A DNA stretch of 64,000 bases from Apostichopus japonicus. Taxonomy: Eukaryota > Echinodermata > Holothuroidea > Aspidochirotida > Stichopodidae. The stretch's first letter is position 1, and every line of letters begins with the position of its first letter. Shown here in pieces: positions 1-64,000 of this stretch. Below the pieces are notes generated by a model. The model worked only from the letters and a program-made list of their open reading frames with translations, had not been told where the DNA came from and ran no database searches. The stretch spans positions 5,804,501 to 5,868,500 of the forward strand of contig NC_092580.1 of assembly GCF_037975245.1 (NCBI RefSeq), given 5' to 3'. A program made the translations under genes and the position numbers.

Positions 1-460
1 GTTATACCTTGCATCTTGTTGCTTGTAACCTTTCCTGACTTAACTCAATGGTGGCATGGTAAGTAATCCTTTTATATTTTACAACATAATATTATGCACC
101 ACAAGTTCTCTCATTAATAAAGAAAATGTATGCCATTGGTGCACTCTCCAATCCTTTCCATGGGCAGCAATATTCTGATAAGTTTTAACTTAGATTTATA
201 AATCTATAGTTGTAACATTGGTCAAAGTTAAACCTCAGAATCAAGAAAATGAAATGAGCGTTTAAGAACAATTGAAGATTGATAAACATTTTTGTTGGAA
301 AAAGTGGTTGAATACACTACACAACATCTAAGGTTGTTTGTAGAAGTGGAACAGCAAGTTTTTCCACTAAGGAAGAGTGCTAACTCTGTTCTTGCATCAT
401 TGTTTGACATTATGGAAAACTGTTCTGATGGGGTTTTTTCACTCCTTGTTCATTTCACAG
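1..460 (+). other. Intron of the fibulin-1-like gene
   Basis: This is sequence upstream of the acceptor that ends at 460 (a pyrimidine-rich run, then CAG). The shared upstream exons of the gene lie outside the window. An 85-codon open frame at 292-549 runs into the exon in the wrong frame and is not coding. I see nothing else in it. Confidence 0.6.
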
Positions 461-821
461 AAGAAAGTGTTTCAAAGAACAATGTGCAGAACGTGACCAA
501 ACATGTAGGTCACTTCCGGGCACAATCTCTTACCGTTTCATCAGCATAGACACTGGTTTCCCTGTACCCGTAGAGGTCTTCAAGGAATCCATTACTCCAG
601 ATCCTCGCTACCAATACCAATTCAAACTAACCAAAGGAAAGGCCAAGTTCTTCAGTCTAGTCACCGGCGAGAACATGGGAACGATCAAGATCATGCGAGC
701 TATCGAAGGACCCCGATCCTTCGAGCTCAGATTGGAGTTACGAGTCATCAGAGATGGTGACGTGTTTGCTAAATATGTGACAATAATATATCTGCATATA
801 GAGGAGGATGTGTTTGGATAA
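461..821 (+). CDS. Fibulin-1, C-type terminal exon (partial gene)
   Basis: Fibulin-1 is a secreted calcium-binding glycoprotein of basement membranes and elastic matrix. Its last domain, the fibulin C-terminal module, comes in alternative C and D forms. This exon begins after an acceptor at 460, gives one base to a split codon, then reads 119 codons to TAA at 819-821. The start has spaced cysteines (KCFKEQC, then QTC) followed by LPGTISYRFIS, which resembles the start of the vertebrate 1C module. A beta-rich segment follows, and the protein ends IEEDVFG. A whole module in one exon is as I recall for vertebrate 1C. The entry phase (one base, A) is the same as that of the exon at 6309, so both can join the same upstream donor. 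AATAAA lies 43 bases after the stop. Hemicentin also carries this module, but the C/D exon pair favours fibulin-1. Confidence 0.82.
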
Positions 822-863
822 TTATCCGTGGTGCTAAGGAACAGTTCTGTCTTAATGTTCTAT

Positions 864-869
864 AATAAA
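864..869 (+). promoter_or_regulatory. Candidate poly(A) signal of the C-type ending
   Basis: AATAAA lies 43 bases after the stop of the C-type exon, a fitting place for premature 3' end formation that would exclude the D exons. Confidence 0.4.
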
Positions 870-3829
870 CGGGGGAGCCTTGGTTTTGATAAATATGTTA
901 CAGTAATTATATTTGCATATAGATTGATTATTTGTGTGTGTAACTGTTGTTGGTACATAATAGTTTGAATGGATGTAAACATGGCCATTTTGTATAATAA
1001 CGCAGGCTTCAAAAAGTAAAATACACAGATTCAACCACCAGTTGAATATAGCTTGTCCTGTTTTCTTAGTCATCAAAAGTGAAAGATAATTTTGGAAACT
1101 GAGACTTGTAAAAATGTTAAAACATGTGTTTCATCCAGTTATAACACCTACTCCCTACTGTAAATTGTATGCCAGTCACAGTTGTAATGAACATTTGAAA
1201 TATCTGATTAATGTCTTGGGCTGTTGTTGGATGTTGATGCCTTAAAATATCAATCAAGATAAACCAGAACTTGATTAATGAGTCGTCTCATATTTAATAC
1301 AGTTCATGTCTCAACGGTTTAACCTTTGCACATCAAATCCCACTGATTAACAAAAGGAAAACGTGAATGCTATTTTTGTAATGGATTCAACCAAGATAAC
1401 GTTGATCACACATTCAGTGAAGGTTATTCATTAGCATTGTAGACACTATAAACTGTGTAATTGACTTAATAGTAGTGTAAATACTAAAGAAGATATTTTG
1501 ACTGGGATTCAGCAGCATTCAGGAGAGTAAATCTTCCACAGTGATGTAGACTTTTAAGCAGCCCTCTGGTTTTTGTGAAATCTTCACATCCAATATAAAT
1601 CAGCTGGGACTTTCCTAATTGGACCTGCTCATTAAAGAGAGTCCAGCCCACCATGTCCCTCATATAGCGGTTAATTTTTCTTCACCAGTTAATTCATTTT
1701 TAGATTTATTTAGATGGGGGATAAAACCACATTTGAAAAAAAAGTAATATCTTTTCTTATCATCCTCCCAAACTGGTTGCAGTTCTGCAATGTACCATAC
1801 GTAATTATACTTGCAAACCCATGATTATCTATTAAGTAAATGCTTTTCGAGAAGATAATGAAAGGGAGCACCTTTGAATCATTTAAACAGGGTAAAATTT
1901 CCTGTTTGTTTCTTATTTTTCTTTTGTATAGAGATAAAAGTTTGTTAACAGATGAGAAAAAATAATAATAATATTATTATATTTGCATGTAACTGTTTTT
2001 TTTTGTTAAGTTGTATATATATTTAGAATGAGAAACCTACTATCATTTTGAGGATTTATCAGACCTGTGTGTTAGTCGTTTTAAATACCCTCAGCAGCAG
2101 ATAACAGGTTACTTTAACTAGGTAATGACTGGAGGACTAATATTTACTGATTATGTTTAAACAGTTGTCTGAACTTAAAGATGCCAGTCGACTATGCCAA
2201 CGTGGAATAGATTGGCATTTCTGCCAGTAGTCATTAAGAACTACCGGGTTAATTTAACCGTCAGTCGAGGAATGGGCATGATATCCCCCTACCTAACTTA
2301 AGCCCTGTATTACTGCTTATTATCAGCAGCAAATACCATTGGGCTGCTATCAAAAGCCTGTACAGTAACTGCACTGTGTTGTCATTCAGGAAAAGACAAT
2401 TGAGAAGTTGATTTTAATCAGTAGATTTTTTATAGTACTGGCATTTCTTAGCAAGTGACTAAAATTGTTTAATTCTAGGCCTGTCAGTGATTGGAACACT
2501 TGTAAATTTTCATTGATACAGTAGATGATATGTAGGCATCCAAATAAAGCATAATTTGGATACACCTGGATACCTGAAAGTTACGGTATTCAGCTGTTTA
2601 TCGTTCACAGATTGAGAGAACTTAATAGATTTAAGTTTATCATGAATTGTAATCCAGTGTTTGGTTTCATTCATGGCTAAATGCATTAGATAATACATGA
2701 TGGTAAAGCATAGATAACCATGATTTGTTAGTTTGGGCTGCTGTGCTCAAGCTTCCCTGCCCTACCCAACCCCCTCATATTCATCCCACTTATTGCTAGA
2801 ATAGTTTTTAATTACTTTTACTAGTCAATTCATTCCTGATTCAAAATTTCAGAATTTTTCCTTTTTTTCCACTATTTCAAATTAGAAGTTGTGTAAAACT
2901 ATAAATACATGATGTGTATATTCAGGTGAGTATACAGCATTTGATGTATAATGTACACTAATGTATAAGAGTCAAAGCTATGTGCATGTGAGAAAAATGT
3001 GCAATTGGCTTAGCCTCACTTTTGCACTTTTGTCTCAGTTGAACTTGTTTTCGATAACTTAAATCATGTTAAATGTTAATCGTGATATGCAAATTTTTCA
3101 AGAAGACCAAATACTGGATAGTCGCCCATAATAAAATTTGTCTTTTAACCATCAAGTTGGTCAAGTTTTCTTTCTTTATAAAAAATCCCCAATTTCAGTC
3201 CTGCAATGACATAACCACTGCCCTGTGCTTTGATGCAATGATCTTACATTAAGTATTCTCATATGAAATGTTGAGCTTGATGAATTGCTTGCTTTGGTGA
3301 ATCACTCACAAGTATCATGTTGTCTCACAGTTAGTTCTCTGTTGCTATAATTTGCTCTTGGTAAACATAGTTTGGTCAAATCAGTTTGTGATGGAGCTCA
3401 ATATATGTGCAATATATGTATAATATATCTACATTAAAATAATCTTGAACAATGCAAACACTTGTCAGTCAGAAGAGAGTTAATACTCTTGTGTTGGGGG
3501 ACTTGAATAAACCCACACTTGACCCTTGTTAGTTGTCACACTCTGAGCATCAATGGGTCAATAGGCTAAAGTCTTAATGGTCTCTAGATGCCTTATTCTG
3601 TATGATATACTATTAGATGATGTTAGGGATGTGGTTCCGCAATAAGTTGTGAATATATTTCACAGCGAATAAACAAAGCCATTATAGAAACTTTTAAATT
3701 TAGATTTCCTTGCAGAACTGATTTGTTAGCTCAATTAGGTCAAAGAAAGTGTCTGGTCCATGTCTTCATAGCATATCTATGTGACTGTGTTCCACATAGG
3801 AAGAGATATAATGATCATTTCTAATATGA

Positions 3830-3912
3830 CCTTTGAACCCTGGACAGCTGAGGCTCTATGTTGCTCTTTTGATTACAGAGCACTAACCACTCTGCTACAG
3901 TAACTGTTGAGA
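3830..3912 (-). repeat. Degraded tRNA-derived SINE head
   Basis: Read on the minus strand it has a box-A-like block opposite the CTCTGCTACAGTAACTG region and a box-B-like block opposite TTTGAACCCTGG at about 3831. The trailing sequence AACTGTTGAGAAAT is the same as in the tandem units at 40.4-41.0 kb, so they are one family. Confidence 0.5.
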
Positions 3913-4229
3913 AATGCTTGACCTCTTAGAAAGTTTAAGGAAATGACCAGATGTGGGAACCAGCTTTACTGTGCCTGAATTCATATAGGGAGTGGTATTG
4001 TTTGCAATACATGGTTTTACAAATTCCCCAAATTAACACTCTTTCTACAAGCCCCCACCACCCCCATCATGTACCCACCAGTTTATCAATCCTGGTGTTG
4101 TTTATTCCTTGCCGGAGGCATGCAGAAGGGATTTATGCGATGTTGATGGCATTTGTGTGGATATATGTGTTAATTGTGACACATTTTACTTAATGAGTAC
4201 ATGGTGGTTCAACACCATACTTGGTACGA

Positions 4230-5330
4230 GGAAGCATCTTAATGAGCGAAAGACCTTAATTACACCTGCTGTAGTTAAATGTCATTTGAGGTCACCAGAG
4301 GTCAATGTCTCAAAACCTTGTTACTTCAAAAGCAAAGCTTGAATGAACGTCAAAGTCAGTATGAAACTCCAACTTGGAGGGTACAAAATCCCTATCACTT
4401 TTCATAGGGTTTTGGAGGTCACCCATTGGTAAAATTCTAAAACCTTGTAATAGAAATTACTCCAAGGGTAAAGCTTGCATGAACTATACCCTACATTACA
4501 CTTAATGTCCATATGGTGTATTTGAAACTATGTGTAGGTCACCAAATAGCAGCCAGTATTTCATCCTGTGGGATGTATTACCCAGTCAGGTTAATACTAC
4601 TGACAAATCAATACTAAACTTTAAGCATTACCAAGTTCTTACCAAACTGCAAGTGTACCCATTCAGGCCAAGGCTTACACCTCAAGGCGGTCAGAAATAG
4701 GAATAAAGTAATAGTGTAACCATTTAGGAAGGTGAAATAGGCTGAAGACTAAATTACCAATTAGCTCCAGAAATTTTTTTTTTTTTAAGTATTTGACCAC
4801 TACTTGAGTCCAGTCAAGATACTAGTTGTATCAACTAAAATCAGGTGGCCAATTTAATATTTTCTAGTAACCAGTGCTCATTGCTACCAGAAGTTCTCCC
4901 TTAAAGATGTTTGCATGAATATTTACCCTAGCTGGTACTTTTAATGTTTGGTAGTTACACAACAATCATTCATGTTTGGTTTTGATAATAATCGTAACCT
5001 TTGTAGTCATGCAGGTGGATGTGTGTGTGTGTGTGACGCCTTGCTTGTAAACACAATATCTCAAGAAGGGCAGCTTGGACAATCTCATATTAAGTGTGTA
5101 GGAGTACCACATTGAGTAGAAGCCCATTGTTTTTGGGGCGGTCAAAGGTCATTTGGTGTTACCAGGGGTCAAATTGTGAATCCTTGTAAACACAATAGCG
5201 AAGCTTGTGCCAATCTCATATGTAGTATGTAATTGTGACATGTTAAGTTCAAGATGTATATTGTTTTTTGTGGAGGTCAAATTTCATTTGGAGTCACCAG
5301 GGGTCAAAATTGTGGAAGCCTTGTTTTATA
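4230..5330. repeat. Dispersed 'AGGTCA' repeat family, copies
   Basis: Two or more diverged copies of a repeat share phrases such as GGTCACCAGAGGTCAA, AACCTTGTAAACACAAT and AGCTTGAATGAAC. Similar phrases recur at about 21,940-22,420, 33,540-33,860 and 38,560-39,000. No coding capacity is seen. The class of element is unknown. Confidence 0.5.
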
Positions 5331-5497
5331 ATCTACCGTATCTTCCACCGACCAGCCTATTAGATAACAATTGCATTACTCAGAATAGTAAAGGCTGTTG
5401 GCAATTGGAAATTAGCTGAAGGGCACCTATAGAATAGAGTCAAGAAGTCTGGACCAAATTTCCATTGACTTAGGTGTGTCGCTAACTTGCATACATG

Positions 5498-5861
5498 CAA
5501 GGGCGTAGGAACCGGGGGGGCTGGGGGGCGCCAGCCCCCCCAGTGAAAAATATGGGGGGGGCGGAAGTATCATTCCGCCCCCCGCTCCGCAAGTCAGAAA
5601 ACCCCTTTTTCATTTCCAAATGAGAAAAAAATCTCATTTGGAGCATCAAATTGCATTTAAGGCCAGGTGAAAATGCAAAATTCTTTATAAAATGGAGTGG
5701 GAGTTGAAGTGTGCTATATTGCACCAAATTGCATCTGAGGCCACCTGGAAATGCAAAAAAATTCCAAATGGGAGGGGGACACCCCCTCCCCTTAGACCCC
5801 TCCCCCAGCCCGGCCATCAGTCTTCAGCCCCCCCACTCAAAAGTACCTTCCTACGCCACTG
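5498..5861. mobile_element. hAT-type MITE, copy 1
   Basis: A 364 bp element starts CAAGGGCGTAGGAA and ends TTCCTACGCCACTG, so the termini are inverted (the right end reads CAGTGGCGTAGGAA on the other strand). It is flanked by a perfect 8 bp duplication, CATACATG, at 5490-5497 and 5862-5869. An 8 bp target duplication with CA-G-G ends is the hAT signature. The inside is G/C-run rich with a small AAATGAGA...TCTCATTT hairpin and no transposase. Open frames on both strands are incidental. A second copy lies at 45,706-46,059. Confidence 0.85.
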
Positions 5862-6308
5862 CATACATGCCTGTGCACAAAGGTGTGTAATGAAACGTTG
5901 TACTGTTTGTACATGCTTGATGTATTGGAATGGACGATATCATTGTGAATAATCGGCAACATATCTTTCCTTCGTTGAAAATACTTTTAAAATGTTTATT
6001 TTTGAGATTTCCAGGCAAAATGTTTCAAGTCCTACATCAAACGTAATCAAACCTCTTCTGTGAAGTATGTCAGTCCAGACTTAGTGTTCATGTTTGTCTC
6101 GGTAAGAAATAGACTTTCTGAGAATTTGAAGTAATTTGAAGTATCTTTGCATGACTTTCATACAAAAAGTAACAAACTTTTACTTTAAGTCTAAATTTGA
6201 TAACAAGAGAAATTCTGCTTTTGCATGCAACCTGTATGTAATGGTGGGGCTGTGTATTTTTAATGTTTTCACGATGACTGGCAAGGTTTTGATTTCTGCT
6301 CTTTTCAG
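5862..6308 (+). other. Intron upstream of the D-type exon
   Basis: AT-rich intron. An open frame from 6136 runs through the acceptor (TTTTCAG ending at 6308) but has no protein-like character before it. Confidence 0.5.
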
Positions 6309-9156
6309 AGGAGATCAAATTGAATGTGTGAAGGACTTTGACCAGTGCCCAACGGAGGACCTAGCTTGCCGAGAGGATGTACTTCAACAATACGCATATG
6401 CTGCCATCTCTCTGCCAAGTATGCCTTATATCTCATCACCGATTCGACTCCTAACGATAGACATCAATAAACCATCTTTTAGCCAAGTCACTTTTCGACT
6501 TATTGCTGGTAATGAGAGAGGTTACTTCACTGTACAGAGGCGCCCAGTCCATTCTGGCAAAGTTAGAGGTAAGTCACTTTTAGACTTATTGCTCGTAATG
6601 AGAGAGGTTACTTCACTGTACAGAGGCGCCCAGTCCATTCTGGCAAAGTAAGAGGTAAGTCACTTTTAGACTTAAGCTGGTAAATGAGAGAGGTTACTTC
6701 ACTGTACAGAGGCGCCCAGTCCATTCTGGCAAAGTAAGAGGTAAGTCACTTTAAGACTTAAGCTGGTAAATGAGAGAGGTTACTAAGAGGTAGTCACTTT
6801 TAGACTTAAGCTGGTAATGAGAGAGGTTACTTCACTGTACAGAGGCGCCCAGTCCATTCTGGCAAAGTTAGAGGTAAGTCACTTTTAGACTTAAGCTGGT
6901 AATGAGAGAGGTTACTTCACTGTACAGAGGCGCCCAGTCCATTCTGGCAAAGTTAGAGGTAAGTCACTTTTAAACTTAATCTGGTAATGAGAGAGGTTAC
7001 TTCACTGTACAGAGGCGCCCAGTCCATTCTGGCAAAGTTAGAGGTAAGTCACTTTTAGACTTAATCTGGTAATGAGAGAGGTTACTTCACTGTACAGAAG
7101 CGCCCAGTCCATTCTGGCAAAGTAAGAGGTAAGTCACTTTTAGACTTATTGCTGGTAATGAGAGAGGTTACTTCACTGTACAGATGTGCCCAGTCCATTC
7201 TGGCAAAGTTAGAGGTAAGTCACTTTTAGACTTAATCTGGTAATGAGAGAGGTTACTTCACTGTACAGAGGCACCCAGTCCATTCTGGCAAAGTAAGAGG
7301 TAAGTCACTTTTAGACTTATTGCTGGTAATGAGAGAGGTTACTTCACTGTACAGAGGCGCCCAGTCCATTCTGCCGAAGTAAGAGGTAAGTCACTTTTAG
7401 ACTTAATCTGGTAATGAGAGAGGTTACTTCACTGTACAGAGGCGCCCAGTCCATTCTGGCAAAGTAAGAGGTAAGTCACTTTTAGACTTATTGCTGGTAA
7501 ATGAGAGAGGTTACTTCACTGTACAGAGGCGCCCAGTCCATTCTGGCAAAGTAAGAGGTAAGTCACTTTTAGACTTAATCTGGTAATGAGAGAGGTTACT
7601 AAGAGGTAGTCACTTTTAGACTTAAGCTGGTAATGAGAGAGGTTACTTCACTGTACAGAGGCGCCCAGTCCATTCTGGCAAAGTTAGAGGTAAGTCACTT
7701 TTAGACTTAAGCTGGTAATGAGAGAGGTTACTTCACTGTACAGAGGCGCCCAGTCCATTCTGGCAAAGTTAGAGGTAAGTCACTTTTAAACTTAATCTGG
7801 TAATGAGAGAGGTTACTTCACTGTACAGAGGCGCCCAGTCCATTCTGGCAAAGTTAGAGGTAAGTCACTTTTAGACTTAATCTGGTAATGAGAGAGGTTA
7901 CTTCACTGTACAGAAGCGCCCAGTCCATTCTGGCAAAGTAAGAGGTAAGTCACTTTTAGACTTATTGCTGGTAATGAGAGAGGTTACTTCACTGTACAGA
8001 TGTGCCCAGTCCATTCTGGCAAAGTTAGAGGTAAGTCACTTTTAGACTTAATCTGGTAATGAGAGAGGTTACTTCACTGTACAGAGGCACCCAGTCCATT
8101 CTGGCAAAGTAAGAGGTAAGTCACTTTTAGACTTATTGCTGGTAATGAGAGAGGTTACTTCACTGTACAGAGGCGCCCAGTCCATTCTGCCGAAGTAAGA
8201 GGTAAGTCACTTTTAGACTTAATCTGGTAATGAGAGAGGTTACTTCACTGTACAGAGGCGCCCAGTCCATTCTGCCGAAGTAAGAGCTAAGTCACTTTTA
8301 GACTTAATCTGGTAATGAGAGAGGTAACTTCACTGTACAGAGGCGCCCAGTCCATTCTGGCAAAGTAAGAGGTAAGTCACTTTTAGACTTATTGCTGGTA
8401 AATGAGAGAGGTTACTTCACTGTACAGAGGCGCCCAGTCCATTCTGGCAAAGTAAGAGGTAAGTCACTTTTAGACTTAATCTGGTAATGAGAGAGGTAAC
8501 TTCACTGTACAGAGGCGCCCAGTCCATTCTGGCAAAGTAAGAGGTAAGTCACTTTTAGACTTAATCTGGTAATGAGAGAGGTTACTTCACTGTACAGAGG
8601 CGCCCAGTCCATTCTGGCAAAGTTAGAAGTAAGTCACTTTTAGACTTATTGCTGGTAATGAGAGAGGTTACTTCACTGTACAGAGGCGCCCAGTTCATTC
8701 TGCCAAAGTAAGAGGTAAGTCATTTTTAGACTTAATCTGGTAATGACGGTGTTTGCTTCTTTGTACAGATCCACCCAATCCATAGTGAGAGGATAGTCAA
8801 TTGGTAATGAGATGGGCTACTTCACTCTACTACACATGTATCAATTGGATTGTATGAGATATCGTATAACTCACTGTTTGGTTTTGGTAGTTAATGAGGC
8901 TGTTCCAATGATCTGAAGCCATTCATTCAAAGCTTGAAAGCTGCAACCAGTAATCAGTAGGACTCTTCTTTTTTCATTGCCAGATGTGTGAGAATGTTTT
9001 CTGTTTTCCTTTGCAGCAAATGTTTCTCTCATCCAAGCTATTAATGGGCCATATTCCACAGATCTATACCTGGAGATCAGTACCATAAAGAGCAAGCAAG
9101 TGACTTCCAAATCAGTCATTATCATAAGCATTGATATTGGTGCTTACGTTTGGTAG
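6309..9156 (+). CDS. Fibulin-1, D-type terminal exons (two exons)
   Basis: Exons 6309-6568 and 9017-9156 together code about 132 residues of a second fibulin C-terminal module. Exon one enters with one base (A), the same phase as the C-type exon, and reads 86 codons: a CVKDFDQC cysteine segment, then ISLPSMPYISSP, which resembles the ISLP start of the vertebrate 1D module, then GNERGYFTVQRRPVHSGKV. It ends in phase 1 at GAG|GTAAGT. Exon two follows a strong acceptor (TTTTCCTTTGCAG), completes an Ala codon and reads to TAG at 9154-9156, ending DIGAYVW; vertebrate 1D also ends with aromatic residues. The last 84 bp of exon one are the first unit of the minisatellite that fills the intron. Choice of C or D would depend on splicing and poly(A) use. 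Confidence 0.82.
6485..8755 (+). repeat. 84-86 bp minisatellite containing exon end and splice donor
   Basis: About 26 units of 84-86 bp. The first unit (6485-6570) is the coding end of the D-type exon, and the rest fill the following intron. Each unit runs AAGTCACTTTT...CTGGTAATGAGAGAGG...CATTCTGGCAAAG(T/A)(T/A)AGAGGT, so each junction recreates GAG|GTAAGT. I count 27 junctions, of which 23 keep this donor perfectly. Exceptions include 6789, 7605 (shortened units), 8287 and 8629. A block of about 816 bp is itself duplicated. Units are not a fixed multiple of three, so read-through from the exon stops at 6651. Confidence 0.95.
8761..9016 (+). other. Non-repetitive end of the D intron
   Basis: Unique sequence between the minisatellite and the second D exon. 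It ends in a good polypyrimidine tract and CAG. Confidence 0.6.
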
Positions 9157-9321
9157 AAGCTCCTTATTCATGTACCACCAAATGATGCTACAATTATATC
9201 TGGTGTTTCAGTTCACCGTGAGAGTAATCAGAACTCAAGGTAGTTTTACCAAGGAGTGATGAAAGTATCAGAGTAGTTATACTCTGCATATTCAAGGATT
9301 CGGTCCATCCAAGTCACAAAT

Positions 9322-9327
9322 AATAAA
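9322..9327 (+). promoter_or_regulatory. Candidate poly(A) signal of the D-type ending
   Basis: AATAAA lies 166 bases after the D-type stop codon. Confidence 0.4.
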
Positions 9328-9529
9328 GCTTTTGTAAAATATTATTTTATATGTTGCTTCCTTGTATTTGACAATGTTGCAAGTTTAACGTGTACATTTT
9401 AATTTTATGACAAAGTTAAGGGATTTGCCTTCAGATATCTATCAAGATGAATGTCAGGTGAACCAACAACAATACACGAGTCAAATCTAACATGTGTGTT
9501 TTTTGTTTTATCATTAGCAATTATTTTTT

Positions 9530-9649
9530 ATTGGTTGGTGGGGAGGATAGGGGTGTACAAATAGTTTTAATTGGTTGGTGGGGAGGGTAGAGGTGTGCAA
9601 ATAGTTTTAATTGGTTGGTGGGGAGGGTAGGGGTGTACAAATAGTTTTA
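9530..9649. repeat. 40 bp tandem repeat, three copies
   Basis: Three nearly identical 40 bp units begin at 9530, 9571 and 9611 (TTGGTTGGTGGGGAGG core), all in the fibulin-1 downstream flank. Confidence 0.9.
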
Positions 9650-10217
9650 TAGAGAGTTGTCTGGAGATGCTGCATTTAGAATGTTAACAATGAACGAACA
9701 ATAAAGTGTACATTATCACAAAACTCATTGTTTACATGTTGTTGTGGTATCAACATTAATTTCAATCATAAACTTGAAGTGGTGAAAAAGATTTTGTCAT
9801 GAAGGTTTGGTAGTATTAAGATTTATGCATCGCCAATCAGTGAATTACTGCAGAAGTTGAACATGCTTCATCATACTTCCAATATTCAAAATGATACCAA
9901 AATAAAATAATGCTTTAATAATGAAAATCATGTTGTGAAGAGTTTTGCCATATTTCTTGCCACTGTTGCTACGAGAAGAGAGTACCTGATAAGGGACGAT
10001 GAAATTTCAAATAAACTCAGAGATCCCCTGTTTCATCATACAATGTAATCGTGCACTTAATCATCAACATATCAAATCATTCAGAAATAGAAGTATGCAT
10101 GCCCAGAGAAGCACAGTCACTGTTGTGATTTGAAACAGAAGGATAGTTTAGTTTGGTTTGTGTGTTTGGTTTGTTTGGTTAGATTGTACTATTGTTATTA
10201 TTGACATCCTGAGCATT

Positions 10218-10405
10218 TATTAGTATACAAATAATGAATGGTTATGAGTGCAATAGTGCAAATATTTCATGGGTTGAAAGATGTAATTTGTTCCATTCAA
10301 CGAGGCGCAGCCGAGTTGAATGGAACAAATTACATCTTTCAACGAATGAAATATTTGCACTATTGCACGAATGGAAACCATTCATTATTTGTTTTATACA
10401 ACACC
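10218..10405. mobile_element. Foldback (long palindrome) element
   Basis: A near-perfect inverted repeat with arms of about 80 bp: left arm about 10,218-10,305, right arm about 10,315-10,405. It is centred on a short loop around GAGGCGCAGCCG. CAAATAATGAATGG at the left edge is matched by its complement at the right edge. It has no coding capacity and looks like a MITE or foldback transposon; the target duplication is unclear. Confidence 0.75.
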
Positions 10406-12919
10406 TTCAAATTTGGTTATAATTGGATGTAAAATGCACTCATGCAACAGATTGTTTTGAACAGACAGGTTTCTCTGCTCTCTTACCATTGAAAAAAGTG
10501 CTATCAAAAAAGTATAACCCATGGTTCTATTTCATAGAGTGCAATAGAGCGGATTTTGCATGCAATCGACGAGCAATTGACCAATCAAATGGCCGGAATA
10601 TAATTAGGTGTTGCATAATATAGGATATTGGTACCTTACATCTCTAGTCGATGAACAACCTGGAAACACACACACACTGCACTGATAGAGCACATTTTTC
10701 TCAAAGTATTTCCATTAACTGGTGATACTGGGTAATATTTAGATTTAACTCATTGCTAGGGAAGTAATATTAGTTAATTAATCTTTAATAAAAGTAAGCT
10801 GAGATTAAAACATATACTAGTCTTGCAAAATTGTATTTATGAAAGAATTGGTATTTTTCACTTATTTTAGTCGATGCAATTACTAATTGGCTACAGCTTA
10901 ATTACCACCCCCCCCCCACCTTAATTATGCTTCCATTTTGAAATAGCTTAACAGGTGGATGTAACAACAGTCATTTGGGGTTTAACATATTCAAATAGCT
11001 CATTCAAAAATGAAGAACATAACTTCTGCTTGTTTATTATGATATGAAGTATTGGTTATGTAATCCAGTATAGAAACTAATTGATGAAGGAGGAATCAAG
11101 AGTTCAATTTACCCTTCTGAGGAGTCACTCCTTCGTAAAATATAAAGTAAACATGAAGAAAAAACAGCCTTTTCAAGATTCCAATTGCAGCTAATCGAAG
11201 GAGATACACAAAAAAGAAATTGGTTCCCAGCTTAATTGTTTTGTTTTCTCTTAATGTATCCTTGACAACATCGAGTTCATGATTTTCCAATTCTTCTCAG
11301 TAACTTGTTACGGTGTGCCAGTTGGATTCCTGACACTGATTTATATTTGTATTTAATTTTCATGCAAGAATGTAATTATTTGTTATAAAAGTTTTATAGT
11401 TAATATAACTTGCAAAAAGGTAAGTTGGGTAGTGACTGGATGGTACTTGATATGCATTTCTTATTCCTTATTGAAATTCTATATTGTACTGCTCAATTAT
11501 TTTATGATTATTCCTCGAAGGGTGATTCAGTCTTGAGATAACATTGAATAATTGTCTTCCTGGAATTGGTACAAGGAAAAAATGTACAAAATTAGCCAAA
11601 ATTGCAACACTTTTTGTCCTGCCTCCTCCAAATTATTAAATAAGAAAGTGCATAACATGTTTTTGTGATTCAACGTTTTGAGAAGACAAGGTTGGGCCTT
11701 CATAGAATTTCATGTTTATCTGATGATTGCTGCAATGTGCAATCATCTCCACAATTGATTTCCTATATTGGTTGATTTCTGATATTGAAAGAATGAAAGG
11801 AACACATTTGAATATTAGTCTTGTATTGACTTTTCAGCTCATCATTTTTATTTAGAGAGAGAAGCAGTTGCATTTGCATATGCAAAGTAAAATACATATT
11901 CATTGTTGAAATGCTGTGTAATTACACATGAACACAATTCATTTGAATGATAATGACAGATGAAATGACCTATGATATGTGGTAAAGCAAAAAGAAAACA
12001 CAAAACGATTAAAATGGGGACCCAATAGTCAGCAGAGGTGAGAAAAATCATTAACTTTTATAATATAATGTCTGTAATATTCACCGATAGTATAATGTAT
12101 TGGTACAACAGTATTTTACTTTAATGTACTATTATGATTATTATTATTACTTTCTCTTCTAACATTACTGTGACTTGAACAGTGGCACTCATAGCAACCA
12201 CATGTTTGCTTAATATAACCATCATTTGCAAGGTATTGAATTATCTAAATAAATATAGTCGTTTTACCAAACATTTCAAGTTTTTCCTCTCCTTTTTAGC
12301 AAGTAGAAACAGAATTTGTATTCAGAAAAGGATTTGACTGTTGAGAGAAATAGTCGGCTTGGGAATAAAGTTCTGCCAAGGAACATACAGAAAACTGTCA
12401 TTGAGATTTACATTGTTGTCTTAAGGTTGCAATTACTCTTACATCTTTACATAAAGCTTGAGTTACTATTAAACAATAAACTAAAATAAAACGAAACAAG
12501 TATTTGCTTTGTAAGAACACAAAAAGCACATCTGGGATAGCAATAAATAAGACATCTACATCAGGCTCACTTATAAACTAATGCCTAAGAGTGAAGAAAA
12601 CCATAAAATGAAGAGTAGAAAATTCCAATGAAGAGTAGAAAATCTCTGGATGTGCTGGAGAAACTTTCCAGAGAAAGTTCACTTTGTTTTATTTTACTTT
12701 ATGTCATATCATGATGGCTTGCAATCCATAACCTTTATCATTTAGAACCAGGTAACGTCATTAAATCATTACCATTGAAAGGTATTGTTGGCTTAAGTGC
12801 TGCATTGCTTCAATCACTTCAGTTTAGTCATGTCACAAATTGAAAAGTTCTGTCATATATTAAGTTATTCCACCACTGATAGTTCCCAGTTCCAACATTG
12901 GTGTTGATGTCTAACACCA

Positions 12920-15473
12920 TTATGGTTGCATCCTGATAGCACCATCCAGCCTTATAACTTCACCGTTCATCATTGGGTTCTCCACGATGGCTTGGACTAA
13001 GTGTGCATATTCGTCTGGTTGGCCTAACCTCTGAGGAAATGGCACCATCCTGGCAAGAAATGTTCTGACCTTCTCTGGCAGTGAAGCTAGGAGAGGCGTA
13101 TCATACAGACCTAAATAAGAAGAAAATTAAAAGAATTTGACTTAACCATCAATAAGACGTCAAGTTAAAATTTAAAAACCTATAATCATCTAAGCAATGT
13201 AAATAAAATCATGCGGGAAAAATGAAAAATGAACTGCAAGTAGAATACATGCCAAAGCTTTTCCAAAGGTCTGCACACAAAACCAGTATTTAAGTAAAGG
13301 TATACCCCATCATCTAGGAGTTTACATAATAGTTTGATAGCATTATTGATGCTGGAGTTAATTACTGACAACAGAACAATAATGAACAGATTATTATCAA
13401 CTTTAACAATAACTTAAGTCAAGAAGTCATGCATGGAATTACACAACAAAATTGGACTCTAAATTACCTTACATTATCTTCATTCCTTGATTACTTACCT
13501 GGTGCTATAGTGTTGACTCTGATACCCTGAGATGATAAATCTCTAGCTGCTGGTAAGGTCATCCCTACTATGGCTCCTTTGGAAGCTGAATAGGCTACTT
13601 GACCGATCTGACCATCAAAGGCTGCCACGCTGGCCGTGTTAACAATCACCCCTCTCTGACCATCACTATTGGGATCGTTCTTGCCCATAGCTCCCGCAGA
13701 AAGTCTGATTACATTAAAAGAACCCACAGTGTTCACCTGTAACGAAAAGGTCAAGCAGGATGTATGGTTACTTCACAATTTGCAATGATTTGGCAAACTT
13801 TCTGCACTCTCCTTACAGATCTAACATGATAATACAAGTAGTCCTTCATTTACCTGACAACAGGAGTAACATATCTTCAGTATCTCACAGTTAATCTATT
13901 GACTCCACTATCTCTAGGCTATGCAAATACCAATATCTTCTGTGGTATTTAGCAATGTTTGCAGAACAATGAGATTAATAGAACTTAATAGTGCAGTAAA
14001 CAATATATAGGCAGACTTGTACTAGGACTTGTTCTACTGCAGGGAATCTTTTTTTAAATGTTTGCATCTTGCATAATTTTGGAAATTTGCCACAAGGATG
14101 ATATTACAAAAACTTCTGTACCAAAGTAGGTACAATTCCTTTCAATGTTGTAGGAATTTGATCATTTTACTTGATTTCTGTACTTGTAACCTAAGGACTA
14201 AGAATATGTAGAGTTGTTTCTATACTCTCACCACCAGAACATTCTGGAAGGCATCCAATGGGTGTGGTTTATCTTTATTGAAGTTGTACGTCTTCACTGC
14301 AATTCCTATTCCAGCACAGTTAACAGCCACATCAAGACGTCCAAAGGAAGACACAGCGAGATCAACGGCTTTGCCAACATCTTCAGCAGATGTCACCTGT
14401 AGATAGACAGGTCACAAAAATAAATCTTAAAATCATAATTAACTGTTACAGCAAAATACATTAATAAAGGTAACAGTTAATTATGATTTAAAAAAGAGAT
14501 ATAAATAAAAAATCAAATAAATCTACCACGTTATCATAGCCAAAACTGATTTTTCTCTCATGAAGGAAGACTGCTGGTTGTCCCTCATACAATCTGGGCT
14601 AAGTGTTACGGTTGTCCACACATCAACATCGATCAAAACATAGTTTTTTAAAGTTTAATTAACGTATAATTTTGTTATTAATTTAAAAAAATTAATACAT
14701 ACATAAGGAACAGTTCCTTTATTGTTTCAAAACTGGTGACACTTTCAGTGACTAGTTTATTGGTATCTCGTAACAAAATGAGCAAATTGCTACATAACTG
14801 TCAAGATGTTGAGCACCTTTTTTCTGCATAACCTCAAAACTTCAACACAAATTTCTTCACTCAAAATGATTCCACAACTTTGGGCAATTGTAAGGGGTGA
14901 GGGGCTTCAACAAGAAATAAAATATTCAAATTGAACAATTCTTGGAAATGATCCATGTTGCATTCAAAAGAAGATTTTCAATTGTTTCATACTATGATCA
15001 AAACTGACTGAGAAACAGTAACACAAATTTTGTGAAAAGGTGTGGGGGGGGGGTGGGGGCAGTGCTTAGGGCTTACTGTCATCATATACCTCTTGTCATG
15101 GAAGCTAGAATTAAATAACCAGACAACCAAAAAGAAACTAACCAAAGGCTAATGACCTACTAAATCTGTCATTAGTTCAAGGTGCATGTATTTAAAAAAA
15201 AAAAATAACTGACAAGCAATGCCCCCAAAAATGCTCTGAAAAATGGTTTGTTCATTTAAAACAAAGGTTAAGATTTTGTACACCATTTCCATGGTTACAT
15301 ACATCAGCTGGAGCAAATTTGCAATCGTCACCAAGGCTCTTGGCAACCTCTTCTCCCTGCGATGATGGCAGATCCACTAAAATGACCCTTGCTCCTTGGC
15401 GTACAAATCTTTCAGCAGTTCCTCTGCCAAGTCCAGAAGCTCCACCAGTAACCAAACCAACGAGGCCCTTCAT
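12920..15473 (-). CDS. HSD17B10: 3-hydroxyacyl-CoA dehydrogenase type 2 (17-beta-HSD10)
   Basis: NAD-dependent short-chain dehydrogenase of the mitochondrial matrix. It acts in isoleucine and branched-chain acyl-CoA breakdown and, in animals, is also a subunit of mitochondrial RNase P. Four exons: 15,303-15,473; 14,232-14,396; 13,499-13,736; 12,920-13,110. All have GT-AG borders and joining phases, giving 254 residues (human 261). Seen: dinucleotide motif TGGASGLG at residues 9-16, NCAG at 83-86, catalytic Ser148 in NTASVAAF, Tyr161 and Lys165 in YSASK, and the ending DGAIRMQP. The catalytic numbers sit exactly seven below human S155/Y168/K172, the same as the length difference. The ATG at 15,471-15,473 is the only one in this open frame after an upstream TGA. 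Another short N-terminal exon cannot be excluded, since the human protein starts seven residues earlier. Confidence 0.95.
13111..13498 (-). other. HSD17B10 intron 3
   Basis: AT-rich intron with nothing distinctive. Confidence 0.7.
13737..14231 (-). other. HSD17B10 intron 2
   Basis: Intron with no recognisable element. Confidence 0.7.
14427..14491. repeat. Short inverted repeat in HSD17B10 intron 1
   Basis: Arms of about 22 bp at 14,427-14,449 and 14,470-14,491 (ATCATAATTAACTGTTAC and its complement) around a 20 bp loop. The rest of this intron (14,397-15,302) is AT-rich with a G-run near 15,045 and nothing else recognised. Confidence 0.85.
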
Positions 15474-16964
15474 TTGAAAAAAAATATCTAAGGTAAATAC
15501 TGTATTACTAATTCATGCACAGTAAAAGCAACATTTCAATGTCTCAATACATAGGTCTAGATACTGAGATATTGACATCTCGTTCTCAATATTTTAATAT
15601 CTTAATGATACTACGATAATTCACCTAAACATATATTGATTTCTCGCTGGCCCTTTAATAGTGCCGTAGTTGGCAATGCGTTCATGTGTAACAGACGATC
15701 ACAAACTGCACAATATGAATTTCGCGTAACTGATCAATATGTGTGGATCTCCAATGCATCTGAAAAATCATGGTCTACAGGTACCTTTACTACAACAATA
15801 CCTTACTGCAGATTGCAAAGCTTCCAAGCAAATACCTTTAGTGATCCAATTGTTGCCATTTTCGGACTTGAAAATGACGAAGGTAGCCCTAAGATAATGA
15901 AACAGGTACCGTAATTGCTTCACAGACCTTGTTGTGAGTATGGTATTCACAATCAGAATAGCTAAGTGCACACATGTACGTTTCTGTAAGGTAAACACCA
16001 CGACCAAGGTAGCAAGTCTTGACAAGAAACGGCTGGCAATCGCATTCTAACGGTAGTGTTTTTATCGTGTTGCGAGTCGACCCTAAACGTAGCGGGATTT
16101 TCGATGAGAAATAACTTAACAGGTCTCAGAAAAATTCTTATCTGGTACCAGCCCTGTTCCACAACAGATCCGTAAAGTATATTATTAACATTCGTAGTGG
16201 GGAAAATAGATTTCGAGAGAAAAGTGAAAATGCAATAGAACCGTAACCTGTGTTATACTAAGTTATAGCGTATGCTGTATAAACATTTTGCACGTAACGT
16301 AGTTAGGCCGAAGGCTAACCTAGGCCTACATGACCTAGCCTAGGCCAAAATGTTCCAAAGTAAGGCAACAATACAGTTAGTCTTGGGTAACTTCTAAAAT
16401 TAAGAGTCGAGTACTGTCGGCCCTAGCTCTCAACGACGCCGAGTAGCATCTCAAATCTTTCCGCATTCAAAACATGGAGGAAAAAATAAATTTCACGGTC
16501 GTCTGATCGTCCGAGTTGACTAAAAAACCAAAACCGCATTTGAGGTTGTCCGAAGTGACAACTTAATTATTTGTGGAAATCTTTAAATTGCTTGCGTCCA
16601 GCGAACACAAACTTTTTTTTGTTGAGAAACAAACCCCAAGTACACTAGCTCATAACTACGTCAACGGAAAGCATTTATATATAACAAAACACATTTTTGA
16701 ATGAACATCTTTCATTATTTCTTTTAAAAAAATCACAACTTCTTCTGACAAGAATCAAAAGTTCTCCCACTTCTACAGATTATTAAATTTGTTTGAAAAT
16801 AAATATATCATAACAATCAACCACAAGGTACAGGGTTAACAACTCTCCATTATGGAGATTTTCATGCTAAAAATAGACAATGATGTTTAACCAAATTCCT
16901 GTGATTTGATTGGCTAGTAGTCCCTACCGATCGTCTGGAAACATTCTTGCATCTGTAGTGCTCA
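15474..16964. promoter_or_regulatory. Divergent promoter region, HSD17B10 / LIN37
   Basis: The start codons of the two genes face away from each other over 1.49 kb. About 16,020-16,560 is visibly richer in CpG than its surroundings (several ACG, CGA and TCG steps in a row), as expected for a housekeeping bidirectional promoter. No TATA box or transcription start could be fixed by eye. A 92-codon open frame at 15,636-15,914 is not convincing. Confidence 0.5.
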
Positions 16965-19900
16965 ATGAACACAAAGTAAGTTGTTTAACAACAATTAATT
17001 GCAATGTTATTTCCCTTTTGCAGAGATAACGAAGTTTGTGGTATAGGCTATCATATGTGTGCACTCAAATATCATAACGTTAGGCCTTGTTGTCTCATAT
17101 TTTTACGTACATTTTGACAACAATCACTGGTGGTACGAAGGTGAACTTGAATTGTTTCTGAGACTCTCACGTAATATTTAATCATTGTTTTGATCAGAAA
17201 ATGTTATGAGTTGAGACAATCTATGAATTTTGTGGGAAGCTAACATCTCTGATCCTGAAAAGGATATTTCATCTCACAGTATGTTTCTTCTCTCTGCATT
17301 AAGAGTTGCTTATGTAAAATGCGCATTCATACCACAGTAGTTTCTGGTGCAACATTCGTGTGTTTACTACTGTGCTTTAAAACATTGAAGTTTGATTTTT
17401 CATTTGACATTGAGTAAAAAGCTATTCACATAGGCCTACTGTAATTTTAAGAGCCCAGGATAATGGCTTGGCTTGAATTTTTGACATTGTTAACATTGTT
17501 GAATTGTTGACATATGCCCTCACTTTCCATTTCTTGCAGTTCCTAATCACTGTCATTGATTAAGGATCTCCTGGCTCCTGCAGATAAACATTAACTTGTA
17601 AGTGACTGCTGCTGTGAGTATGTCATGTGTATTACAAACAACAAATAGCCTTTACCTTATTGGCCCTATCAACATCAAATTTACTTTCCCTGTAAGTGGA
17701 TGCTTACCAAAATATATGAATAAGTTATGTAGCACACTAGCTACACATTCAAAATAATCAAAAGGCATTTTCTGACCTGTCCCTTACCCTTAACAACATT
17801 AATATACTGAATTGATTTGTTACTACAGTGTGCATTCATAATACTTAACCTCATACCTGTCCATACTCGTCTCCCTCCTAGCAACTCTCTCCTAGATTTT
17901 CTGCATTACCTGTTTGTTGTACAACAAGTACTTCATACTTACCTGCATCCTCACAACAACTGCATTCTCTTCCATCTTTAGGTCATCTTTAGGTCAATAG
18001 AGTATTTATATAACTTAGGTTCTTGTGAGTGCAAGTATCCTAAGCTGGTAACAATAGTCTAAAGCCGTTTGCCATCTACTATTTAAGTCTGGAATGTTTC
18101 ACTAAGGCAGATGGCTTTCTGGTTTAATTCAAAGTTGAAACTGATAGACTTTCTTTTGTTTTTTTTTTGATAGAAAAGGAAAGAAAAGACATAGAAATAG
18201 TGGTTAATTTTTCATTTAAGAAAAAGTAAAGACAAAACCAAGAAATATGAATAATTTTCTTTACTTTACCTGTCCATTTTAAAGTATCAGAACAAAATAT
18301 AAATATTCACACTCATTGTGTGTTATAGATATGATGGTTTGCTTCTTGCTGAACTATGAGATGGGAGGACTTTGTGGAGAGTTAATGGTTTTGCAACTTC
18401 TCACTAAATAATGAAAATGTGTCCACAGTGTGCATTTACATGTATTGTGACTGTACTGCAAGATGTCATTAATGTAATAATGTAGGAAATAACCTTCCTT
18501 CTCTGGTTTCAATCTTGTTTATTATTTGTGTTTCTTTTGCTTCATCAAGTTTTGTACAGGATCAAAGGAGGAAAAGTCTGGTCGCCGGATATGTCTTACG
18601 AAAACTTTCCCAACGTAACCCAATCCCCAGAAGTCTCTGGTGCAAGATCCAGGCTAACTGACATTTTGCAAAATCTGGTAGAGAAAGCAGAAAAAGCTGA
18701 TGAAAGGTAAAAGATAGTTAAACTTTTATCTTTAATTATTTGAGAATCTGAATCAAATTCTTAGGGTTGTGCCAAACTGTCATGGAAGGGTTATTCTGGC
18801 ACAGGAAATAGTACATATAGGGATAACAAAAATGATTTCCATGCTACCTGAAAATGATGTTGCAACATCTTTCTGTTGACCCAAAATTAGGTTGTTTTAG
18901 AGGTGACTTACATTTGCTTGACAAATCCTTTATTAGTCCAGCTAGAGACCCACATTCAGTGGTCTGTGATGTCATAATGGCACACATTCATCAAAAACGT
19001 TACGTTGCTTTAAAATAATTTTGCTGTTGTTGACTTTTCAATGGTGGTCTGATCAACACTTACATATTCAGCATCAGCTGGAATTGTTTCCAATCATTAT
19101 AAGATGTAGCAGATCCTTGTCTTCTAGTCCAACTTTTGTTTGTTATATGTGAAAACTCTCTTGCCTACCATTTTCCGGGTTTATATGGAAGGTGACTTGG
19201 GTGTGATCTTTAATTTCATGTAAGGTTCTTAAATTTATAATGCATACCTCTGGCAAAGAAATGCCAGATAAAGAGCAGTTCCAATTTAGGGCCAGTTGGA
19301 TGTATAACTCAGCTCATGGAGCATGGGAATAATTTGTCTTGTCGTCTCTGAGTCAGTCCCTGGTCTAATTGAAATTTTGGTGACTGAACACCTTGTGGGA
19401 CAAAGAGAAACAGGTGTCTGCTGAGGGCGCCCCACAAGCAACCAGTTGATCAGTAAAACAAAGTCTGTCAAGCTTATCCAAAACATAAAACGTGATCGAC
19501 AAATTTACCAAGTAGACCCAATCAGAACAAAATTTATGAGAGAGAGACAACCAGGGAAATGTCTTACAAAATTAGGCCAGTGTCATATCAACAGAAGAAA
19601 GATATAAACAGAATGATATGAAGTTAGGGTATCTAGATACGAAATGAAGTTGGCTTAGAAGTAAGGTACGCATTCAATTTGGTGTAGTTCTATGAGTGTA
19701 TGTTTCAATGCTCCCTAGGGAGGTAAACTATTCCTTAAAAAAAGTTAATTAGTGGATCCCACTTTTAAAGTTCCTTTACCTCAAGATTCTTAACAACAAT
19801 GGATAATATATAGAGTCACATGGTAGGTTGTGCCTGCAATGTACAATACCTCCACACAAATCTGTGGAGTTAAAACTTCACTTTAGGTCAGATCTCTCCA

Positions 19901-22900
19901 GTTATTAACTTTTGTTATCATCATAAGTCAACATCTAAAATCTCTATGAAAACACAGTGTCTTTAAAACATGAGTGTTAATGCCATGATTGGCATGTAAC
20001 CTCTCAATAAGAAGGCAGGTTATTTTAAGTGAGAGAGCATAAGATGCTTTGATGTTACCAGACAAAAAGGAAAAAAAAATTAAAGACACAATTCAAGAAA
20101 TCTAACTTTGGTAAAATGTATGTCCATGGTACAGAGGTCACGTGGTGTTTTGGAAATATCTTATTTCCAAACTTTAGATCTTGACCTCTGTTGACTACAC
20201 GTTTGAATACCAAAAGTAATTGGTCACATTTTATGCATGTGTGGTGTCAATAATTATTCCTTCTTGTGTTATTTAGTTTGCAAGGTTTTCAAGTTTTTGT
20301 TTATATTTGTTACCTGCATATTTTGATTATTCTTAATTAACAGTACTTTGATTGGGTCTTAGTTGTGTAAGATCCCCCCTCCTCCTACCCCATAGTATTT
20401 AATTATTGGCATATTTTGTATATTATTCACAGATCAACTCTTGTTTTATGATTTTGTCAACTGTGAAGTACTTGTAAGAGTGATTACTTAAGATTGCTAT
20501 TGCTTTTAATTTTTTACAGTATTCTTGCTGAGGAATTGGAAAGCCCTAAAACACCAGAAGAGGACAGGTAAGATGAATTATAATATATTTGGTCCGTTAG
20601 ATAGGGTGTACCCTCTAAACATCAGCATCACTCATATATGTCCAGCAACTCACAAATCATTGCTAATGCAGCCAGGCAGTTTTGGCATAAAATAGACTTA
20701 CCATAAATCTGTTTCATGAACATTACATGGAAACAAGTTGACTTGACTCAATGATGCTTTCATGTCATATACACATTCAATATAGGAGTATAACTAATTA
20801 AAGATGCTTCAGTAATGTTACTAGAGCAAAAACGTTTGCTTCCTAGGGACGCAAGCTCCCCAAATGTGTTTATTGTATGACCTACTTTAACTAGTGTAGT
20901 TGTAAAAGATGCAATCATATCTCTGCCTATACTTTGTGAATGTTATACACAACATATAAGGCAGATGGCCCAGTGCATTAGCTTTGCTATTTGACAGGGG
21001 CGGCCCGGCCCGCCCCTATTTACGCTCACCCTGCCCTTCAACCAATTTCTACTCCCAGCCCTCTCCCTCCCCCCTCCCTTTCATCCCCCCTTGTACTTCC
21101 CTACTCGCCAACTCCGTAGTAGCTCCATGCTTTGACCTTGCAGTGTTTCCAACAACCAACACTGCAAAAATCAGTGTGCATCTCTCTCGCTAAATTCCAC
21201 ACAGTTCACTACTTCATGTACATAGGCATGTTCAAACTTCAGTTTCAACTTCACATGCGCAGATCCTCGAAACCTGATCCAACATTTACCCTGGGCTCTT
21301 TGCAGTGTTTGCAAACATTCTCTATGAAAATTGCAGTCTACAAAAATTGCAGTAAAATTGCAGTTGAAAAGAAATAAAACTTCAATGGCTACTATTGACG
21401 ATGCACAAAGTAAAGTAGTTAACACACGAACGTTGCACCCAAAAGTTTTGTGTTCTCTAAGCCTAAACTTGATTTCTTGGTTTATCTCCCTTTTGAAAAC
21501 GTGTATTGATAAAGTAAAAACATCACATTCCATCTGATGAGCCTTTGTCTCAAGAACATGAATAAAATAATCCTATATTTAGCTTAGTTTTTATTCTGTG
21601 TAGCAATAGTGTTTCTAAGTTCCCTGTGTATCACCATTTAAACACCTAATTCATACCAAGCACCAATTCACAATTAATGTTAATGATTGTCCATCGATAC
21701 CTACTTAAACATTCATAAAGTTGTGATATTAACATTAGCAACCTTTGATATATCATTTATCACTTGATTACAAGTATCCATAACTTGCTAGGTTTACATC
21801 CTTACAATCCCAGCAATATTGTGATGAGGTAACATGAATGCAAATGGTATTTGCCTTAACATGCTAGGTGACACTATAGTGTGGTGCTTTCAGGAATGTA
21901 TGTGATGGTAATGACATTTGTGTGTCAATGGTCCTATGTGAAAACCTCGACTTGTAAGCGCGCATACTACAAAGTGTGTGGCAGTTCAAATTCAAACTTG
22001 GTTGGTGGATCCATCTTAGAGAGTGGAAGAATATATTTGTTTCATAAGGTCAAAGATCACTTAAGGCCACCAGAGGTCAGGGTCAGAAAATCTATAAACA
22101 GGTTAATGGCAAAAGTAAAACTTGGATGAAGTTCATAAGTGGGTCAATTTAAGTAAATTAAGAACTATGTAGTAATTTTTTTGAGGTCAAAAGGCATTTG
22201 CATCCACAGAAGTCTGAAAACCTTGCAAACAGGCTAACTCCAAACGTAAGCTTGGATGAGCCTCCGACAAGTTTAATATGTAGGTCCATGTAGTAGTGGA
22301 TATTATAATTTTTACTGTCCATAGAGGTCACAGATCAGCATCGGTCAACCCAGGTCAAAATCTGAAAAGGTTGAATGAGCTTGATGTGTATTGTGTAGCT
22401 GCACATGAGTTCAGAAACCTTGCCGATCACTTGAAGCCAGTGGTGTAATCTGTACAGAATGTAACATTATATATTCTAATGTAAAACATGGCAAGGAATC
22501 ACCAAGCCTTTTGGCTCTCTTGTTATCTTCTTGAATCTCCACAGCAAAGTTGGTGTTCTTGATGGACAAGGATCTAAAAGCAGCAAGAAACATTCCAGAT
22601 CTAGCCGGAAGCGGAAGAAAGATTATGTCGAGAGTTCAACAGAGCATACGTTTCTTGATAAGGGGAAATATCAGCGTATGTATCAATTCTGTCTCTCAAG
22701 TCTCTGAACTTGAGTAAATATATTTTACATAATAAATATAAATAATTTTAGAGTGGAATCTGGTTAACCAAGTATGCAATGATCAATGTTTGTTGGTTCT
22801 TAGTATTGCAATGTTGGTGTAAGCCACCCACAGATCAGTATCTCGATCGAATCAAAGGTTGATATTTAATTTAAATATAAAGTACATCGTAGGCTGCTAA

Positions 22901-25900
22901 AAATGTGGTAGATCAGTAGATTAATGAATTTAAATATAAAGCATACAGTAGGCTGCTTAACATATGTAGCAGATCAGTAGATTAATGAATTTAATATAAA
23001 GTACACAGTAGCTATGATATTGTAGCTGCTAAGAGATAGTTTCTTGAGTCATTAACGTACTTGAAGAAAAACAGGCTTTCACAGAATGTTCAAAACCCCT
23101 AATGGTTTGGGGACCATTTGGACTATTTAAAAGTACTACACCAGTTTTCAATGCTCAAGCTGGAATGATGCAATTACCAGTTTGTGGTAAAATCTCTTGA
23201 AACTCCTAATGTAACTTATATGTTATCTATTATACAGGTTTAGATTGTGAAGTTATGTACTTTTATGGTTTATTTTTGATTTACAGTAGTTATTTAAGGA
23301 GATTAAGAACTTGATGATTAACATTGTAAGAGTACCTTCTAGACAGATGATTTGTTTTTCCTTTGTACACTAGACACCACTCAGTAAATAGTTTCTTAAA
23401 GCCCTGTTTACACTACATCTGTATACAATCCACTCAAAGATCTTAATTCCAAGTAGTTGATATGCAGCACATTTATTGTACATATATATTCTGATGATTT
23501 GATTGGCTAGTCTGAAGCAAGCTATTTGAAACTTCTTCAGCATACTACTCCATATATACCCCATTGCAAACAAAGTTCGCTGCAGAGCTTTGATCACTGT
23601 TAGTGTAACATATACTATGTGAACACTGAACAGTCAATCATGTGGTTAATGTGAAAAAAAAATTATAACAATTGAACATGTAGTAATGGTGGTCACATAA
23701 TACATTACCATCAAACAAAGAATGGAGAACTGGTGTCAGTATCTTTTAGTTCTGTCTTAGCAGCAAAATTTGTGATAGTAAAGATTGTTCAAACCATAAT
23801 GTAGTAGGTAAGACTGGATGGTTCTTAAGCAATTTTATACACACTAACAATATACTACTAGAAACAGCTTTTTCTTTAGTTTGGTAAATTATAGATACAA
23901 GTTGATAGTAGAATCCCATAAGAATAAGTTCATTAGATTAAGTAGTCTGCTTTCCTTTAATAATAATGGAAAAGAAAATTTCTGATTTGCTGTTTTCATG
24001 TGATAAGTCCTTTTCATGAAAAAAAGTGTCTTGGCATTGAAATATTCAGTCTAATGAAACTACTCGATTACTAACTTTCATTTGTTGATCAAATCCAGGA
24101 GAGTCTTATTATGATCCATTTGCAATCTTATTTAGATCAATACTTGGTATATTTGGTAAAATTATCATGAATAGACCACAAACACCAAAAAAGATCCTTA
24201 AAACAGAAAGCATTTCTGTCTGCATATGACTTTATGCTTTGATTTCAGCATGGTAAGTGATTAAACAAACCACTTGAACAAAACTTAGTCTTTCACAGTA
24301 TTCAATCAGATGATTTTAATGCTCTCATCTTCAGATTCGTTCGTCATGAAACTATTTGATAGACAGGTTGAACTTGCCCAGTTCAAAGCCTCATCACCAC
24401 TCTACCCTGTCTGTCGAGAGTGGATGAATAACCAGCCTCTCAAGAAAAGAAATAGCCGAACCAGAACTCCCTCACCCGAGCCCACTCCTGAAGATGAAAG
24501 TGCTGATCCAGTAAGTAACTTGTAATTGATCTTACAAAGATAGGAATAGAAGAAAAAAGAGGTGTTTTGTAGAATGGTCTTTTCTCATCACAAATGCTAT
24601 GCAAATGAGCATATTGCTATATAAGTGCTTAGATCCAAAGTTCTTTTTTAAAGAAACCACTGCATTTGTATGACAGAAAATTCAGAGCCATTATACTGCC
24701 ACACAAAATATGAACACTTAAATGATCCCTCCCCGATCTCTGGCCAGCTTTGGACTAGGCGCCTCCACATTGCTAAATTTGAACACTTAAATGATCCCTC
24801 CCGATCTCTGGCCAGCTTTGGATTAGGCCCGTCCACATTGCTGGCTGTAGGTGGGGCTGAACCCTGCAGTTCTTAAGTGCCGGTTTGCCCCCGTCTACGA
24901 GAAGCTCCTCTCTGCTTGATTGGCCTTTCCTTTCTCTTCTTCCTCTTCCTCTGCTGGACTCCCTTGTTCTTGGCCTTAATGTCGGCCTGTCTTGCACTTT
25001 TCCTAGACCTCTTCCCTGGTCATATGTGATGCAGATTACACTCTGGGCAAAGCTTGTGCCCATCCCAATTTCAGCTTGGACGGGGAATGGAGCAGTGAGC
25101 TCACTTTATCGTGGCTCTTCTTTTCTTGTATGCCATATGAAAAGATAGTGAATGAAAATAATTTTTTGCACCCACACAGACACCGCCTAATGATGCATGA
25201 TCAGAGGGAAATTCCTGTTCGAGCCGTGCAATGCACGGCCTCCTGCAGGTTAATTGGAACTTTTAGGAAATACAGACAATCAATTTAGCATTTTAAAGTA
25301 ACAAATGAAATGGAAGACTCACAAAAATTTGGAAGCTTTAGATGAGTGAAGGAAACTACTTAGGAAAAATAATGGGAGGTTGCCCCGGACCTAGCAAATC
25401 CACCCAGCCGGGATGTACCCTTACCCTAATAAAAAGTAAAATATAGTTCCGGTGACTGGGCTGTTCCCCAGAGGAGGACAATTCCGATGGGGTTTTACTC
25501 ACGAGCCCTCTAATCACCGGGTTCCTAAACAAGGGGCACCCCTCCCTCTGCCAAGGCTGAAGCCTCCTCCCAGTTTAAAAAATCTAAGGTATCTAGGGAA
25601 GTTTTTAAATTATGTTTTGTGTAGGTTTTGTGAACTAAGTATTTAAGTAAGAGGTCATGAATTAGGGGATCAAGAAGAAGGGTGTTTTCTAAGTTTTGTT
25701 TTTGTTTGAGACAATTAGTTGGTCACAAAGCGGTAAAGAATTTGCTGCCTCAGAGGCGATGTAGCTAGGGATGTTGAGGGAAATTCTAAGGGCTTTATTA
25801 TTAATAATGTTTAACTGGGAAACTTGAGATTTATTACAGCTAAGGAGGCAGATACTGCCATAAGTAATGATTGGTTCAACTTTCGAGCTATAAATTTGTA

Positions 25901-28900
25901 ATAAAATATGTGGGGATAGGTACTTTAGATTACTTAGGCTTTTAAGAGGGTTTAGGATTCTCCAAGCTTTGCCGATAGTGATATTAATGTGTTTCTTAAA
26001 ATTTAGTTAATTGTCTAGGGTGCTTCCTAGGTAATCAGCTTCTTTGCTGGGGAAGATGATACTCCACATACTATTGTATTTATACGGAAAAACAGGCAAA
26101 TGCTTGATGCTTCAAGAACTAACCACTGAAGGCCTGAAAGGGAACTTCTCAGGGACTCTGAAGGTCTAAATTTTGTGATAAGCTTTTATGAATGTATTAA
26201 ACCCATCGAGGAAAGAGTATTTAATGAATGGATAAAATTATGAATTTATCCAGTCAATAAACCGATCTAGCTACATATGAATATGTCCAACATGTAGTAA
26301 CACATATAATAGTCACATTGGGAAACTATATGTGAAATGCAAAACCTTGTATAGAAAAGTGCAAACAACCAGTAGTTAGGTCAGGTCTTTCTTCTTAGTG
26401 CTTTCCCACAGCAAGGAAACTAGGCCGGAAATGTTTCCTGTTATTAGATGGTAGACTCCGAGAGTAAACTGCAAAGGATTGGCTAGGGATGCGTGTTGGT
26501 AAAGCCTAACCTAAAAGTATAGGTGTATGTAGTAAATATTGAACTACATCTAGACTATCTATGCTACCATACAGAAAGGTATACTGGAAGGTAAATATTA
26601 CCTCAAGGAATGAAAAGTCGTGAAGCTTAAAAGCCTGTTGCAAGGAGCAGGAAGCAATCAAAGGGTAGCCTATAGTTTGGCAAGATGACACTATGAAGAT
26701 GGTTTGAAGAGAGGAGAACCCCGGATGCAATCTTGAGCAAGTGCTACAAACACACAAAACATATGCATTACAAACAGGAAAACCCAAGCTAAGTTTCAGG
26801 TTCCCCAAAACACCAAAAATAAAAGGATATTCATTGAATCTATGTCTGGTGAGGTGCTTTGGCAAAATAGGTGATTAAGATCCTTGAAAGAAGTTCCGAT
26901 GGATTATGTTAGGTAGGATTTTAAGAGGTGGAATTTCTCTGCACTCCTGGATGGTATAAAGAGAAGAAGAGGGGTTGACCAAAATAGGCTGGTTACCTTG
27001 TTTAATTCTTAACTGACCCCCCGTCATGGCCCTCTACATTCTTTTGTTCTCTTACATACAGAATGATCAAACGTTGAAGGATATCTACCAGCTGCCACCA
27101 CCTTCAATATCAGCAGAAGACTTTAGAGAGAAGTACAACAGAGACCCTAGAATACCATCTCCAGTACCACAGCCAGAAGAGACTTTAGATATACACTCAG
27201 TGAGTTATGAATGTATCACATCCACATTGGTTCTCTGTGTGTATTTATTCTCAGCTACAGAATTGCAGTATCATCAGTGTATTCATTCATTCAATTCCTG
27301 ACAAACTAATCAAATCTGAAAAATCTGAATTCGAGGAATTCCATGATTTCATTTAGCGTCCGCTACTCCTCTGCTCCTCATGAATGTTTTGACAGCCTAA
27401 ACTGTTAGTTACACAATACAAGGGAACTAAATTGAAATAAAAAGTAGGTTGTCTTTTGTCATTGTGGAGTACCACCATGATGAACACATTATACACACAG
27501 TTCATTACAGTGAAGAGTTGTTGCTAACTTTAAAGCTGGATTTTATGGTTTAAGTACTTGACAAAACTGCCAGAAAACAAAAAAATTGGTTAAGGGTGGC
27601 ATGCCAAGTTCAGGCATACGTTGCAAGCATTTAAAAAGTTCTCCCGGGATATGCTGGAAAAAATATGTTATCACCAATGACAAAGTGACTTCTTTTCTAT
27701 ACTGTAGATATAACATTAGCAACTAGGCTAACCTTATAGTGTATAGCCTAACTCTGTTGTTGAACCTAGGTTACTTCAATAATTCTAAAGAAGTTCTAGT
27801 AAATATAAAGTCAGGTTATCTAAAACAAAAGTAAATATGGGCCTACCTATGCTTTGGTTTGGCTTAGGCCTATTTAGGCCAAATTGTGCTATCTTTGGCA
27901 ATTTTATGATTTCAAGATGTTATTGGTCATGAGGGCCTCTCTCATAATTAAGCTTAAGCATATCAAGTAACATGTGATGTAAGTATTTTGTAGGTGATTA
28001 TTTCAGAGCCTTCATCCTAACTAAATATCAAACCAAATTTCAGATTGCTTGATAATATTTTTATGTGGGAAATTTTAACAGAGGAATGCAAAGGAAGCAA
28101 ACAGCCTAGGCCTACACCAGTATATATATATATATTTTAAATTAATCAACTTGCTATGATTTTTGTATATTGTACTGAGCTTGACTTTTCAATGTCCCAA
28201 CAATCAGAAATGAAAATGACATGTTTCGTGTCCCTAGCTGTATTTTTACCTGATATATTTTCTAATATAATTATTTTAAGTATTAATAATATATTTACCT
28301 TAAAAGTAAATGCCTAGGCAGTCAATAAGCTACTATACATTCGGGACCTCACCACAGCCCAACTGTTTTGGCTTGTAAACACTGGCATCCTCTTACTCGT
28401 TGCAAGTTATTACAGATATTATTTTGGATAGTAAGGCTCAGCCCTGAATAGCATATACAAGAGTCAATGATGATATATTGCACATCAAGTGAAAATGGCT
28501 CAAAGAAGAGAAATACTTCACAAGGAGTCACTCTTCCATTTCACCAAAATCTATATAAAGTGCTTTCCATCTTTCATTCCAATTTATTCTATATTTTACA
28601 AACTACAAAACTGTACAACAAGTGACATATTGTCTGTATGATTTTGATCAAACATACTGTGCATGGTTTTCCATTTGATATGTGGGCTATAGCTGAGAGA
28701 TTACGTTTTGCTGTCCTGGTTTCAATGGATCTTAATTTTGAACTTGCAATTTTTCAGATGCTATTGGTCAGTCAGTTAATAATTAAGTAAATATTAAGTA
28801 TATGTTTGTGTATCTATGAGAAGGTCAAGGTTTGAAAGTTTGCCTGGTTTATTGAAACCTATTTTCACATTGTGGTTCTGTGGTTGACTGATCTTCTTGT

Positions 28901-29581
28901 TTCATTTGCAGAACACATCACCAGCCCCTAGTAAGGAAATCTTGCTGGAAGATCATCTAATCAGATGGAGAAAAATAAAAAACAAGTAAGTGACTAAATA
29001 GCTAGAGTTGGTCCAAATTATCTGTGATTTAGATTTCCATCTTTTACACCTCTGTGTTACTTCATAATAAGTTGGTGAAGCCAAAGATGTATTTTTGTAC
29101 TGTTCCCCCCCCCCCCACACCCTCAAATGTAAAACAATTGTGAAAAGCTATGGGTATGTGGGTGACTGGCTCTTGTGATTAATGTGTGAAACTGCAGGTA
29201 TGTGTATTATTGTCACATAGTACCCATATGAAATGATAAACCTCTCTTCCATATATTTACTACAGTGGCGCTCCTTTGTTTACTTGATACAATAATATCA
29301 ATTGTATTTGGACCTGTAGCTACAGATTGGAGTTTCATGGTCCCATAATGCCCGCCCCTCATAGAATAAGACATTCAATTAATTATATCCATTGTACTTG
29401 GACCTGTAGCTACAGTGTGGAGTCTCATGGTCCTCTTTTGCCAGCCCCTCATTGAATAGGACATACAATTAATAATATCCTTTGTATCTATATCAACAGA
29501 TGGAAGGGAGCTTCTGATGACTACCAGTACAGATACACAGAGAGCTATGCCATATTAAAGGCAATGTATGACAGACAGTAA
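16965..29581 (+). CDS. LIN37: LIN37, MuvB/DREAM complex subunit
   Basis: LIN37 is a nuclear subunit of the MuvB core, with LIN9, LIN52, LIN54 and RBBP4. It helps DREAM repress cell-cycle genes in quiescence. Eight exons: 16,965-16,975; 18,560-18,706; 20,520-20,567; 22,545-22,675; 24,335-24,510; 27,062-27,199; 28,912-28,985; 29,500-29,581. All borders are GT-AG, the phases join and the total is 807 nt, so 268 residues (human 246). Seen: an ARSRLTDILQNLVEK helix matching the human N-terminal region; a basic SRSSRKRKK stretch; VMKLFDRQVELAQF at about 116-129; PLYPVCREWM at about 134-143, the 'CRAW' segment with Glu for Ala; DIYQLPPP; and the C-terminus LKAMYDRQ. The first exon codes only MNT plus two bases, but it joins in frame to IKGGK, echoing the human VKVK start. 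A later in-frame Met (MSYENF) is the alternative start. Confidence 0.93.
16976..18559 (+). other. LIN37 intron 1
   Basis: AT-rich intron after the 11-nt coding part of exon 1. No element recognised. Confidence 0.6.
18707..22544 (+). other. LIN37 introns 2 and 3 (flanking the 48-nt exon 3)
   Basis: Apart from exon 3 (20,520-20,567), I see AT-rich intron and, at about 21,940-22,420, a copy of the dispersed AGGTCA repeat family. The short open frames around 21.0-21.5 kb overlap on both strands and look random. Confidence 0.55.
22676..24334 (+). other. LIN37 intron 4
   Basis: AT-rich. It holds a tandem repeat of about 60 bp, three diverged copies at 22,865-23,010, each with TTTAATATAAAG, a GTAGGCTGCT-like block and GATCAGTAGATTAATGAA. 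Confidence 0.6.
24712..24845. repeat. Two-copy 68-70 bp direct repeat in LIN37 intron 5
   Basis: GAACACTTAAATGATCCCTCC...GCCAGCTTTGGA...CCACATTGCT occurs twice in a row, starting near 24,712 and 24,780, with a few differences. Confidence 0.85.
25690..26075 (-). pseudogene. Non-LTR retrotransposon reverse transcriptase tail, decayed
   Basis: Translated on the minus strand, this stretch reads like the end of a LINE-type reverse transcriptase: ADYLGSTLD, then FKKHINITIGKAWRILNPL, a LLQIYSSKVEPIITYGS block, and NKALRISLNIPSY. The frame has a stop just after YLGSTLDN, and more stops follow the last block, so it is dead. Related GC-richer sequence continues to about 25,370. It sits in LIN37 intron 5 on the strand opposite the gene. 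I cannot tell which clade it belongs to. The rest of that intron (24,511-27,061) shows nothing clear. Confidence 0.6.
27200..28911 (+). other. LIN37 intron 6
   Basis: AT-rich intron with a short TA run near 28,122. No element recognised. Confidence 0.6.
29286..29490 (+). repeat. 90 bp tandem repeat before the last LIN37 exon
   Basis: Two 90 bp units (GACCTGTAGCTACAG at 29,311 and again at 29,401) and the start of a third (AATAATATCCTTTGTAT). The partial third copy supplies the sequence just before the acceptor at 29,499. The rest of intron 7 (28,986-29,285) has a C-run near 29,107 and nothing else. Confidence 0.85.
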
Positions 29582-30604
29582 CCCTGTGAACCTTGAAGCT
29601 GTTGTTTGAGAGAAGATAATATTGGTTACCATTTGGTGATCATCCAGGGTCTGATTAACTCCATCAAGGGGCGTAAGATCAACGGGTGTAATTACTAACA
29701 ACTCTGCTGCTGGAAGTAAAGTTGCTCTGACTTCTGAAAGCTATTGAACTATAGCTGGTGCAAACAATATACTAAGGTATTATGTTTGTGAAGGTATGAC
29801 AGAGGGAAGCAGGAGGCTCTTTGTAAGCAGGAAATGAAGTCTAAGCAAGGAATGGTATAGATCAGTGTAAGGGATAAGCTCTGTATCCCTCTCATACTTC
29901 ATTGATAACTTTCAGATTGAACAAAACTGGTTACTCATTTGACATCAGTACATAGCAATCATTCCATTCCTAGTTGTATACAATGGTGGGCTGTTAACTA
30001 TGATGTAATGTATTCTACCTGAAGATATGATAAATGTACTTTTACAACAAACACCTCCCACTAGTGATGATAATGGTGAATATAGTTTACATATAACACT
30101 TACTTCTACTGTCAGACAGATGTCAACATACCATGTGATTGTCTGTAGTAGTTCATTTCGATCTCTAGAGAGACAATAGCAATTCATGCACGATCCAATT
30201 TACTATCAGTTCTTTGATTACCATTGTCTATTTGATATTTACTTTAATTGTAATCTATTAATTCAGATATTAGTCTTATGTCTGCCTCTAGACCAAGCAT
30301 AGAAACCTACAACCAGTAGAGTAATCAAGATTGTCTAAACAGATAAGCGGCAGACAACCACTGGGGAATATTGGGCAAACAGTAAGGTAGGCTGTCATTG
30401 ACTGCAAAGCAAAAAGTTTACAACAGGGCGTTACTAAGATGAGTTTATTGTTTGGGTTTGGATGTACAGTTAAGCCATTCTGGGAAAGGGTAATATTCAA
30501 TTTTTTTATCGAGGGGAAGGGATGGGGGGGGTAGATTTCTACTGCCCTGTTATTAGATGCTGTTTGAGAATACAAGGTAGTCACTATCTGGGTTGTTGTG
30601 GGAT

Positions 30605-30610
30605 AATAAA
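30605..30610 (+). promoter_or_regulatory. Possible LIN37 poly(A) signal
   Basis: AATAAA about 1.0 kb after the stop codon, the first clear one I found. A variant signal nearer the stop may be used instead. Confidence 0.25.
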
Positions 30611-31110
30611 GGCCATCTGTGTAGGCCCCTAGCATGCTAAAGCATTGCTAGAAGTTTTAAAATGTACTTTCCTAGAGGCTCTGATCTTCCATATTATTCC
30701 AGATACCGAGTGTGGCTCAATTTGACATTTAAATGTGTCATTAAGGCAAAGCGCTTTCAGTGTGTTTAATGAGGTACTTAAATCTGAGCATTGGAGACCA
30801 TAATTTGACTTTATAGCCTTTTTTTGAGCATAACTGATTATCTTAAATAAGACTTTTGATTTTGTGCCAACCTTAAACAATGCAGTATTAAAGAGTGGTG
30901 AATTGCCTGGTTAAACATTGGTCTAGAAAACACCACAATTTTTTCAAGATATATTTACCTCTCTACAATTACAATAAGTATTGTAATTTTATTTCAAATG
31001 TAAATTAGAATGATTTTGATCGAACTTTTACCATTGTGTTATTAAAGTGGTTATTCAAGTCTTTTCAGCAACCAGTTAAACAAGAGTATCATACAGTATT
31101 TTATCACATA

Positions 31111-31459
31111 CAGTGGCTTAATAGGGACAGGGGAAAGGGAAAAAATGTCCTCAAAACTTAAAAATTTGCCTTTTTAACTCAATTTTTTTTTTTCAATTTG
31201 GACATTTTCAACATTTCAAAATTTTGACTAGAAAACACAATAAGAGGCAACATTTTGGCTTTTTGCCTCAACATTTTGAATTTAAAACTCAGAAGTTTGA
31301 CTTCATAGGTCCAAACAAAAAGGTCAACATTTTTACTTTAAAGTCAAAATTGTCAAAAATGTCAAAATGTCAAAAAGTCAAAATTGTGGCTTTAAATGTC
31401 AAAATGTTGAGATTTGGGGGACACTGTTTTTTCTATCTCATGTCCCTATTAAGCCACTG
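31111..31459. mobile_element. Tc1/mariner-type MITE
   Basis: A 349 bp element has 19 bp perfect inverted ends, CAGTGGCTTAATAGGGACA, and is flanked by TA on both sides (31,109-31,110 and 31,460-31,461). TA duplication with CAGT ends fits Tc1/mariner. The inside is a low-complexity run of GTCAAAATGTCAAAA-like words and has no transposase. Confidence 0.85.
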
Positions 31460-33217
31460 TATAAAACAGCATTAAAATGTATGATTTAGATTGTTATTTA
31501 AAAGAATTAAAATAAAATTTTCTAGACTTAAAAATGTCCATCTATCTTGTTAATGATTTAGATTGGATTTAGAATGCATGATGGCCAGTTTTTTATTTAA
31601 ACATTTTCATCCATAATTTGGAACAGCAACAATTCAACCTGCTATCTGTATCAAACTGTTAGTGTGTGCTTTAGGCACTAAGCAGCTTTCTTCAATATTC
31701 AGTGGGGAATGCCTTTAATTGGTTATATTTCATTGCAAAAGGTATCTGGGCATACATAGATATACAGGTCTAGACTTAGTGTCGAGTTGAGCCTTTCTCA
31801 TTTCGGGTCCAGTCCAGTCTCTTACTGAGCTCGACTAGAGTCCGCTTCACGAGTCCGAGTCACACATCTCTAATATAGCACATACAGAAACGTTTTTTTG
31901 AGAAAGAAGAGAGACATTTCGTTATTAGTGCTAGCCATGGTGATTGTGTAAGGTAAGTGCAGCCCAGCATCGTAGCCTGGGTCTATGCACAGCTAGGTAC
32001 AGTTTAAGGTACAGTTTGATGGTCTATAATATATCGTTTCAATATTTCATGTTTTGGCAACAAAAGTACATGTTTATAATTGTGTGATTATTTACAACGT
32101 AAAAGTACCAAAAAAAGATTGTATAGTATGGGATCAGTTACAGTACAGTACAGTTTGTGTTTATAAGGGAATGTATAATTCAGCTTTAACCAACATAAAC
32201 ACGTACAGTAGCAACACAACTGACCCTACAAAGGCCATCGGTCAAATCTTCAACAGCTGCATCGCTATGGTTGACTGACTGAAAATGAATAACCAAACAA
32301 GAAAACAATAGTATTATTGAGGTATAGCAAGCGACTGACACACTTGGCGGCAACAGTTAGTAGCATGAAGACTTCAGGAAGGCTTGCACCGTTTTAACCC
32401 TTCGAATTATTATGCGCTGATTTACTGTGAATGTGAGTAAAATATTCCAAATTGAACATTGGGATATATTTATTGTTGACAAGTTATACTTTCCCATAAT
32501 TTTGGGTGAGCTTAACGAAAGATTTTTGTGTGTGTAGATTTAGATTTTAGAGAGATAGCTTGATGTGTGTGCTAATGAATTACTTAGCTATAACTATATA
32601 CAACCAAACTTATAATAGCACATTCTTCTAAATACGATAACCTGAAATAGAGAGCATGGATAACTAAAGCATTACAGGCCTACCATATTAGTATAATAAT
32701 TGTTGTTTTTGAAAGGTCATTGATTGATAGCGTATATGTCAATTAAAGTGATAACTTCAAATCCAAGGGGTAGGAGCGGGGGGGGGGGGAGCACTGGGGG
32801 TATGTTCCCCCCACTTTTTCCAAAATAGCAAATGTGTCCTACTGGCAAATAAAATGTGCCCCATTGATGAAGAAATGTCTTTTGGATATCTTAAGCCTTT
32901 ATTAATTTTAATATTTTATTTTAATTCTTAACGTGCACCACAATAGTATTGATAGCATACTAACACATATATATTTGAGTGATATGGCCAGTGTGTATCG
33001 GTTTATAGCATAACGAGTAGATGTCAGGCAATGTCAATTGGCCTGTTAGTGCTTTTTAGGCTACACCTTAATGGCTAAAGTTTAGGAGAAATATGCCAAA
33101 ATGATTTAAATGAACTCTGCCTAAAATTAAATCCCTGTCTGTTGCTGTTTCATATGTGGACTTTTCTCAGTATTTTACGTCATATATTATTGCATCATTT
33201 GATCATTTGTTTTTAGT

Positions 33218-33412
33218 TTATATGTTATAGAGTTTGCAGGTTTTTCCCAGACAGCATCCATTACAACTACCTTCACCATTACACCAGCAACTTGCACCAT
33301 CCAAGTAACAAGTACCTACAGTACCAGCCCCTAACCACCAACCAATCAGCCTTTTACCACATGATATACAGACCTTCCCTAGTTGGCATGCCAACTTGTT
33401 GGACCAAGGCAT
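33218..33412 (-). other. Cysteine-rich 64-codon open frame, uncertain
   Basis: ATG to stop reads 64 codons with 12 cysteines. The second half is dense: GTCYLDGASCWCNGEGSC followed by a CC pair and TCKL. An in-frame TGA sits directly before the ATG and there is no signal peptide, so a secreted peptide is unlikely as it stands. No flanking splice sites were found. It could be chance, a decayed exon or a small gene. I do not recognise it. Confidence 0.2.
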
Positions 33413-33985
33413 TCAGCCACATAATATGTAGAGAATGAAGAGACCAAGTTTAAAACAAGACAGAATTAGCTGTTTAGGCTTGTAGTTAATGGGTCAATTG
33501 AGTTAAAGTTAAAATTGATCTAAACTGTGCAAAAGAGTGTGTCGTGAACTTCTCCTAGACTGTAAGTCCGATCAGGTTCAAACTTGGTGGGTAGGTGCCT
33601 GACCATGGGGTGTTACTAAAACGAATGACAATTGCGTTACACATAACTAATGACACGTAAACTTGATCTTGGGTGATTCATGGTATAAGTGAAAAGTGAG
33701 GTATAGGTGAAAGGTCAAATACCCAGAAACTGTAGCCATTTTCTGCTTGTCAGTATGCTGGAAAAAGTCATTAAACCACAAAATATGTAGACTATAATGG
33801 GACAAATTTTAAATTAGAACTTATGCAGTTGTTAAGGGTCAAGGTCAAAGTTCATTGTAGATCCATTCCATCATAGAAGAGATGAGATGCCATCTTTTCT
33901 TATGTTTTAATCATAATAGATGCTAAGATCCCATAACAATGGAGTTTACTAGGCAAGTTTCATTCATTTCTGTTTTTCTTGGCAG

Positions 33986-36900
33986 GAAAGATATGATTGA
34001 TAAAAATGGCTACCTTCAAGGTATGCAAGGAATTAAGATGCCTAATGAAGCAGTCCATGACAGAATGAAGGTGAGATGAAAAACGATCAATAAATGGATC
34101 ATTCAACTGTCAATTTGAGTATAGTTTCATTAGTTTAATGTAAGTTTAATTGCTTTGTTCAAGGGCTGTCCTAACATTGTTGGTGTTTAATATGCAAGGT
34201 TACATTGCGACTATTAAACATGCAACATCATGTAACCTGTTGAAAATTTCCATTGCTTACACTACATTTCGTGTTTAATAGAATGCTGAGTGAAACTACC
34301 CACTGCTGTCGGTCATGAAACATTTGGTGTTTAATCCGCAAGCTCCAGCTCATTTATTAGGGCTTAAAATTTCAACTCCTACCCAGATCCCAACGAAGAG
34401 AATAAGTGACGTCTGCGCCTGTAATGCGACAATAGCATAAGAGACGGTGGTATGAAGAGACCTTATGGGGAAAAAGTTAACACGCCATTTAATGAAAGTG
34501 AAAATATTCCCCATCTTGGTGGGGTGGAATTCATTTCCCTTGTGGGTTGTATAACAAAAGATCTGTGAGCAATGATGAGTATTAATGCATCTTTGGGTGA
34601 TTGATTACTAATCCATCTTTGTGTGATTGATTATTAATCCATCTTTGTGTGATTAATTATTAATCCATCTTCAGAGGATTCCGTGAAGAGACTGGTAGCA
34701 GAGATCAAGATGCTAGGTCAAAGGGTTGTTCAATCTCATAAAGCCGTACAGAAGGAGGAAGAGCCAGGTACATTTTCAAGTTTCTTCCATTTGGGTTTAG
34801 TACGTTGAGAGTACAAGATGGATATATTGCTTGCATTGTATAAAATTATTTGTAGCAGTATGCTGGAGACAATGGGTTGTAGGACTATTGTTTGCGAGGG
34901 GGTTACAGATATTGTTATGTGTGAAGAAAGTTGGAATGAATTTCAAAACTAACCAATGAGTCTGTCTTGCGTACAGAGATTTACTTCGCTGCTATATCAA
35001 CCGGAGCGCGTTTAGCAGGAGTGTCAAGCATATATCAGGGACGCTTAAATTCGGTTAAAATGTTCTATTTATGGTAGTTCGCAAGCGAAGATGTTACCTA
35101 ACTTATATGAAATTGATACCAAGTTTTTGTACTGAACGAGTGCAGTTGTTAAATTTTATGTCCCTGTCAACCCCACCCCACCCCCGGAAAGAAGTATCCC
35201 TAACCGTGATGAAATATCATTTAGTAATATTCAGTCTTACCAAAGGCGATGGAGTACAACAGAGTTGAGGAGAGTGGAATTTTCCGAACATTAAAGAATA
35301 CATCAAGTTTATTTCCTTCGTCCTCAGATTCAGTGTAAAGTACATTTGGTGAATATTGTAAGGATAACCTTGTTCCCTATTTCCTAGAAATGAATAAGTA
35401 TTCACACAAAGCAAATTGCCTCTTTTTACCCATCATGAAAGTAGCTGTGCAGTTACTAGTGTGTTGGAAACAATATTATACCTGCCTGTAGTTTTGCCAT
35501 ATGCAACTGTGCATTATTTTTTTTTTGGGGGGGGGGGGTTTCCCTTAAATTGTATGGCATTGTGTCACGTTTGTTTTGACAAATAAGGCTTTATTCTGTG
35601 CAGGTATCATTTTTTCCTATAATCCCAGAGATATATATAAATATATTTAGAGGAAAATCTTGAAAAGGGTGTAACAATATTAATGTCGGGTCGGGTCAGA
35701 ACTTTCTGGAAACCCTACACAAAAAGAGACTAGGAGAGAATTGGTCGGGGAGGTTGGGAGAGGGGCGGTCTTGGTGGAACATTTAGGGACATTGCAGTTA
35801 TTGTGTGTTGTTCTCCATCTCAATTAAAGGCCTGTAATTTGTAAATAAACACCCAGTTACTTAGTATTTTGCTGTTTTGGATGCAGCCAGGGGTGGGATC
35901 TAGATTCCCCATCTCTTAGATTTTGTCTGTAAGCCCACCAAAACACATATCCAGTACCACTAAACCCACTCCGAACTCTGTTGCTCCATTTACCCGAGAG
36001 AATCTTGCTATGAAATTGACTGACTTGCTACACAAGTGCAAAGATATTGGGCATTTTTTTCCATTAACAGAAACTCTAGTATTATCATCAAAATAATGAT
36101 AAACAAAATGGATAAACTTTCAGCACATGTATTCAAAATAGTAAACACTTACTTATTGCCTCCACTCCACCCTCCACTTTAATATTCTGGATTTGCTTTC
36201 TGATTAATATGGGCAGGTTTGAGATGTAGTACATTTCTCCATCCGTGTTATTGTCAGATAATGAAATGAGAATAAGAATTAATAAAATTGTAAAAGAAAT
36301 GTTTCCTTCCTCGACAGCATGACTTCATATCCGTCACTTCTTCAGTATCTACCTAAATAACAAATGTAGGCTGAATTTTAGACACAATAATGTCGTAGTC
36401 CACCAGAACAAGGTTAATTTTAGATTTTACACTCATACTGCTGATCCAGTATCAAGCTATTCACCATTAAAATATGCTAAACCTCCGGTATGTTCCTTTA
36501 AAGGCTAACTTGATGATGTTATCAGCTCTTCTAGTACAGGCTTTAATATTAATGTTAACCCATTGCTTTACATAAATTCTAATAACTCACTCAACCAAAG
36601 CATGTTCCTTTAACTTGATATTAAAACAACAACACCCTTGCACCCATTGAATGAGAATTAAACACCATCTGTCCAAAAGTTGACAAATTTGTATACCACT
36701 GTAAACATGTCATTTGATACAGGTAAAGAACTCTTTTTGTGATTTGTGTTGGATCTGAGGAACTGAGCTAAATGGTTAAAGTATTAGACTAAATAGTCTT
36801 GTCACTCTAAACAGATGAACCTCGGCAAATTAGAGGTCGTTCCCTCAAAAATTAAAAGTGACGTAAAAAATCCAGCCTGGCCTGATAGCACTGTTTTTCA

Positions 36901-37524
36901 ATGGTTCACAACAAAATTAACTGAGGTTTGTTTCTAAAGTCATCTTTTTTATGAAGTCTTCCTTCATGTCTTTCCATTGTAATATAGCTTGTAAATCTAT
37001 TGCAACTCAAATACTTTTGGCCTTCATGTTGTAATATATTCCTTTTTTTTAAGCTTTTTTTTAACATTTTGTAATAATATTCAGTAACTACTGTAGTTGA
37101 TACAACAATACTAGACATAATTACTATTTACTAGTAGAGGTAGTAGGGTAATAAAAAAAAATTTACATTTCTGACATAACATAAGAAAGGGAAATCATCA
37201 AATGTTCTTACATCTCTGTCTGTGGCTCTGACCCCCTCCCACCAAGAAAGTGTTACTCCCCCACCCCCTCCCATCACCCAAAGCAATCCGTGTTCACCCT
37301 TAAAATGATTGGCTATCGTTGACTCATTCGAGTCTTCAAATGTAACATGCATGATCTACACTTTATGCAGAGTACTTTCGCCTACATGGCTTGTGTATTC
37401 CTATCTAGTAATTTTCTTTCCTACTCTTTTTTTTTTGACAGAACCACCTATGGTGTCCTCCATGGAACAGCTCCCAGAGAGACCTCCAGAAGACTTAAAT
37501 TTGGAAGAGACTTGGGAAGATTAA
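33986..37524 (+). CDS. Unrecognised small gene, short C-terminus form
   Basis: Three exons with GT-AG borders: 33,986-34,070; 34,677-34,767; 37,442-37,524 (TAA at 37,522-37,524). The first begins with one base of a split codon, so either a coding exon lies upstream or the ATG at 33,993 is the start. From that ATG the protein is about 84 residues: a hydrophilic start, then a likely coiled-coil (KRLVAEIKMLGQRVVQSHKA), then an acidic proline-containing tail ending DLNLEETWED. The acceptor of exon two is CAGAG|GAT; the nearer CAG would leave the wrong phase. I do not recognise the family. The gene lies 4.4 kb after LIN37 on the same strand. Confidence 0.6.
34583..34670 (+). repeat. 26 bp tandem repeat forming a splice acceptor
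   Basis: Units start at 34,583, 34,609, 34,635 and 34,661, exactly 26 bp apart (TAATCCATCTTTGTGTGATTG-type). The fourth copy is cut short and its CCATCTTCAG becomes the acceptor of the second exon. The remainder of this intron (34,071-34,582) has nothing distinctive. Confidence 0.9.
34768..37441 (+). other. Intron 2 of the unrecognised small gene
   Basis: AT-rich with a T/G run near 35,520-35,540. No exon or element recognised. Confidence 0.55.
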
Positions 37525-37592
37525 GTAACATCAGACAGAGACAATCAATTATAATCCCAAGCCCCTGTAGCCGATTCAGATCCCTTCTCTAG

Positions 37593-37888
37593 TCTCATTA
37601 TGGACACGAAAGCCCTCATCTCCGAGTAAAGTACGGTCTAACTCGGACCAGATCAGGAAAGGCTTACCAGACGATAACCTCCTGAAGGCAGAAGAAGACA
37701 GCAAAGTTCGTTCCAGTTCTGGTAGCGATGCCCCAAAAGCTGCATCAATCCAAAGAGACAAGCCGATGGAAGTTTCCTTCAGAGGGATTAGAAATAGGAC
37801 TAAAGTTGAAGAAGAATCGGAAAGTGATTCGATCCAGCTACCAGATTGTCCTGCTGGTCTCGAACTTTCAGGATCACAAACTTTTTGA
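37593..37888 (+). CDS. Alternative last exon segment of the small gene
   Basis: An acceptor (CCCTTCTCTAG) ends at 37,592. Joined to the same donor at 34,767, the codon GTC is completed and 97 more codons follow to TGA at 37,886-37,888. The tail is hydrophilic and protein-like, with KPSSPSKVRSNSDQIRKG, a DDNLLKAEEDSK stretch, EEESESDSIQLPD and the ending SGSQTF. The base composition is richer in G and C than nearby untranslated sequence. This would make a protein of about 155 residues instead of 84. It could instead be 3' UTR descended from coding sequence. The minus-strand frame at 37,576-37,893 is its shadow. Confidence 0.45.
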
Positions 37889-37916
37889 GCCATCGATGTT
37901 GCAGCTTCATAAAAGA

Positions 37917-37922
<6 letters not shown>

Positions 37923-37974
<52 letters not shown>
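37923..37974. repeat. (TA)n microsatellite
   Basis: An uninterrupted run of about 26 TA units, 35 bases after the second stop of the small gene. Confidence 0.95.
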
Positions 37975-37977
<3 letters not shown>

Positions 37978-40309
37978 AGCTTTTCTACTTTTTTTGTATG
38001 ACCATGTGTGTTAATATTGAAGCACTAAGGATATGCAGTTTTTTTTCCTTCAAATAGCAACAGATAAAATGGAGAATACTGTTATGAAAGCTGTTCTTAA
38101 AACACTTGAAATACTGCTTTCCTAAATTTTAAGGAACAATTTGGCAGACTATTTTTCTGCAGAAATCTATCTATATTTCATGCATAGTCTTGAATACTTC
38201 TGCAATACCATAAAACCATCTCAGCCCTGCACCTAAAAATACAGGTGGTTTTTCTCTCTTGCATGTCTTCAAAGTGCTCTCCTCAAGGGTATCCTGTTGA
38301 AAATTTTCTCAGATTTACAGATGGAAATTATGAAAGGTTTTTCTTTCATTAAGGATGGTCATTTCGATGATGCTAAAAGATAATCTAATGCATCAAGAGT
38401 CTGTAAGTTCAGAAGAGAGGAATTTATAAGTATGCTCTGCCAGGAAGCTTGGATTGATTCCTAGCCAAAATGGAAAAGGGAATATAGGCATTATATGTAT
38501 GCAGGTAGACGTATGTATATGTGATGTTCCAACTTTATAAATGGGATGACTCACCAAGCATATCTTGCATGAATTTCATGCAAATTAGGATCCATATAAA
38601 TTTACCGCACTGAATTCTTTGGCTGCTCCAGTTATTGAGCAGAGTCAAAGGTCAATTGAGGTCATCAGCGGCCAAAATACAAAAACCTCATAGTCAAGTT
38701 TAGTGAACATCTGTAGCATTGTTAAAATGTCAAAGTTAGGTGGTAGGTCCCCCTCATTGAGCATTACACTTTGAGCAGTTCTGTTAAGAGTTCAATTGTA
38801 AATCGGAGTCATCAGCTGCCAAAAGCCTGAATTCTTGTCGACATATTTAGCTTCAAAATCAGAGCTGCGATTATCCTCATGCTCAGAAATGTACAAGAAC
38901 TGAATGTTCTATGAAGAGGTCATAGATCACTTAGAATCAAATTCTGACCACCTTGATAACTCCAAAAGTTAAGGTCGGATGAATCGCACACCTGGTATGA
39001 CGGTGCCCCCACTGTGAGTTCTCCATTGCAATCATTTCCTTTTCGTGAACATAACTTGGTCAACTTCAGTTTTAGTTTTTGAAGTGGCTCAAATTACAGA
39101 TAGGTCTGAAGTAACCTTGAACAATGCATAAACAGTCAATCAGGTAAATGATATCTGCTTCAGAAGTGATAATCATGTGTTGTATGATCTTAAAACACAC
39201 CGCAAGTGATCCCTGGCAGTTGTCACTAGTTGAGTCTCAAGGGGGTAAACAGGCTGTCTGAAAAGTTGCCGTACTCGGTGTAGTCTATATATACTAGATG
39301 CTTTGTTATTAAAAAATATTTAAGTGTATTGAAGGGGTAATGTCCATTTGCTCATACATATTCAACATCTTTGGGTCTATTTTTCACATAAAAGGAAGAC
39401 TGTTCTTTCTGGATTTTAAACCATTTTTGGCCATAAAACTTATGTACTGTAAAACGTCATCAGTGACTGAATAGGTTGATGTCCAAAGAGTGAGTTTGTA
39501 CACCTTGTTGTGATCTAGGGAGCTTGAATTGTCTGATCATTTCTGGTTCTCACTTAATTCTTGAACAAATGTTAACTCACTTGACTCTACATCAGTCAGA
39601 TAGTCAAGTGGGATTTTGTGCAAATTATTTGGCAAGAAAATCAAAATTCTTTGCCCCTATCTACAGAATGCTAAAACTCCTCTCTTTGGGGGGTTTGATA
39701 TAGATGCAATATTTTTGTTGGCACTAAGTGGACATAGTTTATTTGCAAGTTTTGGTTATTTTTTTTTACTTGTAAGCTGCAAAAGAAAATGTGAAAAATC
39801 GGTGGTGAGTTTTTTTTTTACTTTTGCTTTCACTGGAAGAATAAAAAATGGAATTGAACCAGGGACCTTGTGATGCTTATTTTTTTGTGTCTACCACCAG
39901 ACCATTAGGTGAGATGCTACTGTTGGATGCATTTCAAATATTTAAAGATCCAGTTGTTGGGACTGTTTTTAAAATATATTCCTCTCCACTGAACCTTGTC
40001 AGGAATAGAGGAGGACTCTCCGCTGAACCTTGTCAGGGAGAGGGGTAGTAGCTGACTCGTGTGCCACTTGGGAACCTTGTCAGGGAGAGGGATGGTGGCC
40101 AACTCAACTCACCCGCTTGGGAGCCTTGTCGGAGGGAGGGGTGGCGGCGAACTCCTTTTACAGAATTCGCTCACCCACCCGGGGCTTGAACCATGCTGCT
40201 CAGTATCATCGCAGACGGAACAACCCATTACACCATTTTGGTTCCCAATGAAATAATCTTCATTTCTTACCTTTATACTTCCACCTGCTCCAAAGAACAG
40301 AAAATTAAA
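37975..40309. other. Intergenic region with old repeats
   Basis: Holds an AGGTCA-family copy (38,560-39,000), a piece at 39,548-39,645 that recurs at 44,694-44,775, tRNA-SINE-like heads near 39,855-39,912 and 40,185-40,240, and a short direct repeat of CCTTGTCAGGGAGAGGG around 40,020-40,140. No gene seen. Confidence 0.5.
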
Positions 40310-40317
40310 AAGGGTCT

Positions 40318-41090
40318 GGTTGGGTCTTGAACTCATGACAGTGTGTTTGTCTGCCTCTCCCAGTCCAGAGCACTAACCAACTGCGCCACAGCAACTGTTG
40401 AGAAATAAAGCTCGTTTCTAATATTTAAGGTTCATAATGGAAGGAAAGAGGTATAAGAATAGTAAAAGGAAAACTGCCTCAACTGGGGTTTGATCCCTAG
40501 ACATTGAGTTTGTCTTGCACTCCAGGTACAGGCACTACCAACTGCGCCACAGCAACTGTTGAGAAATAAAGCTCGTTTCTAATATTTAAGGTTCATAATG
40601 GAAGGAAAGAGGTATAAGAATAGTAAAAGGAAAACTGCCTTAACTGGGGTTTGAACCCTAGACATTGAGTTTGTCTTGCACTCCAGGTACAGGCACTACC
40701 AACTGCGCCACAGCAACTGTTGAGAAATAAAGCTCGTTTCTAATATTTAAGGTTCATAATGGAAGGAAAGAGGTATAAGAATAGTAAAAGGAAAACTGCC
40801 TTAACTGGGGTTTGAACCCTAGACATTGAGTTTGTCTTGCATTCCAGGTACAGGCACTACCCACTGCGCCACTGTAACTGTTGAGAAATATTGCTCGTTT
40901 CTAATATTTCAACTTCAGAATGGAAGGAGAGAGGTATAAGAATAGTAAAAGGAAAACTGCCTCAACTGGGGTTTGATCCCTAGACATTGAGTTTGTCTTG
41001 CACTCCAGGTACAGGCACTACCAACTGCGCCACAGCAACTGTTGAGAAATAATGCTCGTTTCTAAAATTTCTACTTCAGAATGGAAGGAG
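40318..41090 (-). repeat. tRNA-derived SINE units in a tandem array, five copies
   Basis: On the minus strand each unit carries a box A (TGGCGCAGTTGG) and box B (GGTTCAAACCC or variant) at tRNA-like spacing, then a shared tail. The box-A complement recurs at 40,381, 40,542, 40,703, 40,864 and 41,025, exactly 161 bp apart each time. Copies two to four are almost identical; the first and last differ more. Acceptor-stem pairing looks poor, so these are SINE heads rather than working tRNA genes. Confidence 0.85.
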
Positions 41091-41099
41091 GAAATCGCA

Positions 41100-43510
41100 A
41101 AAGATCAAAATGCGTCGAGCGCACTCTCTAGAAACTTATTTTGCTCAGTTGGCAACTTCAGAGGAACAATAGAAAAAATAGAAATTATATAGACAAAAAG
41201 CCTTTACCGGTCAGATAATTACACGAAGTTGGTGTGTAACAAAAACAAGGGTGTCTTCTACCCCACGTCTAATTTTAATGTCGATGGGTGTTTCAGAGAG
41301 GACAAGAGAGGAGGCTGAAAAGAGGGGGTTTTCCAAATTTGCACTTATAAAGAACACGTTTTTCTATCTTGTACTTTGGGACCACGTATCTCCCGAACGG
41401 AAGCAGATATGGACCTGGGAGTTGCAGATTTGGGCTCCTGAGCATCGATTACTCCCTGTTACGTCTTTTGGGCTAAATCTATTTTGGGTCAATTTTTGGC
41501 AATTTTTATTTGCGCCAAAAATAGGTTTTTTGTCTAAAAAGTTAAAAAAGTACCTCTTTTTGGTACCCAATTCCAAAATAAACTTCAGATTCGTAATCAG
41601 CGTGTCGCGAACTACCAGAAAAGATACACATTAATCGATTTTGCGACAACAATTTTTTGCACCTCAAACTCGAAAAAGTAAGACCAAAAAACTTTTACGA
41701 CGAACAAAGGATTAAAATCTTTTGTTGCCCCTAAAAGTTTTTCCGTTTTCTATTGTTCCTCTGAAAAGTTGCAAACTGAGCGAAATAAAAGGGCGTTCGA
41801 CGCATCTTGCCAGTGATACGTGATTTCAAAGCAGTCAAATCAAACCTTTGTTTGTCATCTTGAGTTTTATCTTGACATTTATGAATAAATGGGTCAAATT
41901 TTGGCATAAATTTTGGCAAAAACACGTATTTCTATCTTGTACTTTGGGACCACGTATCTCCCGAACGGAAGCAGATATGAACCTGGGAGTTGCAGATTTG
42001 GGCTCCTGAGCATCGATTACTCCCTGTTACGTCTTTTGGGCTAAATCTATTTTGGGTCAATTTTTGGCAATTTTTATTTGCGCCAAAAATAGGTTTTTTG
42101 TCTAAAAAGTTAAAAAAGTACCTCTTTTTGGTACCCAATTCCAAAATAAACTTCAGATTCGTAATCAGCGTGTCGCGAACTACCAGAAAAGATACACATT
42201 AATCGATTTTGCGACAACAATTTTTTGCACCTCAAACTCGAAAAAGTAAGACCGAAAAACTTTTACGACGAACAAAGGATTAAAATCTTTTGTTGCCCCT
42301 AAAAGTTTTTCCGTTTTCTATTGTTCCTCTGAAAAGTTGCAAACTGAGCGAAATAAAAGGGCGTTCGACGCATCTTGCCAGTGATACGTGATTTCAAAGC
42401 AGTCAAATCAAACCTTTGTTTGTCATCTTGAGTTTTATCTTGACATTTATGAATAAATGGGTCAAATTTTGGCATAAATTTTGGAAAAAACTGCTTACGG
42501 TTTTTAAAGGTGAAAAAACTTGTTGTCGCAAAGGCGATAAATGTGTATCTTTTCTGGTAGTTCGCGACACGCTGATTACGAATCTGAAGTTTATTTTGGA
42601 ATTGGGTGCTGTGTGTGGGCGTGCAGGGGGGTGGGGGGGCCAACAAAACCTGATTTATGATTTATGAACAAAAATAGAAATCATATAGACAAAAGCCTTT
42701 CCCGGTCAGATAATTACACGAAATTGGTGTATAACAAAGACAAGGGTGTCTTCTACTCCACGTCTAATTTTAATGTCGATGGGTGTTTCAGAGAGGACAA
42801 GAGAGGAGGCTGAAAAGAAATGGTTTTCCAATTTGTACACTTATAAAGAACACGTATTTCTATCGGGTACTTTGGGACCACGTATCTTCCGAACGGAAGC
42901 AGATATGGACCTGGGAGTTGCAGATTTGGGTTCCTGAGCATCGATTACCCCCTATTACGTCTTTTGGGCTAAATCGATTTGGGGTCAATTTTTGGCAATT
43001 TTTATTTGCGCCAAAAATAGGTTTTTTGTCTGAAAAGTTAAAAAAGTACCTCTTTTTGGTAACCAATTCCAAAATAAACTTCAGATTCGTAATCAGCGTG
43101 TCGCGAACTACCAGAAAAGATACACATTAATCGATTTTGCGACAAAAAATTTTTGCACCTCAAACTCAAAAAAGTAAGACCGAAAAACTTTTACGACGAA
43201 CAAAGGATTAAAATCTTTTGTTGCCCCTAAAAGTTTTTCCGTTTTCTATTGTTCCTCTGAAAAGTTGCAAACTGAGCGAAATAAAGGGCGTTCGACGCAT
43301 CTTGCCAGTGATACGTGATTTCAAAGCAGTCAAATCAAACCTTTGTTTGTCATCTTGAGTTTTATCTTGACATTTATGAAGAAATAGGTCAGTTTTGGCA
43401 AAAACTGCAAGAGTTACGTACCCCTTACGGTTTTCTTAGGTGAACAAACTTGTTGTCGCAAAGTCGATAAATGTGTATCTTTTCTGGTAGTTCGCGACAC
43501 GCTGATTCAG
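41100..43510. repeat. Nested inverted and direct repeat block (foldback/satellite-like)
   Basis: A core is present three times: copies aligned at 41,364, 41,932 (568 bp on, nearly identical) and 42,860. The left portion at 41,165-41,350 recurs at 42,665-42,850. Inverted arms are also present: 41,109-41,168 matches the complement of 41,748-41,808, and the TTCAGATTCGTAATCAGCG...AAGATACACAT region is inverted at about 42,530-42,602 and 43,450-43,506. Identical 70-codon frames on both strands follow from the copying and look non-coding. Probably a non-autonomous foldback transposon that has been duplicated in place. Confidence 0.8.
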
Positions 43511-45705
43511 GAAACGTTGCCTTGACCATTACTTTAGCAACTAGGCAATCAAAAGAATTTAGATCTTTAAAAAAAAAATGTTAGTTTACTCACTTCGGTA
43601 AAGAAAATTGGTTATATTGTACCAATACCGTTGGGTAATGACATCTTCAACTGTTGTGGAAATGAACACGCACTAACCCGGACCCACTCCCTCCCCTTAC
43701 CACCGCCACCCTCCTCGACACACCTTAGCAATTAATCACATATTAAATGTAATAGGCAGTGCTACAAAATAATGAGAGAGAAATAACCCTAATGTAAGCA
43801 TATTTATAAGGCTTTTTCAGACCTACAATTTGATAGAACTCCACTTTCAATTGGTGCTAAAACCTCCCCTGGGACACAGTAGACTTTTCAATACGATGGG
43901 TCTGGGTTCCTCTCATAGAAATAGCCTGACTGCCGCAAATGCGATTTCCGTCCTATATTTAATAACTGTGGATAAATATAATAAAATGAGAACTAGTGAT
44001 GATTTAATTTACATCGACATATATGAATACTGCTCCTGCATGCTCGTATATTAATCTTAGAATGCTCATACTTCTCAGACGGTACGAAGAAAAGTGTACT
44101 TATAATGTAGCAGGTTGTAAGGCCCAGTTTATTCTTACTTCAGAGACATATAATTAGAAACATCGAAATACTTTCCTTCCAAAATTTTATCTTCTCAAAA
44201 TATTTCCCCAAATTGACCAAAACTTCAAGTAATTCAACTGAAATTGGAAAAACCGCGGGACGTAAAGCTAGCTCAAATTGCCAACACACAGTGTAAGTTG
44301 TTAACGTTTGTTTTTGTTCGCACTCAGTCCGTTTTGCTGACCACAATTTACCAGTCTCGTGTATAGATTATGTTTCACATGATTGAATGTGTTAATACTT
44401 CAGCGGAGAAGTCACGCCTAACAGTGTCACTATAGTCATGATTCTCGTCTTTTATAGCTTATCATTTGCACGATGGTAGATTAAACTGCGTCAAAGTTCA
44501 ATACAGGGAATTTGAATGCAGCGTTTGGTCAAAACAAGTTGGTGGGACCACGGTATATCATGTCCCGTGACCACTGAAAAAAGTTGGTGGGGACGCGTCC
44601 CGCTGTCCCTACCAGTCCTTATCAGTGAAGAAATTGGTTGATGCCCACAAGGGAGTGCCGCAAATAAGAGATGGATCTCTCCTCTCTCTCTTTTTCTCAC
44701 ATAATTCTTGGACAAATTTAACTCACTTGCTCTACGTTACATAATTAAATGGAATTTTGAGCAAAATATATGGTCAGGGAATAGGGATCAATTCTTCACC
44801 TGACCTTAAACATGGCAATATTACAGAAAGGACATTAATTGTGGTCAAAATTATAAGAATATCTTCCTTAAACCATTGTCAAATGGATCTTTCTTAATTA
44901 ATCGAGAACAGGCATGGCATAATCTTAGATTTTTTTCCTTCAAATTTCATTTCACAAATGATCAGTTCCCCTGGTTGCACCGTCTTCTCAACCTTCGACA
45001 ACATTTCATCCTTAGGCAGCATGTTTCCTCGTGACACGCAGTAATGCATGCAGCTCTCATGATTCGAAAAGCGCGACCGTAAATACCTACACACGTTGTG
45101 TAAACGTCACCAAACGGCATCCGTAGTGACATCGTTTTTGAGACAAATTTCCTTTTTCATCATGCCTTTAATCTGCTATCCAAAGTTATCTTTTAAAGTG
45201 GTTGTAGTAATGATAACATTTAAGGACATTTGAGTCGTATTTCTGTATCGTATGGTATCATCTCGCTGAAATATTAATGAATGAATTTCCCGTACGTTTT
45301 CACGGTAGGCTTCTTCGTGGAAGGTCAATAGACGGATATAACATTAGGTCCTAATAATACGTTTCTGGTCCCCGTTTACCCACTCTTACTGCGACAGTTC
45401 CTCCACTATGTATCAACGGTGTCTTTTAAAAAACATCATTATAAACAACATTTTGAATAATCAATGACAACTTTGTTGTCTTTCTTAAATGTCTGTTGTT
45501 TAGACCCCAACTATAGCACGCTATCATGGAAAAGTTCTTGAAATTACGTAATTAACCTGTCTTGATCGGTAGATGACCTCTTTTTACTAATTAGTCTGCA
45601 ACGCCTGCCACATTTTCTTGTATGAGGGTTTTGTGAGAACGCTGTATGTTTGACTACACCGTAGACATGAACACATTCAGTGTTTACACAATTAAGGAGT
45701 CTAAA
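43511..45705. other. Intergenic region
   Basis: No clear gene. A piece at 44,694-44,775 repeats one at 39,548-39,645. At about 44,970-45,130 a CpG-containing patch carries overlapping open minus-strand frames (one 66 codons, 44,894-45,094), which is not enough to call a gene. Confidence 0.4.
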
Positions 45706-46059
45706 CAAGGGCGTAGGAACCGGGGGGCTGGGGGGGGGGCTGGCGCCCCCAGTGAAAAATATGGGGGCGGAAGTATCATTCCGCCCCCCCCCCCGCTCTG
45801 CGAGTCAGAAAACCCCTTTTTCATTTCCAAATGAGAAAAAAATCTCATTTGGAGCACCAAATTGCATCTATAAGGCCAGGTGAAAATGCAAAATTATTTA
45901 CAAAATGGATTGGGTGTTGAAGTGTGCTATATTGCACCAAATTGCATCTGAGGCCACCTGGAAATGCAAAAAAATTCCAAAGGGGGAGGGGGACACCCCT
46001 CCCCCAGGCCGGCCATCAGTCTTCAGCCCCCCACTCAAAAGTACCTTCCTACGCCACTG
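45706..46059. mobile_element. hAT-type MITE, copy 2
   Basis: A 354 bp element with the same ends and interior as copy 1 at 5,498-5,861. It is flanked by a perfect 8 bp duplication, AGTCTAAA (45,698-45,705 and 46,060-46,067). It differs from copy 1 mainly in the lengths of its G and C runs. Non-autonomous. Confidence 0.88.
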
Positions 46060-47506
46060 AGTCTAAATGGTGTTAAGAAGTTATGCAATTATGCTAATTG
46101 TAGACCTGAGGTCGATTTACGATCAAGGCGATCGATTACGTAATCACAAAACTTTCCTAGCTATAGCGTGCTACATAAGCAAAAGAAAACTTCAGGACAT
46201 TTCTTGGGATGATCAGAGGTCATAAATATTGACAAAACGCTGTTATCTATAGAGAGAGGGCATGTCAACACCACAGACGTGTTACTTACTTATGCTACGG
46301 GCTCTTAAATGTAACTTTGAAAAATTTATTAAGATTATTAAAACTACCAAGTTTTTCTTTACAATTTTGTAAATCACGCACTTAACCGAAATCAGCACTG
46401 GTCTATGAGAGCGATGGCAGCCATCATTGTCCTGAAACGTTATTGTTAATAGCCTCCTCGAATAACATTGTGTAAAGACAAATCCACCAGCATAATGGTG
46501 CTTAAAGTGTGTGATAACATAGTATCGTTGGAACTTGAAATAATAAAACAATTGTATGTATAAGTCGGTCATTCAAAGTCAGTTTTCAATGATCTTAACC
46601 ATCGCATAGCATGTCGGCACTGGATTCTGCAGTCTGTTCAACGACTGCTTCATGAGAGAATAGACCTGTCGTACCATAGTAACTACAGATAATTGTATGT
46701 TTACCAATTATGTTAACTTAATTAAAGACATTAGAAGAAGGATCTTGTACATCTTCTCTACCACATTACTGGCGTTGGAAGCTATCAATAAGTGAGGGCC
46801 AGAAAATGGGTCGGATCTGTGTCTTCACCAGAATAATTTTGTTTTGTGCGATGGCACAGCAGGGATATTTAAAATTTGACTAAGTTTGTTACCAAAATTC
46901 TACTTTGTTAACAGTAGGCCAAGGAATATCAGTGTTTCTTAGAGTTATGTCACAATTTCCTCTAATTGTACACATTTTGGAGAAAATTTGAAAATTAGAC
47001 AGGAGAGAAGTATATGACACAAAAAAATCATTTCACTGCCTGAAACTGTTTTTGCTGAAACAGCTAAATGGTTTAGCACTGCTGTAAAGTGCATCCAAAG
47101 TGGGAAAGTGTGTGGGGTGCAGATGTACCCTCTGTCCCCAGCATTATTATGTTAAAGTCTTCTAAAGTTGATAGCTTTAGGTAACATTTAGTTTTGTCCA
47201 TCATTGTCCATTGAAAATAGTTGAATGGCTCCTTTTGTTTGGGTAGCTATCTCATTTCCAAGATATTCACTTTAACTTATTCTATATCTCTGAAGTGCCC
47301 CTTTAATGCTAAACTGATGATGATGATTATGACAAAGCAACATCCATTTCACAAAAAAATTCTCAAAGAGAATAGGTCAACCCCCCCATGCCCCCCCCCC
47401 CTCCTCCCCCATATAGAACTGGTGTTTCTATCCTGCCAGAGATGATTATTTTCAAAATAATATATCTTTCTTCCAAAAAATTTGACCATACATATGCATG
47501 TTGCAG
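46060..47506. other. Intergenic region
   Basis: AT-rich, with a C-run near 47,385-47,410. No gene or element recognised. Confidence 0.5.
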
Positions 47507-48856
47507 TGATCATAAACACAAATCACTTAGATTCGAGTAGCCATAGGACAAAATCCTTGACAAGCCAGACACGGAGAAAGCAACCAAAAGGCAAAAAGTT
47601 CAATAGACAGCGTTCAGGTAAAAATTCATTAAAATCACAACTTTATTTTTTAGTTTTGCTCAGTAACATGAAAAAGAAATCCTTCTTTAATAGGAAATAT
47701 GGTGAAGGCTGCTACACATCTGATTTATGAATAATGATCGGATAAATATCATGTAACTATGGTAACAGAAGTCTTTCAAATGATGATTATCAGTTTCATG
47801 GCTCGTTAGTGATCAACTTTTAACAACTTTGAATGGTTAATTTGTTTCAATACAAAAGATTTGTTAATTATAAAAACAAAAGTTATTGAAGTAACTGTTT
47901 CCTACCACTTCTTACTGGGAATATGGCTACCTTGTACTAACATCTTAAACTAATGCTCTTTAACCTAGAGAATTTCTGTTACATGTGACATGGTATAAGA
48001 AAACACTGGTACGAAAGCACTATATCTAAGTGAATACTAAAAATGAAAAATGAAATTAATGTATTAGTGGTTTTAAAAGATGAATAAACAAAAATAGAAA
48101 ACAAAGGAGTAAAATGTTGACTTTCTTCTTTCAAGTATCTTGACTTTATAGTATATTACATGTTTCAAGTATATTACATAGTTTATCATAACTACCTGAC
48201 TATTTCACATCCACACCTTTCCATGTGTCGTCTCTGGTATATTGTTAAAGATGAATAATAGATAGGCATAATATCCATGTCTATGGAATAATGCCACACT
48301 TTATGAAACAAGTCCAGTATAGGGACCAATTTAAAGAGAGAAGAAACAAACTCATTTGTGGTTTCACAAGCAGAAATTTCTCAAATTTCATTCATCTAGA
48401 AATGCAGGACTAGCTACTTATAATCATCAGAATCATTTGTAAATCTTGAATGATGCTCTCTTACTTTTGCTATCAATCATGCTGTACTGTTTACAGTTCA
48501 TTTTTTCTTTGTAAGATATCATGGTCACATACTTCTATCCTATTTGTTTAATCTCTGCCAAAGAATTCCTTGTTTCCATCCTCCATCAAGACCTTTTTTA
48601 ATGAAGCTATTTAGATTGCCTATGTATAAAGTACACTCTAGTGAACTTTTGCTTTACAGCAACCCATGACTGGTTGTTAAGAGACAACAGAACCATCCAA
48701 TACAACCCTTCCATTTCCTTTACTAGAAGAAACTATGCACCTCTCTATACAATTTATCAACATAGTTCACTAACTCGTCACAAAAACTGTTCAAAAGATA
48801 AAATGAGAGTCCAGTTTATTTTATTTTCCTTTTCTCAGAACAGGAATAAACAGTGA
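47507..48856 (+). CDS. Possible two exons of an unknown plus-strand gene
   Basis: Exon candidate 47,507-47,617 lies between TTGCAG and CAG|GTAAAA and is open in one frame. It is basic, with RRKQPKGKKFNRQRSG. It ends in phase 1, and a strong acceptor (CTTTTGCTTTACAG) at 48,659 begins a segment that continues the frame as ATHDWLLRDNRTIQYN through APLYTIYQHSS to TGA at 48,854-48,856. The matching phase is the main support. No upstream exon or start was found, and the family is not recognised. An AATAAA lies inside the last codons. Confidence 0.28.
48815..48825 (-). promoter_or_regulatory. Candidate poly(A) signal of the giant gene
   Basis: On the minus strand two overlapping AATAAA hexamers (AATAAAATAAA) lie about 270 bases after the proposed stop at 49,090-49,092. 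The plus-strand exon candidate overlaps this site, so the two transcripts, if real, would be convergent and overlapping. Confidence 0.4.
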
Positions 48857-49089
48857 TGTACCTCAGTTTCCACAAATGAAACCTCTTATACTCTAACGAT
48901 ACAATTAATTCAGCACATTTTAGCTCCAATCAACTCTACCATATAAAACAAAAAGAATAGAAGTATTTAAAAAAAGAAAATTGGGTTGTCTTGTGTTTAA
49001 TGGAAATGTAAACCAAATCAAGTGCGGTTGTGTATCTTGCAGTTTTAATAATTATAATATTAACACAGTGTCCTGCTTTGATGGGTTCT

Positions 49090-52000
49090 CTACCCGTGCA
49101 CAGTGATTGCACTCTTTTCTGATGGTTGTGACTCTTGTTGCTTCGGATATGCACTCGAGGGGCCATAGTTCTCACCTTCACTCAGCTGCCAACAAAGTTC
49201 CAATAGTAATATTTGGTAATGAGTATGTCAATGGATATTGATGGACACAGTGACTGGTTACAAGCAGCAACTGAGATTCTCTGTAGATCTGTATGCAGTC
49301 CATTCTGATAGCAAGTTCCACCACTTTTCAGATGTATTGTATGGTGTGACTGCCAACAGTAATTCTAAGTTCAGTAGTAGGGGTGGTACCTGACCGAGTG
49401 AGGCACCTGTAAAGGTCTACTTGGAAATTGCTGTGACTAGAGAAAAGAAAACCATCAACTATTATTCAGCCTGTTGTAAATTGTACTGAACATTAAACTT
49501 GCAGTCAAAGCCTCTATAATGTGGGATGCATATCTCTACTCTTTCAAATAATTTCCTCAAATGAAAATACAATACGGAAAGACAATGGAGTGAGAATAAT
49601 GAATTTCCAATATAGTCTGTTGATCTCAGAGGTCAAATATTTAATTATTATATGACTATTTTATTAATGGGTCAAACTATGCTGAAGACCAAATATGGTC
49701 ACCTATTTTCAAGATACTAAACAAAATAAGTGAGGTTTATCTGATGCTTAAATCTAGGGAATATGTTGGTGAGTGGGACATTTAATGTACTTAAATATCA
49801 GGTAAATACTGATGAATATAAATTGGACCAACTTACAAAGCTGTGATAGATCAAGTAAATTCAGTTCTAGGCTGCATATGCACTGCCTCTCACTTAGCTT
49901 TGCTACTGGGGCAAGTACCTTAACACTGTAAATGCTTGCGATGGCCAAATTTGTAGTTTATAATAAATATTTACCATAAAAACCAACACTTAATTATGGA
50001 CCTCTTGCAAGGAATTTTTATAAGGCAAATACTCTGTGCTAGAAGTCAATGTTACCATTTTTGACATGATGCATTTTCCAACACACTGTCCGTTAAATAT
50101 GAGAGATAAAATTTTGATCTTCTTTTTGAAGAATTTGTCATCTAAAACACAAAGAGAAATATGGCAATTAAGTCATACCATTGATAACTGTTAATCCCAA
50201 AGTGACTGACATGGGACCCAAACTATCTCAAGTTATCACTTAAGTCTGCAAATGGCTAATAGCATATTTTGAACCAGAGTTAACCTTGTCACTTCTAGAG
50301 GCTTTCCAAAGCAAAGCAACTCCTTCATAATATGCTTTACATCCACTCACCTGTAAGGTGTATACCATTTCATCTAGCTCTAAGAGTTGTTGGATGTCAT
50401 TGGTGTCTGCGGCCAGCTTTAGTATGTTGATATCCAGGGTCTTAGCTCTACTTTTCTTGGCATTCGTCACTTCACCAGGTGTTGATTCTGGTTCACATTC
50501 TTCGGCATTCTTCAACAAGCTTTCCTGGTGCTTCAAATCCCCCATGGACTTAAATCTTCCTTGGGCTGTGTTAAGAGCTGAAAAAATGTCCTTTGGTGGT
50601 GAATTCCTCCTGATTTTGGGTGACATAAAAGTGTGGTCCCACATGAGCTGGTTCATATTTGGCTGTTTCAAGCGTCGCCAATGGACGAGACGAGAGGAAT
50701 CAATCTGTGAAGGCACATATGGATGAAAACGCCTGCTTGGTCTTGTGGTTGATGGTTTGCTCTTTCCCGATGATGAGGATGATGAAGAAGGTAACTGCTT
50801 GTCTTTCCATTTGCTTTCAGATGTCACTATTCTGGCTGGCTTTTTATCAACCTGTTTAACAATTTCTACTTTCCTGATGTTTTCAGGCACTTTCCTTTCT
50901 GCTTGGCTCTCTTCATTACCTTTTATAGTACTCACACCTGTACCTTCTGTTGCCTTACTCTTCAAGTTAGTTTCTACTGAAATGCTTTCCTTGTTTTGTT
51001 TATCTCCAACAGCTGCTTCATTCCTCTCTTTCTTCTGTGTATCACTCACAACCACTCCAACCAAACTTTCTATCCTTTGTGTATCAGTGAGCTTAACTAC
51101 ACTTCCTTGTGTGCCACTTTGATTTTTTTCTTCCACACACGGTTCCCTCTCTCTGTGCTCTACCTTTGAAGAATTCTCTTCTTGTAGATTCTTCTTTTCC
51201 GCTCCCAGCTTCGCTTCTGTTGCAGTTGTAAGGTCATCAGGTGGTGCTGCTTTAGATCCTGTTCTGACTTGCCCAGATGTTTGGTAAACTTTATTTGAAA
51301 CAGTCGCTTTTGGGAGAGGAACTACAATTGAAGACTTCAATGTGACAGGTGAGAGACCAACTTCATCCACCACTGTCCAACTATTGGTTCTAGTTGGGGT
51401 CTTAAGCTGGCCAGAATAGACTTCACTTAACCTCTGGTTACTGACGGGAGACTTATCTTTGATGATCACATCCTCTTTCAAACTGTCTGTTGTCTTACAT
51501 TGAGCATTTTGCCCAGTTTTATCCACACAATTGTCTCCCTTCAAGTAGCTTACTTGATTCCCAATTGTGGAAGACGTATCAGTAGCATCTTTACTAACTT
51601 TCTTTGTATTTCTTAGCTCTGTCCTTAGACGTTGCAACTGAACAACCGCAGTTTTCAAGTTGATCTTCACAGTCCTTAGGTTTGGATCTACAGATGTAAT
51701 CATGGACGAGGGTTTGACGTCTTTCTCTGTCTTGGTATGATCCTTTCCTTTTGTTCCAAGTTTAGGGATTTGAAAGCCTCTCTCTAATGGCATGCTGGGA
51801 AGAAATGCTAGCTTCATCTTCTTTGCTGCAAGGGGAGAGGATGTTCCACATTTCCTTTTCTGCAGATTGTCAACCCCTTTGGTAGATTTAGGGGAAGTAT
51901 TCATTGCTCTCTGACCTTTGCCTTTCTTGGTGGGTGATTTGAAAGTCACAACTCTTTTTGTTTCCTTTACATGAATACCTTCCCCAACACCAGATTTCTC

Positions 52001-55000
52001 ATTCGTTCCATGGAGTACTTTCAGTTTGGGCTTTACTGTATTGGGGAGCAGTTGTTTAGTAATAGCAACTCTCCTTCTGGAAGTGGTCTGTTTATCAACA
52101 TCTATCTCACTACCGGAGATCTTGCTTTTCTTTTTCTTCTTACTTTTCTTCTTGGGAGGCTTTTCAATTGTGCTTTTTATTGACTTTGATGATAATTCAC
52201 TCTTTGAACCAACCTTTAAAGAAGTCACTGCTTCATCTGATGTATCCCCAAAAGAATAATCTCTGATGGGTGGAGGCACATTCTTGGTTATTCCACCACT
52301 GTCTGCCTTGGCAAACAACTGCCTCCCTTTGTCATCAGCAACAATGGGCTTGGATTTAAGCTCATCTCCACCACTGTTTGTCATATCCTTGACAATTACT
52401 TTTCTTGGTGGTTCATCACATGTTTGTTCATCAGATTTTCTCATCACAAGTCCTGATAGTGAATTGCCATTGAGGGTCTTAGAACATTTCACTACATTAT
52501 CTGTGTCAATTTGATCTTCTTCAGCCTTGAAACTGTCCAACGAATCCTCAAACAATAGGAATTCATCAATTGAATCATTATCTCCAAGAGACAAAATGTC
52601 ATCATCAACAGACACTGCAAGTCCATCCAGCTCCTGGTTGACATTTTCTTTGGTGGTCGATGAACCACAAACTGTCTCTGTTTGGTCATTTTCAAGAGAA
52701 GCGACATTGTCATCACATGTTGAACTTCCATGAGACTTGAGGACTGGTGAACAATGATCTTTCGTCTGATGGGTATCATTTGAGAGTAGACACCCATTCA
52801 TTGTTGCAACAGTTACTGTATCATATGAGCTGGTAGATGGCATACAGGTCTCTGTCTTGGTTAAAGTATAGTTTATATCATGTTTTCTCATGACTTCAAC
52901 ATTCTCCTGCATACTTTTGTCTTCAATGGATGTACAAATAGGTTCAGCAGAACTAGGCATATAGCGTACTTCTTCTGTTTTCAATCCAACCTTATCAAAG
53001 TGAGCATCTTTCCCAAGTGTACACACATCAGCTTTACAATTTTGCAGTATATTACCACTGGAAACAATCTTGTCAACATATCCTTTGATACCAGTCTTTT
53101 CTTCGATAACAACTCCTTGGGTCTGATTATTCATTTTTCCACTTGATGTATCCACTTGGCTAACACTTTCATTGACCACAAGTGATTTGGAGGCTGTAGC
53201 ACAACCATGCACAGGATCACATTTCTTCATGCTGAACTCATCTGTGTAAGATGAACTCTCCTTATGAACAAATTCCTCAACTGGTTGTTGAATTGGACAA
53301 GGAGTGCTTTCATTTGTCATAACATTGGCTTCACATTTGGCATAGTGCTTTGATGACAAGCTGTCCCATCTAGTCATATGTGAATTGTAGGAAAGCCCTG
53401 AATTTTCAAGTCCAGTAGTATCTTTCTTTGTCTTGAGAACTAACAGTGATTCTGGAGCTGAATCCACTTGAAAACCATTGCATGAAGAAACTTCACCATC
53501 ATTAATACCAATATTTTGTGATAAATTCTCTCCTAACTGGTTTGACACCTCCGAGGCACTGTGAGTAGGAATGCTACCAATGTTCACCTGTTCTTCAGAG
53601 CTAACATTCACACATGTCTTGTCTTCACATACATCCTTACAGATTAAACAAGGTTTGTACTGTCCCTCACAGTTCACATTATCTCTTCGATCAGCATAAT
53701 TTGCATGTGAACATTTCTTTGGTGATGAATTCACCTTTTCTTGTTTTTGAGTAGTGATAGAATCAATACCCTTGTTCAGCATATCCTCTGTTTGACCTTC
53801 TCTGACCTTCACTGAAGGAACCTTGTCGTCTCTTGTTGTTATACTAGTCATGATTCTGTTGATCCCTTCCTTTGTTGCAGACATTGACACTTTGGCAATT
53901 ACCTCCTCAGTCAAGATTTCATCTGTTGTTGATGCATCATCTGAAGAGATTATGGGAAGTTGTTTGCCTTTTCCACACAAATCGTGACTGGACAGCATCT
54001 TTAAACTGCATTCTTGCTCACTCTTCTCTCCACTCTTGTTAACATCACCAGCCACTGAAGTTACATGTTTATCATTACCTCTCAGAGTGACCATATCGAC
54101 CACATTTTGATTGTCTGCTTCGGAGGAACCTTGAAAAGATGAGCATTGAGATATTTCGCTTGTCACAAATTCAAGATTAGGAGGTCCTTTGGAGTGTACT
54201 TCCTTCCTCTCTTTTTCAGTTAAATGTTCCACAGGTTTTAAGACATTGAAGAAACCATCATCAGAGCTAGTTGGAGGTGATGGAACTTTGTCTATTAAGG
54301 ACAATTCAGGTTCCTCAACAGGTTTCACACTTTTACAAACACTTTTTGATATTTGTCTTTGGTTCCCAGGTAAACCATGGCCAATCACAGCTGATGACTT
54401 TGGTGTCTTGACTATATCACTTTCCCATAGGTGCCCTTCTTTAGATTTCTGTATATCACTTGCTCGTGGCTCACGTGGAATGCCTACTGGGCTTTCGGTC
54501 ACACCTCCGTTCATTTTCCTTTGAATTCCATTTACATCAGATTGTCTAAGGGTCGTGAAGTTTAAGCTAGTGAAAGCACCTCTCATAAAATGCAAGAGTG
54601 GTTGCTGTTGTACCAATGAAAGATACAAGTTTGGTTGTAGTATGTAAGGTGCTCTCACTGCTGGTGTGAAGTATGGTGATGAATATGGCAGATGTCTTGG
54701 GGATGATGAAGTGAACCTAGTTAAAGGGTTAGAGGTAAGGCTTGCAGTATCCTGATTCACACTAGAAAATGTAGATGATTCTTTTGGTTGATGAGACAGT
54801 GAATGTTCGGTGGTTCTTCCAAGCTTTAAAGGCAATAGCAGTTGATTGTATGGTTGTGGGGGATTCCTGTAGCCATTACTAATTTGAACCTGGTGTACCT
54901 GCTGAGACTGTGATGAACTGGCCAGTTGGACAAAAGTCTTCTTATCACATCTGGATCTGTCTTCACATTGGTGCATATCTGTTCCATTCTTTAGACAATA

Positions 55001-58000
55001 TTTGTCATCCAGTTTGTTATTTTCCTGGCAGTGCTCTTTTGTCTGTACAGGGCTTCTCTTCTTTTGACGTGAAAACAAAGAGCGATGCACAAAAGTAGCA
55101 GACTTCAGGGCTGAGGCAATTTTTATTCTTTTAGACAAAATCTTGTATGTATTTTGCACAGTTTTAATTAGTGTGAGTCTGCTTGGAGAAGACAATCCAA
55201 TACCTTCAGCTGAGAAGGAACCAAATACATTACGATGCAGAAGTGAGGTAGTAAAGTCCTTCTTAAAGGGCAAAGTACGGGGAGACGTTCCTGGTATTTT
55301 TAAGGGACTATGACATGTGGAGAGAATTTTACTTTGAAATTTCCTCCGTCCAGCCTCAACAAGCGATGAAGAAACAACAGTGGTTCCACCATCAATTGAG
55401 CACCTTGAGACTTTACATGCAAGGTCATTAAGACAGAGGACAGCTCGTTGCACTTCTTCAGGATTTTGTCTTTTTGATGCTTGTCTAAGTTTCTTAGGTT
55501 TCATCTTCTTTCTTCTCTCCTTGGTATCTTTCACTCTCCACTTAAGATGCCATTTTGTTCCCTTGAAACCATCTTCCTTCTTTGATACCTGAAAACCTTT
55601 TATTTTCCTTAAATCCTTCGCAACCTTTCCAGCATGTTTCTTCAGTTTCTTCAATGTCTCTGTTCGTAGTTCATCCACCAAGCTCTTTAGTTCTTTTTTG
55701 TTTTCTAAATTGCTTGGTGACGATAACCTTTCTGGAGATATCATCTTTGCATTTTGTCTCTTCCTTTGTTGATCAGGCAACTTTTTCAGAATTGATTCTG
55801 TTCCTTTACCAATATCTGAATCCACATCTTTGGGCTCTGTGTGTGTGCTGTCCATAACAGTACCTTCAGAGTTACATCTTGACAGCAAAGATGCCATAGC
55901 CCCAGACTGGAAGACTGCAGGTTGCAACTGACCGACGCTGGCATTTAAGCCTTGTTTCTCTTTCCAAGATGTCTTCTTTCCAACTTCATTTGAGAATGGT
56001 TCAGAAGAGAAACATTTATTTTCCACAAAGTGCAGAGGATCCTCTTTTGAGCAGCCATTTAGGTTTTTTTTAGTGTCCCTTCCTTCACATATGTCTTGTC
56101 CTGTTCCCCTGTCTAGCTGTTGATACCCTTCTAGCTGTTCATCCAACATTCTCATGATTTCTGGGGTTGATATCGTCTCATCATCACCAGAGTGACCTCC
56201 AGGTTCAGTGCCAGCACATTCATAATCTGGCAAGTCTTTGGTAGGTAGAGTATCATTGTGAAACACTTGGTTTACCTCCTGGTGATACTGATTTCTAGAA
56301 TTAGGGTGTTTAGATGGAGAATAGGAAGTGCTGTCAATTACCGGCACACTTTTCTTCCCTATCATATCTTTGTTAGTTGCAGCTGTGTGAAGGAAATACT
56401 TCTGTTGGGAATTTTCTGCTTCTTTAAAGAAATTCATTCCAACTTGCATGCCTCTTGATTGCCAATTTGCAGTAATGTCAGGGTGATAGGGCTGGGGGTG
56501 TAGCTTACCATGCAGGAGAGGTGTGGATTTTTCAAAAGGGTCATCCAGTATCCCACTATTACCTGAACTACATGGTAGCACTGGGTCCTCATCCCCTTCT
56601 AAATCATTGTCTGATATTAAAGTCATCATTTCCTGATGAAGAAGTCCATTTGGCCTATTGAAGGTAGTTTTGAGAAACCTTTGATTCTGGAAAAACTTCT
56701 CTTCTATTGTTTGCTTCTTCAAATTTCCATCAAATTCACTGTGTTCCACATTTGATGAAACACTACTCGACTGAGATGCTGAACACTTGAATGCAATTGC
56801 AGCTGGACTTTTCAATGCAGTTCCAAATAGGATAGATAGCAATTTGCCATCTCCTTTAGTTTGACGGATTGGTGTCACAATATGGCTGTCACAAGAAGGA
56901 AAAGATGACTGAATTGGTGAATTTTCACAGCTGTCAAGGTCTGTAGTATCATCCATGCTGATGCGATTTGTAGTAGCTGTATCCAAGGCAGCAGTATCAA
57001 AGAAATCTAGATAAGTTGCAAGAGGATCAGACGGCAAAAGGAAACTGTTATGCAAAGATGAGGTGTCATCACTACAGTGTGAAGTGTCACGACTACCATC
57101 TTCGTCATCATAACCCTGTGGTGTCAACTTATGATGACTGTTGTTCTCCGATGCAGTTAGTTTTCTGCTTTCATCCTGATGCAACACTCTGCTATTGGAA
57201 ACAAATTGATCATTAACTTCAATGCTCCCTAGACTTTGTACATGGGTAGGACCTTGGTCTTCACAGGTTTTGATGTTCTTTGTCACTTCTCTTTGATCAC
57301 TAGAAGCAAACAAAACTATACCATTGTCAATCTTAGATGTCTGTTGTACATCAGACCTATCCAAGTCAGACAAGGTGTGCATCTTTGTATATAATGAACT
57401 TGATGAATCACAATCAGTCCCAGGTAATCCAGGAACATCTGATGCAAGATTAGCCAGCGTTTGCTCTTCATACATTTCACTACCTGTATTGTAAATCTTA
57501 CAGCCAGGAGCCTTGGCAAGACATTTTTCATCTTCATGTGTTATCCTATCAGGCTGCATCTCACCATGTTTGTCATAGATACCATCCATCAAATGTGACA
57601 CAGACCTTATTTCAACTTTGCTATTACCTCGTAATCTAGCATTGCCATCTTCAAGTTTCTTAACACAATCAACTTCTTTATACACAAAATTCACTTCAAT
57701 CTCTGGACTTGGGCTGTTGTCATCACTAAAGGACATATCTAACAACCCTGAACAATCATCACTCCCACTAATGATTTCATATCCTAAATTGTCTTCTTTT
57801 CCTGGAGTTTCGAAGGTGTGTAATTGTTGTAACATCTCTTTAGAATGTACACAAGCTCCTTCATCTCTAAGAAGATGTTGTAGCAGCTTCTCTTTCACTT
57901 GTTTACCAGCCCCTACCAAGGTGGGAGGTTGTAGCAGCTTGTCTTTCAAATCTTCATCATGTCCTCCCAAGAAGGGAGGTTGTAGCAGCTTCTCTCTCAA

Positions 58001-59844
58001 ATGTTCATCACCTCCTCCCAAAAAGGGAGGTTGTAGAAGCTTCTCTTCCACATGTTCATCACCTCCTCCCAAGAAGGGAGGTTGTAGCAGCTTCTCTTTG
58101 ACATGTTCATCACCTCCTCCCAATAAGAGAGGTTGTAGCAGCTTCTCTTTGACATGTTCATCACCTCCTCCCAAGAAGGGAGGTTGTAACAGCTTCTCTT
58201 TCGAATCTTCATCACCTCCTCCCAAGAAGGGAGGTTGTAACAGCTTCTCTTTCAAATCTTCATCACCTCCTCCCAGAGGTTGTAGCAGCTTCTCTTCCAA
58301 ATTTTCATCACCTCCTCCCAAGAAGGGAGGTTGTAACAGCTTCTCTTTGACATGTTCATCACCTCCTCCCAAGAAGGGAGGTTGTAGCAGCTTCTCTTCC
58401 AAATTTTCATCACCTCCTCCCAAGGAGGGAGGTTGTAACAGCTTCTCTTTCACATGTTCATCACCTCCTCCTAAGAAGGGAGGTTGTAACAGCTTCTCTT
58501 TCACATGTTCATCACCTCCTCCCAAGAAGGGAGGTTGTAGCAGCTTCTCTTTCACATGTTCATCACCTTCTCCCAAGGAGGGACGTTGTAGCAGCTTCTC
58601 TTTCACATGTTCATCACCTCCTCCCAAGGAGGGAGAGTGTTGCAGCTTCTCTTTGACATGTTCATCACCTCCTCCCAAGAAGGGAGGTTGTAACAGCTTT
58701 TCTTTCACATGTTCATCACCTCCTCCCAAGGAGGGAGAGTGTTGCAGCTTCTCTTTGACATGCTCATCAACTCCTCCCAAGAAGGGAGGTTGTAACAGCT
58801 TCTCTTTCAAATGTTTATCACCTCTTCCCGAGATAGGCGGTTGTAGCAGCTTCTCTTCCAAATGTTTATCACATCCTCCCAAGAAGGGAGGTTGTAACAG
58901 CTTCTCTTTCACATGTTCATCACCTCCTCCCAAGGAGGGAGGTTGTAACAGCTTTTCTTTCACATGCTCATCACCTTCTCCCAAGAAGGGAGGTTGTAAC
59001 AGCTTCTCTTTCAAATGTTCATCACCTCCTCCCAAGAAGGGAGGTTGTAACAGCTTCTCTTCCACATGTTCATCACCTCCTCCCAAGGAGGGAGGTTGTA
59101 GCAGCTTCTCTTTCACATGTTCATCACCTCCTCCCAAGAAGGGAGGTTGTAGCAGCTTCTCTTTCACATGTTCATCACCTTCTCCCAAGGAGGGACGTTG
59201 TAGCAGCTTCTCTTTCACATGTTCATCACCTCCTCCCAAGAAGGGAGGTTGTAACAGCTTTTTTTTCACATGTTCACCACCTCCTCCCAAGAAGGGAGGT
59301 TGTAGCAGCTTCTCTTTCACATGTTCATCACCTCCTCCCAAGAAGGGAGGTTGTAACAGCTTCTCTTTCACATGTTCATCACCTCCTCCTAAGGTGAGAG
59401 GTTGTAGCAGCTTTTCTTTCATATGTACACCAGCTCCTTCTGGAGTGAGAGGTTGTAGCAGCTTCTCTTTCAAATGTTCATCACCTCCTTTACAAGTAAG
59501 AGGTTGTTCAATCTTCTCTCTCTTTCTTTCTAATGTGAGAGTTTGTTGGACATTCTCTTTCAAATGTGCACCAGTGTTTCTTAAGGTGTGATCTTTCATA
59601 CATAGATACATTTGTGGTGACTTCTCTCTCAAATAGGCTTTTTTCTTTGATTTTCTTTTCTTCTTGTGGCAGTTCAACTTATTTGAAGTTTTTGAATATT
59701 TGTTACAAACAGAATGCTTTCTATTCTTTGGTGTGCTAAATGGAATTGTTGCTCTAAATGACAGCTTATGAGAGGTTTGTCTTCTGACTACCAAATGTTG
59801 CCTTTCCAGTGTTCTGACCACAAACCCATTTCCCTCATTGGTGA
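49090..59844 (-). CDS. Unrecognised giant protein with 17-residue repeats (3' part of gene)
   Basis: Exons on the minus strand: 59,844-50,351 (9,494 nt); 50,141-50,056; 49,925-49,837; 49,406-49,262; 49,180-49,090. The giant exon starts after TTTCTGCAG with two bases of a split codon, codes 3,164 residues and ends CAG|GTGAGT. Its frame runs on to a stop at 50,240, but that part is intron. The four short exons join in phase (0, 2, 1, 2) and read as protein, including PPLLLNLELLLAV and SEKWWNLLSEW, ending SAITVHG. The borders GTAACA, GTAACC and CTGAG are weak. Contents of the giant exon: a basic start with KKKRKSKKK near residues 55-62; about 32 repeats at roughly 110-670; a long Ser/Asp/Lys-rich disordered part; a basic block near 1400-1480 (KKLKKHAGKVAKDLRKIKG); a lysine run near 2570 that could be a nuclear signal; and a denser end near 3040-3164 (LVHWRRLKQPNMNQLMWDH). 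It is probably nuclear. The family is not recognised, and the upstream exons were not found. Confidence 0.75.
49407..49836 (-). other. Intron between the third and fourth recognised exons of the giant gene
   Basis: AT-rich, bounded by GTAAGT and CTTTACAG. Nothing else seen. Confidence 0.55.
50142..50350 (-). other. Intron after the giant exon
   Basis: Donor GTGAGT and a strong acceptor (TTCTCTTTGTGTTTTAG). Open reading through it to 50,240 is accidental. Confidence 0.6.
57830..59510 (-). repeat. 51 bp coding minisatellite (17-residue repeat, about 32 units)
   Basis: The unit in protein is GGGDEHVKEKLLQPPFL with small changes (PPFL/PPSL/RPSL, HV/HL/ENL). One unit is 12 bp short yet keeps the frame, and two units read KEKLQHSPS. 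Edge units (QPLTPEGAGVHM, LLRDEGACVH) are more diverged, as expected if the array grew from its middle. Each unit has a charged helical half and a Pro/Gly half. The copies are very alike in DNA, so their number is likely to vary between individuals. Confidence 0.95.
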
Positions 59845-62800
59845 CTGCAGAAAAAAATGCATATAAAAATTAACAGGGCTTAGAGTGTATCCTTTATGAA
59901 ACAACATTATAGACAAAGCAAATGATACATCAGCCTTCAACCATGCTTGTTGTGACCATTTCCTTATATTTTCCACAGTAGCTCATTTCAAATGTGTTTT
60001 GATTTTTGCTTAAATCTGAAAAATATTCCAATACATGTAAGGCTTTTGGACAAAAAAATCTTCCCTTGAAGGCTTGATACCACTTGAAAATTAACAATGT
60101 TCAGCTCTGTTTACGAAACAAAATCATATCTGTAAAATGATATATTCCTTTCTGCATATAGGAATGTTAAAAACTAAATGAAGTATGCATAAACCAGAAA
60201 GTATGTTATTGTTAATCTGTGCAATTAACAATTCTTGGCACAAAATGGAACCTGAAAAGCATTAATTCAAATATGAATCATAATTTTAGTAACACAAACA
60301 GGAATCACAATACACCAAAGTTATATGAAATACTTACAGAAAATATCAAATAAATCAGAAAAAAAGTTAAGTGTGTCAACTTACATTATTCTCTTTTCAG
60401 TACATCCATATTCGTGAAACAATATCACCAGTTTAATGTGATAAATACCTTCCATTGCTCTCCACCATCACATCACTTCTGCCTAATTTTTCTTTCCATC
60501 TTCATTTTCCAACTTCCTTTATTGTCAAATTACTAGCTCAACCTATCCAAACTCACCAAGACACCCTTTCAATACTTGATTAATTATTTTCTATCAGGAA
60601 ACATTTCATACAGAAGTATGGAAAAGTATATTGATTGCCACATATTAAGAAAGACCATAATGAAAACATTTCATGGTTCCTTGCTGCTGCTCATTGATTT
60701 GATTAAGAGGGAACACTCCAAGTATGTTATGATGAAGCATTCCCTTAAGTAATGTGTACAAACTGTTGTTACCAAAATAATGCTAGTCAGTGCCCTTCAT
60801 ATATATGCATTAAATATTTATAGCTCACATCAGCATGTGTCTGCTATCTACAGATATCACTAATCCATTTTGTTTTTAAAGATCAAACATGATTTTCACA
60901 TATGTAACTGCACTTTGATATATAATCCCTCACCCAGTAAACTCATCATTAGTCACTACATGAGTACCAAAAACAATTAGGTCCACCTACTCACTAAAAA
61001 TGGTAATGATCAATAATTGCCTTGGGAAGTTATTAATCATACAAACTTGTAACCTAAATAATGCTAAGCCATACCTCCTCATGAATACACACGTATCAAT
61101 TGCAACACACATTGTGTAGGCTACCTACCAATAACACACTCACGTTTATGAAACTGTGACTTATGATTGTCAAGTAATTGCAATTTGAAGATTTTGACGT
61201 TTGACTCTGTGATCTCATTAATATTCATTATATGAGCACCAAAATCCATATGGTTTATCTAATCATTTTGGACCACCCACCCACCAAGTATGTTATTGAT
61301 CATTCATTCCATTGTCTTGTTATTTTGCATACAAACTTCTGTTACCAAAATAATACTCAGCCCTGCCTCCTCATAAATATGCATGATATCAATTGCAAGA
61401 CACATCAGCATGTAAAGGTCATCTACCAATTCACCATACCAAGTTTGAAGACTCCCTAACTTGTGGTTGACAAGTTATTGCAATTTGAAGATATTGACAT
61501 TTGACCCTGTGACCTCATTAATATTCATAACATCAGCACAAAATTAATAAGGTTCATCTAATCATTCTGGACCATCCACCCACCAAGTATGGCATTGATC
61601 AATCATTCCCTTGTCTAGTAATTGTGCAAACAAACTTGTTACAAAGTTCCCCCTAGCCCGCCTCCTCATAAATATGCATGATGTCAGTTGCAAGAGGAAT
61701 CAGCATGTAAAGTTGGTCTACCAGTATCACCATACCAAGTTTGAAAAACACTTCAACTTTAATATAGTTGCCAAGTTATTGCAAACAATTTGAAGATTTT
61801 GATGTTTAACTCATCAATATTCATGATATGAGCACCAAAATCAATAGGGTTCATAAATTTATTATGGACCACCTACCCACCAAGTATGGCATTGATCAAT
61901 CATTCCCTTGATGAGTTATCATGCATACAACAAAAGTGTCACACATATACCAGCAAGATTACAAAGGTTCCTTTGCTTTCAGCAAGGAACCAAAAATGCT
62001 GTAGCAACAGTCATATGGTACAAGGAAGCAGACAGATATATATGTTCAGGTAGAGGTTTGTGCTCAGGTTAGGTATATGCAGATTGACAGCAGTGTAACC
62101 AATTGGATAAAGTGGTAGTGCAACCGCAAATCACAACCTAAGATTTAACAATTTGATGGTAAATCAATACATTTGGCATCTAACTAACACCCCATATGTA
62201 CTCTTATTCTAATTCTAGGTTACACTTTATATTGTATATTTTCAGGGATATTTTTGTAATGGATAGGGATCTTTGTGTTGATCTGTCGAGACAATAGAAG
62301 ATTGTTAATTCATCCAGCTAATCTTATTGGTTTTTTTTATATGATTCCCTTTTGCATTAAATCAGCTCTTCTTTGTTTGTCATTTTTAATTCAGCACTGA
62401 CAGGTTTTAAATACTTTACTAGGCAGTAGAATGCTTCATATGCTAAATAACAATTTCTGGTTGTCATACAAACAGCTACTTATTTGTCCCTTTAAATTCA
62501 GCACTGACAGGTTTTAAATGCTCTACTATGCAGTAGGATGCTTCATATGTTTAATAACAATTTCCGCTTGTCTTTTAATAACAACAGCATTGCATGCTCT
62601 GAAATGACAGCAAAATTTATGTTGAGAGAATATTAAATCGATGTGGTTCTAAATGGAACATTCCTTCTGACTGGGTTAATACATTCATGATGCATATTGA
62701 TTGATTGATAAAATTGTATGAGACATGCTTATTAAAATCCATGCCATTATTTTTAATCAAATTTATATTTACATTTTACAGGCAAGATAACATGCAGTAG

Positions 62801-64000
62801 TTAGTGTATATGCAAATTAAACAGGTTACCTTGGTTACCCAATGGGCTCCATACTGTGTCCTAGCTTCAATTTATTCCTTTACATTCTTTGTTTGTTTTT
62901 AATTTTCAGAAGGGCTTGTTAGTATTCTTTTCAAATGCAATTCAGTCACTCAATTTTCAATCACCATTAAATCAATTGTTCCATTAAAATTCTATAAACA
63001 TTGTCTGATAATATGAGTACTCATTACACATCCCAGAAAGGATGAGATGTTTAAGAAAATGAAAGAGCAATTTTTTATTTTTTATTAATAATACAACGCA
63101 TAAGCACAGGTCTTGGCCCTCAGTTAAAGACAACACTAACAATACAACTATCCAATTGAATTCTTGGAATGAAAAGTTCTGCTTAAAGTTAGTAAAACTT
63201 GATGAGTAAAACAAAAGTTGACAACAAAAACCATACAAATAAAAAGAAACATTCAAATGTGAGTTTGTTTTTCATTCATATTCTTTAAGTACAACAAGAT
63301 GCATACAAAAACATGTTAAATACAAAGGACATTATCATGGTCAAATTCAAAATTATAACGCATGAACAAGAAATACAAGGAAAAGCAAAATAAATAAAAA
63401 CAGATTGCAGTAAAGTACTGTCATACTTTTCAGACCATGTATTTCAATACATCTAGTAAAAGGCTTGAAAGGCAATTTTCAATAAACAAGAAGCTTCTTA
63501 AAACAAGAAAAATTGTTGCGTTCTTTGGGAAAACTGCTGCTGTTGCTTTTGAGAAAGGGACATAATCAGAAAGGTTACGGCTAAAACACTGAAACTTATT
63601 ATTTTATTTTTTTTAGTAACAAAAAGTGTTCTTTTTCGTTGGATAAAAAAATATTACAAGGGAATAAGCACCAATTTAAATTTCCCATTGTTTATTTAAG
63701 TTTAACATACTTTATATTATTTTTATCATGAAACTTGTATTATGTTATTGGAATCAAGTTTCAATAAAGCCACAGAAAGCTATCGAGAAAGGTGTGTTTG
63801 TAAATTCCCCGAAGTTGTGTTTACTGTCATTAAATACCATCTAAATAGGTTGATCTATTGACAAAGATACTAAACCTTTTACTTGCATTATATTGACTAT
63901 AACATATGTGGATACACGAAGCTATGTGGATACATGAAGCTATGTGGATACATGAAACTGCTCTATGGGATTTTACTATGCCTATGGTATAGATTTGTAC
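59845..64000 (-). other. Upstream intron or flank of the giant gene
   Basis: AT-rich. No convincing coding exon on either strand. Holds the roughly 300 bp tandem repeat (60,900-61,960) and a two-copy direct repeat (62,391-62,475 and 62,499-62,580; TTCAGCACTGACAGGTTTTAAA). Very A/T-rich stretches follow to the end, with a GCTATGTGGATACA-type triplet repeat near 63,908-63,955. Confidence 0.5.
60900..61960. repeat. About 300 bp tandem repeat, about four diverged copies
   Basis: CACCAAGTATG(G/T)(C/T)ATTGATC recurs at about 61,281, 61,581 and 61,880, with an older version near 60,991. Each unit also has a CCTCCTCATAAATATGCATGAT block and an ACTTGTGGTTGACAAGTTATTGCAA-type block. No coding capacity. 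The AGCACCAAAATC and GACCTCATTAATATTCAT phrases make it look like a degenerate transposon tail. Confidence 0.8.

Follow-up and report, generated by a model that had tools for sequence, protein, structure and literature searches.

A mirage-like minisatellite multiplies the 5' splice site of a fibulin exon in the sea cucumber Apostichopus japonicus

Where a minisatellite runs across the end of a coding exon, the splicing machinery is confronted with a row of equivalent 5' splice sites, which raises the question of which of them can serve the gene and whether the row is put to use or only tolerated. Such a situation had been predicted for a fibulin gene in a 64,000-nucleotide stretch of the Apostichopus japonicus genome, hereafter called the window. 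Our analysis indicates that the array is a genuine and striking structure, although of a known kind, and that it is most likely passive.

The assignment to fibulin stood up, since the Fibulin_C matches and the intron phases identify a fibulin-1-like gene with a C-type last exon upstream of two D-type exons. EGF-like exons are located upstream of both alternative ends, and the last shared exon, which ends in phase 2 (L003:6939), can join either the C-type last exon at 461 or the first D-specific exon at 6309 in phase. The C-type exon lies within an open frame at 429-821, and its acceptor and phase fit the upstream shared exon. The Fibulin_C domain (PF22914) matches the C-type exon as a whole and is split across two exons in the D form; the second D-specific exon yielded 19.7 bits by itself, which is below the cut-off, and 51.7 bits over positions 2-97 when joined with the first. 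A search of the PDB with the D-type domain gave no match up to E = 1.

The coordinates of the array, its unit, its 27 junctions and the 23 intact donors that make up the predicted 23-fold multiplication of a splice site were all confirmed (Table 1). Most units (25) are 85-87 bp in size and two are 47-48 bp. The unit had been described as the end of the D-type exon plus the start of its intron, and it does span this boundary, but not in equal parts: unit 0 consists of the last 84 bp of the first D-specific exon and contains nothing of the intron except its GT. Positions +3 to +6 (AAGT) of every donor, including the first, correspond to the exon-derived start of the next unit. As the unit by chance opens with AAGT, each junction restores a near-ideal donor, and the array itself therefore supplies the end of the functional splice site. 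Since the AAGT is borrowed from the next unit, whole intact units can be gained or lost with the same junction being rebuilt.

Table 1. Coordinates of the fibulin exons, the array and its splice signals in the window; a slash marks the splice junction
Feature	Coordinates	Strand	Basis and remarks
C-type last exon, stop at 819-821, acceptor TTTCACAG/AAG	461..821	+	Fibulin_C PF22914, 58.5 bits over 522-803
First D-specific exon, 260 nt, phase-1 end ...AAA GTT AGA G/	6309..6568	+	Fibulin_C positions 2-61, 29.1 bits; acceptor CTTTTCAG; phase fits L003:6939
Array of 27 near-identical units	6485..8716	+	Tandem Repeats Finder, unit table, alignment
Unit 0, last 84 exon bp and GT	6485..6570	+	Unit table, alignment
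First donor GAG/GTAAGT, GT at 6569-6570; the only one to give full-length D protein	6566..6574	+	
TAA in frame, unit 1	6649..6651	+	Hit by any transcript that uses a later donor or retains the intron
22 later GAG/GTAAGT donors	6652..8720	+	GT at 6655, 6741, 6874, 6959, 7044, 7129, 7215, 7300, 7386, 7471, 7558, 7690, 7775, 7860, 7945, 8031, 8116, 8202, 8372, 8459, 8544, 8715
Higher-order duplication	6769..8274	+	Exact second copy of 690 bp (6769-7458) at 7585-8274, shifted by 816 bp
Degenerate 3'-edge units of the array	8717..8840	+	25% and 37% substitutions
Second D-specific exon, stop at 9154-9156, acceptor TTTTCCTTTGCAG/CAAATG outside the array	9017..9156	+	Fibulin_C positions 56-97

As had been proposed, the junctions read GAG/GTAAGT, which is kept intact at 23 of the 27. 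The junctions at 6791, 7607, 8289 (GAGCTAAGT) and 8631 (GAAGTAAGT) have lost it, and these four losses represent three events, since 6791 and 7607 carry a single deletion that was copied by the internal duplication. The 23 array copies of GAGGTAAGT were the only ones on either strand of the window, for which a first-order Markov model predicts 0.22 occurrences of GAG/GTAAGT per strand. The run of matches to the ideal donor was 8 bases at all 23 array donors, which is the longest run among the 3828 GT sites on the plus strand of the window and was reached at only five further sites. In the assembly as a whole, the array unit was found at one locus (C20:5810985-5813216), which accounted for 27 of 27 among the matches listed, these counts being lower bounds.

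That only the first donor is needed was borne out by the reading frame. Splicing from donor 1 yields 132 residues from the start of the exon to the stop codon in the second D-specific exon, with Fibulin_C covered at positions 2-97 of 99, whereas the Fibulin_C match obtained with donor 2 ends at profile position 60 of 99. Only donor 1 gives a full-length D protein, because the 22 donors that follow all come after the in-frame TAA of unit 1. The distance from this TAA to the exon end is 3 nt for donor 2 and ranges from 89 to 2063 nt for donors 3-23. In mammals, a stop codon about 50 nt from the exon end marks the threshold for decay; by this rule, transcripts from donor 2 would escape decay and those from donors 3-23 would be targets.

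The donors had been expected to form a row of equals, which was upheld by the identical match runs and by the predicted accessibility of the RNA. With flanks of 80 nt, the predicted cost of opening donor 1 was 5.88 kcal/mol, which is within the range of the 23 array donors (4.48-6.40 kcal/mol). As a group, these were costlier to open than 13 other GTAAGT sites in the window (median 5.87 versus 3.75 kcal/mol, the latter with a range of 2.08-6.18). Seven stretches were folded, five of them with intact donors, and a hairpin, GUAAGUC/GACUUAU, was predicted over the donor stretches. Since the stretch at donor 1 had the strongest hairpin of the seven (-8.4 kcal/mol, z -2.64), this donor is not specially open, and selection of donor 1 by RNA structure was rejected on the grounds of the ordinary opening cost and the stable hairpin. 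With neither the donor match nor the predicted accessibility marking donor 1, its position remains. When two equal donors compete in minigenes, splicing often goes to the donor closer to the downstream acceptor, a precedent that would favour the last donor of the array rather than the first.

To describe the turnover of the array, we compared the units with each other. The mean divergence was 4.1% among units 1-26 and 4.6% between unit 0 and units 1-26 (2-7 substitutions each), and the one base private to unit 0 is synonymous (CGA instead of AGA, both encoding arginine). The two units at the 3' edge diverged far more, by 25% and 37% over 81 and 43 aligned columns, respectively. Low divergence inside and divergent edges are the usual picture of a minisatellite that turns over internally and retains old edges. 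Judging from the exact internal duplication of 690 bp in the one haplotype represented here, and by analogy with the 6 and 3 units of two lancelet haplotypes (PMC3087553), the copy number is likely to vary between individuals. Substitutions were observed in 3 of the 9 donor columns and in 14 of the 78 other columns; the donor columns are thus kept no better than the rest, and there was no sign of selection for the donor row.

Other tandem repeats were recorded in the window. On the minus strand (50240..59869), one uninterrupted open frame encodes 3209 residues with about 31 copies of a 17-residue repeat of the GGGDEHVKEKLLQPPFL type; the repeat corresponds to a 51-bp tandem repeat at 57877-59489. 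A 161-bp tandem repeat at 40322-41089 (4.8 copies) contains the stretch GGGTTTGAACCC, which we take to resemble a tRNA B box, and is possibly a tandem SINE.

The structures that come closest to the fibulin array are the mirages of lancelets, which in the available passages of the papers are described as minisatellite-like duplications of intron-exon boundaries, with units of 10-72 bp in Adh3 and 150-160 bp in globin genes (PMC3087553), and with a further case in troponin C and similar repeats in PGBD5 (PMC3902484). According to the same passages, AG/GT is retained in many units, the Adh3 mirage is somatically unstable, BflGb6 has 6 and 3 units in two haplotypes, and RT-PCR suggests that regular splicing is undisturbed (PMC3087553). 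The fibulin array is like the mirages in Adh3, BflGb6, BflGb9 and troponin C, as far as these passages describe them, in duplicating an exon-intron boundary, in keeping AG/GT and in having a concerted interior and divergent edges (PMC3087553, PMC3902484). Its tandem units span the boundary with the authentic exon end as unit 0, the splice signal is kept at most junctions, and the interior is homogeneous compared to the 3' edge, so that by these anatomical criteria it qualifies as a mirage. Unlike BflGb6, with its 6 and 3 units, it has 27 near-identical copies and a degenerate edge, is located in an echinoderm, and is known here from the sequence of one haplotype. In the titles and abstract openings covered by our literature search, which left most subscription journals outside, no exon-boundary repeats were described in echinoderms or sea urchins. 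The repeats in an earthworm metallothionein gene are intronic, and an exon boundary is not mentioned in the passages available (PMC12783039).

The splice variants of human IFI6 are in frame. A ladder of usable variants of this type was not found in the fibulin gene, where the stop at 6649 comes before all 22 later donors, and none of these could yield a full-length variant. Still, IFI6 shows that a row of donors from a minisatellite has a precedent in humans, in that two downstream repeat units act as donors and give rise to three mRNA species, according to an extract from a citing paper (PMC4526556). In human paralogs located in segmental duplications, tandem repeats at exon boundaries are reported, in the parts of the paper available, to form novel introns and in some cases alternative transcripts, which keep or splice out the repeat; the average unit is 30 bp and there are four repeats (PMC2812944). 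The expansion of a minisatellite that reaches the exon-intron boundary is common to these paralogs and the fibulin gene, but in the latter the acceptor is located outside the array and a single donor keeps the frame. That the human boundary repeats can alter splicing argues, within the limits of the extract, against the assumption that repeats of this kind never have an effect (PMC2812944). The tandem AGGT sites of the polyubiquitin gene UBC, whose units are coding and in frame, are described in excerpts as dual-specific, serving as both donor and acceptor (PMC10809524). Here too, tandem AG/GT is found at the unit boundaries; the fibulin units of 85-87 bp break the frame, however, and the sequence before the AG is purine-rich. 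With the in-frame stop and the poor acceptors added, the array was not classified as being of the UBC type.

To place the fibulin array in the context of the whole assembly, we searched for three AGGTAAGT words at gaps of 0-30, 31-61 and 62-92, and used the reversed pattern for comparison. The motif and its reversed counterpart yielded 64 versus 326, 354 versus 460 and 454 versus 451 matches in the three spacing classes, respectively, where matches are not independent since one array yields many. Arrays of triple AGGTAAGT words were thus no commoner than those of the reversed pattern, which gives no hint that minisatellites start preferentially at donors, and a special seeding of this kind was rejected on these counts.

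The matches listed, which for two spacing classes were the first 100 places (into C5) and for the third all 64, contained 43 arrays. Among these, seven other AGGTAAGT arrays start at the end of a coding exon with a Pfam match above the curated cut-off (TIL, Glyco_transf_21, Y_phosphatase, Kri1_C, MoeA_N, VBS and Aa_trans), a fraction of 7/43 that is neither blind nor complete. In thirteen arrays the donor was preceded by 45 or more open codons; 11 of these were scanned in the frame as printed (L043 in shortened form), L008 in another frame only and L031 after trimming, while arrays with a shorter open stretch (L015, L016, L023) were chosen by eye. At L026, L028, L041 and others, further AGGTAAGT words occur upstream of the one taken as the first. 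Suggestive matches below the cut-off were obtained for a second Y_phosphatase (L015), TSP1_ADAMTS (L021) and a coiled coil (L043/L072), the best score of the last dropping once repeats were excluded. None of 20 arrays of the reversed motif, taken from the listed part of one spacing class, matched Pfam, with only two reading frames of at least 40 codons scanned. Because AGGTAAGT is frequent in real donors anyway, more matches than in the control are to be expected and do not amount to proof of preferential seeding.

The arrays differ in how much of the exon they include. Measured as the ungapped run of exon sequence that recurs in the following unit, the shared part amounts to 84 nt for fibulin, as compared to 16 for TIL, 33 for Glyco_transf_21, 8 for Y_phosphatase, 31 for Kri1_C, 3 for MoeA_N and 9 for VBS, and in the arrays below the cut-off it is 36 for TSP1, 42 for the second phosphatase and 26 for the coiled coil. 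With only 3 nt shared, the MoeA_N case is not a duplicated exon end but an array of intron sequence beginning at the donor. In 9 of 10 arrays (fibulin and nine others) a stop in frame is reached before the second donor, the exception being the coiled coil, in which units of 33 bp stay open for 597 nt; in the Aa_trans array the stop comes just after the first donor. The arrays counted contain 4 to 27 exact AGGTAAGT donors.

Three of these loci have features of their own. At L072 (G000:C22:7785800-7787800), the exon end EKTQLAVLE/GTAAGT is followed by in-frame units of 33 bp with eight GAG/GTAAGT donors, later GAG/GTAGGT, and no stop is reached for 597 nt past the first donor. If spliced, every donor would keep the frame, and an isoform ladder with steps of 11 residues is possible, as is a repeat that is simply coding. 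The Kri1-like locus L069 (G000:C2:28048700-28051700) has 27 AGGTAAGT donors, more than fibulin, at steps of 54 bp (one of 53); its first donor is the exon end, with a stop codon that starts 1 nt inside the intron. Finally, L015 (G000:C2:27403941-27405591) and L076 (G000:C2:27561609-27563259) are located 158 kb apart and, ahead of the donor, have exon sequences that resemble phosphatases and are related to each other (HSDYYNANYIE and HSDYYNAKYIE), perhaps as the result of a gene duplication.

Elsewhere in the assembly, COX1 on contig C35 has 10 of 11 AAA codons aligned with asparagine of mammalian-type COX1, and its best chain scored 923.2 bits with the echinoderm code (table 9) versus 882.4 bits with the invertebrate code (table 5). 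This code points to an echinoderm and led to the rejection of a lancelet origin, which the mirage literature might have suggested; flatworms also use table 9, but a fibulin with C and D ends makes an echinoderm far more likely. Besides C35, five COX1 pieces, each with an in-frame TGA, are located on another contig (G000:C29:14745-31219); perhaps these are extra mitochondrial copies or the result of misassembly.

Several other origins and roles of the fibulin array were considered. The intron itself might have been born by tandem duplication of an AGGT-containing piece of the exon, as could be suggested by exon-derived units that carry AG/GT. In that model the acceptor is the AG of the downstream AGGT copy, whereas the acceptor here (TTTGCAG/CAAATG) is no AG/GT copy of the unit and is located, together with about 175 bp before it, beyond the array. 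With the acceptor at 9016 falling outside the array, this origin was rejected, and we give it very little credence. Just as improbable is that the units are spliced in as exons of 31 nt between CTGTACAG and GAG/GTAAGT, which the original prediction had called conceivable. On paper the idea holds, in that both signals bound 23 stretches of exactly 31 nt, of which 22 are intronic and one is the real exon end. In the three array acceptor copies examined, however, only 8 of the 18 upstream bases are pyrimidines, as compared to 14 and 15 of 18 at the two real acceptors; a single inclusion changes the reading frame, and with three copies a stop is reached whichever of the seven variants is used. An exon of 31 nt is also very short, and pseudo-exons were rejected as likely products because of the weak acceptors and the frame shift. 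An inflation of the copy number during assembly, above all through the exact duplication at the offset of 816 bp, is somewhat less remote, yet still decidedly improbable. The exact repetition over 690 bp speaks for it, as does an aberrantly assembled mirage in the lancelet draft genome, according to the passages available (PMC3087553). On the other hand, the assembly comprises 671.6 Mb in only 35 contigs, the window contains no N, the array is found at a single locus, and the two blocks can be told apart by differences outside the 690 bp. An artefact of this kind would affect how many units are counted, but the array would still exist.

A functional alternative is that the number of donors sets the extent of truncation or decay of the D transcripts and thereby tunes the fibulin-1 C/D ratio. 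The location of the array within the D-specific intron, the same stop after each later donor and a length that is probably unstable, given the exact internal duplication, would all suit such a rheostat, and the human paralogs indicate, in the parts available, that boundary repeats can change splicing (PMC2812944). Contrary to this, the donor columns are no better kept than the others, similar structures are found at unrelated genes of the genome, and the relatives in lancelets are reported, in the passages available, not to disturb splicing (PMC3087553, PMC3902484); we consider a rheostat unlikely. Slightly more credit, although still little, is given to a broader proposal in which exon-boundary minisatellites occur genome-wide in this echinoderm and the outermost donor wins whatever its strength. 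The length of the array would then set a low level of heritable leakage into transcripts that are truncated or decayed, and the output of fibulin-1D and other genes would vary with the length polymorphism.

The explanation that we regard as probable is that the array is a mirage, a minisatellite seeded on the exon-intron boundary, which has grown passively and is tolerated because the outermost donor is used. Tandem copies of the 84-bp exon end and the GT are found in the intron, with duplications of several units at a time inside the array. This reading is supported by the recurrence of the arrangement at unrelated genes of the genome and by the undisturbed splicing reported for lancelet mirages (PMC3087553, PMC3902484). 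The splicing machinery would use the first donor as the one nearest the real acceptor of the 260-nt exon, as in exon definition, and any transcripts from later donors would be truncated or decayed; the array would thus be tolerated rather than selected. Unequal exchange in register between intact units would keep GAG/GTAAGT at the exon end, so that gain or loss of units need not break the gene, and the row of donors is probably harmless.

The locus offers, within one intron, 23 donors that share their core sequence and almost all of their local context and differ only in position. It thereby sets the effect of position, in the sense of exon definition, apart from that of donor strength within a natural gene, and since only donor 1 makes the full-length protein, the reading frame provides a clean readout. 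The recurrence of similar arrays at unrelated genes amounts to a set of natural constructs, and extends mirages, a name met for lancelets only in the parts of the literature examined, to an echinoderm.
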